DNA from: Deltaproteobacteria bacterium GWC2_55_46
GTDB taxonomy: Bacteria > Desulfobacterota > GWC2-55-46
Assembly (NCBI GenBank): GCA_001595385.3
Contig: LVEI03000001.1
Coordinates: forward strand, 1 to 64,000
Length of the DNA: 64,000 nt
Reading direction: 5' to 3'
Below the pieces are notes generated by a model that was not told where the DNA came from, made no database searches, and worked only from the letters and a program-made list of their open reading frames with translations. Numbering within the stretch: the first letter of the stretch is position 1; the number at the start of each line of letters is the position of its first letter. The position numbers and the translations under genes were made by a program. Shown piece by piece: positions 1 through 64,000 of the stretch.

Positions 1-149
1 ATTGATCTTCCCCCGAAATTTCGGACACACAGTTAAGCTACTTTTGACTGCTCGAACGCAAGGGGCGAGCGGTATTGAAGTGTATAGTTTTTGTATAGTA
101 GAGATGTACAGTGACAGTATTCACCTGACAGTGCCGCCCCCTGGCGGGG
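1..149. other. Insertion-sequence scar, no gene
   Basis: No coding region is visible here. The stretch at 105-131, read on the minus strand, resembles the end of an IS481-family element and lies just past the stop of the transposase remnant at 150. Positions 10-28 carry a short palindromic motif around GAAATTTC that could be the end of a further element. This reading is from general resemblance only. Confidence 0.3.
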
Positions 150-370
150 TTACTGTTTAAGTGCTTTTTTGTTTTCCTTCACCTCCTCTTTTTTGGGTTT
201 GGGCAGGCCGTCGATGAAGGCCTTGTAAGGGACCCTGCCGTTCATGTTCCGGCCCTGATGAGTACGCTCGTTGTTGTAGTACTTGAGGTACTTGTCGAGA
301 TCGGCCTGCATCTCATCGACCGTATTGTACTACTTCTTCCTGCCCTGTATGCGGAAGTGCTCGTAAGCTT
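150..370 (-). pseudogene. IS481-family transposase, C-terminal remnant
   Basis: Read on the minus strand this encodes the C-terminal end of an IS481-type DDE transposase: an ADLDKYLKYYNNERTHQGR-like block, then GRVPYKAFIDGLPK and a lysine-rich tail ending in TAA at 150-152. An in-frame TAG at 330-332 interrupts it. The 5' part is missing because the IS3-family element starts at 371. It is a dead fragment showing that two insertion sequences accumulated here. Confidence 0.75.
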
Positions 371-433
371 CCCCTAAAAGTAGACATGTAATAAGTAGAG
401 CTTTCTGGCAAAATAAGGAGCCAGGAGGTTCGT

Positions 434-700
434 ATGAAGAAGTCTCGCTTTACCGAGTCTCAGATCGTTGCCGTGCTCAAGGAGGCGGAGTCCGGCGTTC
501 CCGTCCAGGAGGTCTGCCGCAAGCACGGCATCTCGGACGCCACGTACTACAACTGGAAGTCGAAGTACGGCGGCATGGAAGCATCCGATTTAAGACGCAT
601 GAAGGAGATGGAGCAGGAACTCCATCAGCTCAAGCGCATGTATGCCGACATGGCCCTTGAGAACCGCGCCTTGAAGGATCTGATCGAAAAAAAACTTTAA
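434..700 (+). CDS. IS3-family transposase OrfA (HTH subunit)
   Basis: This 88-residue protein starts with the typical KKSRFTESQIVAVLKEAE block of the HTH_Tnp_1 family. A helix-turn-helix (about residues 9-50) is followed by a leucine-zipper-like helix (about residues 55-85) used for multimerisation. It binds the element ends and forms the N-terminal part of the OrfAB transposase. An AGGAGG-like ribosome site precedes the ATG. The frame ends at 700, just after an A8 run at 687-694. A -1 slip there leads directly into the OrfB frame, so this product is probably made both alone and as part of the fusion. Confidence 0.92.
   Translation: MKKSRFTESQIVAVLKEAESGVPVQEVCRKHGISDATYYNWKSKYGGMEASDLRRMKEMEQELHQLKRMYADMALENRALKDLIEKKL
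687..694 (+). other. Programmed -1 frameshift site (A8) of the IS3 element
   Basis: Eight consecutive A residues lie two codons before the OrfA stop. OrfA is in frame 2 and OrfB in frame 1. Frame 1 is open across the run and reads KKTLRPPEKREAVTYLIAEH before the OrfB alternative start, which matches the usual IS3 junction. A -1 slip on this run gives OrfAB, the active transposase of this family. Confidence 0.8.
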
Positions 701-756
701 GGCCGCCTGAGAAACGTGAAGCTGTTACGTATCTGATTGCCGAGCACAGTTTATCG

Positions 757-1548
757 GTGCACAGTGGTTGCCGTTGCATCGGCCTGTCTCGGGCGGCCTA
801 TTACCGGACACCGGTTATCGCGTCTGAGCGCGACGCCGAGGTCATCACGGTTTTAAACGCCCTGATAGAGCGGCATCCGCGCTGGGGTTTCTGGAAGTGT
901 CGCAAAGCCCTAAGGCGCAAGGGCCATCCATGGAACCACAAGCGGGTATATCGCGTCTACTGCGCTCTCAGGCTGAACCAGAAGCGCAGAGCCAGGAGAA
1001 GGTTGCCAGAACGCGTCAAGCAACCCTTGCTTGTGCCGCAACAGCCGAATCAGGTCTGGTCAGCGGATTTCATGTGTGATACGCTTTATTCGGGCAACCG
1101 GTTCCGTACTTTTAACGTAATCGACGACTTCAACCGGGAATGCCTTGCCGTCGAGATAGACACATCGATTACCGGTAAGAGGCTCATCCGGGTATTTGAG
1201 CGGCTTAAATCCGAACGTGGCCTGCCGGAGACTTTGCGGGTCGACAACGGCCCCGAGTTCCTAAGCGGCGACTTCGTGGCATGGGCAGAGCAGGTCGGGA
1301 TGACGATACGGTACATACAGCCGGGCCAGCCCAACCAGAACGCCTATGTCGAAAGGTTCAACCGCACGTACCGTGAAGAGTTCCTTAGCCTGTACTTGTT
1401 TCGTAACCTCAGCGAGGTGCGCGAAGGCACCCATGACTGGAGGATCGGTTACAATGAGCGCCGTCCTCATGACGCCTTGGGAGATCTGACGCCGTGTGAG
1501 TATCGCCAAAACAACGCCGGAAACTCTACTTTAAAACTGTCTACCTAA
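757..1548 (+). CDS. IS3-family transposase OrfB (DDE catalytic domain)
   Basis: This is the rve/DDE integrase-core half of the transposase, 263 residues from a GTG. The triad is visible as WSADFMCD (first Asp), RVDNGPEF (second Asp) and NAYVERFNRTYREE (Glu). The HTH_21-like segment near residues 35-80 (WGFWKCRKALRRKG) precedes it. The frame is open upstream of the annotated start back through the A8 slip site, so the natural product is probably OrfAB from 434. It ends 5 bp before the right inverted repeat. No lesion is seen. Confidence 0.92.
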   Translation: MHSGCRCIGLSRAAYYRTPVIASERDAEVITVLNALIERHPRWGFWKCRKALRRKGHPWNHKRVYRVYCALRLNQKRRARRRLPERVKQPLLVPQQPNQVWSADFMCDTLYSGNRFRTFNVIDDFNRECLAVEIDTSITGKRLIRVFERLKSERGLPETLRVDNGPEFLSGDFVAWAEQVGMTIRYIQPGQPNQNAYVERFNRTYREEFLSLYLFRNLSEVREGTHDWRIGYNERRPHDALGDLTPCEYRQNNAGNSTLKLST

Positions 1549-1910
1549 TAGGGAAGCTTACGATCCAAGCTGTTTATCTCCTCTAGTAATAGCGCCTTTC
1601 CCTGCCGATGAGCCGCTACAACAAGCCCGTACTTGTCCACATCCGCGCCTGTGAATGCGCCTTTCATATGTCCGAACAATTCGCTTGTAAGCAGGGAGGG
1701 TGGAAGGTTAGCGCAATTTATCCTTTCAAGTTCTTTCTTGTAGCGTTCCTGATAGACCTGTGTGAAATAGCTCTTGCCGCTTCCCCTCGGCCCTTTTATA
1801 AGTATATGGTCCCTTGGACCTGCTATCTTCAGCAATTTCTTAAAGCGGTCTGTTTCGCGCTTTAGCCCTGGAAGCGGAAAAAAAGTCTGGGAGGTGTCTC
1901 TCGTCTGCAT
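1545..1910 (-). pseudogene. Sigma-54-activator-like AAA+ ATPase, truncated
   Basis: The 121-residue frame contains only the first half of a bacterial enhancer-binding-type AAA+ domain. It has Walker A GPRGSGKS, then INCANLPPSLLTSELFG and the sigma-54 contact loop GAFTGAD, and stops right after a Walker-B-like LLLEEIN. The rest of the ATPase domain and any DNA-binding domain are missing because the frame runs into the right end of the IS3 element at 1553. No N-terminal sensor domain precedes the ATPase. The sequence left of the IS is an unrelated transposase remnant, so the 3' half was lost by deletion or rearrangement and not merely interrupted. Confidence 0.8.
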
Positions 1911-2002
1911 CGTCTCAAGCTCCTTTTGTTTGAAAACCCAGCCAAGGCGCCAAGGTCGCGGTTTTTCTGTTTGTCAACCTATGCCGGGAAACTGTCTATC
2001 CC

Positions 2003-2281
2003 TCAAGCGGCCTTCAGCTGTTTGGCCTTTATTTTCTTCCGCTTTACCTCCCAAAGGTCAAACTGCATCTGCTGTGTGAGCCAGCTTTCCGATGCGGTGC
2101 CGAAGGTTATGGATAGTCTCACGGCCATTTCAGGGCTTATACCGGCGCGCCCGTTCACTATCTCGGAAAGGGTCTTACGGCTTACGCACAGGGCCTTCGC
2201 CGTCCCGGTTATGGAAAGCCCCAGGGGGTCAATGCAGAGCTTCTTTACAACCTCTCCGGGGTGAGGGAGATTGTGCATCAT
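2003..2281 (-). CDS. higA: HigA-family antitoxin (HTH)
   Basis: This 92-residue protein has the HigA/VapI pattern: an HPGEVVKKL start, an XRE helix-turn-helix over about residues 22-60 ([18 protein letters not shown]), and a [20 protein letters not shown] segment. The family binds its own operator and neutralises a HigB mRNA interferase. The expected higB lies directly upstream but is reduced to a short C-terminal piece, so this is an orphan antitoxin within the integrated element. The small basic tail is unusual. An ATG pair opens the frame after an AAGGAG-like ribosome site. Confidence 0.82.
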
Positions 2282-2296
2282 GGTCTTGTCTCCTTT

Positions 2297-2370
2297 CTAA
2301 TGGTAGTCCAGATAATCTACTTCTAAGGCGTCCTTGCCTTCAAACCTGCATATAACTCTCCATTACCGTC
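2297..2370 (-). pseudogene. HigB toxin remnant (C-terminus only)
   Basis: On the minus strand a short stretch reads RVICRFEGKDALEVDYLDYH and stops at 2297-2299. This matches the usual C-terminal ending of RelE/HigB toxins and sits immediately upstream of higA, the expected order. Upstream the frame is closed by a TAA and sequence in another frame continues, so the toxin is truncated and probably frameshifted. No intact toxin is present. Confidence 0.55.
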
Positions 2371-2425
2371 CAGGTATGGGCCTCAATCTCTTTTATCTCC
2401 TTCTTCGTGAGCCTTTTTTCGTGGC

Positions 2426-3646
2426 CTATCTCTCCATCCTTATGACTTTAGCCCTCTCCGGCTTATCGAGCCCCACTATCGACCTGAGCCGTCGCTCCCA
2501 TGCTTCAAGGGCCGACCGCTTTTCCTTGTCATAGCCATGCTGATTGTAGACTGCCGCCATCCCCTGTAAACTGTGCCCGATTACCTTCTCGGCCACTATG
2601 TCATCAATACCAAGCTCGGCAAGCCGTGTTCTCAAAGTTCTCCGGAGGTCGTGCGGGGTGAAGGCTTCTTTCAAGCCCATAGTTTCCAAATGCCGGACAA
2701 CGGCGCGGGATAGGGCCGCCCTGGAGACTGGCGATTTCTCTTTGTATGAGCTTCTGAAAACATAAGGGCAGTCGCTTGACAAAACTCTGGCAGCCTCTAT
2801 CGTCTCAAGGGCCATGGGGCAGAGCGGGACTTTGTGGGACTTGGGTTCTTTCTTCTTCCCTGTCTTCAACCGATCCGGTGGTATCGTCCAAACATCGCCC
2901 TCTATCTCATCCCATGCCATACCCGCAACCTCTCCCGGCCTCTGTCCGGTGAGTAAAATCATCCTCAAGGCCAATTTCGTTACTCGATATATATCTACCT
3001 TCTTATTGTTTACGTCCAGAACAGCCCATACCAGTTTGATTTCATCATCCGTTAGTACCCGGCTTCTGGATTCCTCTGAGGGCTTCCGTATGCCATTACA
3101 GGGACTATGCTCGATAACGCCGCGCTCGGCAGCGAAATTAAATAATCTACTGAGTACGCCGTGGACGTGGTTCCTGGTAGACATGGACCGCTGTTTAATT
3201 TCGTCCAAGAGGATGACGATATGACGGCGCTTAATATCCTTCACCTTGAGCCGCCCCCATACAGGGATAACGTCTTTCAGTATGAGCCGCCGCCTATCCG
3301 CGCCGGATTTCTGTTTGCTCAATTCCTCATTCCAAAATTCATCAAGCATTTCCTCGAAGGTAGGAGCGGCCTGTCTTGCGGCCTTTTCTATCTTCAGTTC
3401 CGAAGCGGGGTCAATTCCTTTTTTGACTTTCACCCTGGCTTCGCTTGCTTTTGACTGAGCTTCCGTAAGGCTCATTAAGGGATACTCTCCCAGGACCATC
3501 ATGGGGCGCTTGCCGCCGAAGCTATACAAAAATACCCATGTCTTTTTCCGCTCTCCTATTCGTACACCCAGGCCGCCCCTATCCCATTCTATCCGGCGTT
3601 CCCCGTCTACGGCTTTGAGGCGTTTTAGCTTCAGGTCGGTGAGCAT
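2426..3646 (-). CDS. int: Tyrosine recombinase, P4-type integrase
   Basis: At 406 residues this is full length for a P4-like integrase. An N-terminal arm-binding domain (residues 1-90, with the typical GGLGVRI and KTWVFLYSF motifs) is followed by a core-binding SAM-like domain (about 95-185) and the catalytic domain (about 190-390). The active-site set is present: Arg236 (TGQRPGE), Lys near 261, His332 and Arg335 (HDLRR), His358 (GHS) and Tyr367 (AVYNQHGY). It points away from the tRNA-Pro fragment at 3881-3911, which is the att junction, with repeats in between. It should integrate and excise the element. The 40 bp beyond its stop show more coding-like sequence in another frame, a hint of a decayed C-terminus or neighbour. 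Confidence 0.95.
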   Translation of the reverse strand: MLTDLKLKRLKAVDGERRIEWDRGGLGVRIGERKKTWVFLYSFGGKRPMMVLGEYPLMSLTEAQSKASEARVKVKKGIDPASELKIEKAARQAAPTFEEMLDEFWNEELSKQKSGADRRRLILKDVIPVWGRLKVKDIKRRHIVILLDEIKQRSMSTRNHVHGVLSRLFNFAAERGVIEHSPCNGIRKPSEESRSRVLTDDEIKLVWAVLDVNNKKVDIYRVTKLALRMILLTGQRPGEVAGMAWDEIEGDVWTIPPDRLKTGKKKEPKSHKVPLCPMALETIEAARVLSSDCPYVFRSSYKEKSPVSRAALSRAVVRHLETMGLKEAFTPHDLRRTLRTRLAELGIDDIVAEKVIGHSLQGMAAVYNQHGYDKEKRSALEAWERRLRSIVGLDKPERAKVIRMER

Positions 3647-3671
3647 TTTATCCCCCCTTTTTGAGCGTTAC

Positions 3672-3732
3672 TCCGACCACTTGCATTTCTCAAGGTAGGT
3701 AGTGGTCGGAAACTGGTCTACAACTGGTATAC
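3672..3732. repeat. Repeat cluster upstream of int, probable integrase-arm or operator sites
   Basis: TCCGACCAC (3672-3680) and GTGGTCGGA (3702-3710) form a 9-bp perfect inverted repeat. AACTGGTCTAC and AACTGGTATAC follow head to tail (3711-3721 and 3722-3732). The GTGGTCGGA word recurs at 3879-3887 where the tRNA fragment begins. Their place between int and the att core suits recombinase binding or int autoregulation. The function is inferred from position. Confidence 0.5.
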
Positions 3733-3879
3733 ACTTTAACACGAATAACAGCGTGTCCGGCTGAATAGCTCTGAATAGAATAATAGGCTTAACTAGGTGT
3801 TATGTCAAGGGTTTTATGGGGTGTGGTGAGGGAAGTTGAAAAGGCGTGAAAGTGCTAAACATTATTATGGGGTGCTAGT

Positions 3880-3911
<32 letters not shown>

Positions 3912-3920
3912 GTTAAATCA

Positions 3921-3952
3921 AGGGGTTACGGAGTTTCCGTAACCCCTTTTTT
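3921..3952 (+). terminator. Rho-independent terminator after the tRNA junction
   Basis: A 12-bp perfect stem (AGGGGTTACGGA/TCCGTAACCCCT) with a 3-nt loop is followed by six T residues. It would be the original terminator of the tRNA-Pro gene, now stranded next to the att junction. Confidence 0.88.
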
Positions 3953-4051
3953 CTTGGAAAAGACAGCTGTTATCCACGTTACATAACCGGACTGGCTGGA
4001 GTGAGTGATTAGGCTCCAGCCACATGAATTCAGACCCTCCTGAGAAATAGC

Positions 4052-4501
4052 ATGAAATTTCATAAGAATAGATGTATTGTAATATGTCTTTTTTTAACTG
4101 TAAGTTGTCTTTTAATAATGGGCAATACTGTTTTTGCGCAAGATGATAATGTTTTCATGAGCAGGGATTTGAACGGAGTCGAGAAGACAGAGAGTTTTTT
4201 TTTGCAGGGAAAAGGTTTATATACATGCTGATTTCAAAAATCTGAAAGAGCGGGAATATACGGTGTCCGTAGTCTGGATAAATACTATAGGTCAGCAGCA
4301 GGATTCTGCGACTCATGCATTCAAAGGTGAAAAGCACACTCGTGTCTGGTTCTGGCTTGAGCTTACTCCAGGCTTCGGTGGGAAATTGATGAAAGGCATG
4401 GACCCTTCCTTTGGGATGAAAGGCTTTGAAGGCATATGGAAGGTATGATATATCTTGATGAAAAAACAGTTGAAGAAAAATATTTTTTTGTAAGTTGTTG
4501 A
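4052..4501 (+). pseudogene. Decayed gene for a small secreted protein
   Basis: An ATG at 4052 opens a frame with a clear signal peptide (MKFHKNRCIVICLFLTVSC, then a hydrophobic stretch ending NTVFAQ-DD). It stops at about residue 59 just after a T9 run. The next frame continues with YTVSVVWINTIG and ends after GFEGIWKV. A third frame finishes with IYLDEKTVEEKYFFVSC and TGA at 4499-4501. Joined, the pieces make one protein of about 150 residues with a C-terminal beta-strand pattern (GxWKVxIYLDxKxVxEKYF) typical of small Ig-like accessory domains. Two frame changes mark it as a pseudogene. The flanking 3953-4051 and 4502-4569 show no gene. Confidence 0.65.
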
Positions 4502-4569
4502 CGCCAACAGTAAAAGACAATTCTTAGTTTGTGAGATTGTTATAGACGCGATGAGATGGTAGGTGCTCC

Positions 4570-6465
4570 GTGGATATTTCGGTTCAAGCAAAAAAGAATA
4601 TTTCTTGCAGTTTTTTGCACTTGGTAAAATTCATAGGGCTGATTGCGGTAGTTGTCCTATTTACCGGATGCTCTTCCGCCTTGCTGGCTCATGACGCAGA
4701 CAAGCTGGCATCCTCAGGCGAGTGGGACGAGGCCGCCCTCATGTATCGCGGTCTGTACCAGAAAGACCCGTCCAATCTCGCCTATAAGATCAAGTACAAC
4801 AGGGCAAAGTTCGAGGCTGCGCAGATACATCATAAAAGGGGTGAGGAGCACCTTGAGAAGGGCAATCATGATGCCGCTTTACTTGAGTTCCAGGCCGCGC
4901 TTCTCCTGGAGCCGTTGCTTGATAAGGCCCGCGCGTCGATGAACAAGGCCAAGCGCCTCATGGACTCCCTCTATTATAACGGCAAGGGGATCGAGGCGCT
5001 CACCAATGGCAAAGAACGCGAGGCAAAGGCAGCGTTCAGGAAGTCCCTTTCTCTAAACCCTGAAAACCAGGCAGCCTTAATAGAAATTGAAAAGCTAAAC
5101 AGCCAGCAGAAGCTCGTAATGGACGGTTTTGACCTGGACTTGAAGTCAACCGCGCCTATTACGCTTGAGTTCAGGGACGCCGGGGTAAAGAAGGCTTTTG
5201 AAGTGATATCGAAGCTCTCCGGCATGAATTTCATGTTCGACCCGGATGTGAGGGATGACCGGATTACGGTCTTTTTAAAAGACGCCACATTCCAGCAGGC
5301 GCTCGATCTCCTCCTTGTTACAGGCAAGTTCGGTAAAAAGGTCGCAAACGAGAATACCATTATAATCTACCCCGCGACCCCTCAGAAGATTGCTCAATAT
5401 GAGGAGTTGATGATCAAGGTATTCTACCTCTCAAACAGCGACGCAAAGAAGACCGTGAACCTATTGAGGACAATGATCAGGGCCAGGGATATGGTCGTCC
5501 ATGAAGAGCTCAACGCCATAATGGTAAGGGCAAGGCCTGATGTAATAGAGCTGGCCCAGAAGGTGCTAAATTCAATCGACTTGGCCGATTCAGAGGTCAT
5601 GCTGGAAGTGAGTATAATCGAGATAAACAGGACAAAGGCGTCCAAGCTCGGCATAGACCTCTCGCCTGATACAATAACCGCCAGCGTCCCGACTACAGGC
5701 GGCACGATCAGCCTCGGAGACCTCCGCACCCTTTCCAGCGGGGAACTGCTTATAAGCCTGCCGAGCGCAATTCTGAACATAAAAAAAGAGGACCTTGATG
5801 CAAACTTGTTAGCCAACCCCCGTATTAGGGTCAAGAACAACGGCAAGGCAAAGATACACATAGGCGACCGTGTGCCTATCATAACCACCACAGTGAACCA
5901 GGGCGTTTCAACCGAGAACATCCAATATCAGGATGTAGGTCTCAAGCTTTCCGTAGAGCCTACGGTAAGGCAGAACGATGAGATAGACATAAAGCTCGCC
6001 CTTGAGGTAAGCGCGCTCGGCACAAAGACGATTACTTCAACCGGCAGCGTTGCATACCAGATAGGAACGAGGAATACCGAGACTGTCTTGCGCCTCAAGG
6101 ACGGCGAGACGCAGGTCTTCGGCGGGCTTATAAGTGACGAAGAGAGAAAGACCACAGCAAGGATACCGATCATTGGAGAAGTGCCTTTACTTGGACGTTT
6201 TTTCTCCAACGTGGACGATAGCGCTATCAAGACCGAGGTGCTGCTTTCCATTACGCCGCATGTCATAAGGCAGATGGAGATCCCTGAAGAAGCGGTAAAG
6301 GGCTTCATGTCCGGAAGGGACGAGTTCCCGTCCGCAAGGCCTGTCCTTGAGGGTTATTCAGGCGAACAGACCGCGCTGCCAGGCCAGCCATATCAGCCAA
6401 GCCCGATGCAGATGCCTGAACAGTTTGCCCCGCCTCAGCCTCTTATGCCTCCTCCTCAACCATAA
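4570..6465 (+). CDS. Outer-membrane secretin (GspD/PilQ/MshL-like) with TPR N-terminus
   Basis: The 631-residue protein forms the outer-membrane channel of a type II secretion/type IV pilus-like machine. A signal peptide ends in a lipobox (LFTGC, Cys34). TPR-like helices cover about residues 45-175 (AALMYRGLYQKDPSN; EALTNGKEREAKAAFRKSL). Secretin N-domains follow from about residue 190 (LEFRDAGVKKAFEVISKLSG; VFYLSNSDAKKTVNLLR), then the secretin core with VPIITTT and VFGGLISDEERKTTARIPIIGEVPLLGRFF-type signatures, written here only in part. The tail of about 40 residues is rich in Pro, Gln and Met. The start is a GTG; a TTG further in would also keep the signal peptide. It is the first gene of an operon with pseudopilins, GspF, GspE and PilMNOP-like proteins. 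The TPR extension may replace a separate pilotin. Confidence 0.93.
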   Translation: MDISVQAKKNISCSFLHLVKFIGLIAVVVLFTGCSSALLAHDADKLASSGEWDEAALMYRGLYQKDPSNLAYKIKYNRAKFEAAQIHHKRGEEHLEKGNHDAALLEFQAALLLEPLLDKARASMNKAKRLMDSLYYNGKGIEALTNGKEREAKAAFRKSLSLNPENQAALIEIEKLNSQQKLVMDGFDLDLKSTAPITLEFRDAGVKKAFEVISKLSGMNFMFDPDVRDDRITVFLKDATFQQALDLLLVTGKFGKKVANENTIIIYPATPQKIAQYEELMIKVFYLSNSDAKKTVNLLRTMIRARDMVVHEELNAIMVRARPDVIELAQKVLNSIDLADSEVMLEVSIIEINRTKASKLGIDLSPDTITASVPTTGGTISLGDLRTLSSGELLISLPSAILNIKKEDLDANLLANPRIRVKNNGKAKIHIGDRVPIITTTVNQGVSTENIQYQDVGLKLSVEPTVRQNDEIDIKLALEVSALGTKTITSTGSVAYQIGTRNTETVLRLKDGETQVFGGLISDEERKTTARIPIIGEVPLLGRFFSNVDDSAIKTEVLLSITPHVIRQMEIPEEAVKGFMSGRDEFPSARPVLEGYSGEQTALPGQPYQPSPMQMPEQFAPPQPLMPPPQP

Positions 6466-6474
6466 GGCCGTTTT

Positions 6475-6948
6475 ATGGCACGGAATGGGTTCACCTATAT
6501 CGAGCTTGTAATAACGGTCGCCATAATAGCCATTCTCGCGGCAGTCATAATGCCTTTATCTCAGATCTCTTCAAAACGGGTAAAAGAGGCTGAATTAAGG
6601 CAGAGCCTCCGCATGATAAGGACAGCAATAGACGATTACAAGCGGGCCTGGGACGAAGGGAAGATTAAGAAGAGCGTTGGCGAGTCTGGTTATCCGCCGG
6701 ACTTGAATATACTTGTCGAAGGGATCGATGATGCCTCTTCAGCGCAATCGGGGCGGAAGATATTTCTACTCAGGCGTATTCCACGCGACCCTATTAGCAA
6801 GGTCAAGGACACCGCGCCTGAGGAGACGTGGGGCTTGAGAAGCTACCAGAGCCCGCCTGATGACCCGCAGGAAGGCGACGATGTATTTGATATATATTCA
6901 AAGAGCGAGGAGCAGGCGCTTGACGGCACATATTACAAAGACTGGTAA
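6475..6948 (+). CDS. Type II secretion/pilus pseudopilin, first of three
   Basis: This 157-residue prepilin-like protein has the cleavage motif ARNG-FTYIELVITVAIIAILAAV. The mature N-terminus keeps Glu5 and a 20-residue hydrophobic helix. The rest is an alpha/beta head (LRQSLRMIRTAIDDYKRAWDEGK; RRIPRDPISK). It should be processed by a prepilin peptidase, which is not encoded here, and assembled into a pseudopilus in the inner membrane. It starts 9 bp after the secretin stop and overlaps the next pseudopilin gene, so it is in one operon. It looks GspG-like, but the exact G/H/I/J class cannot be fixed by eye. Confidence 0.88.
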   Translation: MARNGFTYIELVITVAIIAILAAVIMPLSQISSKRVKEAELRQSLRMIRTAIDDYKRAWDEGKIKKSVGESGYPPDLNILVEGIDDASSAQSGRKIFLLRRIPRDPISKVKDTAPEETWGLRSYQSPPDDPQEGDDVFDIYSKSEEQALDGTYYKDW

Positions 6949-7306
6949 AGGCGGCTTCACTCTCATAGAAATGCTGATAGTGATGACGCTTATTGGCATA
7001 CTTGCTGGAATTGCCGTGCCGCTCTATCAGAACTCAGTGACAAAATCCAGAGAGGCGGTGCTGAAGGAAGATATATACCAGCTCAGGGAGGCCATAGACA
7101 AGCACTACGCGGATAATGGAGCTTACCCTGAAAGCCTCCGCGAACTCTCGAATAAAAAATATATCCGCTCAGTGCCAGTTGACCCGTTTACCAATTCGGA
7201 CGAGACCTGGATAGAGATACCTGTTGAAGGAGACCCCGGAGTATACGACGTAAAAAGCGGAAGCCGCCTTGTTGGCACCAATGGAGTCGCCTACAGTGAA
7301 TGGTAA
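6920..7306 (+). CDS. GspG-like pseudopilin, second of three
   Basis: The prepilin motif KGG-FTLIEMLIVMTLIGILAG keeps Glu5 and is followed by an LYQNSVTKSREAVLKEDIYQLREAIDKHY helix, quoted in part, and a YPESLRELSNKKYIRSVPVDPFT loop typical of GspG heads. I chose the TTG at 6920, giving an 11-residue leader up to the Gly before the cleavage point, because a GAGGAG ribosome site lies just upstream. An ATG at 6860 would give an unusually long leader within the previous gene. The 3' end overlaps the third pseudopilin gene, which suggests translational coupling. It is probably the main pseudopilus subunit. Confidence 0.87.
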   Translation: MTAHITKTGKGGFTLIEMLIVMTLIGILAGIAVPLYQNSVTKSREAVLKEDIYQLREAIDKHYADNGAYPESLRELSNKKYIRSVPVDPFTNSDETWIEIPVEGDPGVYDVKSGSRLVGTNGVAYSEW

Positions 7307-7766
7307 GGAGGGTTTCACATACCTTTCTGTTCTGTTCATGATAACAGTCATGGGCTTGGCTGCTGGCGCTGCCGGAAAGTATTGGAGCGTTGAGGCGCAG
7401 CGGGATAAGGAAGATGAGCTAATCTTCAGGGGCCGGGAGATAAGGGCGGCGATAGGGAGGTATTACTTCGAGAGCCCGGGAGCGAATTCATACCCCAGGA
7501 GTCTTGAGGACCTTGTTAAGGACCCGAGATACCCGGTGGCAAAGCGTTATTTGAGGAGGGTTTATCCCGACCCTATGACAGGCGAAGCGAGCTGGGAGAT
7601 CATAAAGGCGCCTGACGGGGGTATTATGGGTTTAAGGAGCGCAAGCGAAGCTGAACCCATAAAGAAAAAAGGGTTTCCGTTCGAGCTCAAAGGCTTCGAG
7701 GATAGACACTCTTATGGTGAATGGCTTTTCGTCTTTGTGCCGCAGGAAGTCATAAAGAAGAACTGA
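7281..7766 (+). CDS. Pseudopilin-like protein without Glu5, third of three
   Basis: The leader ends KEG and the mature part begins FTYLSVLFMITVMGLAAGAAG, so the residue at mature position 5 is Ser, not the usual Glu. The body contains RDKEDELIFRGREIRAAIGRYY and LEDLVKDPRYPVAKRYLRRVYPDP. Loss of Glu5 is known in GspK-type tip pseudopilins, so a tip or initiation role is possible, though the protein is much shorter than GspK (about 161 residues). I place the start at the ATG at 7281; a TTG at 7269 and a GTG at about 7296 are alternatives. It overlaps the preceding gene and precedes gspF by 22 bp. Confidence 0.82.
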   Translation: MESPTVNGKEGFTYLSVLFMITVMGLAAGAAGKYWSVEAQRDKEDELIFRGREIRAAIGRYYFESPGANSYPRSLEDLVKDPRYPVAKRYLRRVYPDPMTGEASWEIIKAPDGGIMGLRSASEAEPIKKKGFPFELKGFEDRHSYGEWLFVFVPQEVIKKN

Positions 7767-7788
7767 GTTTCGGAGAATATCAAGGGAA

Positions 7789-8982
7789 ATGGCCAGATAT
7801 AAGGTAAGGACAGGAACTCTGGACGGGAAAGTCTTTCTTAAGGAGGTCGAGGCCTCGACCCTTGAGGAGGCCAGGAGCAGGATCGAGGAAGAGGGGCTCG
7901 TCCCTTTAGATGTGCGTTCAGGAGGTCTTTCCTGGCTTAGCATAAGAAGACGGATTTCCAATAGCGAGTTCCTTGTATTCAACCATGGCTTTCTCACCCT
8001 CCTCAAGGCAGGGCTTCAGCTTGTTGAGGTCCTGGAGACATTGATGAAGAGTGCCGGCAACCAGGTTCTTTCAGCAGTCCTTGAAAGGGTCCTCAAGGAC
8101 CTCAGGTCAGGAAAACCGCTTTCAGAAGCGCTAAGAGCGCATCCGGTTGTCTTTACGTCTCTTTATGTTTCGACCATAGCCGCGGGGGAAAGGACAGGGG
8201 ACCTGGTACCCTCAGTAAAGGGGTTTATAGAGTTCCAGAAGAGGATGGAGGCTGTCAAGAAGAAGGTCATATCCGCAGCTTCGTATCCGCTGATACTCGC
8301 CGGGGCGAGTTTTCTGGTAGTAGCGTTCCTCATAACTTATGTGGTGCCATCGTTCGCGGGCGCATACATGAACTCAAGCGCTGAGCTCCCTCTTGGCACG
8401 CGAGCCCTTATGGCCCTATCCAATTTCATGAAGGGTAATATTTTATTTTTTCCGCCGGCCATGGTCATCCTGTTTTTTTTGTTTTTCTATTATTTCAGAA
8501 CCAGTTCAGGCAGGGCCCTTTTAGACAGGCTCAAATTACGAGCCCCGGGAATAGGGGATATTTACAAGGGGTATTCTGTCTCCAAGTTCACCCGTACCCT
8601 TGGGATGCTCTTAAGGTCGGGGATAACGCTCCCGGAGGCAATGGCTATGTCAAAGGGCGTACTCGACAACTCCGTTCTTGAAAAAAAGCTAGAATCCGCT
8701 GTCAGGAAGGTCAAGGAGGGCGGCTCGGCTTCTGAGGCGATGGCAGGGACGGGATTCATGCCTGAGATAACTCTACGGATGTTCACGGCCGGCGAGAGGT
8801 CCGCAAGCCTCCAGGCCATGTGCGAGGAGATAGCGGAGTTCCACGACCAGGAGGTCGAGCACAGGGTTGAGGTATTTACCAAGCTCATCGAGCCTGCCCT
8901 TATGATCATCATGGGTCTTATAATAGGCGCGATAGTCGTCCTCATGTACATGCCCATATTCCAGCTTGGAGCGAGGATCTGA
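7789..8982 (+). CDS. gspF: GspF/PilC-type inner-membrane platform protein
   Basis: At 397 residues it is normal length for the family. It has an N-terminal cytoplasmic segment (MARYKVRTGTLDGKV; SRIEEEGLVPLDVR) and two T2SF domains (about residues 60-185 and 265-390). Each carries the LxxGxxLxEAL pattern and an AGERTGDL/AGERSASL motif. Three hydrophobic segments lie near residues 165-185, 215-235 and 365-390. It anchors the assembly ATPase to the inner membrane and supports pseudopilus growth. It sits between the pseudopilins and gspE, a standard order. Confidence 0.94.
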   Translation: MARYKVRTGTLDGKVFLKEVEASTLEEARSRIEEEGLVPLDVRSGGLSWLSIRRRISNSEFLVFNHGFLTLLKAGLQLVEVLETLMKSAGNQVLSAVLERVLKDLRSGKPLSEALRAHPVVFTSLYVSTIAAGERTGDLVPSVKGFIEFQKRMEAVKKKVISAASYPLILAGASFLVVAFLITYVVPSFAGAYMNSSAELPLGTRALMALSNFMKGNILFFPPAMVILFFLFFYYFRTSSGRALLDRLKLRAPGIGDIYKGYSVSKFTRTLGMLLRSGITLPEAMAMSKGVLDNSVLEKKLESAVRKVKEGGSASEAMAGTGFMPEITLRMFTAGERSASLQAMCEEIAEFHDQEVEHRVEVFTKLIEPALMIIMGLIIGAIVVLMYMPIFQLGARI

Positions 8983-8984
8983 TA

Positions 8985-10691
8985 TTGAAGAGGATAGGGG
9001 AGATACTCGTACTTAAGTGTAGCATCTCTGACCAGGACATAGAGAGAGCGCTTCAGTACTCAAAAGAGCATGGTGTGCGCTTCGGAGACGCCTGTCGCAA
9101 GCTCGGGTTGATAGGCGAAAACGAGCTGGTTGCTGCCCTGGCCGAGCAATACGGGCTTGAGTTCATGGACATCGACGGCGCTGAAATCGACAATGACGTT
9201 CTGGAGAAGATACCGTCCGATATGCTCCATAAGGCAAGACTCATCCCGGTAAGGAAGGGAGACGCTTCGGTTCTGGCCGTGTCAGATCCTACCGACCTTG
9301 TGACACTGGACAGGATAGAGCGGAGGATCAGGGAAGGGGGCGGCAAGCCCGGGATCATAGTGATTGCCGCCCCAAGCCGAGTCGACAAGCTCATCAAGGG
9401 CCTGGGTTCGAAAAAGATGCTAAGCGAGGCGGTGGGCACCACAGGTCAGAATCTCAAGGATACTGACTTGAATGAAGATGAGGTTCTGAGTCTTGAGAGG
9501 GTATCTGATGCGAGCCCAGCCGTAAAGCTCGTTGACACAGTCCTGTATGACGCCATACAGAAGAGGGCCAGTGACATACATCTTGAGACCGGCCAGGAGG
9601 GGTTGGTTGTTAAGTACAGGATAGACGGCGTACTCCACAGGGTCATGGACCCGATTGAAAAGTCTCTTAGCCCGAGCGTCATCTCGAGGCTCAAAATAAT
9701 GGCCTCTCTCGATATCTCCGAGAGGAGGATACCCCAGGACGGCAAGTTCAAGGTGAGGCTTCGGGGAAAGGCCATTGACTTCAGGCTGTCCATAATGCCG
9801 AGCGTATATGGAGAGGACGCGGTAATAAGGATACTCGATAAGGAGCATATAGGAGATGAGTTCGATGATCTTAAGCTAGACAGCCTGGGCTTCAACGAAA
9901 TAGAGCTTGCCAGGATGAGGAAGATGATACGGGAGCCCTATGGCATGGTGCTCGTCACGGGCCCTACCGGAAGCGGCAAGACTACTACCCTTTACGCGGC
10001 ACTCTCGGAGATAAACACGGGAGAGGACAAGATTATAACCATAGAGGACCCGGTCGAGTATGAGCTCCGCGGTGTAGTGCAGATACAGGTAAACGAGAAA
10101 AAGGGGCTTACCTTTGCAAGGGGGCTACGCTCAATCCTTAGGCACGACCCGGATAAGGTCCTTGTAGGCGAGATAAGGGATCCTGAGACAGCCCAGATTG
10201 CCATACAGGCGGCCCTTACCGGCCACCTGGTCTTTACCACTGTCCACGCGAATAATGTCTTCGACGTCATCGGCAGGTTCATACACATGGGCATAGAGCC
10301 TTATAACTTCGTGTCGGCTCTGAATTGCATACTCGCCCAGAGGCTCATAAGGATGATATGCCCTAACTGCAGGAAGAAGGCGGAGGCTGGTCCCTCTGTA
10401 CTCGCGGAATCGGGCATGGCTCCTGCCAAGTATGGCGAGTACACCCTATACGAAGGTACAGGGTGCCCTGAATGCCACAATACCGGGTACAAGGGCAGGA
10501 AGGCCATAGTCGAGGTTCTGGACCTTACGGATGAGATAAGGGACATGATAGCCGGCAAGGAGCCGGTCTCCCAGATAAGGAAAAAAGCAGTCGAGGGCGG
10601 CATGAAGACCTTGCGGCAATCGGCGATCGAGAAGGTCCTTTCCGGCGAGACCACCCTGCGAGAGATAAACAGGGTCACATTCGTGGAGTGA
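8985..10691 (+). CDS. gspE: GspE/PilB-type assembly ATPase
   Basis: The 568-residue protein has a T2SE N-domain (residues 1-150), a PAS-like N2 and a RecA-like ATPase domain. Walker A GPTGSGKTTT is at about residues 325-334, followed by the Asp box (ITIEDPVEYEL), Walker B (VGEIRDPETAQIA) and the His box (TGHLVFTTVHANN). A C-terminal zinc-binding tetracysteine is formed by CPNC (about 458) and CPEC (about 492), as in assembly and not retraction ATPases. The start is a TTG two bases after the gspF stop. It powers pseudopilus polymerisation from the cytoplasmic face. No PilT retraction ATPase is present nearby. Confidence 0.95.
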   Translation: MKRIGEILVLKCSISDQDIERALQYSKEHGVRFGDACRKLGLIGENELVAALAEQYGLEFMDIDGAEIDNDVLEKIPSDMLHKARLIPVRKGDASVLAVSDPTDLVTLDRIERRIREGGGKPGIIVIAAPSRVDKLIKGLGSKKMLSEAVGTTGQNLKDTDLNEDEVLSLERVSDASPAVKLVDTVLYDAIQKRASDIHLETGQEGLVVKYRIDGVLHRVMDPIEKSLSPSVISRLKIMASLDISERRIPQDGKFKVRLRGKAIDFRLSIMPSVYGEDAVIRILDKEHIGDEFDDLKLDSLGFNEIELARMRKMIREPYGMVLVTGPTGSGKTTTLYAALSEINTGEDKIITIEDPVEYELRGVVQIQVNEKKGLTFARGLRSILRHDPDKVLVGEIRDPETAQIAIQAALTGHLVFTTVHANNVFDVIGRFIHMGIEPYNFVSALNCILAQRLIRMICPNCRKKAEAGPSVLAESGMAPAKYGEYTLYEGTGCPECHNTGYKGRKAIVEVLDLTDEIRDMIAGKEPVSQIRKKAVEGGMKTLRQSAIEKVLSGETTLREINRVTFVE

Positions 10692-10693
10692 AA

Positions 10694-11524
10694 ATGTTTC
10701 AGCTAAAAAGGGCGGGATTTTACATAGGTGGCGATTCCGTCGCCGGCGTTGAAGTGAAAGGGAAAAGTAAGCCGCAGATCCTTGGCACGTGGAGGACCCA
10801 GAGGGGATTGGACTTTAATCGCCCCGAGCTCTTGAAAGAAGGCCTGGAGAAAGCGCTTACAGCATCAGGGTTTCGGAGCCGGAGGATTTCTATCTCAATT
10901 CCCGACACGCTCGCAAGGACAGTAGTCATGGATTTTGAGGAACTGCCGTCATCAAAGAAGGAGGTCCTTGAGATAGTCCGTGCGAGGGCCAAAAGTGAGA
11001 TGGATTCAGCTCCTGATGAGGATGTGCTTTCTTTTCAGGCCTTTGGGCAGGGTACTCGTAAAAAGGTGCTCTGCGTTGCCGCAAAACGAGATATCATCAA
11101 AGTGATTGAAGAAAATATCTGCCAAAAGGGGCATTCAATAGAAAGGGTCAGCACTCATTCCCTCAACATAATAAACCTGCTCTCGGCCGATGGCGATTCG
11201 GCAGTAGTGATCAGGTTCAGGGATTACATCACGGTCATAGTCTTCAACGGAGGAGCAATAGATTTTTACAGGTGCAAATCCGTCACGGATGACGCTGATG
11301 TGAAAAGAGAGACGGCGGCGTCCTTCGCCTTTTATTGCGGAAGGAACCAGGGCAAAAGCATATCAAAGATTTATCTTATAGATGAGTCCGGGCGACTTTC
11401 AGACCTGACACGAGATTCAGTCCCGGCGCCTATAGAATCGCCTGGCCCTGGCGCGTTCTCTATTACAACTGGATGGAATGGCAGGGGATTGGACCTCCTG
11501 GCCGCCGCAGGGGCATGCCTTTAA
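10694..11524 (+). CDS. PilM/GspL-like actin-fold assembly protein
   Basis: The 276-residue protein begins MFQLKRAGFYIGGDSVAGVEVKG, an actin-like phosphate-1 region as in PilM and the cytoplasmic part of GspL. SISIPDTLARTVVMDFEELP, EIVRARAKSEM and DYITVIVFNGGAIDFYR continue the pattern. It has no membrane segment, so it is PilM-like and not a full GspL. It probably links GspE to the PilN-like protein next door. The ATG at 10694 has a GGAG site 6 bp upstream; a GTG at 10688 overlaps the gspE stop. At 276 residues it is shorter than PilM (about 350), closer to MshI-like forms. Confidence 0.75.
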   Translation: MFQLKRAGFYIGGDSVAGVEVKGKSKPQILGTWRTQRGLDFNRPELLKEGLEKALTASGFRSRRISISIPDTLARTVVMDFEELPSSKKEVLEIVRARAKSEMDSAPDEDVLSFQAFGQGTRKKVLCVAAKRDIIKVIEENICQKGHSIERVSTHSLNIINLLSADGDSAVVIRFRDYITVIVFNGGAIDFYRCKSVTDDADVKRETAASFAFYCGRNQGKSISKIYLIDESGRLSDLTRDSVPAPIESPGPGAFSITTGWNGRGLDLLAAAGACL

Positions 11525-11525
11525 T

Positions 11526-12062
11526 ATGAACGTGCGCAGGATAGATATAAATCTGACTACAAGAAAAAGGAATGGCAGCATATCCTCGCCAGCGATTGCG
11601 GTATTTGCGTCGATTATAGCCTTTGTGCTTACCATTTCAAACCTGAATTCATACATCACAAACAGGGCCTATATCGAAGTGATCTTTGGACGGGTCAAAT
11701 CTCTTGAAGAGAAGCTTCCCAGGGAAGTTGTCCTGAACAGTGAACAGGACATAAAGGTTTTCAAAAGGCAGGTCGATTACATCAACGGCTTCGTAGAAAA
11801 AAAAGTCTTCTCTTGGACAGGTCTTCTTTCAGAGCTTGAAGAGGTCCTGCCCAACAGCGTCTATTTATTGCAAATAAGCCCGGATTTCGAACAATCGAGT
11901 GTAACCATAAGCGGCTCTGCGAGAAATTTTGATGACATACTTAAGGCCATAGACAAAATGGAATCGGGTAGATTCAAAAAAGTAATACTCCTGAATCATT
12001 CTCAAAAAGGAAATGGGCCCTTGATATTCAATATCTCTGCACAGTACAGTCTTGAAAGCTGA
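11526..12062 (+). CDS. PilN-like inner-membrane alignment protein
   Basis: The 178-residue protein starts MNVRRIDINLTTRKRN. This contains the INL-type motif by which PilN contacts PilM. A single membrane helix follows (about residues 23-45, AIAVFASIIAFVLTI), then a coiled-coil and a ferredoxin-like periplasmic part (WTGLLSELEEVLPNSVYLLQI; VTISGSARNFDDILKAIDKM). Only one base separates the start from the pilM-like stop, and its stop overlaps the pilO-like start. The order M-N-O-P is that of type IV pilus alignment subcomplexes. Confidence 0.8.
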   Translation: MNVRRIDINLTTRKRNGSISSPAIAVFASIIAFVLTISNLNSYITNRAYIEVIFGRVKSLEEKLPREVVLNSEQDIKVFKRQVDYINGFVEKKVFSWTGLLSELEEVLPNSVYLLQISPDFEQSSVTISGSARNFDDILKAIDKMESGRFKKVILLNHSQKGNGPLIFNISAQYSLES

Positions 12063-12586
12063 TGGCACACTCCCGTTCTGAAAATGGAAAAAGCCTCAGG
12101 CCTGCGCACGTTGCGATTGCAGTCGCAATAGTCGTTATCATCTCGAATTTTATCTTCAGCGGCACAGTCCTTAAGGGCCAGGAAATTAAAGCCGCCGAGC
12201 TCGAAATGAGGGCAGGGGAGCTTAGAGCCGCGGTCTCCGGCAAGGGTTCCGGCCTTTACGACGTTGCTCGCACTGAAAGTTTTATAAATGGCCTCCCTGA
12301 ATCAAAGGACCTGACCCGTATCCTGGATGAGACTTTTCAATCTGCGAGGCAGCATGACCTCGTAGTCCATTCAGCTGACTACAGTCCTGAAAGCAGGGAT
12401 GGCTCGTTCTCCAGATACTCTTTTGCTTTTCCGGTAGAAGGCAGCTATAAGGACATCAAAAAGTTTCTATATGATATCGAGACAAGCAGGCGCCCGATTG
12501 CCATAGACGAGGTCAACCTTGCAAGCGGAAAGGCTGGCGATAGCAGGATAGTCCTAAAGCTAAGGATGTCTGTCTATTACAGGTAA
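12062..12586 (+). CDS. PilO-like alignment-complex protein
   Basis: The 174-residue protein has a membrane helix at about residues 17-35 (HVAIAVAIVVIISNFIF), a coiled-coil (ELEMRAGELRAAV) and a periplasmic ferredoxin-like domain. The last carries a GSYKDIKKFLYDIETSRRPIAIDEV-type strand-helix typical of PilO, quoted here in part. It overlaps the PilN-like gene by one base (TGATG), so translation is probably coupled. With PilN it should form the inner-membrane periplasmic heterodimer that connects the platform to the secretin. Confidence 0.8.
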   Translation: MAHSRSENGKSLRPAHVAIAVAIVVIISNFIFSGTVLKGQEIKAAELEMRAGELRAAVSGKGSGLYDVARTESFINGLPESKDLTRILDETFQSARQHDLVVHSADYSPESRDGSFSRYSFAFPVEGSYKDIKKFLYDIETSRRPIAIDEVNLASGKAGDSRIVLKLRMSVYYR

Positions 12587-12592
12587 AAGATA

Positions 12593-13099
12593 ATGGATAA
12601 TAAGAAAGCTATTCTCATAATCATGTTGATCTGCTTCGGGGGAGTCGTCTTTTATAACCTCTCCGCATTGAGGCAATCAGAGCCGAAACCAGTTCAGAAA
12701 AGAGGAGGCGAACGCCTGCCCTCGCTCAAGCTCGGCCTTCTGGATATTGAGAGAGAATCATTCAAAGAAACTAAGAGGAATATATTCAGCCCTGCCGATA
12801 TTCCGGTACGCAAGAAGGTTGCGGAATTGAAGCCGCCTGCTGTGGTGCCTCCCCCAGTACAGGTGCCTCCGCCGGCCTCTGAACTACAGGTCTTTGCCTC
12901 AGAGGTAAAGTTTATGGGATTTCTTGACAACCGGGCCAGCAAGACCGCGTTTATCTCGAAAGCTGGAGAGGTCTATACGATCAAGAGAGGCGATGCCATC
13001 AACGGAAGATTTGTCGTGGAAAATATTTCAAACGAGACGATACTGCTGCTGAATAATGAGACAGGAGAGAAGGCGGTTATACAGATACCGGTCAAATAA
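12593..13099 (+). CDS. PilP/GspC-like secretin-contact protein
   Basis: The 168-residue protein has one N-terminal membrane helix (residues 6-24), a charged linker, a Pro-Val-rich spacer at about residues 82-100 and a small C-terminal beta domain. The pattern FMGFLDNRASKTAFISKAGEVYTIKRGDAI resembles the HR domain of GspC and PilP, which docks on secretin N-domains. KRNIFSP before the spacer is also typical of GspC/PilP proteins. It closes the operon 6 bp after the PilO-like gene. The assignment rests on fold-like pattern and position. Confidence 0.72.
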   Translation: MDNKKAILIIMLICFGGVVFYNLSALRQSEPKPVQKRGGERLPSLKLGLLDIERESFKETKRNIFSPADIPVRKKVAELKPPAVVPPPVQVPPPASELQVFASEVKFMGFLDNRASKTAFISKAGEVYTIKRGDAINGRFVVENISNETILLLNNETGEKAVIQIPVK

Positions 13100-13269
13100 A
13101 GCACGCTGACAATGAACAGCCACTAAGACCGGCGAATAATTGAAATGTCTTTTTGCATTCTTGGCTGAATTAGTGTATTGAATGTAGGAGGGTCTGGTAC
13201 TGGTTGTTTTTTGGTATTACAATTTTGCTTCCAATCCGGACCTGGAATTATAAAACAGGAGGTTCAGCT

Positions 13270-14355
13270 ATGAGAAAGGCCGTTCTCAAGTATCTGGTCA
13301 TCGTTCTGGCCCTTGTCTTCTCGTCTGAGTGTTTCGCCAGGGGCGCATCAAGCGATATCGGCATGATGGAGGCGAAGCTCTCCTATCCTGTCCAGGCAGG
13401 CTCAGACGCAAATGCCAGCATAGAGGTTTTTGACAAGGCCAACGCCCGTATCCTGTCGGCCATAGCCGTGCAGAACAGCCGTGCCAAGCAGCTCATGTCT
13501 GTGCAGGGCGTAGTAGGAATCGCGGTGGGAATAAACGATGAGGGGCAACCCGCCATTCAGGTCTATTCTAAAAAGCTCCTTGCTCCGGGTGCGATACCGG
13601 GCAGTCTCGACGGAATACCTGTCGTGATCAAAGTCAGCGGCGATTTTTCCGCGATGAGGGCGCCTGGTAAGATCAACCCGGCAGTCAGGTTCGCGAGGCC
13701 CGTGCCCATAGGGGTTTCCACCGGCAATGCCGGCGAGTGCTCATCCGGCACGATTGGCGCGCGGGTCATGGACGCGATAAACGTTTACGCACTGAGCAAC
13801 AATCATGTATACGCAGACAGCAATTCAGCCCCCTTGGGGAGCCAGGTGCTCCAGCCGGGCCTCTATGATACCAGCTGCACTTACGACCAGGTGAACGTCA
13901 TCGGCAACCTGGCCAACTTTGTGCCGATCAACTACGGAGGCGAGAACACCATCGACGCGGCATTGGCCGTGACGACCACCTCCATGCTAGGGAACTCTAC
14001 CCCGCAGAACGGCTACGGGGTCCCCATGTCCGCGACCGCGCCCGCCGTGCTGGGGCAGTTTGTCCAGAAGTACGGGCGCACGACGGCCCTCACCAAGGGA
14101 ATAATAAGCGGAATAAACGCCACTATCATCGTCAATTACGGAGCAGCCGGCAACGCTACTTTCGTGAATCAGATAATCGTACACTCAAACAGGGCATTCA
14201 TTAAAGCTGGGGATTCAGGTTCGCTTCTCGTAAACGACCCGGTACCTAACCCCGTCGGCCTGCTCTTTGCCGGAAATAGTTCCGGGCAATACGGGATAGC
14301 CAATCCTATAGACGCGGTGCTTTCGAGCTTTGGCGTGACCATTGATGGCCGGTAA
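13270..14355 (+). CDS. Secreted trypsin-like serine protease with N-terminal pro-like domain
   Basis: I start at the ATG at 13270 because AGGAGG lies 7 bp upstream and a signal peptide follows (MRKAVLKYLVIVLALVFSS, then CFARG); total 361 residues. Residues about 50-127 form a small domain (KQLMSVQGVVGIAVGI; IPGSLDGIPVVIKVSGDF). A chymotrypsin-fold peptidase part follows with His179 (SNNHV), Asp229 (NTIDAAL) and Ser316 (AGDSGS), a complete triad. It lies 170 bp after the secretion operon and could be one of its substrates, which is an inference. The next gene encodes a lipoprotein repeating the N-terminal domain. The 5' leader 13100-13269 shows no gene. Confidence 0.85.
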   Translation: MRKAVLKYLVIVLALVFSSECFARGASSDIGMMEAKLSYPVQAGSDANASIEVFDKANARILSAIAVQNSRAKQLMSVQGVVGIAVGINDEGQPAIQVYSKKLLAPGAIPGSLDGIPVVIKVSGDFSAMRAPGKINPAVRFARPVPIGVSTGNAGECSSGTIGARVMDAINVYALSNNHVYADSNSAPLGSQVLQPGLYDTSCTYDQVNVIGNLANFVPINYGGENTIDAALAVTTTSMLGNSTPQNGYGVPMSATAPAVLGQFVQKYGRTTALTKGIISGINATIIVNYGAAGNATFVNQIIVHSNRAFIKAGDSGSLLVNDPVPNPVGLLFAGNSSGQYGIANPIDAVLSSFGVTIDGR

Positions 14356-14716
14356 GGGCCCTTCCGGTCAGTGGGAAGGGGCAGCTATTAAAAGATGGCT
14401 ACCCTTTCTTTATCTTCCGGTTATAGGCTTTTTTCTATTTGCAACCTCTTCGTGCTCCGGCCTCCGGGGCACGGTTCAGACCGGGGACAGCAGTATGCAC
14501 ACTGCCATGACAATAAACGATGCCCTTAAGAAACACGGCAAAAAACTGATGAGCGTGGAAGGCGTAGTCGGGGTAGCGGAAGGGATCTGCGGAAAAAGGC
14601 CCTGCATAAAGGTCTATGTGGCCAAAAAGGCCCCTGAGCAGGAAAAGATCCCAAGAGAGCTTGATGGCTACCCTGTCGAGGTCGAACTGACAGGAGAGTT
14701 CAGGGGTTTGAAATAA
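14345..14716 (+). CDS. Lipoprotein-like stand-alone copy of the protease N-terminal domain
   Basis: The 123-residue protein has a hydrophobic segment (about residues 20-34) and a possible lipobox SSC (Cys37), though the -3 residue is Thr, so the lipid signal is weak. The body closely matches the N-terminal domain of the preceding protease: KKLMSVEGVVGVAEGI against KQLMSVQGVVGIAVGI, and RELDGYPVEVELTGEF against GSLDGIPVVIKVSGDF. Two extra Cys (GICGKRPCIKVY) may form a disulfide. The ATG overlaps the protease stop by 11 bp, so the two are co-translated. A role as tethered inhibitor, chaperone or anchor for the protease is inferred from this shared domain. Confidence 0.78.
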   Translation: MAGKGPSGQWEGAAIKRWLPFLYLPVIGFFLFATSSCSGLRGTVQTGDSSMHTAMTINDALKKHGKKLMSVEGVVGVAEGICGKRPCIKVYVAKKAPEQEKIPRELDGYPVEVELTGEFRGLK

Positions 14717-15028
14717 GTGAAGACGCCTGCTTGTTTTTGAACAAAAAATGTTTGTATATCCTGAGAGACAGCGGCCAGTTTTGTTAAATTGTTGCAAAAT
14801 TGAGCCAAAAGCTACTGAAGTGACTTGTGTGTTTTTGAAGATATAATGCATTTTAGTGCTTTAATAAAAAAACATCCGTAAGCCCGATGGGTTTACGGAT
14901 GTTTTTATTTGTAGCAGGATTCGAAGACGCCGAGCGCCGGGCAAGCGTGAGGAAGACACCCCCGGTTATGGCAAGGCGCGGCAAAGCAAATCTATATCGC
15001 TTTGCCGCTCAATGGGAAGGTGAAAATC
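14717..15028. other. Intergenic region with hairpins, no gene
   Basis: No supported coding sequence is seen. Besides the terminator at 14871-14908 there is a 10-bp inverted repeat, GCGGCAAAGC (14978-14987) and GCTTTGCCGC (14999-15008), without a T-run. The stretch between them looks like degraded sequence. Confidence 0.5.
14871..14908 (+). terminator. Rho-independent terminator after the protease-lipoprotein pair
   Basis: AACATCCGTAAGCCC pairs with GGGTTTACGGATGTT (one G-T pair), a tight loop, then TTTTATTT. An A-run precedes the stem, so it may also serve the minus strand, where the split ferritin-like gene ends nearby. Confidence 0.8.
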
Positions 15029-15479
15029 TCAGGCGGCTTTTTTCCAGACCTGGTCTTTTAGCGCCTGTTCGATGTAGCTAAGGTGGAGCTGCTCGTCCCT
15101 GTAGTTCTTGTCCACAAGCGTCTTTATCCTGTCCGGAAAATCCATCGTTACGGCCTTTCCATAGCGCCTGTTGGTCGTCTCTTCGCCTGTTCTCAACGCC
15201 TTCAGCGCGCCTTCGGTCCCTGTGAAGCTCCGGACCTTTGTGAAGACATCAAGGATGTACCCCTTCAAGTCCCTTGAAAATTCCGGGGCCTTCTCTCCAA
15301 GCGACTGTATCGCCTCAGAGGTCCTTTATATGCTTTTCATGGTCTTCCCTGAAGCGCTCTATATTCCTTTTAACGTTGGCTATGTCGATGTGGCGGAAGG
15401 TCTCCGTATAAGCGAAATAAGCGTCTATGTCGAGCTTGCAAAGTGATTTTAATTCCCTTGCTATCTCCCTGTTCTCCAT
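15029..15479 (-). pseudogene. Ferritin-like (DUF2383-type) protein, split by a +1 frame change
   Basis: An ATG at 15479 after a GGAGGTGGACCT-type ribosome site opens a frame (MENREIARELKSLCKLDIDAY) that stops at a TGA at 15315-15317 after 54 residues. Skipping one base there continues as EAIQSLGEKAPEFSRDLKGYI and runs to 15029, giving about 149 residues in all. The helical pattern with DEQLHLSYIEQAL near the C-terminus fits a ferritin-like stress protein. The stop context is CTC-TGA-G. It could be a decayed gene, a sequencing error or a +1 programmed shift like that of RF2. No other lesion is seen. Confidence 0.7.
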
Positions 15480-15605
15480 AGGTCCACCTCCTTAAGTTTT
15501 GACCGGCAGCACTTCGCAAATCGCTTATTATGAGCTTAGATCAATTTCCAAGTACGTTCAAGCGCCAAGTCTGCAGGCTACAAGGAAATAGTGTAGACTT
15601 AATTC

Positions 15606-15836
15606 ATGCAAGGGATAACGATAACGGTCAATACGTATTCAGGATACGAAACAGAGGAGATGCCTGTTTCGTTTACCATAGGCGGAAAGACCCTTGATGT
15701 CGAGGAGGTGCTCGACAGATGGCAGGGCGAGGGCACGGAGTATTTCAAGCTCAGGGCTGACGATAAATGCACCTATATAATCAGGCTCGACAAGGAGACC
15801 GATGAATGGGAGCTGACCATGATGGAGAAGGGTTAA
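15606..15836 (+). CDS. Small conserved-looking protein of unknown function
   Basis: The 76-residue protein is acidic and beta-rich in pattern (MQGITITVNTYSGYETEEMP; FTIGGKTLDVEEVLDRW; FKLRADDKCTYIIRLDKE; WELTMMEKG). It has no signal peptide, no membrane segment and a single Cys. I do not recognise the family. Codon use matches the neighbours and the frame is open from ATG to TAA, which supports a real gene, but the ribosome site is weak. It stands alone between the split ferritin-like gene and the GH13 gene. Confidence 0.6.
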   Translation: MQGITITVNTYSGYETEEMPVSFTIGGKTLDVEEVLDRWQGEGTEYFKLRADDKCTYIIRLDKETDEWELTMMEKG

Positions 15837-16019
15837 ACACCATTTGGCAGGCTCCAGAAAAAAGCCGCTCCCGCCAGCTTTTTCAGCCCTGTTCGCGGTT
15901 TTTGTTCTTCGTCATCTTGATCAGTAATGCCTCGCCAAAGGGTTTTCCTGCAAACCTCTGCTATACTTAATAAAAAGACCCTGTCAGGGCCAGAAAAGGC
16001 TATCTGAAAGGAGGAACCT

Positions 16020-17894
16020 ATGAGGCTACTGCCGCTTGAGAAGCTTGGAACAAGGGAATTGGAAGGCGGAGTTGTGCAGTTCGGTATCTTTCTGCCGTGG
16101 GTCTCGCCAGCTAACGGCCACAGGCTGTGGGTGAAGGTAATACACGAAAATGATCAGTTTCTGCAGGAGATACAGCCTCTCGTCTTCGAGATGAGGCATA
16201 CGCCTGACCCTGATTACGGCGACTACTGGTCTGTCCAGGTCCCGATCAATACCGATTCGAGGCCGCATCAGAACTCGGCCTGGGGTACCGAGGGCCGGTA
16301 CGTTTACAGGTACCTCCTTGAGAATCCTAATGCCGCTACCGAGCACGACCGCCACATAGACTGGATAATAGACCCGTTCGCAAGGGAGTTCGGGGTAGGC
16401 AAACTCTCGGCCTTTACCCTGGGGTACAGGCACCACCAGTGGAGCGATAACGAGTCCAGGTGGAAAACGCCGAAGCTTGACGACCTGGTCCTCTATGAGC
16501 TGATCATAAGCGAGTTCGGGGGCGACCTCGACAAGACGATAGCGCACCTGGATTATCTCCGCGACCTGGGGATAAACTGCCTCCAGCTCATGCCGGTATC
16601 CAACGTGGCCAACCAGGTCGACTGGGGCTATCTCCCCATAGGCTTCTTCGGGGTGGACGAGAGGTTCGGGAAGAGGAAGGACATGCAGAGGCTTATTGAA
16701 GAGGCGCACAATAAGGGGATGGCCGTCATAATGGACTCGGTCTACGGCCATACCAGCGAGCATTTCCCCTATTCGTACGTCTACAAGAGGCTCGGCTACC
16801 AGGAGAACCCCTTTATCGGGCATTTCGCCAAGGACTACTTCGGCGAGAGCACGGACTTCAGAAGAAGCTTCACCAGGGACTTCTTCTATACCGTCAACTG
16901 CCACTGGCTCGACTGCTACCATGTCGACGGCTTCCGCTACGACTGCGTCCCTGAGTGGTGGGACGGCCCGCTCGGCACAGGGTACGCCGCCCTTACTTAC
17001 GAGACCTACAAGACGGTGCAGTCAAAGGGCGCTCATGGACACTGGCAGAGGTTCACGTCTAACGAAGGCGCGATCAACCTCATACAGTGCGCGGAACAGC
17101 TCGAAGGGCCAAGGGAGGTCGTCGAGAGGACCTACTCGAACTGCACCTGGCAGAACGAGACACTCGGCGCGGCAGAGGGGGTAGCAAGGGGGAGCGCAGA
17201 GGCGTTAAGGAGGCTCGGATTGCAGTTCGGGCTAATAGGTTATCCTGACGAGGTCGCGTATAACGGGGACAGGATAAAGAAGAGCGCGGTCCAGTACATA
17301 GAGAACCACGACCACGCCCGCTTCATCTGCAACTTCAAGACCTTCCTGAACGGCAACGAGCTTCTTGCCGAGGGAGACAGGAACCTGTGGTTCAAGCTCC
17401 AGCCATACCTTATCGGCCTTTTCACGGCAAAGGGTATACCGATGCTCTGGCAGGGGCAGGAGTTCGGAGAGAATTATAATGTGCCCGACCAGGGCTGGGG
17501 CAGGGTCGCGACATTCCGTCCCATGAGGTGGGAGTACTTCTATGACGACGTCGGCAAAAGCATTGTGGCGCTCGTAAGAAAGCTCGTAAGGCTACGCAGC
17601 CGTGGGGCCCAGTTCAGGGCAGGCGAGCATTTCTTCTATAACGACGACAGGTACATCTCAAACGGGGTGCTCCTCTTCTCAAGGAAGACTAACGGCACCT
17701 TCAGCCTCACCGCGCTAAACTTTAGCGATACCGAGCAGACCGTGCCCTTCACATTCCCCATAAGCGGCAATTATACGGAAGAACTGCATGGCAGGGAAGG
17801 GGCGGACATAAACCTGATGAACATACATGAGGGGGCAGAGATCCAGTTTCCGATCCCTCCGAACTACGGGAGGGTATGGACCATAGGGACGTAA
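16020..17894 (+). CDS. GH13 (alpha-amylase superfamily) glycosidase or transglycosidase
   Basis: The 624-residue protein has an N-terminal beta-sandwich (about residues 15-130, CBM48-like), a TIM-barrel catalytic domain (about 155-520) and a C-terminal beta domain. Four GH13 regions are seen: MDSVYGHTS (region I, with Gly where Asn is usual), DGFRYDCV (nucleophile Asp), LIQCAEQLEG (acid/base Glu) and ENHDHARF (third Asp). The layout is closest to branching enzyme or maltooligosyltrehalose trehalohydrolase, but the exact substrate cannot be told. AAAGGAGG lies 7 bp before the ATG. No other glycogen or trehalose gene is in the window, and no signal peptide is present. Confidence 0.85.
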   Translation: MRLLPLEKLGTRELEGGVVQFGIFLPWVSPANGHRLWVKVIHENDQFLQEIQPLVFEMRHTPDPDYGDYWSVQVPINTDSRPHQNSAWGTEGRYVYRYLLENPNAATEHDRHIDWIIDPFAREFGVGKLSAFTLGYRHHQWSDNESRWKTPKLDDLVLYELIISEFGGDLDKTIAHLDYLRDLGINCLQLMPVSNVANQVDWGYLPIGFFGVDERFGKRKDMQRLIEEAHNKGMAVIMDSVYGHTSEHFPYSYVYKRLGYQENPFIGHFAKDYFGESTDFRRSFTRDFFYTVNCHWLDCYHVDGFRYDCVPEWWDGPLGTGYAALTYETYKTVQSKGAHGHWQRFTSNEGAINLIQCAEQLEGPREVVERTYSNCTWQNETLGAAEGVARGSAEALRRLGLQFGLIGYPDEVAYNGDRIKKSAVQYIENHDHARFICNFKTFLNGNELLAEGDRNLWFKLQPYLIGLFTAKGIPMLWQGQEFGENYNVPDQGWGRVATFRPMRWEYFYDDVGKSIVALVRKLVRLRSRGAQFRAGEHFFYNDDRYISNGVLLFSRKTNGTFSLTALNFSDTEQTVPFTFPISGNYTEELHGREGADINLMNIHEGAEIQFPIPPNYGRVWTIGT

Positions 17895-17917
17895 ACAGTC
17901 TGAATAATCGCTCAATC

Positions 17918-17947
17918 AAGCCGCGGCGCAAACCCGCGGCTTTTTTT
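17918..17947 (+). terminator. Rho-independent terminator after the GH13 gene
   Basis: A GC-rich stem, AGCCGCGG paired with CCGCGGCT, around a short loop is followed by seven T residues, 24 bp after the stop codon. Confidence 0.88.
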
Positions 17948-17987
17948 GTGTCTTGTGCGTGAAGTTGCGCTGGTGTAAACTCGCTGC

Positions 17988-18404
17988 ATGATAAAGGTGG
18001 CTCAAAATGTATGGCTCGATGAAAGCGAGCTTAACTGGGAGTTCATCCGCGCGAGCGGCCCCGGCGGCCAGCACGTGAACAAGGCCTCGACGGCCGTACA
18101 GCTCAGGTTCAACGCAGCCGCCTCCACTTTGCCGCAGTATGTGAAAGAAAGGCTCAAGACTATAGCTGGGCGGAGGATGACCATCGAGGGGGATGTGGTG
18201 ATAATCGCCCGGGATTCCCGCAGCCAGGAGCGTAACAGGGCAGAGGCCCTTCAAAAGCTCGTAGAGCTTGTCGGGAAGGCTGCCCATGTGCCCAAGGGCA
18301 GGATCAAGACCAGGCCCACCGCCGGCTCCCGTGAAAGACGGCTTAAGGCCAAGACTGTGGTAAGCGTAAAAAAGAAGATGAGGAGAAGGGGAGGGGAGGA
18401 GTAA
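17988..18404 (+). CDS. arfB: Peptidyl-tRNA hydrolase ArfB (YaeJ), ribosome rescue
   Basis: This 138-residue class-I release-factor-like protein carries the GGQ catalytic motif at residues 26-28 (ASGPGGQHVNKAST) and lacks the codon-recognition domains of RF1/RF2. A basic C-terminal tail (RRLKAKTVVSVKKKMRRRG) enters the empty mRNA channel of stalled ribosomes in this family. It hydrolyses peptidyl-tRNA on non-stop complexes. It is monocistronic and converges with the proline dehydrogenase gene. Confidence 0.93.
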   Translation: MIKVAQNVWLDESELNWEFIRASGPGGQHVNKASTAVQLRFNAAASTLPQYVKERLKTIAGRRMTIEGDVVIIARDSRSQERNRAEALQKLVELVGKAAHVPKGRIKTRPTAGSRERRLKAKTVVSVKKKMRRRGGEE

Positions 18405-18410
18405 AGGCGT

Positions 18411-19259
18411 TCAGTCGAATATGTTCTTGAGGACGAACCAGACGTTCTCTTTTCGTTCCCCCAGTCTCCTTAATGTGTATTGCAGCCATTCCCTGCCATA
18501 GGGCACATAGACCCTCACGCTGTAGCCCTCCCTGGCAAGCCCCCTCTGAAGGCTTCTTTTTATTCCCAGCAGCATCTCGAAATCGAACGACCTCTTTGAG
18601 ACGCCATTCTCATCGGCAAACTTTTTGGCCACGTCCAGGAGCCTTTCATCATGGGTGGCGATTGCCGGGCGGGTGGCAGTGAGCAACAACCCTTTCATTA
18701 TCTCCTCGAAGCTGGTATATACCTCCCTTTTGTCCTTAAAGGCGATAGAGGCGGGTTCCTTGTACGCGCCTTTGACAATGCGGATGCTCCCCCCGGCAGC
18801 GGTTATTATCCTGGCGTCGTCGACGCTCCGTTTAAGGGCGCTCTGCAGGGCCACGCCGATGTTAGGATATTTTTTGCGGAGCTGGAGGAATATGTCGATA
18901 GTTGCCTGCGTGTACTTCGACCCTTCCATGTCAACGCGTACGAAATTCCCGTCCTCACGGGCTTTCTTCACGATGGTCTCAAGGTTCTCTATGGCAAGCT
19001 CAGGAGAAATGTCCAGGCCCATGTGCGTGAGCTTGAGTGATATCTGTGAGTCTGCTCCGGAGGCCTTTATATCTTTCAAAAGATCGAGGTACTCCGCAAC
19101 CGACCAGGCTGCCTGAGCTGGCGTCCTTACGTTCTCACCGAGGTTGTCGATAGTGGCCTTTATGCCGATATCGTTTAGCGCGAGGGCTGTTCTTATCGCG
19201 TCCTGCCTTTCGGCTCCGGCGATATACCTTTTTGCCAGGACGAGGAGTATACCTTTCAC
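18411..19259 (-). CDS. Proline dehydrogenase, monofunctional
   Basis: The 282-residue FAD-dependent TIM-barrel enzyme oxidises L-proline to pyrroline-5-carboxylate and passes electrons to quinones. Family marks include LKLTHMGLDIS, VRVDMEGSKYT, IRIVKGAYKEP and the C-terminal YVPYGREWLQYTLRRLGER, where the RR pair binds the substrate carboxylate. The start is a GTG overlapping the stop of the upstream gene (GTGA), so translation is coupled. No pyrroline-5-carboxylate dehydrogenase is adjacent; the aldehyde dehydrogenase at 24917-26410 is one candidate but of another subfamily pattern. Confidence 0.92.
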   Translation of the reverse strand: MKGILLVLAKRYIAGAERQDAIRTALALNDIGIKATIDNLGENVRTPAQAAWSVAEYLDLLKDIKASGADSQISLKLTHMGLDISPELAIENLETIVKKAREDGNFVRVDMEGSKYTQATIDIFLQLRKKYPNIGVALQSALKRSVDDARIITAAGGSIRIVKGAYKEPASIAFKDKREVYTSFEEIMKGLLLTATRPAIATHDERLLDVAKKFADENGVSKRSFDFEMLLGIKRSLQRGLAREGYSVRVYVPYGREWLQYTLRRLGERKENVWFVLKNIFD

Positions 19260-20575
19260 TTAAGCCCCAGCTGATCGGTGAAATCGAGCACAAGGCCTTT
19301 AAGCCCCGGGGGGTCGATCTCGGCTATGTCGTAGCGCACCCTTACGGCAGGTTTCTTTATCCGGATTATCGCTGAAAGGTCGATGGGTGTCGCGATGAGG
19401 ACGATGTCGCAGGGCGTACGTTCTATCGAATCCTCGAGTTCCTTTTTCTGCTCCTCCGAGTATCCCATCGCCGGGATGAGCTTTTCGAGCCCGGGGTATT
19501 TATCCAGGGTCTCCTTGATGGTGCCGACGGCATGGGGCCTTGGGTCGACCGTGTCGGCGCCGTACCGTCGGGCCGCAATTATCCCTGCGCCATAAGTCAT
19601 GCCGCCGTGGGTGAGGGTCGGGCCGTCCTCTATGACAAGGGTTTTTTTTCCCTTTATCTCTTTCTCGACGGTTATCTCTGAGGATGTCTTTATGATCGCT
19701 GCCTGTGGGTTAAGCGCCTTCGTGTTATTGATGACCTGCTCTATCGAGGCGGCGGGGGCGTCCTTCGCCTTGTTTATGATCACCGCGCGGGCCCTCCTCA
19801 TGTTCGTCTCGCCCGGATAATATAAGAGTTCATGTCCTGGCCTTAGAGGGTCGGCCACTACAAGCTCGAGGTCAGGCGTTATGAAGGGCAGGTCGTTGTT
19901 GCCTCCGTCCCAGATGATCAGCTCGCCTTCCTTTTCAGCCTCTTTTAAAACGGCCGCGTAATCGACCCCGGCGTAGACGACAAGCCCGGCAACCACAAGA
20001 GGCTCGTACTCTTCTATCTCTTCAAGCGTGCACCGCTCTTTCCTGAAGTCGGCTGTAGAGGCGAACCTCTGGAGGCGCTGTCTGGCAAGGTCGCCGTATG
20101 GCATGGGATGGCGGATGACCACCGGCTTTTTACCGGCTTCAAGGAGAGTTCGCCCTATATATCTCGTGACCCCGCTCTTTCCGCAGCCGGTCCTCACGGC
20201 TGAGACCGAGATGACGGGGCGCGACGATTTGAGCATCGTCTCTTCAGGCGACGGGAGCACAAACGACGCGCCAAGCGCCGTCGCGAGCGTCGCTCTGTGC
20301 ATCACGTATTCATGGGATACGTCGCTGTAGGAGAAGACTACCTCGCTGGCCCGGTATTTTTTTATCAGCTCCGGGAGCTTTTCTTCCGGATAGATTGGTA
20401 TGCCGTCCGGGTAGAGCGGGCCGGAAAGGGAAGGGGGGTACTTCCTGTCATGGATAAAAGGTATCTGGGCGGCGGTGAAGGCGACTACCTCGCTTGCCGG
20501 GTCGTCCCTGTAAAGGCAATTGAAGTTATGGAAGTCCCGTCCCGCGGCGCCCATTATTATGATACGTTTCCTCAT
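19256..20575 (-). CDS. Cyclic 2,3-diphosphoglycerate synthetase-like P-loop protein
   Basis: This is a protein of about 439 residues from the ATG at 20575; a TTG three codons upstream is an alternative. The N-terminal part is Rossmann-like (KRIIIMGAAGRDFHNFN). The central P-loop is SAVRTGCGKSGVTR at about residues 126-139, followed by VIRHPMPYGDLARQ and IIWDGGNNDLPFI. This is the COG2403 pattern, annotated as GTPase or cyclic 2,3-diphosphoglycerate synthetase after archaeal members. The bacterial role is not established. It shares a GTGA overlap with proline dehydrogenase, an unexplained pairing. Confidence 0.82.
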   Translation of the reverse strand: MRKRIIIMGAAGRDFHNFNCLYRDDPASEVVAFTAAQIPFIHDRKYPPSLSGPLYPDGIPIYPEEKLPELIKKYRASEVVFSYSDVSHEYVMHRATLATALGASFVLPSPEETMLKSSRPVISVSAVRTGCGKSGVTRYIGRTLLEAGKKPVVIRHPMPYGDLARQRLQRFASTADFRKERCTLEEIEEYEPLVVAGLVVYAGVDYAAVLKEAEKEGELIIWDGGNNDLPFITPDLELVVADPLRPGHELLYYPGETNMRRARAVIINKAKDAPAASIEQVINNTKALNPQAAIIKTSSEITVEKEIKGKKTLVIEDGPTLTHGGMTYGAGIIAARRYGADTVDPRPHAVGTIKETLDKYPGLEKLIPAMGYSEEQKKELEDSIERTPCDIVLIATPIDLSAIIRIKKPAVRVRYDIAEIDPPGLKGLVLDFTDQLGLK

Positions 20576-20607
20576 AGGCCCCAATTTGAAAGCATGTATG
20601 CTTACAG

Positions 20608-22776
20608 CTAGCGGGCCTTGAAAGGCGGGAGCCCGTCAGTGCCGAGAAGCATATACTCGCCGCTTGAGTCGATCACCCGGAGGTTATAGTCCTTCAAGTC
20701 CTCGTATGCCGACGCCTTCGTTATGACGATGGTCGTCGTCCTCTTCGAGTACTCATTTATGCTGCAATCATCGGACTTATCGGCCTTTACTATCTTACGC
20801 CTTGAATAGAACGATATCGACGGCTTGTTTATCTCATAGGTGGCAAGGACCCCGTCGGGAGGCAGGGCCGCTCTGGCGTACCTGGAATAGTCGTAGAGTG
20901 TTTTCTGCAGATAGATATTCGCAGGAGGCAGCGCGTAGAGCCTCAGGAAGACGATGATGAGGACCATCACGCCTGTGATGCACAGAAAAGATGGGAGAGT
21001 TTTCCTGAAGGAAAATGTGGTAAGAAGCGCAACCGCAGCGAACGCCGCCCCGAGCGTGTAGAAGAACCTTGGCGGCAGGTAGACGTCCATCTTGAGGCTC
21101 AGCGACGGCAGGATGAAGAGCGCGGAGGCAAAGACGAAGGCTATTGCCGCGAGCAGATAGGCCGGCGCGCGCCCCGCGCGCTTCTCAGCCATATCAGAGA
21201 TGACCAGCCCGGCAAGGATGGCCGCGGGTGGAAAGAGAGGGAAGATATAGTTCGGGAGCTTTGTCCGTGAGACCGAAAAGAATACGAGCACGAAGATGAA
21301 CCATATCGCTCCGAGCAGGTAGAGCGACGAGGCCGCGTCATGCCTCTGCTTAAAGCCCCTGTACACACCCGACGGGAGCATGGCCACCCACGGGAAAAAA
21401 CCGAGCAGGAGTACGCCTATATAGTAATACAACGGCCCGCCATGGCTTGATATCACGCCAGAATACCTCTTTATGTGGTGCTTCACTATGAACGCGTTAA
21501 AGAAGTCCCAGCCGTTTATCATTAGCTGCGCTATGAACCAGGGGGCTCCTATAAGGATGAAAAGCCCGATGTATGAAGGCCTGAAAAGCTCCTTTGACCT
21601 ATGAAGGTTTTTGGAGAGGGCGAGGTACAGAATGGCTATCACGGCCGGGAAGAGAAGGCCGACCGCGCCCTTTGTAAGGACGGCGAGGGCTGAAGCCGCC
21701 CAGAAGCCGAGGAACCATCTCTTTTTGCCATCTATGGTTCCCATGTAGAAGGAGAATATGGACGCGGTTATGAAAAAGGCGAGCGTCATGTCCGTTACCG
21801 CGGAATGCGAGTAGACGAAGAACTCGAGGTTTACAAAAAGGGCCAGGGTCGCGACGAGTGCGGTTGTAAGACCTGTAAGCCTTTTTACGAAAAGGAAAGT
21901 CATCCCTGAGAGGAGGACGCCGAAAAGGCTCGATGTGAAGCGCGCCGCGAACTCCGTTGTCCCGAAGAGCTTGAAGGCTGCGCTCATGAACCAGTATATC
22001 AGTATGGGCTTGTCATACCGCGGCTCGAAATTGTAAGTCGGCGTTATAAGGTTTCCGGTCTCGACCATCTCCCGTGCCGCGGCTGAAAAGACAGCCTCGT
22101 CGACGTCAAAGAGGAGGAAGCCGCCTGTCTTGAAAAAGGACAAAAAGACGATGAGGAGGCCGAGCCCTGCCGTTATCCATTTCTCCCGCAACCCCGTCTT
22201 CGCGAGTATCAGGTAGCCTGCCCCGAGGCCGAGCAAGGCCCCGGCGAGCACGTCAGTCGGATAATGGGAGCCAAGGCCCACGCGCGCTATCGCCACGAGT
22301 ACAGCCGCCGCGTAGAAGAAGACGGCGAACCTTGGGAACTTTTTAGCGAGCACGTATGCGAGCGCAAAGCTCGCCGCTGAGTGGCCTGAAGGGAAGGAAT
22401 TGAACCTGCCAGAGTAGTCGAAGACGGAGGTGTTCTGAAGTAGATAACCCATCGCGTCAGCGCCATGGGCTATCCTGGGGCGCTCAAATGCCGCCTTTAT
22501 GAGGTGCACGGCGGCGCTGGCAAGGAGTATGGCCAGGACACCTTCGCGCCCTGTCTCCTTCAATGCCGTCTTCTTTTTGAAATATCCTGAAAGGTAGATG
22601 AGCGCTGAGACGCCAAAGAGGACCGCCCCGTCTCCGACGAGGCTGAAGAACCCGGAGAAGGCCTTAAGCGCCGCATTCTCGGGGATATTCCCCGCGAGGA
22701 TGTGGTCCAGCCAGATGAAGATAAGCGCGAGCAAGGCGATAGTCATGATTATCGGGACGGGCTTACGGAGGTTCAA
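20608..22776 (-). CDS. PAP2 phosphatase-GT39 glycosyltransferase fusion
   Basis: The 722-residue membrane protein starts at the TTG at 22776, overlapping the aminotransferase stop (TTGA). The N-terminal 190 residues are a PAP2 lipid phosphatase with its three motifs: KAAFERPR, FPSGHSAASF and ARVGLGSHYPTD. From about residue 230 an ArnT/PMT-like GT39 domain follows, with the acidic periplasmic motif FDVDEAVFSAAAREM and YDKPILIYWF, about 11 membrane helices and a C-terminal soluble part. GT39 enzymes move sugars from polyprenyl phosphate to lipid A or proteins; PAP2 enzymes dephosphorylate prenyl or lipid pyrophosphates. The fusion suggests linked sugar transfer and carrier recycling at the periplasmic face, which is an inference. 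Confidence 0.88.
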   Translation of the reverse strand: MNLRKPVPIIMTIALLALIFIWLDHILAGNIPENAALKAFSGFFSLVGDGAVLFGVSALIYLSGYFKKKTALKETGREGVLAILLASAAVHLIKAAFERPRIAHGADAMGYLLQNTSVFDYSGRFNSFPSGHSAASFALAYVLAKKFPRFAVFFYAAAVLVAIARVGLGSHYPTDVLAGALLGLGAGYLILAKTGLREKWITAGLGLLIVFLSFFKTGGFLLFDVDEAVFSAAAREMVETGNLITPTYNFEPRYDKPILIYWFMSAAFKLFGTTEFAARFTSSLFGVLLSGMTFLFVKRLTGLTTALVATLALFVNLEFFVYSHSAVTDMTLAFFITASIFSFYMGTIDGKKRWFLGFWAASALAVLTKGAVGLLFPAVIAILYLALSKNLHRSKELFRPSYIGLFILIGAPWFIAQLMINGWDFFNAFIVKHHIKRYSGVISSHGGPLYYYIGVLLLGFFPWVAMLPSGVYRGFKQRHDAASSLYLLGAIWFIFVLVFFSVSRTKLPNYIFPLFPPAAILAGLVISDMAEKRAGRAPAYLLAAIAFVFASALFILPSLSLKMDVYLPPRFFYTLGAAFAAVALLTTFSFRKTLPSFLCITGVMVLIIVFLRLYALPPANIYLQKTLYDYSRYARAALPPDGVLATYEINKPSISFYSRRKIVKADKSDDCSINEYSKRTTTIVITKASAYEDLKDYNLRVIDSSGEYMLLGTDGLPPFKAR

Positions 22777-24044
22777 GCAACTGCCTCCTCGAATATCGAA
22801 AGGGCCCTGTCTATCTCCGGGCCGGTGACGGTCAAAGGAGGCATCAGGCGCGCTATGTTCTTGTCTGCCCCGCACTCGATTATGATGAGGCCGGCGTCAA
22901 GGCACCGTTTCATCACGCCATCGAGCCGTTCCCTGTCAGGGCCGCCGTCAGCCTTTATGAACTCGACCCCTATCATGAGTCCAAGCCCCCTTACGTCGCC
23001 TATGCCCTTTCGCCTGTTCTTGATATCCAGAAGTCTTGAAAGCAAGTGATCCCCCATCCTTGAGGCGTTCTCCAGGAGCCTCTCCTTTTCTATCTTGTCA
23101 ATGGTCGCCACCGCCGCCGCGCACGATACCGGGTTTCCGCCGAAGGTGGTTCCGTGCGCCCCCGGAGGCCACTTCGACATGATATCGGCCGATGCCCCGA
23201 AGGCGCTCAAGGGGAAGCCGGAGGCTATGCCCTTTGCCATGACTATTATGTCCGGCTCAAGATCGAAGTGCTCTGAGGCGAACCATCTGCCGGTCCTGCC
23301 GAAGCCGCTTTGCACCTCGTCGGCGATGAGGAGTATGCCGTGCCTCGAGCAAAGCTCCCTTACCTTCCGCATGAAATCGGCTGGTGGCACGATATACCCG
23401 CCTTCGCCGAGGAGGGGCTCGATGACCATGCAGGCAACCTCTTCAGGCGTTATCTGGTATTTTAATATCTTTTCGAGGTATTCGAAGCATTCTGTCGCGC
23501 AGCTTCCGCGCTCCATGCCCATGTGGCAGCGGAAGCAGTACGGGTACGGCGCGTGGTAGCATGACGGCATGAGGGGGTGGTAGCCGCGCCTGTACCTTGC
23601 CGCCGATGTCGTAATGCTCAATGCCCCCATTGTCCTGCCGTGAAAGCCGCCCAGGAAGCCTATGACCCCCTGCCGTCCGGTAGCGTACCTGGCGAGCTTC
23701 ACAGCCCCTTCGACGGCCTCCGCCCCGCTATTGGAGAAGAAGAACATATCTATGTTGCCGGGGGTAACGCTCGCGAGCCTTTCGGCAAGCTCTATCTCGG
23801 ATGAGTACCTGAAGATGCAGCCGGAGTGGATGAGCGAGTCCATCTGGCGTTTTGCCGCCTCTATGACCTCAGGCGGGCAATGGCCGATGTTGGCCGTGGC
23901 GAGCCCTGAGGAGAAGTCCATGTACCTTTTCCCGTCCATGGACTCAACGTAGAGCCCCTCGGCCTTCTTGACTTCGATGTCAGTGTGGAATACGAGGGCA
24001 GGAGTAAGATGCCTGGCCCCGCGTCCTTTGAGGTCATTTTCCAT
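22773..24044 (-). CDS. Class III PLP-dependent aminotransferase (GabT-like)
   Basis: At 423 residues this is full length for the family. Marks include NSGAEAVEGAVKLARYATGR, GGFHGRTMGALS, IADEVQSGFGRTG and the PLP lysine in IVMAKGIASGFPLS. A Cys-rich loop (YCFRCHMGMERGSCATEC) is as in some 4-aminobutyrate and related aminotransferases. It probably transfers an omega-amino group from GABA or a similar amine to 2-oxoglutarate. The substrate is not fixed by sequence; acetylornithine or a nucleotide-sugar substrate is less likely. It overlaps the PAP2-GT39 gene and follows the zinc-protein gene by 15 bp in the same direction. Confidence 0.87.
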   Translation of the reverse strand: MENDLKGRGARHLTPALVFHTDIEVKKAEGLYVESMDGKRYMDFSSGLATANIGHCPPEVIEAAKRQMDSLIHSGCIFRYSSEIELAERLASVTPGNIDMFFFSNSGAEAVEGAVKLARYATGRQGVIGFLGGFHGRTMGALSITTSAARYRRGYHPLMPSCYHAPYPYCFRCHMGMERGSCATECFEYLEKILKYQITPEEVACMVIEPLLGEGGYIVPPADFMRKVRELCSRHGILLIADEVQSGFGRTGRWFASEHFDLEPDIIVMAKGIASGFPLSAFGASADIMSKWPPGAHGTTFGGNPVSCAAAVATIDKIEKERLLENASRMGDHLLSRLLDIKNRRKGIGDVRGLGLMIGVEFIKADGGPDRERLDGVMKRCLDAGLIIIECGADKNIARLMPPLTVTGPEIDRALSIFEEAVA

Positions 24045-24059
24045 GGATCTGCCGCGCCC

Positions 24060-24308
24060 CTATTCCTCGTCTATGGGTGCGGGCTCGCAGAGGAGGGAAT
24101 CATAGATGGCGAGCCTTCCGCATTTCTTGCAGATGTATTCGAGCTTGTTGACCATGTTTGAGCAGACGTGGCGCGCGTCTTCCACTTCCTTGCCGCAGAA
24201 CTCGCAGGAAAAAGGCGGGACGTCCTTTCTCGGGTGGCAGAGGTGCCCCATGCCGCTTGCCAATCCCCCGCACGCGGGGCAGGAAAACGTCTTTACGTAC
24301 TGGGTCAT
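24060..24308 (-). CDS. Small triple zinc-knuckle-like protein
   Basis: This 82-residue protein has nine Cys arranged in an exact 25-residue period: Cys10/13/24, Cys35/38/49 and Cys60/63/74. A His lies two residues before the third Cys in the first two repeats (GHLC, RHVC). Each unit reads CxxCG-x7-[HL]xC, so two or three small metal sites are likely. I do not recognise a named family. It starts 12 bp after the rubrerythrin stop and is followed by the aminotransferase, so it is part of that operon. It may be a redox- or metal-responsive partner of rubrerythrin. Confidence 0.75.
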   Translation of the reverse strand: MTQYVKTFSCPACGGLASGMGHLCHPRKDVPPFSCEFCGKEVEDARHVCSNMVNKLEYICKKCGRLAIYDSLLCEPAPIDEE

Positions 24309-24320
24309 CGGTATCCTTTC

Positions 24321-24818
24321 CTATTTGCCGCCGAAGAGGATTTTCTGCATGGCGGTGAGCCTTCTTACGTGCTCTTTTTCCTGCTCGATAAGGGAATTTA
24401 TCACATTCCTGTCCTTCTCCCTTATCATCCTCTCCAGCTCATAGTAGAAAAGGAGCGATTCCTTTTCCATGTTTAAGGCCATGTTGACGGCCTCCTGCTC
24501 GCCCTTGACGGCGCGGGCTGCATCCTTCCCGGCATCAGGGTTGGTGAATACTTCGCTATCCGCCATCGTAAAGAGGTACTGCTGGGCCTCTCCCAGATAG
24601 GGGTCGAAGCCCTCCGTAGTATCTTCGACCAGGAGTTTTTTGAGGTCTTTGAATACTTTTATATGATTCCCTTCCTCGTCAGAGAGGAGCTTGAAAAGCA
24701 CTTTAAGCTCTTTTGTCCTCGCGCCCTTTGAGGCGTCGTAATAGTACTTCATCCCGTTCTCTTCGATCCTCAGGGCCATATCAAGGATCTCCTTGCCTGT
24801 AAAATGCACCGGGTCCAT
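24321..24818 (-). CDS. Rubrerythrin-type ferritin-like protein
   Basis: The 165-residue protein starts at the ATG at 24818 after GGAGGGTGT. It has a four-helix ferritin-like pattern with likely di-iron ligands in ALRIEENGMKYY, SDEEGNHIKVFKDL, LNMEKESLLFYYELE and IEQEKEHVRRL. No C-terminal rubredoxin CxxC domain is present, so it is an erythrin form. The Cys-rich neighbour downstream is of a different type. The family reduces peroxide or stores iron under oxidative stress in anaerobes. Confidence 0.85.
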   Translation of the reverse strand: MDPVHFTGKEILDMALRIEENGMKYYYDASKGARTKELKVLFKLLSDEEGNHIKVFKDLKKLLVEDTTEGFDPYLGEAQQYLFTMADSEVFTNPDAGKDAARAVKGEQEAVNMALNMEKESLLFYYELERMIREKDRNVINSLIEQEKEHVRRLTAMQKILFGGK

Positions 24819-24916
24819 ACACCCTCCTGTCATGCGTGGCGGATTATAACAAAAGCGCTGATGGATTTATAGTTTTTTCCTGAGTAAAAACGGTCACTGA
24901 AGCAGGGGCGGCGGTT

Positions 24917-26410
24917 TTAGTCCTTGTCAATCTGTGCCTTCTGGAGGCGTCCGCTAAAGTCCCTGTATATGACCTTCCATTTGGTGAAGGTATCAAGGGC
25001 GCCGCCCCTGCCGCCGGCGTCCTTCCTGCCAAGGCCGCTCCTTTTCGTGCCGCCGAAGGGGAGCTGTATCTCCGCGCCTATGGTCGGCGCGTTTATGTAG
25101 ACGATCCCGGCGTCAAGGTCGCGCTCGGCTATCGCCGAGTTGTTTACGTCCTGCGTATATATCGATGACGAAAGGCCGTACTGGACGCCGTTGGCTATAT
25201 CTATCGCGTGCTTAAGGTCCCTGGCCTTTATGACCGTCACCACCGGGCCGAATATCTCCTCCTGCGCTATCCTCATATTAGGGTCTGCGTCGATGAATAT
25301 GGTCGGCTCTATGAAGAAGCCCTTGGCGAATCGGCCGTCCTTCAGGGCATTGCCGCCGAGGGCGAGCTTCGCCCCTTCTTTTCTGCCTATTTCGATAAGC
25401 CCAAGGACCTTTTCCATCTGTGATCTGTTTATTACAGGGCCCATCTGCACCCCGGCGTCAAGGCCATTGCCGATTTTTAATCGTCTTGCCGCGCCGGTGA
25501 ACATCTCTATAAAACGGTCGTATACAGGCTCATGCGCTATTACCCTGCTCGCTGCCGTGCACCTCTGCCCGGATGTGCCGAAGCCGCCCCAGAGGGCGCC
25601 TTCAACGGCGAGGTCGAGCCTTGCGTCGCCCATCACGATGATCGGGTTTTTGCCGCCCATCTCGCATGATATTTCCTTTTCGATGCCGCTGCACAGGCGC
25701 GCAAGCCTCGCTCCCACTGCCGACGAGCCGGTGAAAGAGACCCCGTCTATGCCGGGGTGGGTGGCAAGGTATTCGCCTGCCTCGTCCCCTGTGCCGTGCA
25801 CGAGGTTAAGGACACCCGGCGGAAGGCCAGCTTCGGTTATGATATCGACGAGCCTTGCCGCCGCTACGGGGGTATAGCTCGACGGCTTGAAGACGGCGGT
25901 GTTGCCGGCGATGAGGCAGGGGAATATCTTCCACGCCGGAATCGCAGTCGGGAAGTTCCATGGCGTTATGAGGGCAAAGGCGCCGACAGGGACCCTTATG
26001 GACTTACAGTCCTTGGAGTTTAGCTCTGATGGGACGGTCTCGCCTGAGAGCCTTCTGCCCTCTCCGGCCATGTAGTAGGCCATGTCGATGGCCTCCTGCA
26101 CGTCCCCCATGCCTTCAGGGAGGATCTTTCCCATCTCCATTGTGACAAGGCGGCCAAGCTCTTCCTTGTGCTTGAGGAGGCCTTCCGCGGCCCTGAAAAG
26201 TATCTCGCCGCGCTTGGGCGCAGGCGTAAGCCGCCAGCCGTCGAATGCCTCTTTCGCGGCTCTGACCGCGGCGTCAATATCCGCTTTGCCGGAGGCGGGC
26301 ACAACGCCGACTATTTCGCCGGTATCTGCCGGGTTTACGCTATCGAGTGTCTTGCCGGAACGCGCCTCGATCCATCTGCCGCCTATCAGGTTACGGTACT
26401 TGACCGCCAT
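24917..26410 (-). CDS. NAD(P)-dependent aldehyde dehydrogenase
   Basis: The 497-residue protein starts at the ATG at 26410, 5 bp after GGAGGG; upstream codons in frame are not supported. It begins YRNLIGGRWIEARSGKTLDSVNP. Catalytic Cys is in FGTSGQRCTAASRV, general-base Glu in EISCEMGGKNP, the Rossmann motif is FTGSSAVGARLA, and the end GGTKRSGLGRKDAG fits ALDH. It oxidises an aldehyde to the acid. With the GabT-like aminotransferase two genes downstream, succinate or aminoadipate semialdehyde is a possible substrate. The 26411-26620 gap holds no gene. Confidence 0.92.
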   Translation of the reverse strand: MAVKYRNLIGGRWIEARSGKTLDSVNPADTGEIVGVVPASGKADIDAAVRAAKEAFDGWRLTPAPKRGEILFRAAEGLLKHKEELGRLVTMEMGKILPEGMGDVQEAIDMAYYMAGEGRRLSGETVPSELNSKDCKSIRVPVGAFALITPWNFPTAIPAWKIFPCLIAGNTAVFKPSSYTPVAAARLVDIITEAGLPPGVLNLVHGTGDEAGEYLATHPGIDGVSFTGSSAVGARLARLCSGIEKEISCEMGGKNPIIVMGDARLDLAVEGALWGGFGTSGQRCTAASRVIAHEPVYDRFIEMFTGAARRLKIGNGLDAGVQMGPVINRSQMEKVLGLIEIGRKEGAKLALGGNALKDGRFAKGFFIEPTIFIDADPNMRIAQEEIFGPVVTVIKARDLKHAIDIANGVQYGLSSSIYTQDVNNSAIAERDLDAGIVYINAPTIGAEIQLPFGGTKRSGLGRKDAGGRGGALDTFTKWKVIYRDFSGRLQKAQIDKD

Positions 26411-26620
26411 CTTTTCCCTCCAAAGAGCTGGTTTGTTGAGTATATCAGAGCGGAAATGGCCCGGCAATCGGCAAGGGCAGGGTAGGGAGCCGCCTGTGTG
26501 GAAAAACCTGTGGATAAAGGCGGTAAAAGTTGTTGAAAGGATGTTTAAAAGAGGCAAAAAATCCTTTAAAAATGCGTGATTGAGCTAAAGTTTTGAGAAA
26601 GACGCGCCGAAGAGCGACCT

Positions 26621-27037
26621 ATGAGGCGGATTGTCTTGTCAGTTCTTCTCTTGCTATTTACCTCAAGCAGCGCGAAGGCGTGCACCGAGTTCGCCGTCAT
26701 GCGTGATATGGACTCATTCGCCACAAGCTGGTCGAGCGGCAAGTTCACAATCAAGATGTGGGAGTCGCCCGGGATGGTAAGGATGGTCGGGACGCTGCGT
26801 CCCGGCACACTTGTAAAGGTGCTTGGCAGGAGCCAGGGCTACCTCAAGGTCAAGGCGGCGGATGAGGATGGCGGCTATATCGGCTGGGTGAGCCAGGCTG
26901 TGGTGGAGATGACCTTCTCAGAGCCTCAGGACGAATTCCAGGAGTGCGACGACGCCGTAATGGTCTACGCGCCGGTTAAGAAAGAGAACAGGTTGAGCTT
27001 TAACGACAATGAAGGCGAGGTGGGCGTGGTGAAGTAA
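26621..27037 (+). CDS. Secreted SH3-like domain protein
   Basis: The 138-residue protein has a signal peptide (MRRIVLSVLLLLFTSSSAKA). A bacterial SH3-like beta barrel covers about residues 40-100 (FTIKMWESPGMVRMVGTLRPG; VKVLGRSQGYLKVKAADEDGGYIGWV), followed by an acidic tail with a second Cys. Such domains bind peptidoglycan or act as periplasmic adaptors. It is a single gene, divergent from the aldehyde dehydrogenase and followed by tRNA-Gly. The function is unknown. Confidence 0.8.
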   Translation: MRRIVLSVLLLLFTSSSAKACTEFAVMRDMDSFATSWSSGKFTIKMWESPGMVRMVGTLRPGTLVKVLGRSQGYLKVKAADEDGGYIGWVSQAVVEMTFSEPQDEFQECDDAVMVYAPVKKENRLSFNDNEGEVGVVK

Positions 27038-27055
27038 AAAGCCCCCGGATTAGGC

Positions 27056-27084
27056 TTGACTACGGCAATCTTATCATGTATTTT
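27056..27084 (+). promoter_or_regulatory. Sigma-70 promoter of tRNA-Gly
   Basis: TTGACT (27056-27061), a 17-bp spacer and TATTTT (27079-27084) lie 12 bp before the tRNA start. Confidence 0.6.
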
Positions 27085-27096
27085 TATTAACTGACC

Positions 27097-27170
27097 GCGG
27101 GCGTAGTTCAATGGTAGAATGAAAGCTTCCCAAGCTTTAGACGTGGGTTCGATTCCCATCGCCCGCTCCA
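27097..27170 (+). tRNA. tRNA-Gly (anticodon TCC)
   Basis: The 74-nt gene folds as a cloverleaf: acceptor GCGGGCG/CGCCCGC, D-arm with GTTCAATGGTAGAAT, anticodon stem AAAGC/GCTTT around TTCCCAA (anticodon TCC), T-arm TGGGTTCGATTCCCA, discriminator T and an encoded CCA. A promoter lies just upstream and a terminator just downstream. Confidence 0.97.
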
Positions 27171-27179
27171 GATGACCTT

Positions 27180-27212
27180 AAAGCCAACCATGACTTCATG
27201 GTTGGCTTTTTC
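27180..27212 (+). terminator. Rho-independent terminator after tRNA-Gly
   Basis: AAAGCCAACCATGA pairs with TCATGGTTGGCTTT around a very short loop and runs into TTTTCTTTT. Confidence 0.88.
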
Positions 27213-27251
27213 TTTTCCGGAGACCGGAAAAACGCCATCACAAGTTAAGGC

Positions 27252-27281
27252 TTGACGCGGGTATGCTATAAATGGTGTAAT
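27252..27281 (+). promoter_or_regulatory. Probable sigma-70 promoter of the DEAD-box helicase
   Basis: TTGACG (27252-27257), 18 bp, then TGTAAT (27276-27281), leaving a leader of about 60 nt before the ATG at 27349. Nearby TATAAA and TATTATATT make the exact -10 uncertain. Confidence 0.5.
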
Positions 27282-27348
27282 ATTATATTGTTTTCGTAAA
27301 TATCAACCGCAATGTCAGATTGCCAAGCAGAGGAGTATGTAAGAACAG

Positions 27349-29013
27349 ATGAAATTTGAAAGTTTGGAGCTTCACCAGGACATCCTTAAGGGTATAAGCG
27401 ACGCCGGGTTTGTGGACTGCACGCCCATTCAGGAACAATCGCTTCCGGATTGTCTCGCAGGAAAAGACGTAATAGCCCAGTCTCAGACAGGCACGGGAAA
27501 GACAGCGGTCTTTCTCCTGAGCATATTCAACAGGGTCCTGGCCTCTGGCCCAAGCACCACCGGCCAGCCGAGGGCCCTTGTGATGGTCCCTACCAGAGAG
27601 CTTTGCACCCAGATAATAGACGACGCCGAGAAGCTCGGAAAGCACCTTCCCTTCAAGTCGGTAGCCGTCTACGGCGGCGTAGAGTACGGAAAACAGGTGG
27701 GCGCGCTCAAAAGCGGGGTAGACCTTGTCGTCGCGACCCCTGGCCGCATGATAGACCTCTATAAGACAAAGACCCTTTCGCTCGATTCGATCGAGATATT
27801 CGTCATCGACGAGGCCGACCGCATGTTCGACATGGGCTTCGCCCCGGACATAATGTACATAGCCGGGAAACTGCCGAGGAACAAGCCGAGGCAGACGATG
27901 CTCTTTTCGGCGACCATCGACTCAAACGTAAGAAGGCTCGCCTCCCGCTACATGAAGCCGGAGCCAGTTACCATCGAGATAGAGCCTGAGCAGATCACTG
28001 TAAACGCCATAGACCAGAAGATATTCTACGTGTCGAATGAGGAGAAGCTCCCGGTCCTGCTGACCATCCTCAAGAGGCCTGACGTCGAGCGCGCCATCAT
28101 ATTCACCAACATGAAGATAACGGCCGAAAGGATCGGGGCGAAGCTTGCCGGGAACGGCCTTTCAGCAAAGGTCTTGACCGGCGACGTAAGCCAGGAGCGC
28201 CGCCAGAAGATAATCGACGGCATGAAGCACGGCAAAATCAGTATCCTTATCGCTACGGACGTCGCCGCCCGCGGCCTCCATATAGAGGGTATTTCGCACG
28301 TCATCAACTACGACCTGCCGGATGACGCCGCCAATTACGTCCACCGCATAGGCAGGACCGCGAGGGCAGGCAAGAGCGGGGTCGCCTACAGTCTCGCCTG
28401 CGAGGACCACGTCCTGAACCTCCCTGAGATAGAAAAGTACATAGAGAAGAAGCTCGAACCGGAGTGGGTCGATGAAGCCGAGATGGTAAAGGACGTAGCC
28501 CCTGAGCCGGAAAGGCACAGGAGACCCAAGCCTTTTGAGAAGAGGGATAAAAAGCCTGACGGAAAGCCCAGGCGCGAGAAGAGCTTCTCTAAAGACAGGA
28601 AGGGGGCGCATGAACGTCCTCGCCCCGTAAGGAAGGAGCATGCGGCGCCGGCGGAAAAGCGGGACGAGCAGAAGCTCGCCCACTACGGCGCGGGACAGGA
28701 TCAGGCAAGCAGCGAAAAGCCCGCGCGCGTCGCAGGCGCTGAAGCCCCCAAGCCGGGACATCCTGGCCAGCGCAGAAGGCCGAGGCCCGGCGGAAAGCAC
28801 AGTGGCGCGCCAGGGGACAGGCCTCATGGACAAAGATCAGATAGGCCGGAGAGGCCTTTTGAACGGAAGGACGCGAGACCGGCGAGAAAGTTCACACCCG
28901 AGGCTGTAAAGACTGAGGCAAAGCCCGTTGCCGCGCCCATGGCGCACGCAGAGCATAAGGAGAAAAAGGGCGGCCTCATAAAGCGGTTCCTGAAGTTTCT
29001 TAAGAAGTCCTAA
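27349..29013 (+). CDS. DEAD-box RNA helicase with basic C-terminal tail
   Basis: This 554-residue RhlE/RhlB-type helicase has motif Q (CTPIQEQ), I (SQTGTGKT), Ia (PTRELCTQ), Ib (TPGR), II (DEAD), III (SAT), IV (IIFTNM), V (ATDVAARGLHI) and VI (HRIGRTARAG). The core ends near residue 370. The last 180 residues are a Lys/Arg/Pro-rich, low-complexity tail ending GGLIKRFLKFLKKS, likely to bind RNA or RNase E-type partners. It unwinds RNA in turnover or ribosome assembly. It is monocistronic with its own promoter and terminator. Confidence 0.94.
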   Translation: MKFESLELHQDILKGISDAGFVDCTPIQEQSLPDCLAGKDVIAQSQTGTGKTAVFLLSIFNRVLASGPSTTGQPRALVMVPTRELCTQIIDDAEKLGKHLPFKSVAVYGGVEYGKQVGALKSGVDLVVATPGRMIDLYKTKTLSLDSIEIFVIDEADRMFDMGFAPDIMYIAGKLPRNKPRQTMLFSATIDSNVRRLASRYMKPEPVTIEIEPEQITVNAIDQKIFYVSNEEKLPVLLTILKRPDVERAIIFTNMKITAERIGAKLAGNGLSAKVLTGDVSQERRQKIIDGMKHGKISILIATDVAARGLHIEGISHVINYDLPDDAANYVHRIGRTARAGKSGVAYSLACEDHVLNLPEIEKYIEKKLEPEWVDEAEMVKDVAPEPERHRRPKPFEKRDKKPDGKPRREKSFSKDRKGAHERPRPVRKEHAAPAEKRDEQKLAHYGAGQDQASSEKPARVAGAEAPKPGHPGQRRRPRPGGKHSGAPGDRPHGQRSDRPERPFERKDARPARKFTPEAVKTEAKPVAAPMAHAEHKEKKGGLIKRFLKFLKKS

Positions 29014-29051
29014 GAGACGCCGATCTCATAACTTGTACTTTTAAAAGATAA

Positions 29052-29085
29052 GGCCAGGCAGGATAACCTGCCTGGCCTTTATTTG
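29052..29085 (+). terminator. Terminator between helicase and convergent gene
   Basis: AAGGCCAGGCAG pairs with CTGCCTGGCCTT across a short loop and is followed by TATTTGTT. The A-rich upstream side lets it serve the opposite strand gene at 29106 as well. Confidence 0.8.
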
Positions 29086-29105
29086 TTCTTACGCCGGAAA
29101 GCGTA

Positions 29106-29759
29106 TCAGTTGTTCTGCTGGTAGAGCCCCTCAAAGTACTGGGGCTTTTGCTCCTCGAAGGAGAGGATAAGCTCAAAGGCTATATGGCGGGTGCTGGCGA
29201 ACTGCATGGAAAGGGCTACCGGGTCGCGAAGCCCGGCCTTCTGGTCGACCCACGCGAGGGGGCTGTTCTGTATCAGGCCGCTGAACTCGTTATTCAGGAC
29301 CGGCCTTGCGGCCGCCTTGGGGATGGTATTGGATACAGCGAAGAGTATCTCCTTCCTGCTTATGCGCACGCCCATCTCTTCGTCTATTATGACGAGCTTG
29401 GTCAACCACTGCTCGAAGCTGACCTTCCTGAACGGGATGCCGGGGTTTCTTCCGAGCCGCGGCACGTACCTGTTCTTGTCCTTGTTCGTGGGGGAATAGA
29501 GCGCGAGCCCGCTCATCGGCAGGGCGAGCTTGGGGTCGTAATCTGGCGAGTTGTCGTTGAACTGGATCTCCATGCCGAGCTTGTCGAGCAACGACCCGGT
29601 CCCGTCCACGTCTTCGACTATGGCCCTTACAGCGACAGCCATCCTCTGGCACTCGCCGTCAAAGCCCATGTCATAGGCCTGTGTAGACTTCGCAAGGAAT
29701 TGGAGGAGCGACTTTAAATACGCGTCAAGTTCTTCTGTTGTCCTGGTCTTGTTTGTCAT
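29106..29759 (-). CDS. Conserved-looking protein of unknown function, 217 aa
   Basis: The protein has no signal peptide or membrane segment. An N-terminal helical half (TTEELDAYLKSLLQFLAKST; GFDGECQRMAVAVRAIVEDV) is followed by a mixed half (VSFEQWLTKLVIIDEEMGVR; SRKEILFAVSNTIPKAAARP; SMQFASTRHIAFELILSFEE). I do not recognise the family. It is well formed, with codon use like its neighbours, and is transcribed divergently from dut across the repeat tract. Confidence 0.7.
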   Translation of the reverse strand: MTNKTRTTEELDAYLKSLLQFLAKSTQAYDMGFDGECQRMAVAVRAIVEDVDGTGSLLDKLGMEIQFNDNSPDYDPKLALPMSGLALYSPTNKDKNRYVPRLGRNPGIPFRKVSFEQWLTKLVIIDEEMGVRISRKEILFAVSNTIPKAAARPVLNNEFSGLIQNSPLAWVDQKAGLRDPVALSMQFASTRHIAFELILSFEEQKPQYFEGLYQQNN

Positions 29760-29841
29760 AGTGCCGGTATTTTATATCATCAGGGCCCTGAATACAAATA
29801 TTTTTGCGGTCATACGGCGAGTTATGTTAAAAAGCATCAAT

Positions 29842-29972
29842 CGGAGGAGATCAATCGGAGGAGATCGGCGGAGGAGATCAATCGGAGGAGATCGGCGGAG
29901 GAGATCGGCGGAGGAGATCGGCGGAGGAGATCGGCGGAGGAGATCGGCGGAGGAGATCGGCGGAGGAGATCT
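29842..29972 (+). repeat. Ten tandem Shine-Dalgarno-containing repeats before dut
   Basis: Ten perfect copies of CGGAGGAGATC start at 29842, 29856, 29869, 29883, 29896, 29909, 29922, 29935, 29948 and 29961. They are separated by GG (units of 13 bp) or AAT (units 1 and 3, 14 bp). The last copy places GGAGG about 6 bp before the ATG of dut at 29973, so it is the working ribosome site. The other nine are extra. Such perfect repeats slip easily, so copy number should vary between strains. Confidence 0.9.
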
Positions 29973-30413
29973 ATGGATAAGACGCGGCTTTTAGTGAAGG
30001 TAAGGCTCGTTACGCCTCAAGCCAGGGCGCCAGAAAAATCTCATGCCGGGGACGCGGGTTGGGACCTCTTCGCCTCTGGTGAGGCCGTAATAGCGCCCGG
30101 GGCGACAGGCATAATAAGGACCGGCATCGCCCTTGAGATACCTTCGGGCTGGTACGGACAGATAAAATCCAGGAGCGGCCTTGGCGCAAAGGGGCTTATA
30201 GTCACCGCCGGTGTCGTCGACTGCGGCTACAGGGGCGAGATATGCGTGGTCGTAATAAACGGCAACAAGGCCGGGGATGCCTTTGCTTTTAAGACCGGGG
30301 ACAAGATCGCGCAGATGGTATTCCTGCCTGTGCCTGACGTTGACGTAGAGCTTGTCCAGGACCTGAACGCCTCTTCAAGGGGCGCTAACGGCTTTGGCAG
30401 CACCGGGAGATAG
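29973..30413 (+). CDS. dut: dUTP diphosphatase
   Basis: The 146-residue trimeric dUTPase hydrolyses dUTP to dUMP and pyrophosphate. All five motifs are seen: GDAGWDLFA, KSRSGLGAKGL, TAGVVDCGYRGEICVVVIN, GDKIAQMVFLPV and the C-terminal arm RGANGFGSTGR. The ATG directly follows a tract of ten Shine-Dalgarno repeats, a very unusual leader. The gene is single and converges with the exporter operon, only 5 bp from its stop. Confidence 0.96.
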   Translation: MDKTRLLVKVRLVTPQARAPEKSHAGDAGWDLFASGEAVIAPGATGIIRTGIALEIPSGWYGQIKSRSGLGAKGLIVTAGVVDCGYRGEICVVVINGNKAGDAFAFKTGDKIAQMVFLPVPDVDVELVQDLNASSRGANGFGSTGR

Positions 30414-30418
30414 CAGTA

Positions 30419-31585
30419 TTATACCGTCCTCAAGGCATCGACTATCTTCATCTTCGATGCCCTGACCGCGGGCAGAAGGCCGCCTATAAGGCCCATGGCA
30501 AGGGCTATTGTTATAGATTCCAGCGCCGTCCCCAAGGTCAGGGTGAACGAGAAGGCCAGCTCGGCGAAGGTCTGGAAGTTGAGAGTCGATATCGTAAAGA
30601 ACTGAAGGAACGAGGCCAACAGGAGCCCTGCCGCCCCGCCGATAAGCCCTGTAAGGAGCGATTCCGCGAGGAAGGCCGCGAGTATGCTGGGCCTGCCGAA
30701 ACCTATGGCCCTTAAGGTGCCTATCTCGGAGACCCTGTTCGCTACAGCCGAGTACATGGTTATCATCGCCCCGATTATAGCCCCTGTAGAGAATATGGCC
30801 GTAAGGCCGGTGCCGAGTACCCGGAGAAAGGTGGATAATGCCTTGGACTGCTCGGCGTAAAATTCTGTTTCCCTCTTCGGCTCAAGCTTGAGCCTCGGGT
30901 CGCTTTCTATCCTTTTTGCCATCTCGTCCAATCTTCCGGGGTCAGCCATCTTAAGTACGACCGAGGTATATACAGGCCTCCTGAACGCCTGCATGAGAGA
31001 GTCGATGTCGCCCCATATCTCTGAAGAGAAGCCGGTTGCGCCGGCGTCAAAAAGGCCTACTACCTTCCAGTCCCTCATGGCGAACCTTATCGTCTCGCCG
31101 ACCCCGGCTCCCTTGAACCTTCTGGCAACGGATCTCCCGGCGGCTATCTCGTAGGTGCCGGGCCTTGGCATCCTGCCCTCTACGAGCCTTGCCTGGGGCT
31201 TAAGCGCCGCTGACATGGACGATATACCCCTCAGGACCACGTTTGAAGGCTTGTCGGTCCCCCGTTTGGGAAGCGAGATGAGGACGACTATCTCCTTTGC
31301 TGCCATCATCTTCCCCTCCGGGCCAGCGGCTATCCCATCCGTTGTCTCGATTATCGCGGCCTGCTCGCGGGTTATGCTGCTTTGCACCTCGGACGGGGCG
31401 CCTTTCCTCACAACGACCATGTTCTCAGGAGAGCCCGTCTCGACAAGGGTCCGCTCAAGGCCTTCCGCAAGCATCGTTATCGCCGCGAAGACGAAGACCA
31501 CGAGAGCCATGCCGCCAGCGGTGAGGGCGGTGGTGAGCTTTCTTGTCCAGAGCGACCGGTAGCTGTAGACGAGGGGGACCGGCAT
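30419..31585 (-). CDS. FtsX/MacB-type ABC transporter permease, second
   Basis: The 388-residue protein has one N-terminal helix (TALTAGGMALVVFVFAAITMLA), a large periplasmic MacB-PCD-like domain (about residues 45-240) and three C-terminal helices (FSTGAIIGAMITMYSAVA; EIGTLRAIGFGRPSILAAFLAES). That is the FtsX fold of type VII ABC systems. It starts one base after the stop of the first permease. With its partner it couples ATP hydrolysis in the cytoplasm to mechanical work on a periplasmic substrate. Confidence 0.9.
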   Translation of the reverse strand: MPVPLVYSYRSLWTRKLTTALTAGGMALVVFVFAAITMLAEGLERTLVETGSPENMVVVRKGAPSEVQSSITREQAAIIETTDGIAAGPEGKMMAAKEIVVLISLPKRGTDKPSNVVLRGISSMSAALKPQARLVEGRMPRPGTYEIAAGRSVARRFKGAGVGETIRFAMRDWKVVGLFDAGATGFSSEIWGDIDSLMQAFRRPVYTSVVLKMADPGRLDEMAKRIESDPRLKLEPKRETEFYAEQSKALSTFLRVLGTGLTAIFSTGAIIGAMITMYSAVANRVSEIGTLRAIGFGRPSILAAFLAESLLTGLIGGAAGLLLASFLQFFTISTLNFQTFAELAFSFTLTLGTALESITIALAMGLIGGLLPAVRASKMKIVDALRTV

Positions 31586-32746
31586 TCAGGCTATCCTCCG
31601 TAATGCCTCTGTTATCGGGACTGTTATCGCCCTGTACGCGGGCAGGATCGCCGACACTGCCGCCACCAGAAAGGCCGCCGCGGCGTCCATGTAGAAGGTC
31701 GACGGCTTGATGATGAATATAGGGAAGTACTGGCCGAGGAGCGTTTTAAAGATACCGGCTGCAGGGAAGGTGAGCATTACGCCTAAGCCCGCGCCGAGAA
31801 AGCTTATGACGAGAGATTCCCCGAAGATGAGCGCAGTTAGATAGAGCGGGCCGAAGCCCAGGGTCTTCATGGCGGCGAACTCGCCGAGCCTTTCCCGCAC
31901 CGACATCGCCATGGTGTTGGCCGTCACGGCCATGATTATGATTATGACGACGAAAGAGACGAGCTGGATCGCGGTCATTATAGCCTCTGTCATCGATACG
32001 AAGCTCATCTGAAAGGCCCTTTCTGTCTCGGTAAGCGTCTCGGCGAGCGAGTTCTTGAAAAGGGCGTCTATGCGCCCGGCTACAAGAGCCGCAAGCTCAG
32101 GGCGCGCTATCTGTATGAGATAAAAGCCGGTCTGGTCGCCCCTGTCGGGCTCCCTTTCCTTTATGGTCTCGTTAAGGTATTCCCAATGGAAGAAGAAGAG
32201 CGATTCGTCTACGGTCTCGTCCCTCCCGCGGTATATGCCCCTCAATACGAAATCCCAGTCTCCGGGGTATATGAGCCCCTTGAGAGTTATGAGGTCGCCC
32301 GTCTCCCAGCCGAACCTTTCGGCAAGCTTTCTTCCGGCTATAGAACCCTTCCTGTCCTTAAGGTAGGCTGTCCGCTCGTCTTCAGGCAGCACAAGCTCGC
32401 TTACGATATCGAGATGGCTTTCGGCCTCCATCGCGAAGTTGCCGAAAAAATTACGCTCATCTTTATATACACCTCCGAACCAGTCGCCGTGCGATACATT
32501 CACGACCCCTTCCACCTGCCTTATCTTCTCGTAATAGGATATGGGAAGCGGGAAGACAAGCGAGATGGCGTTCCTGGTGATGAGCCTGTTTGCCTGAGAG
32601 GCCTCGACTCCGGCGTACCAGGCTTCGACGACAGTCCTCAGGAGGCCGAAGGCGAGTATGGCTATCGCCATGCCGAGGACGGTGAGGGCTGTCCTGAGCC
32701 TGTGGCGCAGCGCGTTCCTGAAAAGTATCTTAGCGAGGAGCGCCAT
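31586..32746 (-). CDS. FtsX/MacB-type ABC transporter permease, first
   Basis: The 386-residue protein follows the same plan as the next gene: an N-terminal helix ([19 protein letters not shown]), a periplasmic domain of about 220 residues, and three C-terminal helices with the FtsX signature [24 protein letters not shown]. It overlaps the 3' end of the ATPase gene by 17 bp. The two permeases differ in sequence and probably form a heterodimer, more like LolCE than homodimeric MacB. Confidence 0.9.
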
Positions 32747-33419
32747 TGAGGAGCCCTTTTTCGAGGTGTCTTACGAGGCGCGCCTTTTCAGCCGCCCTGG
32801 GGTCGTGCGTGACCATGATGATGGTCTTTCCGAACTCCTCGTTGAGCCGGCGCATTAGCTCAAGCACCTCTTCCGCGGAAGCCCTGTCGAGATCTCCTGT
32901 CGGCTCGTCGGCGACTATCATCGACGGGTCTGAGACCATCGCCCTCGCTATGGCTACCCGCTGCTGCTCGCCCCCGGAGAGCTCTCCTGGGTAATGCTCT
33001 GTCCGCTCCGAGAGCCCAACAAGGCTCAAGAGCAGCCCGGCCCTTTCCTTGCGTTCTTTTCCTGGCATCTCCTTGAGGATAAGCGGCAGCTCGACGTTTT
33101 CAAGCGCGGTCAATACGGGTATCAGGTTGTAGAACTGGAAGATGAAGCCTACGTGCTCCGCGCGCCAGGCGGTGAGCCCGGCTTCGGTAAGGGAGGTTAT
33201 ATCGACGCCGCCTATCTCGATCGTGCCGCTATCGGAGCGGTCTATGCCGGCTATGAGGTTAAGGAGGGTGCTTTTACCTGACCCTGACGGGCCCATCAGG
33301 GCGAGGAACTCGCCCTCGTTAATGTCAAGGTCGATTTCCCTCAGCACAGGCAGTATCTGGCTTCCCCGCACGTAGGACTTGTTAAGCCCCCTTATCCGCA
33401 TGAAAGGACCGGCCATCAC
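32730..33419 (-). CDS. ABC transporter ATPase (LolD/MacB-type)
   Basis: The 229-residue ATPase has Walker [11 protein letters not shown]-loop [18 protein letters not shown] (the LolD/MacB pattern), signature [14 protein letters not shown], Walker [13 protein letters not shown] and H-loop MVTHD. It overlaps the adaptor stop by four bases (ATGA) and the following permease start. It should power the heterodimeric FtsX-like permease pair. Confidence 0.94.
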
Positions 33420-34624
33420 TCTTCCAGCGGCTCTATCCGCGAGCCGTCCGAGAGCCCATCCGGCGGATCGATGACGATGCGAGTGCCTGGCGCAAGTCCG
33501 GCTACCTCCACGGTCTCCCCGATAGCGCCCCCGACCGTCACCTGCGCCTTCCTCGCTCTCCCGTTGTCGACGATGAATACGGATTTGCGGCCGTTCTCCC
33601 CGGTTACGGCGGAAGACGGGACGGTCATCCTGGGTTTGTCCTCTCCGGGCCCCAGAGGCCTTGAAAGGAAGGCCACCTTGGCGCTCATCTCAGGCAGTAT
33701 CAACGGGTCTTTTTCAATGAACCGGACCTTTACAAGCACAGAGGCCTTGGCCCTGTCCGCTGTCGGGACTATCATGTGGACCTGGCCGTTGAACCTTTTG
33801 CCCGGCAGGGCGTCGAGCTGTATCTCGCAAGGCATGCCTGTAGATATCCTGCTGACGTTAGATTCAGATACGTCGGCCTCTACCTGAAGGGTATCCATGT
33901 CGGCGATTGTCACAACAGCGGCTTTTGTTCCGGCAGCGGCCCCAAGCGGTGTTACTATGTCTCCTATGTCCGCGTTCTTCGTTAGGACCACCCCGCCGAA
34001 GGGGGCCCTTATATCCGCGTAGCCGAGGGATGCTTCGGCGCCCCGTAGCTCGGCTTCCGCTGATTTTACCTGGGCCATTGCCGACCCAAAAGCGGCCTGG
34101 GCCTTCCTGTGCCTCGCCTCTGCGGCGTCAAAGTCCCTTCTTGAGATGAAGCCCCCTGTGAGAAGCTCTTCTTTCCTCCGGAAATCGACGCCTGCGTCAT
34201 CTGCCTCGGCTTTTGCCGCGTCAAGGCCATCCCTTGCCGCCTTGAGGGCGGCGCGCGCGCTGTCAAGGGAGGCCGCCAGGTCGGCGTTCTCTAATCTCGC
34301 CACTACCTGCCCCTTTTTCACGCGGCTCCCTTCCTCGACCCCGAGCCAGGCGAGCCTGCCGGTTATCTTCGAGGCGAGCGCGGCCTTCCGTTCAGCCTCC
34401 ACGTAGCCGCTGGCATTGAGCACAGAAAGCCCCTGGGAGGGGTATGTAAGAGAGACCTCGCCTACCCTGACCTTTGGTGTCTTAAGCGCCCCTGACGCAA
34501 GTATCAGGAGAACGGCGAGCAAAATGGCGATGGCAGCCCACCAGAGGTACTTCCTCCCGGGCCTTCCGTACCCTTTTCTTGCCGCCGGTTTTTTTATCTT
34601 CAGCCTGGAAATGTCTTCTGCCAT
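33416..34624 (-). CDS. Periplasmic adaptor (RND/MacA-type membrane fusion protein)
   Basis: The protein has about 402 residues from the ATG at 34624 (MAEDISRLKIKKPAARKG). A frame extension to 34729 exists but would overlap the divergent kinase start. One membrane anchor (WWAAIAILLAVLLILASG) is followed by a biotinyl-lipoyl domain (GRLAWLGVEEGSRVKKGQVVARLENAD), a coiled-coil hairpin (about residues 130-210) and beta-barrel and MPD domains (DIRAPFGGVVLTKNADIGDIV). It bridges the inner-membrane pump to an outer-membrane channel, which is not encoded here. First gene of the four-gene exporter operon. Confidence 0.9.
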   Translation of the reverse strand: MAEDISRLKIKKPAARKGYGRPGRKYLWWAAIAILLAVLLILASGALKTPKVRVGEVSLTYPSQGLSVLNASGYVEAERKAALASKITGRLAWLGVEEGSRVKKGQVVARLENADLAASLDSARAALKAARDGLDAAKAEADDAGVDFRRKEELLTGGFISRRDFDAAEARHRKAQAAFGSAMAQVKSAEAELRGAEASLGYADIRAPFGGVVLTKNADIGDIVTPLGAAAGTKAAVVTIADMDTLQVEADVSESNVSRISTGMPCEIQLDALPGKRFNGQVHMIVPTADRAKASVLVKVRFIEKDPLILPEMSAKVAFLSRPLGPGEDKPRMTVPSSAVTGENGRKSVFIVDNGRARKAQVTVGGAIGETVEVAGLAPGTRIVIDPPDGLSDGSRIEPLEE

Positions 34625-34670
34625 CCTAAGAGCGAGTATATCTGATTTTCGGGCGTTTTCTTTCACGCCG

Positions 34671-34701
34671 TTGACATATGAAGTTATAGTTGTGATATAA
34701 T
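34671..34701 (+). promoter_or_regulatory. Sigma-70-like promoter of the hybrid kinase
   Basis: TTGACA (34671-34676) and a perfect TATAAT (34696-34701) are 19 bp apart, longer than the 17-bp optimum, and lie 27 bp before the ATG at 34728. It sits in the short gap to the divergent exporter operon. Confidence 0.6.
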
Positions 34702-34727
34702 CCGGGCTGACTTCGGGAGATAATCGC

Positions 34728-36587
34728 ATGCATCCGGATTTCCTTAAAATTTATGAGCGCCTTATCGCTCCTTCCCCTGACCACTGCTTCATCGTAAACA
34801 GGGATTATGAATACCTCGTTGTAAACGACGCCTACCTGAAGGCCCACGCCATGGAGCGAGATGAGGTCGTAGGACGCACTATGCCTCAGGTACTCGGGGA
34901 GGGTGTCTTCAGGATATTGATAAAAGATTACATCGACCGATCTTTTGCAGGCGAGGTCATAAACTACAGGGCCTGGTTTGAGTTCAAAGGCGTTGGCCGC
35001 AGGTTCATGAACATAGCCTGTTATCCCTTTATCGCTCAAGACGGCACGGTCTCAGGCGCTGTCGTCGTGTCAAGGGATATAACCGGATACAAGGTCGCTG
35101 AGGAGAGGCTCGCCGAGTCCGAGGAGAAGTACAGGCATCTTTTCGAGAACCTCAACGACGCCGCCATGCTTGCCGACACCGCCACAGGGATTATTGTCGA
35201 GACGAACAGAGAGGGAGAGGTCCTTTTAGGGAGGTCGCGCGATGAGATCATCGGCATGCACCAGAGCCAGTTGCATCCGCCGGGTAAGGCCGAGGAGTAC
35301 AGGCAGAAGTTCGCGACACACATAGAACATGGCAGGGCCGCCGATTATGATGGAGAGATGATACGCAAGGACGGGACCGTCGTGCAGGTACATATAAGCG
35401 CGGCCCCGCTGAACGTAGGCGGAAAAGGGCTTATCCTCGGACTTTTTAAGGATATTACAGAAAGGCAGCTCATACAGAACGAGCACCTTAAATCGCAGAA
35501 GCTTGAGTCCCTCGGCAGGCTCGCCGGAGGCATCGCCCACAACTTCAACAACATACTTACCTGTATAATGAGCAACATCTCGCTCGCGCTCTTCTACGGG
35601 CCTGACGAGAGGATCGCCAAACGGCTTCAGGAAGCCGAGCGTGCCTGCGATCAGGCAAAGGACCTGGTCCGCCAGTTCCTGACCTTCTCGAAGGGCGGGG
35701 CGCCTGTCAAGGAGCCGATGCTCCTCGACTCCGTTATGGGGCAGTGGTGCTCTTTCGCGACTTCAGGGTCGAGGTCCAGGTGCGAGTTCAAATTCTCTCC
35801 TGACCTCCTGCCTGTAGAGGCGGACCCCGGGATGCTCTCGCAGGCCATCCAGAATATCGTGCTGAACGCTGACCAGGCGATGGCTGAAGGCGGGATCATA
35901 AAGATAAGTGTCTTCAATGCCGACCAGGCCCAGGGGCGCCTTCTTTCGGCCCCGCACGTCTGCATACGCGTTGAGGACCAGGGCGTCGGCATCCCTGAAT
36001 CCGAGATAGGGAAGGTCTTTGACCCGTATTTCTCTACAAAGGCTGAAGGCGGCGGGCTTGGGCTTACTACGGCCTATTCGATAATCAAGGACCACGGCGG
36101 GTTCATAGATGTGAGTTCCATTGAGGGTAAGGGCTCAGTCTTCTCCGTTTACCTGCCTGCGTCCGACCTTGGCGTTCAGGCACCCTGCGGCCACGCCCAG
36201 CCCCGCAATGTAAGGGTGCTTGTGATGGATGACGAGGATATGATAAGGGAAGCCGCGGGGGAGGTGCTGAAGGTAGTTGGCTGCGATGTGGAATTCGCAA
36301 GCGACGGCGCTGAAGCCATAGGCCTTTTCAGGGACGCGATGGTCTCCGAGCGCCCCTTCGACCTTGTCATAATGGACCTTACCATCCCGGCTGGCATGGG
36401 CGGCAAGGAGGCCGTCAGCCACATACTTGAGATAGACCCTCACGCAAGGGTGGTTGTGTCGAGTGGCTACTCTAACGACCCTGTGATGTCCGAGTACGCC
36501 AGGTATGGTTTCTCAGGTGTTTTGCCCAAGCCATACAGGGCTAACGAGATGATAGCTCTGGTAACTCGCCTCCTGGCCAACCGGTAG
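34728..36587 (+). CDS. PAS-PAS hybrid histidine kinase with receiver
   Basis: The 619-residue soluble sensor has PAS 1 (residues about 10-120, SPDHCFIVNRDYEYLVVNDAY), PAS 2 (about 130-255, MLADTATGIIVETNREGEVL), HisKA with the phosphoryl His at about 271 (GRLAGGIAHNFNNIL), HATPase_c (NIVLNADQAM; GVGIPESEIGKVFDPYFSTK; GGGLGLTTAYSI) and a C-terminal receiver (VLVMDDEDMIREA) with Asp near 550 (IMDLTIPAGMGG). The AHNFNN box is common in such orphan hybrids. It has no transmembrane segment and no output domain. It starts head to head with the exporter operon and may govern it; this is a guess from position. Confidence 0.93.
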   Translation: MHPDFLKIYERLIAPSPDHCFIVNRDYEYLVVNDAYLKAHAMERDEVVGRTMPQVLGEGVFRILIKDYIDRSFAGEVINYRAWFEFKGVGRRFMNIACYPFIAQDGTVSGAVVVSRDITGYKVAEERLAESEEKYRHLFENLNDAAMLADTATGIIVETNREGEVLLGRSRDEIIGMHQSQLHPPGKAEEYRQKFATHIEHGRAADYDGEMIRKDGTVVQVHISAAPLNVGGKGLILGLFKDITERQLIQNEHLKSQKLESLGRLAGGIAHNFNNILTCIMSNISLALFYGPDERIAKRLQEAERACDQAKDLVRQFLTFSKGGAPVKEPMLLDSVMGQWCSFATSGSRSRCEFKFSPDLLPVEADPGMLSQAIQNIVLNADQAMAEGGIIKISVFNADQAQGRLLSAPHVCIRVEDQGVGIPESEIGKVFDPYFSTKAEGGGLGLTTAYSIIKDHGGFIDVSSIEGKGSVFSVYLPASDLGVQAPCGHAQPRNVRVLVMDDEDMIREAAGEVLKVVGCDVEFASDGAEAIGLFRDAMVSERPFDLVIMDLTIPAGMGGKEAVSHILEIDPHARVVVSSGYSNDPVMSEYARYGFSGVLPKPYRANEMIALVTRLLANR

Positions 36588-36618
36588 GCCAACCCACTTC
36601 TTTACTATCCCTTCTTTA

Positions 36619-37248
36619 CTATCCATAGATCGAGTAGTCCGGGTCGCTTGTTTCTTTTATGCCGTAGACGCGGAATTTAAGCCCCGTTGTATATGGATGG
36701 GGCCTGCCCTCCATGAGCTCCTTCAAGATATCCGCGAAGGCCGCTCTGGCCTCTTCAACACTCTTGCTGTTTGTGATTATGTCGTTGGCGAGGTTGAGCG
36801 CGAGGTAGTTCATCGCTTCGCTCGCGCACCTGGACGACAGGGTCCCCCTTGTGCGCTCCGCGATCACGCTGCCGTTGAAAACGGCAAGGTCGTCGAACTT
36901 ATCCTCCGGCACCTCATATGCTATCGACTGCTCGAGGACGTCATCGTGAGGGACCGGGAACCTGTGCTCCACGGCTCTCTTTCTCACTATTATCTCCTGC
37001 CACTCTCCCTCTTCCATCCAGATGAGCATCTCATTGGTCAAAAGGTCCGGGGCCCCGTACTTGTCGAGCACGTGAACGGCGGCTTTCCTTGACGCTTCAG
37101 GCCAGCGGGCGATCACTTTATGGGCGGTCGATATGCTGAATTGCCTTAAAGACGCCGGTTGAACATCTTCCGCGTTATTTTGGACAGTCCACCCCGGACC
37201 GGCCAGAAGAAGCACGAATGAAAGAGCGGCGACAGCCCATTTCCCCAT
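36619..37248 (-). CDS. Exported protein of unknown function, 209 aa
   Basis: A signal peptide (MGKWAVAALSFVLLLAGPGWT) is followed by a soluble domain with AASLRQ-like, HKVIARWPEASRKAAVHVLD and YGAPDLLTNEMLIWMEEGEW segments, and a helix with SSRCASEAMNYLALNLANDI. The WPExxxxAAxxxxxxYGxP pattern recurs in uncharacterised exported proteins. GGAGGGTGAG precedes the ATG. It converges with the hybrid kinase gene. No function can be given. Confidence 0.72.
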   Translation of the reverse strand: MGKWAVAALSFVLLLAGPGWTVQNNAEDVQPASLRQFSISTAHKVIARWPEASRKAAVHVLDKYGAPDLLTNEMLIWMEEGEWQEIIVRKRAVEHRFPVPHDDVLEQSIAYEVPEDKFDDLAVFNGSVIAERTRGTLSSRCASEAMNYLALNLANDIITNSKSVEEARAAFADILKELMEGRPHPYTTGLKFRVYGIKETSDPDYSIYG

Positions 37249-37450
37249 CTCACCCTCCGCATAAACAGCTGTTTTATTATAAATAAGGATAGCAGGCAGG
37301 TCTGCTCACGCAAGTTTAAGCAACGCTTCCGTGCAAAAATAAAATCCTGAGTTATACTTTATTCGACCCCGCTAAAAACACTCAGACTGTTGTTGGCGTT
37401 CCGGTTAAGCAGCCATATCCGTTAAATACTATTTAAAGGAGAAGACTGCT

Positions 37451-38050
37451 ATGAGGAATTTCGGACAGTGCAGTGTGGATAGAAAGACCCTTGCGGCCTT
37501 TTATTTCCTTTTTGTCGGAGTCGCGCTCACCGCCACATTATGGTTTTCGAGGTGGAGCGCTGTCGATGAGGCCGCTGCGGTAGGGCTCAGTCCTGACGCG
37601 GCGCTTACGTCATTTGAACTGCCTTTTGGGGCAGGCTCCGAGCATTTTTACTGGGGGAGCCTTATCGCGTCGATGAACCCGTCCCTTACGGCCTGGGAAG
37701 TGAACGAGATAGGAAAGGCTGTCCTTCGATACAGCGGTCTTTATGAACTGCCGCCCAACCTTATAATCGCGATTATAAGCGTTGAATCCAGAGGAGATCT
37801 CTTTGCCATAAGCCCCAGGGGCGCGCAGGGGCTCATGCAGGTAATGCCTTTCTGGAAGAAGACGCTGGGCATAGAAGGGACCCTGTTCGATATAGACAAT
37901 AACATCCGCGCGGGCTGCCATATTCTCGCGGATAATATAAAAAGATGGGGCTATAAGGAAGGTATAGCGAGGTATTACAGGGGAAATCTCCCGGTGAGCG
38001 GAGAAAAATACTTTGTAAAGGTCCAGGCTGCCATGAAGGAGACGAGCTGA
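37451..38050 (+). CDS. Lytic transglycosylase (SLT family)
   Basis: The 199-residue protein has an N-terminal membrane or signal helix (FYFLFVGVALTATLWFSRW) and an SLT domain at about residues 95-190. The catalytic Glu is in IAIISVESRGDLFA; SPRGAQGLMQVMPFW, NIRAGCHIL and GIARYYRGN follow. It cleaves peptidoglycan between MurNAc and GlcNAc in the periplasm. The ATG has AAAGGAG 9 bp upstream. Confidence 0.92.
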   Translation: MRNFGQCSVDRKTLAAFYFLFVGVALTATLWFSRWSAVDEAAAVGLSPDAALTSFELPFGAGSEHFYWGSLIASMNPSLTAWEVNEIGKAVLRYSGLYELPPNLIIAIISVESRGDLFAISPRGAQGLMQVMPFWKKTLGIEGTLFDIDNNIRAGCHILADNIKRWGYKEGIARYYRGNLPVSGEKYFVKVQAAMKETS

Positions 38051-38126
38051 AGCGATTTCATTTGCCACTCCATCCGGCCTATTATATTATGTATTTTTGA
38101 ACTAAGCCGGAAACCAGGAGCGTGGG

Positions 38127-38546
38127 ATGAAGTTAAAGATACAGGTCGGGGAGCCTCGCGGCTTTGACGCGGGGGATGGCACTAATACGTTTGCCGCCGC
38201 TGTCGTGGATGGCTTGAGCGGCTCAAGGGAGGTCGACGCCCTCCCGAAGGCGGTCGATCTTATAACCGGGAGCAAGACAGTCGACAAGCTCACGGAGCAC
38301 TGGTTCGTTGTGAGCTGCGCCATAAGCCCTGGCGGGCAGAAGATAATGAGCCTCCTCTTCATACCGAGGTACAAGTCTAAGAAGTCCCCGCTTGATATGC
38401 TTTCGGAAGGCGAGCGCATGGTCTTTAACGCCATCTGGAGGCAGGACGGAGGGGCCTGGGACGAGCCTTCGGTAATAGCGGCCCAGGAGGGTACTATTGA
38501 TATAGGCGGGATGATAGTCGCTAACGCCGAGATGATAAAGGAATAA
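38127..38546 (+). CDS. Conserved-looking small protein of unknown function
   Basis: The 139-residue cytoplasmic protein has no signal or membrane segment (MKLKIQVGEPRGFDAGDG; EHWFVVSCAISPGGQKIMSL; LFIPRYKSKKSPLDMLSEGE; GTIDIGGMIVANAEMI). I do not recognise the family. The frame is clean, a terminator follows directly, and it lies in the same direction as the transglycosylase 76 bp upstream. Confidence 0.68.
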   Translation: MKLKIQVGEPRGFDAGDGTNTFAAAVVDGLSGSREVDALPKAVDLITGSKTVDKLTEHWFVVSCAISPGGQKIMSLLFIPRYKSKKSPLDMLSEGERMVFNAIWRQDGGAWDEPSVIAAQEGTIDIGGMIVANAEMIKE

Positions 38547-38574
38547 AGGGTAACCCTGAGATAAGTATTTATTC

Positions 38575-38605
38575 AAGGCCGCGCCAGAAAGGCGCGGCCT
38601 TTTTT
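38575..38605 (+). terminator. Rho-independent terminator
   Basis: AAGGCCGCGCC pairs with GGCGCGGCCTT around AGAAA and runs into TTTTT. It insulates the following exporter promoter. Confidence 0.9.
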
Positions 38606-38610
38606 GTCTG

Positions 38611-38652
38611 TTGACAACCGCCGCCCGGCTGATATTATAGTAAGTGCTTACT
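38611..38652 (+). promoter_or_regulatory. Sigma-70 promoter with palindromic operator for the exporter operon
   Basis: TTGACA (38611-38616), a 16-bp spacer and TATTAT (38633-38638) form a near-consensus promoter. Directly after it AGTAAG-TG-CTTACT (38639-38652) is a perfect 6-bp inverted repeat covering the expected transcription start, the place and style of a TetR-family operator. It lies 85 bp before the HlyD-type gene. No TetR gene is in the window. Confidence 0.7.
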
Positions 38653-38736
38653 TACCTTTTGGGGCGGTTCCGCGCGTTGGTAAAAAGCCCCTCTTCTGAT
38701 AAGCTCTGACTAATAATATTTAGGGGTATTCGAAAT

Positions 38737-39786
38737 ATGGCCGTAAAGCCTTTTAAGCCTCTGGCTCTTCTTGTAGCCGCGCTCTTTGCCGCGCTCGCTG
38801 TCTATTACTTTTTTTTCAGGGCTGAAAAAGAGCCTGACCTTATCGAGACGACAGGGGTAATAGAGGCCACAGAGGCGGCTATCGCCCCGAAGACAGCCGG
38901 GCGCATAGAGTGGGCATGCTGCGAGGAGGGGGAGGGGATAGAGGCAGGGGCTGTCGCTTTGCGCCTCGATAAAAAGGAGCTTGAAGCCAGGCTTGCCGAG
39001 GCCCATGCCGCGGCCGCTACCGCTACCGCGGCAATAGGGGAGGCAGATGCCGCTCTTAAAAACGCCATAGAGGAACATCGGTCTGCCTCACACGAGGTCG
39101 CAGCCGCCAACTTCCTTGCCCAAAAGGCCACGGCCCTTATGAACAAGGCAAAGTATGACCTTGACAGGGCCAAAGGCCTTTATGATGAAGGCTATCTGCC
39201 GCAAAAGGACTTTGATGCCGCGTACGCGGCTTATGAGGCGACACAGGCCGAATTGAGTAGCGCTGTCTACAAGGAGCAGAGCGCGGTGGCGAAGGACAAG
39301 GCCGCAGAGACAGGCATATTTGCAGCTCAGGCGCGCGTTGAGTCGGCCAAGGCAAGGAGGGCTGAGGCCGACGCAAAGGTCAGGGTCATAGAGGCCCAGC
39401 TCGAAGACACAGCAATAATGTCTCCATTGAGCGGGGTAGTCTCTTTTAAGGCATTCGAGCAAGGCGAGTACGTAAGCCCGGGCACGGAGGTCTATACGGT
39501 CTATGACCCGACGGACATATGGGCAAGGGTGGATATCGAGGAGACAAGTATACAGGGGATAGCGTTAGGCGGGCTGGCTGAGGTTCTGCCCTCAGGCGGA
39601 GGGGCTTCTTTTCCTGGCAAGGTCAAAGAGATAGGCGAGCTTGGCGGCTTCGCCACCCAGAGGGACGTAACACGGGGGAGGCCGGATATAAAGACCTTCA
39701 GGGTAAAGGTAGCCGTTGCCGACCCAAAGGGATACCTTAAGCCGGGCATGACGGTAAACGTGAGGATTCCTTTTAAACAGGATTAA
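38737..39786 (+). CDS. HlyD-family periplasmic adaptor
   Basis: The 349-residue adaptor has one N-terminal helix (ALLVAALFAALAVYYFFF), then a lipoyl half (VIEATEAAIAPKTAGRIEWA; GEGIEAGAVALRLDKKELEA), a long coiled-coil hairpin (about residues 85-225, Ala/Lys/Glu-rich), the second lipoyl half (IMSPLSGVVSFKAFEQGEYV) and a beta barrel. It resembles YbhG/YhiI-type partners of ABC-2 exporters. It is followed by the ATPase after 2 bp. The lipoyl motif has a CCEEGEGI insertion with two Cys. Confidence 0.92.
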   Translation: MAVKPFKPLALLVAALFAALAVYYFFFRAEKEPDLIETTGVIEATEAAIAPKTAGRIEWACCEEGEGIEAGAVALRLDKKELEARLAEAHAAAATATAAIGEADAALKNAIEEHRSASHEVAAANFLAQKATALMNKAKYDLDRAKGLYDEGYLPQKDFDAAYAAYEATQAELSSAVYKEQSAVAKDKAAETGIFAAQARVESAKARRAEADAKVRVIEAQLEDTAIMSPLSGVVSFKAFEQGEYVSPGTEVYTVYDPTDIWARVDIEETSIQGIALGGLAEVLPSGGGASFPGKVKEIGELGGFATQRDVTRGRPDIKTFRVKVAVADPKGYLKPGMTVNVRIPFKQD

Positions 39787-39788
39787 AG

Positions 39789-40790
39789 ATGCCTGCTGTA
39801 GAGATAAAAGAGCTTGTAAAGAGGTACGGGACACTTACAGCCCTCGACAGGGTGAGTTTCAGCATAGAGGAGGGAGAGTGCTTTGGTCTGCTCGGCCCGA
39901 ACGGCGCAGGGAAGACCACGCTTATACGCATCCTCACAACCCTCCTGAAGCCCACCTCAGGCAACGCCCTTGTCATGGGCAATGACGCTGTATCAGACCC
40001 AAAGGCCGTAAGGAGCGCTATCGGAGTAGTCCCGCAGGCCATGACGAGCGACCTTGACCTCACGGGTTTCGAGACGATGGACATATACGCCAGGTTCTAC
40101 GGCCTCTCCCGCAATGAGAGGAAAGGCAGGATAGACGAGATCCTTTCGCTGGTGGAGCTTAAGGAGAGGGCTGGCGACCTTGTTGCCACCTACTCCGGCG
40201 GCATGAGAAGGCGGCTTGAAATAGCCCGCGGGTTGGTGCACAGGCCCGGCATCCTCATACTTGACGAGCCGACTATCGGCCTTGACCCGCAGTCAAGGCA
40301 CGTTGTCTGGGAGCTGCTGGAAAAGTTCAGGAAGGCTGACAGGCTCACCATCCTGCTTACCACACACTACATGGAAGAGGCCGAGTCCCTTTGCGACCGC
40401 GTGGCGATAATAGACTACGGAAAGATTGTGGCGCTCGATACGGTGCCGGGGCTCAAGAAGGCGATACCGCAGAAGGACACGGTCGAGCTTACGGTATCGG
40501 GCATCGACATGGTGAAGGCTGTAGAGCGTTTTAAGGCGATGCCGAAGATCGTCCAGGCCTCTTGCAGCGATGAGAGCATCTTCCTGTCGTCAGAGCGCGG
40601 CGCCGAGATAGTGGCGGAATCTGTCGAGGCGATAAAGTCCATGGGGGGCAGGGTCTCAAGGGTCACCCTCAAGGAGCAGACCCTTGAGGACGTATTCATC
40701 CACTACACCGGAAGGCCCATCAGGGAGGAGGAGGCCAGGAAGGTAAGCTTCCTCCTCGGCGCGGGCGTGCCGACCAAGTGGGGTAGATAG
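39789..40790 (+). CDS. ABC-2 exporter ATPase (DrrA/YbhF-type)
   Basis: The 333-residue ATPase has Walker A GPNGAGKTT, Q-loop VVPQAMTSDLDLTGFETM, signature YSGGMRRRLEIARGL, Walker B LILDEPTIGLDPQSR and H-loop TTHYMEEAE. A C-terminal regulatory extension of about 90 residues (VELTVSGIDMVKAVERF; LEDVFIHYTGRPIREEEA) is as in drug-resistance DrrA proteins. It lies between the adaptor and the permease with no gaps. Confidence 0.94.
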   Translation: MPAVEIKELVKRYGTLTALDRVSFSIEEGECFGLLGPNGAGKTTLIRILTTLLKPTSGNALVMGNDAVSDPKAVRSAIGVVPQAMTSDLDLTGFETMDIYARFYGLSRNERKGRIDEILSLVELKERAGDLVATYSGGMRRRLEIARGLVHRPGILILDEPTIGLDPQSRHVVWELLEKFRKADRLTILLTTHYMEEAESLCDRVAIIDYGKIVALDTVPGLKKAIPQKDTVELTVSGIDMVKAVERFKAMPKIVQASCSDESIFLSSERGAEIVAESVEAIKSMGGRVSRVTLKEQTLEDVFIHYTGRPIREEEARKVSFLLGAGVPTKWGR

Positions 40791-41912
40791 ATGAACCGCT
40801 TTTTCGCCATACTCGAACGGGACCTGAGGAAGTTTATCAGGAACCCTCTCGTCGTTGCCATGAGCCTCCTCATGCCCATCATCTATCTTGTCATACTCGG
40901 CAATTCTTTTCAGGGCGAGCTTAAGAACCTGCCGCTCGCCGTCGTGGACCTCGACAGCGGGCCGGGGTCAGACAGGGTTTTGGAGCTCCTCCGCTCGGTC
41001 GAGGCCGGGCCGCGCACTATAGAGGTGCGGGTCGTATCTGACCAGGGCTTTGCATTGCAGGGGCTCAGGGAGGGCGTCTTCAAGGGCGTGCTCGTCATCC
41101 CGGCTGATTTCAGCAGAAATATAATAAGAAAGAGTACGGCCGAGCTCGGCCTCTATCTCGACAACGCCGAGACTATCTCTGCGAGCGCTCTTCGCGCGTC
41201 GATAGCGAGCGGACTGCCGGAGCTTAAAAATGAGTTCATCTCCATACGCGAGGAGAGGGCGGCTGCAAAGCTCAGGGAAATAGAGCTTTACAGGAAGATA
41301 GATTACGACCAGACGCTCATCCCCGGGGTCGTCATAATGGCCATATTCCTCGGCGCGATGACAACGGGCGCCTTCAATATCGTCATGGACAAGTTCCTCG
41401 GCGTTGAGGAGAGCTACTTTCTCACCCCTCTTACGAAGACGGATATAGTCATGGGTCTTATCGCGAGCGGATTATTCATAACTACGATACTCGCGCTCGT
41501 TGTCCTCTTTTTCGGCTCTCTCATATCAGGCCTCTACATCTGGGATGCGATGTCGGCTGCCGCTTTCAGCCTTATGGTCGTCGTTATCATCCTTTCGACC
41601 CTTGGCCTCCAGGGGCTCATGTTCATAATCATGGGCAGGATAAACCACCCGAGGATAGTCGGCGTGCTCGGCGGATTTCTTAACGTCATAATGTTCTTCC
41701 CGAGCGGGGCGATATACCCCATCGAGAGCTTTCCCGGCTGGCTCAAGGCATTTGCTTTTGTAAACCCTGAGACCTATTCTGTTCATGCCATGAGGGCGCT
41801 TCTTTTCAAGGGCGTTGGCCTCGAGGCCGTGCAGTTCGACCTCATCTTCCTTGCCGCCTTCGCCGTGTTTGCCGTTGCACTCGGCCTCGTCGTATTTAAA
41901 AGGGCCCTTTAG
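40791..41912 (+). CDS. ABC-2 type permease
   Basis: The 373-residue YhhJ/YbhS-like permease has an N-terminal helix (LVVAMSLLMPIIYLVILG), a large extracytoplasmic domain (about residues 45-170) and five C-terminal helices (VVIMAIFLGAMTTGAFNI; GLIASGLFITTILALVVLFF; FFPSGAIYPIESFPGWLKAF). It begins immediately after the ATPase stop. Together with the ATPase and HlyD adaptor it should export a toxic or hydrophobic compound. Confidence 0.92.
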   Translation: MNRFFAILERDLRKFIRNPLVVAMSLLMPIIYLVILGNSFQGELKNLPLAVVDLDSGPGSDRVLELLRSVEAGPRTIEVRVVSDQGFALQGLREGVFKGVLVIPADFSRNIIRKSTAELGLYLDNAETISASALRASIASGLPELKNEFISIREERAAAKLREIELYRKIDYDQTLIPGVVIMAIFLGAMTTGAFNIVMDKFLGVEESYFLTPLTKTDIVMGLIASGLFITTILALVVLFFGSLISGLYIWDAMSAAAFSLMVVVIILSTLGLQGLMFIIMGRINHPRIVGVLGGFLNVIMFFPSGAIYPIESFPGWLKAFAFVNPETYSVHAMRALLFKGVGLEAVQFDLIFLAAFAVFAVALGLVVFKRAL

Positions 41913-41957
41913 CAGGGTGTTGAAAAACAGCCTGCTAAGCAATCCAGGGACGGGTAG

Positions 41958-41986
41958 TTGAAAAAGTCCTGGACGGACTTTTTCAA
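41958..41986 (+). terminator. Hairpin after the exporter operon
   Basis: TTGAAAAAGTCC (41958-41969) pairs perfectly with GGACTTTTTCAA (41975-41986). A weaker AGCAGG/CCTGCT hairpin lies just upstream. The T-run is inside the stem, so it may work in both directions or be a dispersed repeat. Confidence 0.6.
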
Positions 41987-42073
41987 TATCCTGTTAGACC
42001 ACCCTCCGTTGAAATAAGAAAAGGCCTGTGATAACCTTTCGGAAAAATAGATTTCAGGAAAGCAGGGGGGCGC

Positions 42074-42493
42074 ATGAAGTCATTCAGGAAGGAGCTTTTC
42101 TTCAATATCCAGGATAGGGTGGGGTTTGTGAATATTACCCCTCAGGTCGAGGAAGTCTTGAGCGAGAGCGGGGTGAGGGAAGGGCTCGTGCTCGTCAACT
42201 CGATGCACATCACCTCTTCGGTCTTCATAAACGACGACGAAAGGGGGCTGCACGCTGATTTCAAGGTCTGGCTTGAAAAGTTGGCCCCGCACGCGCCTAC
42301 CTCGCAGTACAGGCATAACGACACAGGGGAGGACAACGCCGACGCGCACCTCAAGAGGACCATTATGGGCAGGGAGGTCGTCGTGGCAGTGACCAACGGG
42401 AAGCTTGACTTCGGCACCTGGGAGCAGATATTCTACGGCGAGTTTGACGGCAGGCGCAGGAAAAGGGTGCTTGTAAAGATAATAGGGGAGTAG
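42074..42493 (+). CDS. YjbQ/UPF0047 family protein
   Basis: The 139-residue protein shows family marks [18 protein letters not shown], the [19 protein letters not shown] metal-binding-like region, and [20 protein letters not shown]. Members have weak thiamine-phosphate synthase activity in bacterial complementation, and the true role is unsettled. It is followed after 5 bp by the nucleoside transporter gene, probably in one transcript. Confidence 0.9.
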
Positions 42494-42498
42494 CCGTA

Positions 42499-43701
42499 GT
42501 GGTCGAGAGGTTTATTGGTCTGGCGGGCCTTCTGGTCTTTGCTGGAATAGCGTGGGCCTTGTGCAGCGACAGGAGAGCCATAAGCTGGAGACTTGTCGCA
42601 TGGGGGGTAGGGCTACAGTTCCTTTTCGCCATCATCATTTTGAAGACTGGGCCGGGGCTGCTGGTATTTGATTTCGCCAGGGTGGTAATGACCGGCATAC
42701 TCAATTTTACCGACATCGGCTCGCGTTTCCTCTTCGGCAACCTCATAAGCGATTACAATATAGGGGCGATACTCGCCTTCAAGGTATTGCCCGTCATCAT
42801 ATTCGTATCATCGCTCATGTCGATCCTCTTTTATCTTGGCGTCATACAGGTGGTTGTAAGGGGGCTGTCATGGGTCATGGAAAGGACTATGAAGGCATCC
42901 GGGGCAGAGGCGCTGCTCTCTGCCATGTTCGTATTCATGGGCATAGAGGCGACGACAGGCGTGAAGGGCTACATACGCAGGATGACGCCTTCGGAGCTGT
43001 TTACTGCCATGGCCGCCTTCATGTCTACCATCGCCGGGAGCGTGATGGCCGTCTACGTTAGCTTCGGCGCGAGCGCGGGCCACCTGCTGGCGGCTTCTGT
43101 CATGAGCGCGCCTGCGGCGATACTTATATCAAAGCTCATATTGCCGGAATCGCGGAAAAAAGAAGTCCATGACGTTGAGGCGAAAGAGGCTTTAAAGAGC
43201 GTGGACGTGAACATAATCGAGGCCGCCGCAAACGGCGCCGCAGACGGCCTTAAGCTCGCGGCGACCATTGGCGCGATGCTCCTCGCCTTTGTCGCCCTTA
43301 TCGGGATGACGGACCACTTCCTCGGCTACCTGAATACCTCTTTCGAGGAGATATCCGGCTATCTCTTCATGCCTTTCGCCTTCCTCATGGGCGTACCGTG
43401 GGAGGACTGCACGAAGGTCGGCCAGCTCCTTGGCATAAAGGTGGTCTTCAACGAGTTCATATCGTACCAGAAGATGCAGGGCATGATAGCGAGCGGCGCG
43501 CTTCAACCCAGGTCTGTTGCCATAGCCACCTACGCCCTTTGCAGCTTCGCGAACTTCGGGTCGATAGCGATACTCATAGGCGGTATCGGGTCGATAGCCC
43601 CTGAGCGGAAGAAAGAGATAGCGAGGATGAGCTTGAAGGCCCTTGTCGCTGGCGTGCTGGCGAGTTTTATGACTGCGGCTATTGCGGGGCTGCTGCTGTG
43701 A
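42499..43701 (+). CDS. CNT-type (NupC-like) nucleoside transporter
   Basis: The 400-residue membrane protein starts at a GTG and has about ten hydrophobic helices. Family pattern: an N-terminal pair of helices, FLFGNLI, FKVLPVIIFVSSLMSILFYLG, ALLSAMFVFMGIEATTGV and FTAMAAFMSTIAGSVMAVYV. The usual GQ(T/S)E nucleoside motif is replaced by GIEATTGVKGY, one residue shorter, so the substrate may be unusual. It imports nucleosides with Na+ or H+. Its last codons and stop lie in the first copy of a 74-bp tandem repeat. Confidence 0.87.
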   Translation: MVERFIGLAGLLVFAGIAWALCSDRRAISWRLVAWGVGLQFLFAIIILKTGPGLLVFDFARVVMTGILNFTDIGSRFLFGNLISDYNIGAILAFKVLPVIIFVSSLMSILFYLGVIQVVVRGLSWVMERTMKASGAEALLSAMFVFMGIEATTGVKGYIRRMTPSELFTAMAAFMSTIAGSVMAVYVSFGASAGHLLAASVMSAPAAILISKLILPESRKKEVHDVEAKEALKSVDVNIIEAAANGAADGLKLAATIGAMLLAFVALIGMTDHFLGYLNTSFEEISGYLFMPFAFLMGVPWEDCTKVGQLLGIKVVFNEFISYQKMQGMIASGALQPRSVAIATYALCSFANFGSIAILIGGIGSIAPERKKEIARMSLKALVAGVLASFMTAAIAGLLL

Positions 43702-43837
43702 GACGGTTATTATTGTGAATACAGCACAGATTTATAATGGTGCGCATTGCGCACCCTACGCGACTGCTGCTGTGAGATGGTTACTATTGTGAATACAGCA
43801 CAGATTTATAATGGTGCGCACAGCGCACCCTACGCGA
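43690..43837 (+). repeat. 74-bp tandem duplication spanning the transporter stop
   Basis: Two copies of a 74-bp unit start at 43690 and 43764 and differ at only a few positions (for example GACGGTTATT/GATGGTTACT, and CATTGC/CACAGC inside the hairpin). The unit begins with the last three Leu codons and TGA of the transporter and ends TACGCGACTG. The second copy is noncoding. Confidence 0.85.
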
Positions 43838-43885
43838 CTGAATGGACAGGACTCTTTACAGTCGCGGGTGCGCTGTGCGCACCAT
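43811..43885. repeat. REP-like inverted repeat
   Basis: ATGGTGCGCACAGCGCACCC (43811-43830) and its exact reverse complement (43866-43885) face each other 35 bp apart, with CGCGACTG/CAGTCGCG pairing inside. Each arm is itself a small GTGCGC palindrome. A related hairpin GGTGGGC-TGT-GCCCACC follows at 43934-43950. The 43702-44011 gap contains nothing else recognisable. Confidence 0.75.
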
Positions 43886-44011
43886 TTAATAAACATCAAA
43901 TCGCAATTGAAACGATATGTCCGATTATAGCCCGGTGGGCTGTGCCCACCAAATCTATTGCCCAGTGTCCTCAAACCCCTTGCTCCCTTTTAGCAAAGGG
44001 GATGCGGAGCT

Positions 44012-45154
44012 TTAAGTTTTTTCCAAAACCTTCTCCTCCGTAAACCTCGGCTCTCCGTTGATGATCACCTCTACCTTCTCCTCGCCTTTTATGACCTCCA
44101 TCGTCGGCTTGAAGAAGATGAAGTCCTGGTGGAATGGCACGCTCACTTTGCCACCGAAGGACGAGTTATCGCCGATGGCGATATGGACCGTCCCGAGTAT
44201 CTTTTCCGTTTCGAGTATATTGTCAGGCCTTGAGGCCTTCTCGTTTGTCCCTATCCCAAGCTCGGCGATGTTGCCGCAAAGCGGGTTCTCTTCTATCCTC
44301 TCCTTAAGCAGTTTTGAGAAATCGTCATGGCCTATCACCTCGACGACCTGCCCTTTTTTGACGATCAGCTCGACCGGGTCTTTGAACCTTCCTGTCGGCG
44401 ACCATTCGAGTATGAGGACGCCTTCGGCGGTCCCCTCGACAGGGGCGAGGAAGGCCTCTCCTGCCGGAAGGTTGCTGAATGAGCCGGGGGCGGTGAGTAT
44501 GCCCGTGTCAGGGAGTACCGGCCTTCCCTTTATCGAGAAGCTTATGGAGGTGCCATTATGGGATGTGATAAAGGCCATCTCAGCCCCTGAGACCATCTCC
44601 ACGAGCCTCTTTGTCCGCTTTTCCACCTCTTTCCAGTCGGCTGTCATGGAGCCTTCGAGCATGTATCTTTCGAAAAGTGGCATGGAGGCGTAACGGACGC
44701 CCTTGACGCGGGTCAATAGGTCCCTGAACCTCGTATGCGAGGTCGAATAATTGGATAGCGCGATTATGGCATCCGGGGATTCGCCGAGCCTCTCGACTAT
44801 ACGCTCCGCTTCGGCTATCTCCTGGTGGCCGGCCTTCTTCGCCAGTATCTTTTCGAGGACGCCTTTAGCGGTAAGCTCCTCGACCGCCATTTTCCCGAAG
44901 CAGGCATCCCACATTGCCCTGGGCGGCTCCTTGCCGTGGCTTCCTACGGCAGGGTACTCGATATATTGGGAGTTGCAGAACTCCTTTCCGGCCTCCGCCA
45001 CCTCTCTGGCGATATCGACGAGTGAAAGGCGTCTTTGCCTTTCGTCATCCGATACGGGCTCCCCGGCCCCTATGATGTCGGTGAAGACAAGGAGCAGCTC
45101 CTCTTTTTTTACGGCGAGGTTTACGGTGAAGATTTTCTTTATAGCTTGAGACAT
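44012..45154 (-). CDS. M29-like (AmpS-type) aminopeptidase
   Basis: The 380-residue protein resembles the COG2309 thermophilic metallo-aminopeptidases. Likely metal ligands are Glu in NLPAGEAFLAPVEG, Glu in IAELGIGTN, His in GTVHIAIGDNSSFGG, and His and Asp in VPFHQDFIF. TADWKEVEKRTKRLVEMV and ISFSIKGRP are also typical. It removes N-terminal amino acids from peptides in the cytoplasm. AAAAGGAGG precedes the ATG by 6 bp. It is a single gene, divergent from the NtrC-type regulator. Confidence 0.87.
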   Translation of the reverse strand: MSQAIKKIFTVNLAVKKEELLLVFTDIIGAGEPVSDDERQRRLSLVDIAREVAEAGKEFCNSQYIEYPAVGSHGKEPPRAMWDACFGKMAVEELTAKGVLEKILAKKAGHQEIAEAERIVERLGESPDAIIALSNYSTSHTRFRDLLTRVKGVRYASMPLFERYMLEGSMTADWKEVEKRTKRLVEMVSGAEMAFITSHNGTSISFSIKGRPVLPDTGILTAPGSFSNLPAGEAFLAPVEGTAEGVLILEWSPTGRFKDPVELIVKKGQVVEVIGHDDFSKLLKERIEENPLCGNIAELGIGTNEKASRPDNILETEKILGTVHIAIGDNSSFGGKVSVPFHQDFIFFKPTMEVIKGEEKVEVIINGEPRFTEEKVLEKT

Positions 45155-45244
45155 TGCAGTCCTCCTTTTAATAACCTCAATATATCACCAGCCCCTTTTT
45201 TGTCAATCAGCCCTTGGCCTGCGCTCTCGGCCATGTTCAAAATA

Positions 45245-45273
45245 TTGACATCTTTTTTTGGATTGTTTATAAT
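45245..45273 (+). promoter_or_regulatory. Perfect consensus sigma-70 promoter of the NtrC-type regulator
   Basis: TTGACA (45245-45250), exactly 17 bp, then TATAAT (45268-45273), 47 bp before the ATG at 45321. Both hexamers match the consensus at every base. Confidence 0.88.
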
Positions 45274-45320
45274 ACGTCAAAATTAAGACTCTTCCCATCA
45301 CGCATCCAGGAGCCCCGTTC

Positions 45321-46748
45321 ATGAGCTGCAAGATCCTTCTCGTAGAGGACGAAGAGTATATACGCGAAAACCTGAGCGAAATACTCGAGATGAACGGGTA
45401 TAGCGTCGCTACCGCGCCTAACGGCGAGGCGGGATGCGAACTGGCCAGAAAAAACGAGTACGACCTCGTCCTCACCGACCTTAAGCTACCGGGGATGAGC
45501 GGCATCGACGTCGTCCGCTCGATAAAATCCATCTCTCCCGACACAGCCTGCATAATACTTACCGGCTACGCCTCCGTTGAAACGGCGGTAGAGGCCATGC
45601 GCGTCGGCGCCTTTACTTATCTTAAGAAGCCCTTCAGCAAGGACGAGCTTCTTATCACCATAGAAAAAGCCCAGGAAGTCCATACGCTTAAAGAGGAGAA
45701 CTCCAAGCTCAAGGACGAGATAAAGAAGGGCTGCACGACCGCCATACTCGGCACCAGCTCCGAGATACAGCAGGTCAGGGACGTTATAGACAAGATAGCT
45801 GATACCGATTCCACGGTGCTTATACTTGGCGAGAGCGGCACCGGCAAGGAGCTTGTCGCCAGGGCCCTCCATTATGGCAGCACGAGGAGCAAAAAGCCCT
45901 TTGTCCCGATAAACTGCGCGGCGATTCCCGAAGACCTCCTTGAAAGCGAGCTATTCGGCTACGAGAAGGGCGCATTCACCGGGGCCATAGCCACCAAGAT
46001 AGGCAGGTTCGAGGCGGCGCATGAAGGGACTGTATTCCTCGACGAGATAGGGGACATGAGCCCTGGGCTGCAGGTCAAGATATTGAGGGTATTGCAGGAG
46101 AAAGAGTTCGAGAGGGTAGGCGGGCGCAACTCGATAAAGGTGGACGTAAGGGTGGTCGCGGCCACCAACCAGGACCTTGAAAAGGCCGTCGAGGAGAAAA
46201 AATTCAGGAACGACCTCTATTATCGCCTGAACGTCATCCCCGTTCACCTGCCGCCATTGAGGGACAGGAAAGAGGATGTCTCTGTGCTCGTAGACCATTT
46301 CATCGAAAAGATGGCCCTTCGCAAGCGCAAGACCATAACGGGGGCGACCCAGGACGCTTTGAGGCTCCTTGAGGCCTATGACTGGCCGGGCAATATAAGG
46401 GAGCTTGAGAACCTGGTGGAAAGGCTCGTCGTCCTAAAGGACGAGGGGAACCATATCACCCCGAGGGACCTCCCGGAGAAGATAAGGCAGGCGAGGGGGG
46501 CCGCCTCGTCTCCAGCCAGGGGTATCTTAAGCCTCAACGATGACGGCGTGGATTTCAATACGGCTGTGGACAACTTCGAAAGAGAGCTTATCCTTTCAGC
46601 CCTGCAAAGGATGAACGGCATAAAGAAGAAGGCCGCCGAGTACCTTAACCTCAACAGGACCACCCTTTTAGAGAAGATGAAGAGGAAAGGGCTTCTTGAG
46701 CAGTTGGACTCTCCAGAGGCCTCTGAAAACGAGCTTGCCGGGTCATGA
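45321..46748 (+). CDS. NtrC-family sigma-54 response regulator
   Basis: The 475-residue protein has a receiver (residues 1-120) with phosphoryl Asp near 53 (LVLTDLKLPG) and Lys in FTYLKKPFSK. The sigma-54 AAA+ domain (about 145-385) has Walker A GESGTGKE, GAFTGA near 217 and LFLDEIGDM-type Walker B. A Fis-type HTH follows (RMNGIKKKAAEYLNLNRTTL). Its kinase is not adjacent. It precedes the sigma-54-driven TPR-flrBC operon but is expressed from a sigma-70 promoter, so it may be the FlrA/FleQ-like master regulator. FlrA-type proteins usually have a degenerate receiver, while this one is intact. Confidence 0.94.
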   Translation: MSCKILLVEDEEYIRENLSEILEMNGYSVATAPNGEAGCELARKNEYDLVLTDLKLPGMSGIDVVRSIKSISPDTACIILTGYASVETAVEAMRVGAFTYLKKPFSKDELLITIEKAQEVHTLKEENSKLKDEIKKGCTTAILGTSSEIQQVRDVIDKIADTDSTVLILGESGTGKELVARALHYGSTRSKKPFVPINCAAIPEDLLESELFGYEKGAFTGAIATKIGRFEAAHEGTVFLDEIGDMSPGLQVKILRVLQEKEFERVGGRNSIKVDVRVVAATNQDLEKAVEEKKFRNDLYYRLNVIPVHLPPLRDRKEDVSVLVDHFIEKMALRKRKTITGATQDALRLLEAYDWPGNIRELENLVERLVVLKDEGNHITPRDLPEKIRQARGAASSPARGILSLNDDGVDFNTAVDNFERELILSALQRMNGIKKKAAEYLNLNRTTLLEKMKRKGLLEQLDSPEASENELAGS

Positions 46749-46908
46749 ATTTGACAGGTGCGGCCCCTGAGCGCCTGAAAACCAGCTATCTTGTCCCGCG
46801 CATCCAGCGAAAACACGTAGTAGCCAGTCTTAAAATACTTCCATAACATATCGAAATACCTATCTGATTCTCTTCTGAACCGCCCAGGCTCTTCCCATGC
46901 TCTTTTTC

Positions 46909-46923
46909 TGGCACGGTTGTTGC
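46909..46923 (+). promoter_or_regulatory. Sigma-54 promoter of the TPR-flrBC operon
   Basis: TGGCAC (46909-46914), 5 bp, TTGC (46920-46923) is a perfect -24/-12 element 22 bp before the ATG at 46946. The 46749-46908 interval before it shows no gene and should hold the activator site. Confidence 0.88.
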
Positions 46924-46945
46924 TTTTACAGAATAGCGACCAACC

Positions 46946-49252
46946 ATGAAGATCATTGCAGCCATAATCCTGTCGTTTGTAGCGATCGCGTCATCAGCCT
47001 ATGCGGCGGAAATAGTCGCGATGCGCGCATCCGTCCAGAAGGACTTCCACAGGCTCACGATCATATTCTCGGAAGATGTCCCGGTTGAGGTCTCAAGTAA
47101 CGGGGAGCACCTTTTCGTCAAGATAAGCGAATTCAAGTCAAAGCTCCCTGCCGACAGCCCTGTTACCGAGTACCTGAAGGTTGAAGGCCTTGCCGAAAAA
47201 GAAGGGCAGCCAGGCAGGTCAGCCACCCTCGATATAACGCTTATTGAAGGGGCGACGTTTAAGCATTCAACGTTGACAGGCCCGTTCAGGATGATAATCG
47301 ACGTCTTCCCGCCACCTGGCTACCTGGCGAAAAAGGAGCAGAGGCCCAAAGAGGTCTTTATATTGGAGCCAGACCCCGTAAAGCTCGTTGCCTTCAACGA
47401 TTCATGGAGATGGGTCTACAGGAAAAAGGCGGTCGTGGCGCTCAAGGCTGAGCTTTATGCGCCACCTCCTACGAGCCCTTTCAGGATAGTCCCAGGCGTA
47501 TCAACTGAAAGCAGGGATTCGGTTTTAAAAGGTATTACTAACGCCGTTTCATCCCATAAGGCAAAGGGTGAGCGCTCAAAGGCCGAGGTCCTGGGCGCTA
47601 TTGCCAATTTCTACAGCGGAAAGTCTTCTCATATCGAGCTTGAGAACGCGTTGAGGGCCAACCCCGCTTCAGGCTATTCGCCGCTCGCCTACTTCATCAT
47701 GGGGGACTACTTTGAAAGAAAGGGCTTCTACCCCGAGGCCTCCGGGTACTTCATCCGCGCTATAGAAGGCAAGGATAACCAGCTCAAGGCCGAGGCGGTC
47801 TTCAGGAGGGGGCGGCTCTATTTCTTCGAGGAGAAGTACGCACAGGCAAAGGACTGGTTCAGTAAGTCCCTTGACGCAGGCTATGAAGAATCCAGGGTAT
47901 GGCTTGCCAATACCCTGCTTATAAAGGGCGAGACAGAGCCAGCGTGGAAGATGTACAGGGCAGGGGTCAGGGCGATAGAAGAGCTTGACCCTGTGACACG
48001 CCTGAGCCTCGGGGATATGCACCTTGCCAGGGGCAATTACCAGGAGGCGCGCTACTTATACGGCGGGCTCAGGTCAAGGTATCCAAAGGAGGATTTCATG
48101 AGCGACTTCCTTCTCATCAAAGAGGGGGATACGCTTTTTGCCGAAGGAAAGGCAGAGGAAGCAGCGCTTCTCTATAACAGGACGAAGGATAAGCTTAAGG
48201 GCGAGCAGTGGGCCATGGCCGCGCTTGCGCTCGCAGACGCTTACTTCGCGTCAGGCGAAGGCGACTCGGTTGGTAAGGCCGAGAAGATATATGAGACGGT
48301 CGCGACCGGCTCCTTCGCCTCCACGGAGGTCGCCAACCTCCGTCTTGTGGCTGCAAGGCTAAGGCTGGGCAGGTACCCTGAGGCTTACGGCGATATCTCG
48401 CGCTTTTACGCTAAATACCCTGTAAGCCCGGTAAGGCAGGACCTGGAAAAGGTATCGTCGATACTCTTCTACGAGTGGCTTGACTCGCTTTACAGGAGTG
48501 GCGACCACTTAGGCGTCCTGAAGCTCTTCCTTGATATGCCCCTTAGCGTGCCTTTCGGGAAGAAGGCGGAGACATATTTTAAGATCGGAAGATCGTCGAT
48601 GGAGACAGGGCTCAATAGCGAGGCGGTGAGATTGCTCGACAACGCCGTAAAGATGGGGACCGGCCCCATGGTCGAAGATGCGATGCTCCTGCTCGCTCGG
48701 GTCTATATAGCGCAAAACGACATCAATTCGGCGGAAAGGCTCGTAGGGGCCTTCAGGACGAGGTTCCCGAAGAGCGCAAAGACCAGAGAGTTAAATGAGC
48801 TGGATGCCATGATAGCCTTTGAGAAGGGCGAGCACGGGACGGTATCGAGGTTCACCGGCACGGCGGACCCCAGGCTTGCCGCCATGAAGGCGGAATCGGT
48901 CTTCAAGGTCGGACGTTTCGGGGAAGCGGCGGCCCTTTTCGAGAACGCGGCGCGCGCCTTTCAGGCCAGGGGAGAGTCGAAGGAGGCCTCCAGGGCGTTC
49001 TTGAGGTACGCTGACGCGATCTTCGAGACAAAGGACTTCGCGAGGGCCGCGCAAGGATACAGGCAGGCTGCGGGACTGATCGATGAGAAGGAGAAAGAGG
49101 AGAGGTCGTGGGCGCTCTACAGGCTGGCACAGTGCTTCTCCAGGCTCGGACGCGCCGCTGACAAGGCCAGGGCCATAGAAGAGCTTAAAGCCGCCGGCGG
49201 CGAGTACGCGCCCTGGTCGGAAGGCATATTCAAGGAAGCAAAGGGCATTTAG
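46946..49252 (+). CDS. Large exported TPR protein at the head of the flagellar regulon
   Basis: The 768-residue protein has a signal peptide ([20 protein letters not shown]). An AMIN-like beta domain covers about residues 24-125 ([34 protein letters not shown]). About 600 residues of TPR-type helices follow ([62 protein letters not shown]). AMIN domains direct proteins to the cell pole or peptidoglycan. It has its own sigma-54 promoter and is followed after 6 bp by flrB. A role in flagellar positioning or assembly is likely from context only; I know no characterised flagellar protein with this plan. Confidence 0.82.
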
Positions 49253-49258
49253 GAGGGC

Positions 49259-50092
49259 TTGATGACAGAGCAGGTACCGGTAGACCTTCTTAGCGACGCG
49301 TTCAACGTCTTCAGGGAAGCCTCGACAAAGCTCGAACAGCAGTACGCGATGCTTGAGACGAGGATAGAGGACTTAAGCGCTGAGCTGGCGGAGAAGAACA
49401 GGGCCATAGAGAGGTCGAGGAGGCTTTCCGCCATGGGCGAGATGGCCGCCAGGATAGCGCACGAGATAAGGAACCCGCTCGGCTCCATGGCGATATTCTC
49501 AACACTCCTTGAAAGGGAGCTTTCCGCAGAGCCCGACAGGAAGAAGCTCGCCACCCACATAAGCACCGGCATCAAGACCCTTGATAACCTGCTTTCAAAC
49601 ATGCTCCTTTTCGCCAACTCGCCGGAGGCGAGGCTTAAGGCGGTCGATATAAAGGAAATAATAGAAGACTCGGTGCTCCTCGCGAAAGGGCGCGAGAAAA
49701 AAGGCGTTGAGATAGATACCTCTTTTGCCGGACAGACGCAGTTCGCGGCTGACCCCAATCTGCTGCGCCAGCTGTTCCTTAACCTCATAATAAACGCGCT
49801 CGACGCGGTCGGCGAGGGCGGCAGGCTTGAGATAACGGCCAGGATGGTAGAGAAGAAAAAGAGGTGCATGGAGATAAAGGTGAAAGACAACGGCGGCGGG
49901 ATCCCGGTTGAGCACCTCGACAGGATATTCGACCCGTTCTTCACGACCAAGGACAGGGGCACCGGGTTGGGGCTTGCGATAGTGACCACCGTGGTAGACG
50001 CGCACAGGGGCTATATGAAAGTAGACTCTTCAAAAGGCGATGGCACGACCTTTACCATCGGGCTGCCTGCCGGCGAAATGGAGATGATATGA
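49259..50092 (+). CDS. flrB: FlrB-type sensor histidine kinase
   Basis: The 277-residue soluble kinase has a short coiled-coil input ([20 protein letters not shown]), HisKA with His at about residue 68 ([15 protein letters not shown]) and HATPase_c ([49 protein letters not shown]). It has no membrane segment, as in FlrB/FleS. It overlaps flrC by four bases (ATGA). It should phosphorylate FlrC at a set stage of basal-body assembly. Confidence 0.9.
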
Positions 50093-51444
50093 AAAGGGTC
50101 CTTGTCGTAGACGACGAAGCCGGGATGAGGCTTGCCATAAAGGAGGCGCTTCTAAGAAAGGGCTACGAGCCCGTACTCGCGGAAAACGGCATGGAGGCCC
50201 TCGAAGAGCTTTCTTCTGGCGAGTTCGGAATGGTGATAAGCGATATCAACATGCCAAGGATGGGCGGCATGGAGCTATTAAGAGAGGTCAAGAAGGCAAG
50301 ACCGCGCCTTCCGGTGCTCCTTATAACCGCCTTCGGCACCATCCAGAAGGCCGTCGAGGCGGTAAAGGAAGGGGCCGTGGATTTCATACTGAAGCCCTTC
50401 AGACTCGAGGCCCTTGAAGAGACGGTCGAGAAGGCGTTCAGGATAAGCGAGAGCGCCGCGTTTGAGGCCAGGGGCAAGACCATGCTCGCCAGCGGCGCCA
50501 GGATGCAAAAGCTCGTATCGATGGCGATGGTGGCGGCCTCAAGCGACGCGACTGTCCTTTTATCAGGGGAGAGCGGTACAGGAAAGGAGCTTCTGGCCCG
50601 TTTTATACACGAGAACAGCCCAAGGAAAGAGAACGCATTTGTAGCCGTAAACTGCGCGTCCATCCCCGACGGCCTCCTTGAGAGCGAGCTTTTCGGACAC
50701 GAAAAGGGCGCTTTCACGGGGGCCCACTCCTCAAGGCAGGGGAAGTTCGAGCTTGCAGATAAAGGGACCATACTCCTGGATGAGATAAGCGAGATGGACT
50801 GTAAGCTCCAGGCCAAGCTCCTTCGCGTAATACAGGAGAAGGAGGTAGAGAGGCTTGGCGGCAGGTCGCCTCTTCCGCTTGACATCAGGATAATAGCCAC
50901 GACCAACAGGGACATGAGAAAGGAAGTGAAGGAGGGGCGTTTCAGGGAGGACCTCTTCTACAGGCTTAATATCTTTCCGCTAACGCTTCCGCCGCTTCGC
51001 GAGCGCGGCGAGGATATCGAGGCCCTCGCGCTTCATTTCATGAAAAAATTCAGCGCCAAGTACTTAAGAAGGGTCGAGGAAGTTTCCCCCAAGGCGATGG
51101 AGCACATAAAAAAGTGCGAGTGGAGGGGCAATATCAGGGAGATGGAAAATACCATGGAAAGGGCGGTACTCCTCTCGCAGGGCAGCGCCCTGGAGATAGA
51201 GCATCTTGTCATCTGCAACGACCCCTGCGAGGCCGATATCCAGATATCGGAAGATACCCATGACAGGAATCCGGATGCCGGCAGCGCCAATTTAATGACA
51301 CTTTGGGAGATGGAGAAGGGGCTTATAAGCAGGACGCTTGATGAAGTGGAGGGGAACAGGACGCATGCGGCCAGGATCCTCGGCATCTCGGTCCGTACTT
51401 TAAGGAATAAACTCAAGGAATATGGGCAGATTTTGCCCGGGTAG
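50089..51444 (+). CDS. flrC: FlrC-type sigma-54 flagellar response regulator
   Basis: The 451-residue protein has a receiver with Asp near 51 (MVISDINMPRMGG) and Lys in FILKPFR, an AAA+ domain with Walker A GESGTGKE, GAFTGA and ILLDEISEMDC, and a Fis HTH (VEGNRTHAARILGISVRTL). It is co-translated with flrB. It very likely activates the three -24/-12 promoters found downstream at 51515, 58430 and 62316. Confidence 0.92.
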   Translation: MKRVLVVDDEAGMRLAIKEALLRKGYEPVLAENGMEALEELSSGEFGMVISDINMPRMGGMELLREVKKARPRLPVLLITAFGTIQKAVEAVKEGAVDFILKPFRLEALEETVEKAFRISESAAFEARGKTMLASGARMQKLVSMAMVAASSDATVLLSGESGTGKELLARFIHENSPRKENAFVAVNCASIPDGLLESELFGHEKGAFTGAHSSRQGKFELADKGTILLDEISEMDCKLQAKLLRVIQEKEVERLGGRSPLPLDIRIIATTNRDMRKEVKEGRFREDLFYRLNIFPLTLPPLRERGEDIEALALHFMKKFSAKYLRRVEEVSPKAMEHIKKCEWRGNIREMENTMERAVLLSQGSALEIEHLVICNDPCEADIQISEDTHDRNPDAGSANLMTLWEMEKGLISRTLDEVEGNRTHAARILGISVRTLRNKLKEYGQILPG

Positions 51445-51514
51445 GAATAATCTTCCCTTTCCGGCCCCTGTCAGTCGATATCTTAAGGCAGGCCCTTAGT
51501 CCATTTATTACGGT

Positions 51515-51529
51515 TGGTACGGTATTTGC
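51515..51529 (+). promoter_or_regulatory. Sigma-54 promoter of the flgB operon
   Basis: TGGTAC (51515-51520), 5 bp, TTGC (51526-51529), 43 bp before the flgB ATG. One base differs from TGGCAC. Confidence 0.82.
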
Positions 51530-51572
51530 AGAATACAAGACCTGATTGCCAATAAAATCCAAAGGTGACTGT

Positions 51573-51986
51573 ATGACCGGCGGGATCTTCGACAAGACCA
51601 TAGAGCTTCTCGGCAATACGATGGACCTGCGTGCCTCAAGGCACAAGCTCCTCTCATCCAACATCGCCAACCAGGAGACACCCGGCTACCGGGCAGTCGA
51701 CATCAACTTCGAGCAGGAGATGAAGAAAAGGGAGGGCAGTGCGCCGGCGGGGATGTATCTCGCGAGCACCAACCACGCCCATATCTCCTTTGGCTCGCCT
51801 TCCTCGCCTGAGCCCCGGGTGCTCGACAGGGCTACGGACCTGCCTGGCTATGACGCCAATTCGGTAGGGATCGAGGCCGAGATGGCAAGGCTTTCAGAGA
51901 ATACCCTCATGTACAATATTTCAGCGAACATACTCAAAGGCAAGCTCAACATGCTCATGACGGCCATAAAGGAAGGAGCGAGATAA
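51573..51986 (+). CDS. flgB: Flagellar proximal rod protein FlgB
   Basis: The 137-residue rod protein starts at the ATG at 51573 with AAAGGTGA upstream. The N-terminal rod motif is LRASRHKLLSSNIANQETPGYR, quoted in 20-residue part as ASRHKLLSSNIANQETPGYR. The C-terminal helix (EAEMARLSENTLMYNISANI) completes the D0 coiled coil. It forms the proximal rod on the FliE adaptor in the periplasm. First gene of the large basal-body operon. Confidence 0.95.
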   Translation: MTGGIFDKTIELLGNTMDLRASRHKLLSSNIANQETPGYRAVDINFEQEMKKREGSAPAGMYLASTNHAHISFGSPSSPEPRVLDRATDLPGYDANSVGIEAEMARLSENTLMYNISANILKGKLNMLMTAIKEGAR

Positions 51987-52415
51987 ATGGCGGACCTTTT
52001 CTCGGTTAGCGCCTCCGGGATGGAAGCCCAGAGGCTCAGGATGAACATCATCGCGAGCAACCTCGCCAACGTAGAGACGACGAGGACCGCAAGCGGCGGG
52101 GCTTACAGGAGAAAGGACATCGTATTCTCCTCGAACGGGCAGAACGACTTCGGGAGCCACCTGCAGAGTGCCTCGGCGAACTACAATACCGGTGTAAAGG
52201 TTGCGGGGATCGTAGAGGACGCGAGGCCCCTTAAGTATACCTACGAGCCCGGCCACCCTGACGCGGACAAGAGCGGCTATGTGGCCTATCCCAACGTGAA
52301 CGCGGCGGAAGAGATGGTCAATATGATAGCTGCTTCCCGGAGCTACGAGGCCAACGTTACGGCCTTCAAGGCGACGAGGGAGATGGCGCTACGCGCCCTC
52401 GAGCTCGGACAGTAA
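51987..52415 (+). CDS. flgC: Flagellar proximal rod protein FlgC
   Basis: The 142-residue protein begins ADLFSVSASGMEAQRLRMNI and IASNLANVETTRT, the rod N-terminal signature. The C-terminus has NAAEEMVNMIAASRSYEANV. It starts directly at the flgB stop, so translation is coupled. It builds the proximal rod with FlgB and FlgF. Confidence 0.95.
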   Translation: MADLFSVSASGMEAQRLRMNIIASNLANVETTRTASGGAYRRKDIVFSSNGQNDFGSHLQSASANYNTGVKVAGIVEDARPLKYTYEPGHPDADKSGYVAYPNVNAAEEMVNMIAASRSYEANVTAFKATREMALRALELGQ

Positions 52416-52434
52416 TTAATAAGGAGAAGAAGCC

Positions 52435-52731
52435 ATGGTTGATTCAGTAAAAGGGGCCTTGAGCGCCCAGATAGATTCCCTCGGTAAGGCCGCGGCTGGC
52501 GGAGAGCAGGGGACAGGCTTCTCTCAGGTCCTTAAGGAATCGATAGACAAGGTCAACAGCCTCCATAACGAGGCTGACAAGGCGATAGAGGGGCTTTCCA
52601 CCGGCCAGGTGAACAATATCCATGACACCATGATAGCCATAGAGAAGGCGAACCTCTCCTTCAACCTCATGGTGCAGGTAAGAAATAAGCTCGTGCAGGC
52701 CTATGAAGAGATAATGAGGACGCAGGTATAA
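52435..52731 (+). CDS. fliE: Flagellar rod adaptor FliE
   Basis: The 98-residue protein has typical FliE features: FSQVLKESIDKVNSLHNEAD, DTMIAIEKANLSFNLMVQVR and the C-terminal NKLVQAYEEIMRTQV. AAGGAGAAG precedes the ATG. It joins the MS ring (FliF) to the rod and is the first export substrate. Confidence 0.95.
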   Translation: MVDSVKGALSAQIDSLGKAAAGGEQGTGFSQVLKESIDKVNSLHNEADKAIEGLSTGQVNNIHDTMIAIEKANLSFNLMVQVRNKLVQAYEEIMRTQV

Positions 52732-52734
52732 CCC

Positions 52735-54312
52735 ATGGACAAACTCCTTGAGAGCATTATCTCTTTCGTGGCCAAAAGGCCGGCTGTAACGCTCGCCGTG
52801 GCAGCCGCGGCCATAGCGGCGATAGCGGTATCGGTCCTCTGGAACCAGGGGCCGGAGTACCAGACCCTCTACGCGCAACTGTCGGACGAGGACTCTGGCG
52901 CGGTAATAGAGAAGCTCAAGGAGAAGAGGATACCCTACAGCGTAGACGGCTCGACCATAAGCGTCCCGGCGGACAAGGTCTACGAGACCAGGATGGAGCT
53001 TGCCGGAGAGGGGCTGCCGCAGGGCGGGGGCGTGGGTTTCGAGATATTCGACAAGACATCTTTCGGCGTGACGGATTTCGTGCAGAAGGTCAACTATAAG
53101 AGGGCCCTTCAGGGCGAGCTCGCCAGGACCATAGCCCAGATAAAGGAAGTAGAGTCTGCGAGGGTGCACCTTGCCCTTCCGGAGAAAGGCGTATTCCTTG
53201 ACGAGCAGAAAAAGGCCCGCGCCTCTGTGATCGTGAAGCTCAAGCCCGGTAAGGAGCTCAGCCAGGGGCAGGTAAGCTCTATCGTGCACCTGGTCGCCAA
53301 CAGCACCGATAATCTCAAGCCGCAGGACGTGGCCGTGGTCGATACAGCCGGGAGGATGTGGACGAGGGAGTCGGGCGGGGAGAACCCGCTAATACTTTCA
53401 TCCACACAGCTTGAGTACAAGAAAGGCATCGAGAACGACTACGAGCAGAGGCTCCAGAGCATGCTCGAGAAGGCAGTAGGCGTCAACAAGGTGGTCGCCA
53501 GGGTCTCCGCCGAGGTCGATACCAAGCACGTAGAGCGCACAGAAGAGAGGTTCGACCCGGATGGGCAGGTAGTCAGGAGCGAACAGAGGGGGAAGGAGAA
53601 GAGCATCGGCGGGACGGTTGCCTTGGGCGTGCCTGGGGTCCTCTCCAACATGCCCGAGACGGCGCAGGCCCAGGCCCCGGCCAACTCGACACCTTCGCAG
53701 AGCCAGAGGCAGGACGAGGTAATAAACTACGAGATAAGCAAGGTCACGAGCCACGTCGTAGAACCGATCGGCTCGATAAAGAGGCTTACGGTGTCGGTCC
53801 TGGTTGACGGCACCTACCAGACTGTAAAGGACGCCGACGGTAAAGAAGCCCGCAATTACACACCGAGGGCGGATGATGAGTTGGCAAAATACACCGAGAT
53901 GGTAAAGGGTGCGGTGGGCTTTGATGAATCGAGGGGTGACGTCATATCGGTCGTAAGCGCGCCCTTTGAGCAGGAGACATCAGAGGCAGAGGTTGTGGCT
54001 ACTGAAAAAGAGTATTATTTCCCGCCTCAGCTCGTGCCGGTGGCCATGAAGTACGGGACAGTCCTCCTCATTACGGCCCTTACGCTCATCTTCGTCGTCA
54101 GGCCGATCATGAAAAGGCTCATGCAGGAGAGGGCGGCCCTCGAGGAGATACAGCACAAGTTGCCTCATGCCCTTGCCGCCGGTCAAGGCGGCGCTATGCT
54201 GGATGCCGGCACCGACGCTGACAAGGATTCGGTGAACAGGTTGAAGGGCGTCGTCAAGGAGAACCCCCAGCAGGTGGCGATGGTCTTGAAGAACTGGATC
54301 AAGGAGAAGTGA
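52735..54312 (+). CDS. fliF: Flagellar MS-ring protein FliF
   Basis: The 525-residue protein has an N-terminal helix (residues about 14-34, PAVTLAVAAAAIAAIAVSVL) and ring-building motifs (LYAQLSDEDSGAVIEKLKEK; NYKRALQGELARTIAQIKEV; ARVHLALPEKGVFLDEQKKA). A second helix follows near residue 440 (TVLLITALTLIFVVRPIMKR), then a short cytoplasmic tail that binds FliG (MVLKNWIKEK). It forms the inner-membrane MS ring. It overlaps fliG by one base. Confidence 0.96.
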   Translation: MDKLLESIISFVAKRPAVTLAVAAAAIAAIAVSVLWNQGPEYQTLYAQLSDEDSGAVIEKLKEKRIPYSVDGSTISVPADKVYETRMELAGEGLPQGGGVGFEIFDKTSFGVTDFVQKVNYKRALQGELARTIAQIKEVESARVHLALPEKGVFLDEQKKARASVIVKLKPGKELSQGQVSSIVHLVANSTDNLKPQDVAVVDTAGRMWTRESGGENPLILSSTQLEYKKGIENDYEQRLQSMLEKAVGVNKVVARVSAEVDTKHVERTEERFDPDGQVVRSEQRGKEKSIGGTVALGVPGVLSNMPETAQAQAPANSTPSQSQRQDEVINYEISKVTSHVVEPIGSIKRLTVSVLVDGTYQTVKDADGKEARNYTPRADDELAKYTEMVKGAVGFDESRGDVISVVSAPFEQETSEAEVVATEKEYYFPPQLVPVAMKYGTVLLITALTLIFVVRPIMKRLMQERAALEEIQHKLPHALAAGQGGAMLDAGTDADKDSVNRLKGVVKENPQQVAMVLKNWIKEK

Positions 54313-55319
54313 TGGCTAAGGAACCAAGGCTAAAAGGGCCTGAAAAGGCCGCCATACTCTTGATGAACATAGGCGAGGAACTGGCAAGCGATGTCTTCAA
54401 GTTCATGACCCCTTCCGAGATGCAGCTCCTCGGCGGGATGATGGTCAGAAAGGAATCGATCTCGCTCCAGATGGGCCGTCACGTAGTGAGTGAGTTCATC
54501 GAGATGCTCGATAAGGGAGAGCTCTTTGTCGAGGGCGTCGAGTTCGCCAGGAACGTGATGGTAAGGACGCTTGGCCCGGAGAAGGCGCAGTATATACTCG
54601 ACCAGATAACCAGGGAGATGGGCGGGGGCGGCATAGAGTCGCTTAAGTGGATGGACCCGGCTCTCGTGGCAAACATAGTCAAGGACGAGCACCCGCAGAT
54701 AATCGCGCTGATACTCGCGCACCTGGACGCTGACAGGGCGGCGATGGTGCTCTTGAACATACAGGAAGACAGGCTGAGGGGCGAGGTCATGCTACGGGTC
54801 GCGAACCTGAAGCGGATCCCGCAGGCCGCCGTAAGGGACCTGGAGTCGCTCATAAGCGAACAGATGCTCTCGGCGGAGTCCAACCAGGGTTCTTCCGTCG
54901 AGGGGGTGAAGCTCGCCGCCGAGATATTGAACCAGATAGATTCCAAGGCCGAAGGCGACATCATAGACATCATCGAGAAGGCCAGCCCGGACCTCGCCAT
55001 GCGCGTCCAGGAGAAGATGTTCGTCTTCGCGGACCTCATGGGAGTGGACGACAGGGGCCTGCAGCTCATAATAAAGGAGCTCAGCTCGGACGTGCTCGGC
55101 CTCGCCCTCAAGGGCTCGGACGAATCGATAAAGGAGAAGTTCCTCAAGAACATGTCGGAGAGGGCTTCCGAGATGCTACGCGAGGACATGGAGGCAAAGG
55201 GGCCTGTAAAGCTCTCCGACGTCGAGAGGTCTCAGCAGGAGATAATAAAGATCGCAAGAAGGCTCGAGCAGGAAGGCAAGCTCGCAAGGTCGGGAAGGGG
55301 CGGAGATGTACTCGTCTAA
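54312..55319 (+). CDS. fliG: Flagellar motor switch protein FliG
   Basis: The 335-residue protein has three armadillo-like domains: N (LKGPEKAAILLMNIGEELAS), middle with EHPQIIALILAHLDADRAA, and C-terminal charged motor helix (DDRGLQLIIKELSSDVLGLA; LRGEV-like ridge). It transmits stator torque to the MS ring. The ATG overlaps the fliF stop (TGATG). Its 3' end overlaps fliH by 14 bp. Confidence 0.96.
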   Translation: MAKEPRLKGPEKAAILLMNIGEELASDVFKFMTPSEMQLLGGMMVRKESISLQMGRHVVSEFIEMLDKGELFVEGVEFARNVMVRTLGPEKAQYILDQITREMGGGGIESLKWMDPALVANIVKDEHPQIIALILAHLDADRAAMVLLNIQEDRLRGEVMLRVANLKRIPQAAVRDLESLISEQMLSAESNQGSSVEGVKLAAEILNQIDSKAEGDIIDIIEKASPDLAMRVQEKMFVFADLMGVDDRGLQLIIKELSSDVLGLALKGSDESIKEKFLKNMSERASEMLREDMEAKGPVKLSDVERSQQEIIKIARRLEQEGKLARSGRGGDVLV

Positions 55320-55944
55320 GATCATAAAGAACACCTCCGTAAGGATAAGCCCGGAGCCCTTCAGCCTTCCCGCCCATGGACATTCGCATGGCCACGCCGG
55401 CAGTAAAGACCATGAAGGCGTCGGCAGCGGGATAGAGGCCATTGAGAAAGAGGCTTACGAGAAGGGCTTCATGGCCGGCGAGAAGGCAGGCTTCGAGTTC
55501 GGGGCCAGGAAGGCCGATGTGTACTTTAGCGGCCTCGAAGGCATAATACAGGAGCTTGCGTCTTTCAGGGAATCGCTCTTCAGCGCCTGCGAAAACGAGA
55601 TGGCCGTACTTAGCCTGGCGATAGCGAAAAAAGTCGTCCAGAGAGAGGTGGAGATAAAAGAGGACGGTGTGCTCGATTGCGTGAGGACCGCCCTCAAGGC
55701 CGTTGTCGCCGGCGGGGAGATAGCCATAAGGGTCAACCCCAGGGAGATCGAGGTGGTGAGCAGGAACAGGCCAGAGCTGCTTAAGTACTGCGGAGGCGCC
55801 AGGGGCTTGAGCGTAGAGCCTGACGAGCTTGTCTCAAGGGGCGGGTGCGTCATATCGACGAACTTCGGCGAGATCGATTCGACCATCACTTCCATAATGA
55901 GCGAGATAGAGGAGAAGCTTGCTGACGCATACAGCCGCCCTTGA
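55306..55944 (+). CDS. fliH: Flagellar export regulator FliH
   Basis: The 212-residue protein has an N-terminal variable part with a His-rich HGHSHGHAGS stretch, a GxxxG-type helix (EAYEKGFMAGEKAGFEFGAR) and a V-ATPase-E-like C-domain (LSLAIAKKVVQREVEIKEDG; VSRGGCVISTNFGEIDSTIT). It holds FliI at the export gate. It overlaps both fliG and fliI. Confidence 0.93.
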   Translation: MYSSKIIKNTSVRISPEPFSLPAHGHSHGHAGSKDHEGVGSGIEAIEKEAYEKGFMAGEKAGFEFGARKADVYFSGLEGIIQELASFRESLFSACENEMAVLSLAIAKKVVQREVEIKEDGVLDCVRTALKAVVAGGEIAIRVNPREIEVVSRNRPELLKYCGGARGLSVEPDELVSRGGCVISTNFGEIDSTITSIMSEIEEKLADAYSRP

Positions 55945-57250
55945 GCGCCTGAGAAGGCGGACCAGGGCCGTAGATGAGATAAACCCGGTAAGGGTGCACG
56001 GCAGGGTCACGAGGGTAATAGGCCTTGTGATGGAAGGGCTCGGCCCGGGCTCCTCGGTCGGTGAGCTCTGCCATGTATTCCCCAAGGACGGCCACGAGCC
56101 CATCCAGTGCGAGGTCGTGGGCTTCTCAGAGGACAAGATACTCCTTATGCCTCTTGGAGAGGTGAGGGGCATAGGGCCGGGCAGCAAGATAGTCGCCCGC
56201 AGGACTATCGCGTCTGTTAAGACCGGGAGGGCGCTCCTCGGGAGGACACTCGATGGTCTCGGCTCCCCGATAGATGGTATCGGCCCATTTGAACCTGAAT
56301 GCGAATACCCGCTTTACGCTACCCCTCCAAACCCGTTAGCCAGAAAAAGGATAGAAAGCCCCCTGAACGTGGGCATAAGGGCCATAAACGGCCTCCTGAC
56401 AGTTGGCAAGGGGCAAAGGATAGGCATCTTCGCCGGCAGCGGCGTTGGTAAAAGCGTCCTTATGGGCATGATGGCCCGCAACACCGAAGCGGACGTGAAC
56501 GTCATCTGCCTTGTGGGCGAAAGGGGCAGGGAGGTAAGGGAATTTATAGAGAAGGACCTCGGCGAGGAAGGGCTCAAGAGGTCTGTACTTGTGGTCGCCA
56601 CATCTGACCAGCCGCCTCTCATAAGGATGAGGGCGCCGCTGGTGGCAACCGCTATAGCCGAATACTTCAGGGACCAGGGCAAGAACGTGCTCCTGATGAT
56701 GGATTCCATCACAAGGTTCTGCATGGCCCAGAGGGAGATAGGGCTTGCCATAGGCGAGCCGCCTGCCACAAAAGGCTACCCGCCTTCGGTCTTCGCCCAC
56801 CTGCCGAGGCTCCTGGAGAGGGCAGGGACGTCCGGCGGGGAAGGCAGCATAACCGGATTTTACACGATACTGGCGGAGGGCGACGACGTGAACGACCCGG
56901 TAGCGGACTCTGCAAGGGCCATACTCGATGGACACATAGTCCTTTCAAGGGACCTCGCGCACCATGGCCATTACCCCGCGATAGACGTTCTCTCCAGCGT
57001 CAGCAGGGTCATGAACGACATAGTGACGACAGAGCACAGGAGTGTTGCCATGAAGGTGCGCTCGGTGCTGTCGACTTACAGGAAGGCCTACGACCTTGTA
57101 AGCATCGGAGCCTATAAAGAAGGCAGCGACCCGAAGGTTGACCACGCGATAAAGTCCATCGACAGGGTGAACGCCTTTTTGAGGCAGGACATCTCGGAAG
57201 GGGTGGGCTACGACGACAGCGTGCAGTCGCTTTTCGGCCTGCCGGCATGA
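55919..57250 (+). CDS. fliI: Flagellar export ATPase FliI
   Basis: The 443-residue F1-beta-like ATPase has Walker A GIFAGSGVGKSVLMG near residue 170, Walker B VLLMMDSITRF, YPPSVFAHLPRLLERAG and SGGEGSITGFYTIL. The start is a TTG with GAGGAG 6 bp upstream and overlaps fliH by 26 bp. It unfolds and feeds export substrates to the flagellar type III gate. Confidence 0.95.
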   Translation: MLTHTAALERLRRRTRAVDEINPVRVHGRVTRVIGLVMEGLGPGSSVGELCHVFPKDGHEPIQCEVVGFSEDKILLMPLGEVRGIGPGSKIVARRTIASVKTGRALLGRTLDGLGSPIDGIGPFEPECEYPLYATPPNPLARKRIESPLNVGIRAINGLLTVGKGQRIGIFAGSGVGKSVLMGMMARNTEADVNVICLVGERGREVREFIEKDLGEEGLKRSVLVVATSDQPPLIRMRAPLVATAIAEYFRDQGKNVLLMMDSITRFCMAQREIGLAIGEPPATKGYPPSVFAHLPRLLERAGTSGGEGSITGFYTILAEGDDVNDPVADSARAILDGHIVLSRDLAHHGHYPAIDVLSSVSRVMNDIVTTEHRSVAMKVRSVLSTYRKAYDLVSIGAYKEGSDPKVDHAIKSIDRVNAFLRQDISEGVGYDDSVQSLFGLPA

Positions 57251-57257
57251 AGAGGTC

Positions 57258-57713
57258 ATGAGAAAGTTCAAATTCAACCTTGAGCCGCTCTTTGAGTACA
57301 GGCAGAGGCTTGAGGAGATAAGCCATAAGGAGTTTGGCGAGTCTCTGGAAAGGCTCAAGGACGAGGAGCGCAGGATCGAAGAGCTCAAGGAGCTGTACCT
57401 GAAGTCCAGCCATGAGATAGATTCTCTCAAGGAGACGGGGGCCGGGAGGCAGGAGATGGAGCTTTACCATTCGTACATGTCCGGCCTCAAAAGGCATATA
57501 TCCGAGCAGGACAGGATACTCGTTCAGGTGAGCGCCGTCGTTGAAAGGAAAAGGGGCGAGCTCATAGAGGCGTCGAAGAACAGGAAGGTCATTGAGCTTA
57601 TGAAAGAGAGGTCTTTGAGCTCATACAATAAACGCATGGACAAGGTTGAGCAGAAGGAGTCTGACGAGCTTGTAACCGCCAGGTTCGGGAGGAATGGAAA
57701 TGATGAAAAATAA
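57258..57713 (+). CDS. fliJ: Flagellar export chaperone FliJ
   Basis: The 151-residue, almost fully coiled-coil protein begins MRKFKFNLEPLFEYRQRLEE, the usual FliJ opening, and is rich in Lys, Glu and Leu throughout. It forms the stalk inside the FliI ring. Position between fliI and the MotE-like gene confirms it, with a 20-bp overlap to the latter. Confidence 0.92.
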   Translation: MRKFKFNLEPLFEYRQRLEEISHKEFGESLERLKDEERRIEELKELYLKSSHEIDSLKETGAGRQEMELYHSYMSGLKRHISEQDRILVQVSAVVERKRGELIEASKNRKVIELMKERSLSSYNKRMDKVEQKESDELVTARFGRNGNDEK

Positions 57714-58233
57714 GGTGATCACCGCAGTTTTGGCAGGCGCCGCGCTTGGTGGCGCGCTTTATCTGGGCTGGTACGGTCTCACTACCCCGTTGGTCCTCGC
57801 AAGCCAGGAGAGTGCCGTCTCATCGTTGCCGTCTGCCCCTGGCGCTCAGGCGGAGAAGGGGCTTCTCGCCGCGATTAACAGGAAAGAAAAGGAGATAGAG
57901 GCCAGAGAGGGAGATCTCCTTAAAAAAGAGGAGCGCCTCAACGCCATAAAGGGCGATATAGAGAGCCGCCTCGGGGAGCTCAGGAAGGTGCAGCAGGATA
58001 TCGAGTCGATGGTCAAAAAGATAAACGAGGTCAATGACGAGAGGATAAGGAAGATAGTAAAGATCTACGAGTCCATGGGCCCTGAGGAGGCGGCTTCAAG
58101 GATAGAGGCGCTCGATAAGGAGATGGCCGTGATGATACTCGCGACGATGAGCGAAAGGAAGGCCTCGAAGATACTCGCCTTCGTAAACGTTGCCAAATCA
58201 GTAGAGCTAAGCAGGTCATTCAAGGTCAAATAA
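57694..58233 (+). CDS. MotE-like (MgtE-N domain) flagellar protein
   Basis: The 179-residue protein has one N-terminal membrane helix (ITAVLAGAALGGALYLGWYG), a coiled-coil (about residues 55-115, INRKEKEIEAREGDLLKKEE) and a C-terminal MgtE-N-like helical domain (KIYESMGPEEAASRIEALDK; ILATMSERKASKILAFVNVA). MotE proteins act periplasmically as chaperones for the stator protein MotC in rhizobia. Here no motC is seen in the window, so the partner is unknown. It ends the flgB operon. Confidence 0.82.
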   Translation: MEMMKNKVITAVLAGAALGGALYLGWYGLTTPLVLASQESAVSSLPSAPGAQAEKGLLAAINRKEKEIEAREGDLLKKEERLNAIKGDIESRLGELRKVQQDIESMVKKINEVNDERIRKIVKIYESMGPEEAASRIEALDKEMAVMILATMSERKASKILAFVNVAKSVELSRSFKVK

Positions 58234-58256
58234 TGCAGGCTTACGAACTTCTTTTG

Positions 58257-58287
58257 AGGGGCAGCCCTGTGCTGCCCCTTTTTTTTT
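58257..58287 (+). terminator. Rho-independent terminator of the flgB operon
   Basis: AGGGGCAGC pairs with GCTGCCCCT around CCTGT and is followed by a run of eight or more T residues. The 58288-58429 stretch beyond shows no gene. Confidence 0.9.
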
Positions 58288-58429
58288 GCCTGTTTACCCT
58301 GGAGATGGGAAAAATATGCATCGCCACCTGGAAAAAGATGCCTGCCATTACCGCTCAGTTAAAAGAAGAGTTTTAGCCTTTCCTTTATAACTCACCGAAT
58401 ATCCGCTGTTTTTCATTCTTAATCCAAGT

Positions 58430-58444
58430 TGGCACGCCTGTTGC
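58430..58444 (+). promoter_or_regulatory. Sigma-54 promoter of fliK-flgD-flgE
   Basis: TGGCAC (58430-58435), 5 bp, TTGC (58441-58444), 40 bp before the fliK ATG. Perfect -24/-12 consensus. Confidence 0.88.
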
Positions 58445-58484
58445 TATTAACATACTCACGAAAGAAACGTGTGAGGGGCGGATA

Positions 58485-59741
58485 ATGATAGTCTCATCGA
58501 TTTCATCAAACGATTTGTCAGGCGGCTTTAAGGCCGAAGATAGCGGGAAAGGCGCTGACAACGAGTTCTCAACGCTCCTCGATGGTCTTTCCAGGGCTAC
58601 CGATGTGGCGGACACCTCTGCCAGGGAGGAGGCCGATATCGTGGAAGACTCTCCTGAGGCTGACACAGGAGCCAACGCAGGGGAAGATGCGGCGAAGGCT
58701 TCTTTGGCTGAGGTCAATGACGCCGTTTCCGTCCCGGGGGTATCCCCGGCGGCTTTTACGTTTTCTGCGGGCGCACTAACGGCAACGCCATCAGGCGATG
58801 GTAGCGCCGAAGGTCAAATAACCGGGCCGGTACAGAAAGGGGCAGCTCAGCCTCTGACAATCGGTCCAGCATTTAATGGCGAAGTAAAGGGGCTGATCGA
58901 GGGCGTTGAAGCGCAGATACCCTCTGGAATTGGCGTGGACGCTCAGCAGTCTCCTGAAGATTTCCTTGATGAAGTAATGCCTCAGGCTGCGGCGACCAAC
59001 ACTCAGCCGTTAGACGCAAGCAAGGGCGAGTTTCAGGGGCGTGAAGAGCTTAAGGCTGTAGAGACTGTGAGGACAGAATCAAATGGAGCGAAAGCAGAGG
59101 ATAGCTCTGGTGACCCAGGCGGCCTGACATCTGTTGAAAATACCGAAGGCCAGGACGCTAACGCGCAGTGGAACGGCCGGGAGGGCGCTCAAGGGCAGAG
59201 AAATAACGAAACCACGGGCGGCGACCGGCATTCCGCTACAATACACGCAGGCAACGGCTTCAAGGAGCTTGTCGATATGCCGGCCAGGACATCGCCGGCT
59301 GCCGCTGTTGACTCATTCGAAGAGCTTAAGGAGAAGCTCAACGCCGGCATACGCATCTCGGTGCAGAACGGCGGCGGCGAGGTGAGGATGAGGCTCAACC
59401 CGGAGAACCTCGGCGAGCTTGTAATAAAGCTTAACATTGTAAACGACGACGTGGTCGCAGAGATACTCGCCGATAATCTTGAAGTGAAGCGCGCGATAGA
59501 GACGGACGCCTCGGTCCTTAAGGAGGCGCTCGGCGCCAACGGGCTAAACCTGAAAGAATGCGTGATCGGAATTAGCAGGAGCGCTCAGGGCATCTCTCAA
59601 GATCAGGGCGGCATGAAAGAACAGTTGAACGGTGGCTGGCAGGACAGGGACGGCGAAGGGCGCGGCAGAAGATTTGAGGAGGAAGAGTTGCCTTCATACA
59701 GACGGGACGCGTCAAGCGGTCGAATAGACATCTTTGCTTAA
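58485..59741 (+). CDS. fliK: Flagellar hook-length control protein FliK
   Basis: The 418-residue protein has a long low-complexity N-terminal ruler part rich in Ala, Glu, Gly and Ser (residues 1-265). A conserved C-terminal domain follows (about 280-365) with VRMRLNPENLGELVIKLNIV and ALGANGLNLKECVIGIS, the FliK_C/Flg_hook pattern. It is exported, measures hook length and switches the export gate. It lies ahead of flgD and flgE as usual. Confidence 0.9.
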   Translation: MIVSSISSNDLSGGFKAEDSGKGADNEFSTLLDGLSRATDVADTSAREEADIVEDSPEADTGANAGEDAAKASLAEVNDAVSVPGVSPAAFTFSAGALTATPSGDGSAEGQITGPVQKGAAQPLTIGPAFNGEVKGLIEGVEAQIPSGIGVDAQQSPEDFLDEVMPQAAATNTQPLDASKGEFQGREELKAVETVRTESNGAKAEDSSGDPGGLTSVENTEGQDANAQWNGREGAQGQRNNETTGGDRHSATIHAGNGFKELVDMPARTSPAAAVDSFEELKEKLNAGIRISVQNGGGEVRMRLNPENLGELVIKLNIVNDDVVAEILADNLEVKRAIETDASVLKEALGANGLNLKECVIGISRSAQGISQDQGGMKEQLNGGWQDRDGEGRGRRFEEEELPSYRRDASSGRIDIFA

Positions 59742-59768
59742 CGGCCCTTTTTTGGAAAGGAGAAAGTG

Positions 59769-60422
59769 ATGATAGAAGGCGTAGGTGTATACGGTTCAGG
59801 GGCATCATCATACAAGCCAGAAGCCGAAGATGCGATGGGCAAGGACGCGTTTTTGAAGCTCCTGGTCACGCAGCTTGAGAACCAGGACCCGTTGAACCCG
59901 ATGGACAACACCGATTTTGTGGCTCAGCTCGCCCAGTTCAGCTCTCTCGAGGGGCTGCAGAACATCAACTCTACCATGACCGGGATGGCCAATAGCGTCA
60001 CGAGCCTCCAGGACTTTGGCTCCGCCAGCCTCATCGGCAGGGTCGTAAAGGCTGAGACAAGCAAATTTGACTTCGACGGCACGAATGAGCAGGTCGTTGG
60101 CTTCTCGCTTGGAGGGTCCGCCGAGTCTGTGAGCCTCACGATAACCGACGCCTCAGGCCTGCCGGTGAGGACGATAGAGCTCGGGGCCAGGGGCGCGGGG
60201 GATAACGAGGCCGCCTGGGACGGCAAGGACGGCAGGGGGTTGGCTCTGCCTGCCGGCAAGTACGGGTTCTCCGTGAACGCTAAGGGGGCTGACGGGGCTC
60301 CCATGGGCGCTGAGAAATATATCCTCGGCTATGTGACCGGGGTAGGGATGGAAGAAGGAAGCTCGAGTATATACGTCAACGGGACGGCCGTCAAAAGGGA
60401 CGGCATAAAAGAGATCTATTAA
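59769..60422 (+). CDS. flgD: Flagellar hook cap FlgD
   Basis: The 217-residue protein has the N-terminal FlgD signature (MGKDAFLKLLVTQLENQDPL; DNTDFVAQLAQFSSLEGLQ), then a Tudor/Fn3-like part with WDGKDGRGLALPAGKYGFSV. The ATG at 59769 has AGGAG 6 bp upstream; a GTG one codon earlier is less well placed. It caps the growing hook so FlgE can add. Confidence 0.94.
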   Translation: MIEGVGVYGSGASSYKPEAEDAMGKDAFLKLLVTQLENQDPLNPMDNTDFVAQLAQFSSLEGLQNINSTMTGMANSVTSLQDFGSASLIGRVVKAETSKFDFDGTNEQVVGFSLGGSAESVSLTITDASGLPVRTIELGARGAGDNEAAWDGKDGRGLALPAGKYGFSVNAKGADGAPMGAEKYILGYVTGVGMEEGSSSIYVNGTAVKRDGIKEIY

Positions 60423-60452
60423 ACTTAAGACATCCAAAGAAGGAGGAACATA

Positions 60453-62111
60453 ATGCAGTCAGCTCTTTATACCGGAATAAGCGGCCTTAACGCCAACATG
60501 TCGAACCTCTCGGTCATAGGCAACAATATCTCAAACGTTAATACCATCGGCTTCAAGGGAAGCAGGGTCACCTTCGGAGATGTCCTCAGCCAGACGCTTT
60601 CTGGCGGCTCCGGCACGAACCAGATCGGCCTCGGTGTACAGATGAGCAGCATACAGAAGCAATTCAGCCAGGGCGCCTTCGAGAGCACCGGCAACGCGCT
60701 CGACCTGGCCGTCAACGGCAGCGGCTTCTACATGGTAGGCGATCCTGTGCTCGGGTCCAGGTACTATACCAGGGCCGGGCAGTTCTCCACAGACAAGGAC
60801 GGGTTCATAACAAACCCGGAGGGCCTGAGGCTCCAGGGGTATATGGCTAACAGCGCCGGGTCGCTTCAGAATACGGTCACGAACCTTCAGCTTACCACAA
60901 AGATAATAAGCCCTAACCCTACGACTAACGCCGTACTTAACGCCAACTTGAACTCCAACGCCCCGGTCTCCGGCTTCGTCTTCGACTCGGGCGCCAACGA
61001 CGATATACGCTTCAGTATCGACGGCGGCACTACCTGGCTCACCGCGAGCCTCGTTAATGACGGCGGCCTTTCATCAGGTGGCGCGGCAACCGGGGCAGAG
61101 GTAGCCGGCGCGATAAAGACCTCACTACAGTCTGTCGGGGCGAGCGGGGAGACATACACCGTGACATTCGACGACCAGACCGGGCTCTTTAGCGTTACAA
61201 ATGACTCAAGCAATTCCGGCAGTCTTGTCCTTGACTGGGGCAACGCCGCTTCGACCTCCGCCTCGCTCCTCGGCTTTTCAGCAAGCTCAGGCGTCCTCGC
61301 GGCGGGGTCGAGCGACACAGGTTCTTCCGCAGCCGGTGAGTTTGACCTCGATAACGCCGGAGACACCTCGAACTTCTCGGTGCCGGTAACGGTATACGAT
61401 TCCCTCGGCAACGACCATGTCGTTTCCCTCTACTTCAGGAAGGATTCATTGGGCGCCACTGGAAACACCTGGGAGTGGTTCGCTGTGGCAGACGCCTCGG
61501 AGTCAACGAGCGGCAATACCGAGGTGCAGGCCCAGGGCAATGTGACATTCAATAGCTCCGGCGCCCTATATTCCGAGAGCGCCACTACATACCCGACCGG
61601 CGGCTTTAACTTTACTGGCGGCGCCGGGCAGGGGCAGAACATCACCTTCGACTTCGGCACCAGCATAACACAGGGGGGCACTGGTGTAGACGCCACCACA
61701 CAGTACGGCACAGCCTCGGGCGTTTCGACGTTAACACAGGACGGCTACTCATCCGGCAACCTACAGAGGATAAGTATCGACCAGAACGGCATAATAAGCG
61801 GCATCTTCACCAACGGCAGGGACTTAACACTCGGGCAGGTGCTCCTGGCCGACTTCGCCAGCCCGACGAACCTGTCGAGTGAGGGCATGAACCTCTATTC
61901 CGAGACATACGACTCAGGGCAGTCCCTTATAGGCGCCCCCGGTAGCTCTGGCCTCGGCCTGGTACAATCGAGCACCCTGGAGCTTTCCAACGTCGACCTC
62001 GCGAGGGAGTTCGTAAACATGATCTCGGCCCAGAGGGGCTTTCAGGCCAACTCAAAGATAATAACCACCACAGATGAGCTCCTCGCCGAGCTTGTGAACC
62101 TCAAGCGTTAA
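60453..62111 (+). CDS. flgE: Flagellar hook protein FlgE
   Basis: The 552-residue hook subunit has an N-terminal D0 (MQSALYTGISGLNANMSNLS; VIGNNISNVNTIGFKGSRV), Ser/Gly/Thr-rich variable domains in the middle (about residues 150-410) and a C-terminal D0 (LSNVDLAREFVNMISAQRGF; TTTDELLAELVNLKR). It is longer than the enterobacterial hook protein (about 400), with the extra length in the outer domains. AAGGAGGAA precedes the ATG. Confidence 0.96.
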   Translation: MQSALYTGISGLNANMSNLSVIGNNISNVNTIGFKGSRVTFGDVLSQTLSGGSGTNQIGLGVQMSSIQKQFSQGAFESTGNALDLAVNGSGFYMVGDPVLGSRYYTRAGQFSTDKDGFITNPEGLRLQGYMANSAGSLQNTVTNLQLTTKIISPNPTTNAVLNANLNSNAPVSGFVFDSGANDDIRFSIDGGTTWLTASLVNDGGLSSGGAATGAEVAGAIKTSLQSVGASGETYTVTFDDQTGLFSVTNDSSNSGSLVLDWGNAASTSASLLGFSASSGVLAAGSSDTGSSAAGEFDLDNAGDTSNFSVPVTVYDSLGNDHVVSLYFRKDSLGATGNTWEWFAVADASESTSGNTEVQAQGNVTFNSSGALYSESATTYPTGGFNFTGGAGQGQNITFDFGTSITQGGTGVDATTQYGTASGVSTLTQDGYSSGNLQRISIDQNGIISGIFTNGRDLTLGQVLLADFASPTNLSSEGMNLYSETYDSGQSLIGAPGSSGLGLVQSSTLELSNVDLAREFVNMISAQRGFQANSKIITTTDELLAELVNLKR

Positions 62112-62127
62112 AGAGGCCAAGTGCAGC

Positions 62128-62165
62128 AAAGGGGCGATGGCTTTGGCCATCGCCCCTTTTTTTTG
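62128..62165 (+). terminator. Rho-independent terminator after flgE
   Basis: AAAGGGGCGATGGC pairs with GCCATCGCCCCTTT around TTTG and ends in eight T residues. Confidence 0.92.
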
Positions 62166-62315
62166 TTTTTTTGAAGGGCTGAAGTCATATTTCTGACGCG
62201 CCTGCATCCAATCCTTTGACGGGACGTGCTGCCACCACTTTTAAGGCTATTCGCGTCATATTATTTTACTTTTAAATCAAGGTACTTGGCAGGTCAGTAT
62301 GGCCTTGCCGGGGAC

Positions 62316-62330
62316 TGGCACGGGTATTGC
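62316..62330 (+). promoter_or_regulatory. Sigma-54 promoter of fliL-fliM-fliN
   Basis: TGGCAC (62316-62321), 5 bp, TTGC (62327-62330), 68 bp before the fliL ATG. Perfect -24/-12 consensus. Confidence 0.87.
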
Positions 62331-62398
62331 AAAATCAGTAGGCATTCACAAGTCTGAAGATGGCCGGAGAGACCGGAAAGAATACTTAGGAGGCTCAG

Positions 62399-62893
62399 AT
62401 GAGCGCAGAAGAGAAGAAGGAAGAGGTAGCACACCCTCCGAAGAAGGGAAAGGGCCTTCTCATCGCCATAATAGCCGTTGCCGTCTTAGGGTTGGGCGCG
62501 GGGGCCTATCTTTTCCTCAACGGAAAGTCTGGTAACGCCGGAGAGCACGGCGCAAAAGAGTCCTCGCATGGCGGTGAAAACGGGGACTCAAAGGCGAGTA
62601 TCTTCGCCCTCGAGCCTTTCATCGTGAACCTCCAGGACAACTCCGGCACAAGGTACCTTAAGCTCACCGTGAACCTTGAGCTTCCTCCCGGTTCATCGAC
62701 CGTCGAGCTTACGGGCCTTGCAACTCAGATAAGGGACTCTCTCATCATACTCTTGAGCAGCAAGAGCTATACGGATATAGGCACTGTAGAAGGCAAGTAC
62801 CAGATGAGGGACGAGATAGTGGCCAGGGTCAACCAGTACCTGGCCAAGGATAAGGTAAAGACCGCCTATTTTACTGAATTCGTGATCCAGTAA
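62399..62893 (+). CDS. fliL: Flagellar basal-body protein FliL
   Basis: The 164-residue protein has an N-terminal cytoplasmic lysine-rich start, one membrane helix (LLIAIIAVAVLGLGAGAYLF) and a periplasmic stomatin-like domain (FALEPFIVNLQDNSGTRYLK; LIILLSSKSYTDIGTVEGK). It rings and stabilises the stators. AGGAGG lies 6 bp before the ATG. Confidence 0.94.
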   Translation: MSAEEKKEEVAHPPKKGKGLLIAIIAVAVLGLGAGAYLFLNGKSGNAGEHGAKESSHGGENGDSKASIFALEPFIVNLQDNSGTRYLKLTVNLELPPGSSTVELTGLATQIRDSLIILLSSKSYTDIGTVEGKYQMRDEIVARVNQYLAKDKVKTAYFTEFVIQ

Positions 62894-62903
62894 AGGGACC
62901 GAC

Positions 62904-63896
62904 ATGGCAGAGCAGATACTTACACAGGTAGAGGTAGACGCGCTCTTAAGGGGCCTTTCAAACGGCGATATAAAGACCGAGGCTGAAAGGCAGGAGGAAG
63001 GTGAGACCGGAGATGTCCGTTCCTATGACTTCGCCAATCAGGAGAAGGTCATACGCGGCAAGCTCCCGGCCCTTGAGATGATAAACGAGAAGTTCAGCAG
63101 GGCTGCGAGGATACCGCTATTTAACGTGATGAGAAAGACCGTGGACATAAGCCCGGATAGCACCAAGACCCTCAAATACGAGGAGTTCCTGAGAAATTTG
63201 CAGGTGCCGTCGAGCCTGAACGTCTTCCAGCTCATGCCGTTCAGGGGGCAGGGCGTTTTAAGCATCGACCCGAGCCTTGTCTTTCTCATAGTGGACAGCT
63301 ACTTCGGCGGCGACGGAAGGTTCCATAACAGGATCGAGGGCAGGGACTTCACCAACGTCGAGCAGGCGGTCGTGAAAAAGATAGTGGAGGTCATATTCCA
63401 CGAGATGTGCGCTGTCTGGAAGGCGGTACACCCGGTGGAGTTCAAGCCGCTCAGGTCTGAGATGAACCCGCAGTTCGTGAATATCGTCGCACCCTCTGAG
63501 CACGTCATGGTCTCGACCTTCAGGATGGAGATAGAGGCGATCTCCGGCAACTTCTTCATCTGCATACCCTATTCCACGCTCGAGCCGATAAAAGACAAGC
63601 TCCTCGGCTCGCACAGGATAGACAGCTCAGAGGTAGACGTGAAATGGACGGAGAACCTCAAGTCGCAGTTCGCAGGCGTTACTCTCGCGCTTTCCGGCGA
63701 GATAGGGAGGGCGGAGATAAGCATAACGGACCTTCTGAGCCTCAAGGCGGGGGACGTGATACAGCTGGACAGGAAGGTAAAGGACCTGCTGGACGTACAC
63801 GTGGAGGATCTGCCTAAGTTCCTGGCAAGACCAGGCGTCATGGACAACAATTACGCCCTCAAGATGATGGAATCATCCAATGGAGAAAGGAGTTAG
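62904..63896 (+). CDS. fliM: Flagellar motor switch protein FliM
   Basis: The 330-residue protein has an N-terminal CheY-P-binding motif (ILTQVEVDALLRGLSNG), a middle CheC-like domain (RAARIPLFNVMRKTVDISPD; GVLSIDPSLVFLIVDSYFGG) and a C-terminal SpoA domain (AEISITDLLSLKAGDVIQLD). It forms the C-ring wall and receives chemotaxis signals. Followed after 3 bp by fliN. Confidence 0.95.
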   Translation: MAEQILTQVEVDALLRGLSNGDIKTEAERQEEGETGDVRSYDFANQEKVIRGKLPALEMINEKFSRAARIPLFNVMRKTVDISPDSTKTLKYEEFLRNLQVPSSLNVFQLMPFRGQGVLSIDPSLVFLIVDSYFGGDGRFHNRIEGRDFTNVEQAVVKKIVEVIFHEMCAVWKAVHPVEFKPLRSEMNPQFVNIVAPSEHVMVSTFRMEIEAISGNFFICIPYSTLEPIKDKLLGSHRIDSSEVDVKWTENLKSQFAGVTLALSGEIGRAEISITDLLSLKAGDVIQLDRKVKDLLDVHVEDLPKFLARPGVMDNNYALKMMESSNGERS

Positions 63897-63899
63897 GTG

Positions 63900-64000
63900 A
63901 TGAGCGAGAACGAGCAGGGGACTACGAACGGCGCGATGGACGACCAGTGGAGCACTGCCTTCGAGGAGGCAAAGCAGGCGCAGCCGGCGCCGCAGCCTAA
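63900..64000 (+). CDS. fliN: Flagellar motor switch protein FliN, 5' part only
   Basis: An ATG at 63900 after AAAGGAGTTAGG opens a frame, MSENEQGTTNGAMDDQWSTA followed by FEEAKQAQPAPQP, that runs off the window end. The acidic, DDQW-containing, Pro/Gln-rich N-terminal tail and the place after fliM fit FliN. The SpoA domain lies outside the window. Confidence 0.8.
   Translation, partial: MSENEQGTTNGAMDDQWSTAFEEAKQAQPAPQP

Follow-up and report, generated by a model that had tools for sequence, protein, structure and literature searches.

The window, a stretch of 64,000 nucleotides from Deltaproteobacteria bacterium GWC2_55_46, contains an intact dut gene on the forward strand (29973..30413). 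The gene encodes a trimeric-type dUTPase of 146 aa (Pfam PF00692, E 2.6e-30; PDB dUTPases, E ~1e-28), and it is present as a single copy in the genome. A divergent gene of 217 aa with no Pfam match lies upstream on the reverse strand (29106..29759); the congeners likewise have its 5' part upstream of dut. Downstream, an FtsX-type permease gene (30419-31585, reverse strand) is convergent with dut. With these two neighbours, dut appears to be monocistronic. The 217-aa protein is kept next to dut in the congeners, and might be a functional partner. A promoter-like block, TTTTGC - 15 nt - TATGTT, was predicted at 29802..29828 on the forward strand from the alignment of seven loci, in which the congener form is TTTTGC...TATGWT. 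It was missed by a sigma-70 consensus scan. The transcription start predicted from this block is at ~29834-29836.

Almost the whole predicted dut leader is filled by a tandem array of ten Shine-Dalgarno (SD) units (29839..29971, forward strand), which are arranged head-to-tail as found by direct reading, repeat search, and unit parsing. There are two unit types: A is AATCGGAGGAGATC (14 bp), and G is GGCGGAGGAGATC (13 bp). They are interspersed irregularly in the order AAGAGGGGGG, i.e. A A G A G G G G G G. The 11-bp core CGGAGGAGATC is identical in all ten copies, which start at 29842, 29856, 29869, 29883, 29896, 29909, 29922, 29935, 29948, and 29961 on the forward strand. With the AAT of unit 1 included, the array spans 29839 to 29971; a single T (29972) separates it from the dut ATG (29973). 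TRF reported 9.8 copies with a score of 214. Each unit contains two GGA motifs, 20 across the array, and ten GATC sites lie within it. The terminal copy (29961..29972, forward strand) is the working SD of dut, as its GGAGG (29962-29966) is 6 nt from the ATG and the single SD of four congeners aligns here. A preliminary description of this DNA had reported ten perfect cores of 11 bp, set in units of 13 or 14 bp, before dut, ending with its ribosome site. Both statements were borne out by pattern search, unit parsing, and the 6-nt spacing. A given 11-mer should turn up only ~0.03 times in 64 kb, counting both strands, and one copy of the core occurs elsewhere in the 2.79-Mb genome; chance is therefore excluded for the array, and the observation is confirmed as real.

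No ATG, GTG, TTG, or CTG was found within the tract, and no in-frame start upstream of 29973. The array is therefore a non-coding leader, and its upstream copies cannot initiate translation. An in-frame N-terminal extension of dut was considered and rejected, because there is no upstream in-frame start and the frame is broken by the 13-bp units. In another phase, a longer frame crosses the array (29749 or 29824 to 29994). It is probably untranslated, since the promoter-like -10 either contains its starts or lies downstream of them.

Tandem repeats are error-prone, and it is conceivable that the array is an assembly or sequencing artefact with a lower true copy number. The failure to find a 16S gene is in line with this, as the assembly may be incomplete at repeats or masked. 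However, the two unit types are interspersed irregularly, the array lies within a contiguous 2.59-Mb contig with clean boundaries, and artefacts collapse repeats more often than they create them. An artefact is very unlikely. The tract might also be an element acting at the DNA level on transcription, either an iterated operator or a cluster of GATC methylation sites. The ten GATC sites and the regular 13-14 bp repeat directly downstream of the promoter-like block are consistent with such a role. However, the spacing does not match the 10.5-bp helical repeat, there are no inverted repeats in the array, and the unit aligns with the SD rather than with the promoter. No Dam-type (D12 class) methyltransferase was found in the genome, and Dam methylation at the array was rejected on this ground. 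A DNA-level element is extremely improbable.

Distribution and age of the array

The repeat content of the genome was surveyed in a 464-kb sample, consisting of the window and twenty 20-kb stretches. No other short-unit array in this sample came near the dut array in copy number. With the exception of one degenerate 9-bp repeat, the dut array was alone in having at least four copies of a unit of at least 5 bp. A pattern search of the 2.79-Mb genome identified one further copy of the core, which stands alone in apparent coding sequence and is unrelated. The genome does not carry the same repeat at many start codons, as would be seen in a TAACTGA-type network. Two other tandem repeats in the genome have units of 60 bp in 3.2 copies (L093, 2098-2288) and of 76 bp in 2.7 copies (L100, 19620-19824). 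In addition, two direct copies of 74 bp, 94% alike, are located at 43690-43840 of the window. Each contains an inverted GTGCGCA...GCGCAC-like element and CCCTACGCGA, suggestive of a small repeat of mobile or intergenic type.

The comparison within the genus covered six genomes, including this one, with one genome per species. Full-length dut was found in five of the six. Four of the five other genomes have an intact dut with one SD, the same divergent gene, and the conserved TTTTGC-15 nt-TATGWT block. Their leader is ~25-28 nt from the -10 to the ATG. In the alignment, the genome carrying the array, and no other, has a clean insertion that separates the -10 region from the SD. The remaining congener (G001, C36:120136-120499; L016/L017) has only two partial, diverged dut pieces, which suggests that its dut is decaying or has been replaced. 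Across a wider set, trimeric dut was found in 16 of 59 relatives, with a patchy distribution within the family; the others may have a different dUTP-removing enzyme or none.

None of 58 relatives had a match to the dut tract; triple GGAGGA arrays at other places in their genomes were sparse and imperfect. Since four congeners have a single SD and none of the 58 relatives has a match, the array arose after this species split from the sampled congeners. The ten cores are identical despite a protein divergence of ~30% from the congeners, which indicates that the expansion is recent. Sequence comparison thus shows that the dut SD expanded recently and in this lineage only. The preliminary description had proposed comparing copy number among relatives, a constant number in all of them, together with no effect on reporter output, being taken to count against its reading. 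The relatives have one SD and no array, so the array is new in this lineage, and the constancy test does not apply in the form in which it was worded.

Genomes of the phylum and viral contigs were searched for similar arrangements. Three GGAGG followed by a 6-nt spacer and a start codon, the only spacing searched, were present in 56 of 395 genomes of the phylum. Of these matches, 30 loci were examined; nearly all were in long open frames, and at none of them was a gene preceded by a perfect array of SDs. A pattern of three AGGAGG plus ATG, with the spacings that it allows, was found in 18 stretches among 2.9 million viral contigs, mostly in coding repeats rich in acidic residues (Glu/Asp) or Gly. 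The one viral match to three units of the dut array (L121) was rejected as an SD array, because it lies in a long open frame of Gly-Gly-Asp-Leu repeats and is coding. In an Oscillospiraceae contig (L018, 495-517, reverse strand), two units are matched exactly, which was also judged a coincidence: the 23 bp are read as EEIGGGDL codons in a membrane sensor-like gene. The E-E-I-G-G-G-D-L stretch presumably resembles HAMP-type motifs.

Ribosome pairing and the effect of copy number

No 16S gene of this genome was identified with the Rfam family or the 3'-end pattern, so the 16S end of the congeners was used for pairing. The assembly has no detectable 16S despite 100% completeness, and the gene is either absent from it or masked. 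The 3' end of the congener 16S is GGCTGGATCACCTCCTTTCT, and GGAGGAGATC is complementary to GATCACCTCC with one mismatch. With this end, the duplex between a unit and the anti-SD was predicted at -13.4 to -15.7 kcal/mol; the single dut SDs of the congeners gave -10.2 to -12.8 kcal/mol with the same 16S ends. Near the start codon, steric constraints may restrict how far the GATC part can pair in some bacteria, cf. bS21 in E. coli (PMC13009471).

The leader was computed to fold more weakly than shuffled sequences (z +1.9). Accessible single-stranded RNA upstream of the SD, a feature of ribosome standby sites, is thus predicted for dut. Weak folding also bears on whether the GGA motifs serve an RNA-binding regulator such as CsrA, the array acting in dut control or in titration of the regulator in a CsrB/RsmZ-like manner. 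The genome encodes CsrA (PF02599, E 1.3e-24), and the array offers 20 GGA motifs. However, any array of SDs will contain GGA, the A-N-GGA core is missing from the units, and the predicted folding places no GGA in the loop of a stable hairpin. A link between dut and Csr is not known. This role is extremely unlikely.

Leaders with 1 to 14 units were modelled by folding. The predicted accessibility of the terminal SD was 0.81 at one or two copies and ~0.5 at three to five, and was flat at 0.62-0.67 from six copies. Occupancy was also modelled with hard rods. With an exclusion of two units, occupancy of the terminal site fell by less than 15% at low occupancy and hardly shifted beyond ~4 copies. 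Over the model as a whole, the loss mostly stayed below 15% when occupancy was low or moderate, or when the start codon stabilised binding. A copy-number-dependent loss of 1.4- to 2-fold was obtained only with saturated, equal sites and no start-codon boost. Together, the models predict a nearly flat output from ~5 to 14 copies, and they do not predict that dUTPase depends steeply on copy number.

These results bear on two opposite roles of the upstream units. As decoys, they would hold 30S unproductively, block the terminal SD sterically, and lower dUTPase. The 13-14 nt unit spacing is well within the 30S footprint, extra copies make the terminal SD slightly more paired in the folding model, and the loss at saturating binding would be such a brake. 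However, the loss is mostly small under the other modelled conditions, and a braking role is quite improbable. As a selected standby or loading array, the upstream units would pass 30S to the terminal site, and slippage in copy number would tune dUTPase. The ten strong and accessible anti-SD sites predicted here are in favour of loading. Moreover, ribosomes are able to slide after binding to standby modules at a distance (PMC3936740), and Moraxella uspA2 is tuned by the repeat length of its 5' leader (PMC4679880; PMC7302503). However, translation in E. coli was alike for leaders that carried between two and four standby modules, with no extra gain from added modules (PMC3936740), one SD suffices in four congeners, and the models saturate by ~4-5 copies. 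Standby is also unlikely to limit a leader that has as little structure as that of dut. A selected loading array is therefore unlikely, although it deserves more weight than a brake. The preliminary description had raised the same idea of extra anti-SD sites for standby or loading. Docking of 30S by strong, accessible complements is consistent with the predictions, but the tuning part is not, as the models are flat beyond ~5 copies.

The preliminary description had gone further and proposed a heritable switch on mutagenesis. A related reading is a heritable rheostat, in which slippage in a ribosome-loading ladder would set dUTPase through copy number, and with it uracil in DNA and the mutation rate. 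Loss of dut activity in M. smegmatis does raise the mutation rate 7- to 15-fold (PMC5519681). The dut locus also shares with phase-variable loci a slippage-prone tandem repeat in or near a gene. However, gain or loss of whole units leaves the promoter, the terminal SD, the 6-nt spacing, and the reading frame unaltered, whereas in phase-variable loci a copy change alters the frame, the promoter spacing, or the spacing from SD to start. Given the flat model output from ~5 to 14 copies as well, the switch found no support, and the rheostat is highly improbable.

Origin of the array and comparison with known systems

The most probable explanation, which we hold with slightly better than even confidence, is that the array consists of slippage-born, near-neutral extra docking sites for 30S, whose influence on dut translation is weak and saturates. 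If the two ends of the array are joined on paper into a hypothetical leader with one copy (...GCATCAATCGGAGGAGATCTATGG...), ATCAAT and ATCTAT (now 29969-29974) are 14 bp apart, which is the length of unit A. ATCAAT is still found at 29836..29841 on the forward strand, as the upstream flank and the start of unit 1 by sequence reading and repeat families. Replication slippage in one lineage may have duplicated the 14-bp segment with the single dut SD. The first duplication was perhaps seeded by the ATCAAT...ATCTAT microhomology and would yield AATCGGAGGAGATC. The variant 13-bp unit would then have arisen once (AAT -> GG), and further unit gain would have led to ten copies, with the promoter and the start codon otherwise unchanged.

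The dut mRNA would thereby acquire a leader of ~140 nt, which is weakly structured, purine-rich, and has ten anti-SD complements. Initiation would occur at the terminal SD only. If the nine other units are active, they may dock 30S in a non-productive, standby-like manner, with a small and quickly saturating effect. Such an array might be tolerated because the working SD and its spacing are never disturbed by whole-unit changes. Three points speak against near-neutrality. The occupancy model allows a 1.4- to 2-fold copy-dependent change at saturating 30S occupancy; identical cores would also be expected had selection kept them; and the placement of the array exactly on the SD, together with the rarity of such arrays, could hint at function. 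The array is a natural experiment on whether upstream anti-SD sites load, block, or ignore ribosomes. If output follows copy number, repeat instability would be linked to dUTPase and the mutation rate.

No precedent for a natural tandem, double, or multiple SD array was found in the accessible literature, where searches were partly swamped by other meanings of "SD". Tandem repeats in leaders are already known, but the search gave no account of one whose every unit is a full, strong SD. The closest systems are the AGAT(n) repeat of Moraxella catarrhalis uspA2 and the G(n) repeat of uspA1, which are also slippage-prone and located between promoter and start codon. Their expression varies with repeat length, the effects are at the mRNA level, and strain variation is documented (PMC4679880, PMC7302503). 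However, the Moraxella units contain no SD, whereas the dut unit is an SD and the gene is a housekeeping gene. The TAACTGA repeats of Beggiatoaceae are likewise directly upstream of start codons, including those of essential genes, and a translational role was proposed (PMC4679880). These 7-mers are abundant genome-wide, have little SD character, and mostly take the place of the SD; the dut array is a single locus of strong SDs. Ribosome standby sites resemble the dut leader in that single-stranded RNA further upstream can make contact with the 30S platform ahead of initiation (PMC3936740). Standby modules are defined by accessibility near structure, whereas the dut array is defined by repeated anti-SD pairing, as predicted here. 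Finally, in the engineered ribosome binding site of Egbert and Klavins (2012), as it is cited in PMC3749727, a repeat near the SD also serves as a tuning or mutational handle. By that account, the engineered repeat is in the spacer between SD and start, and its length alters the spacing, whereas the spacing in the dut array is fixed at 6 nt.
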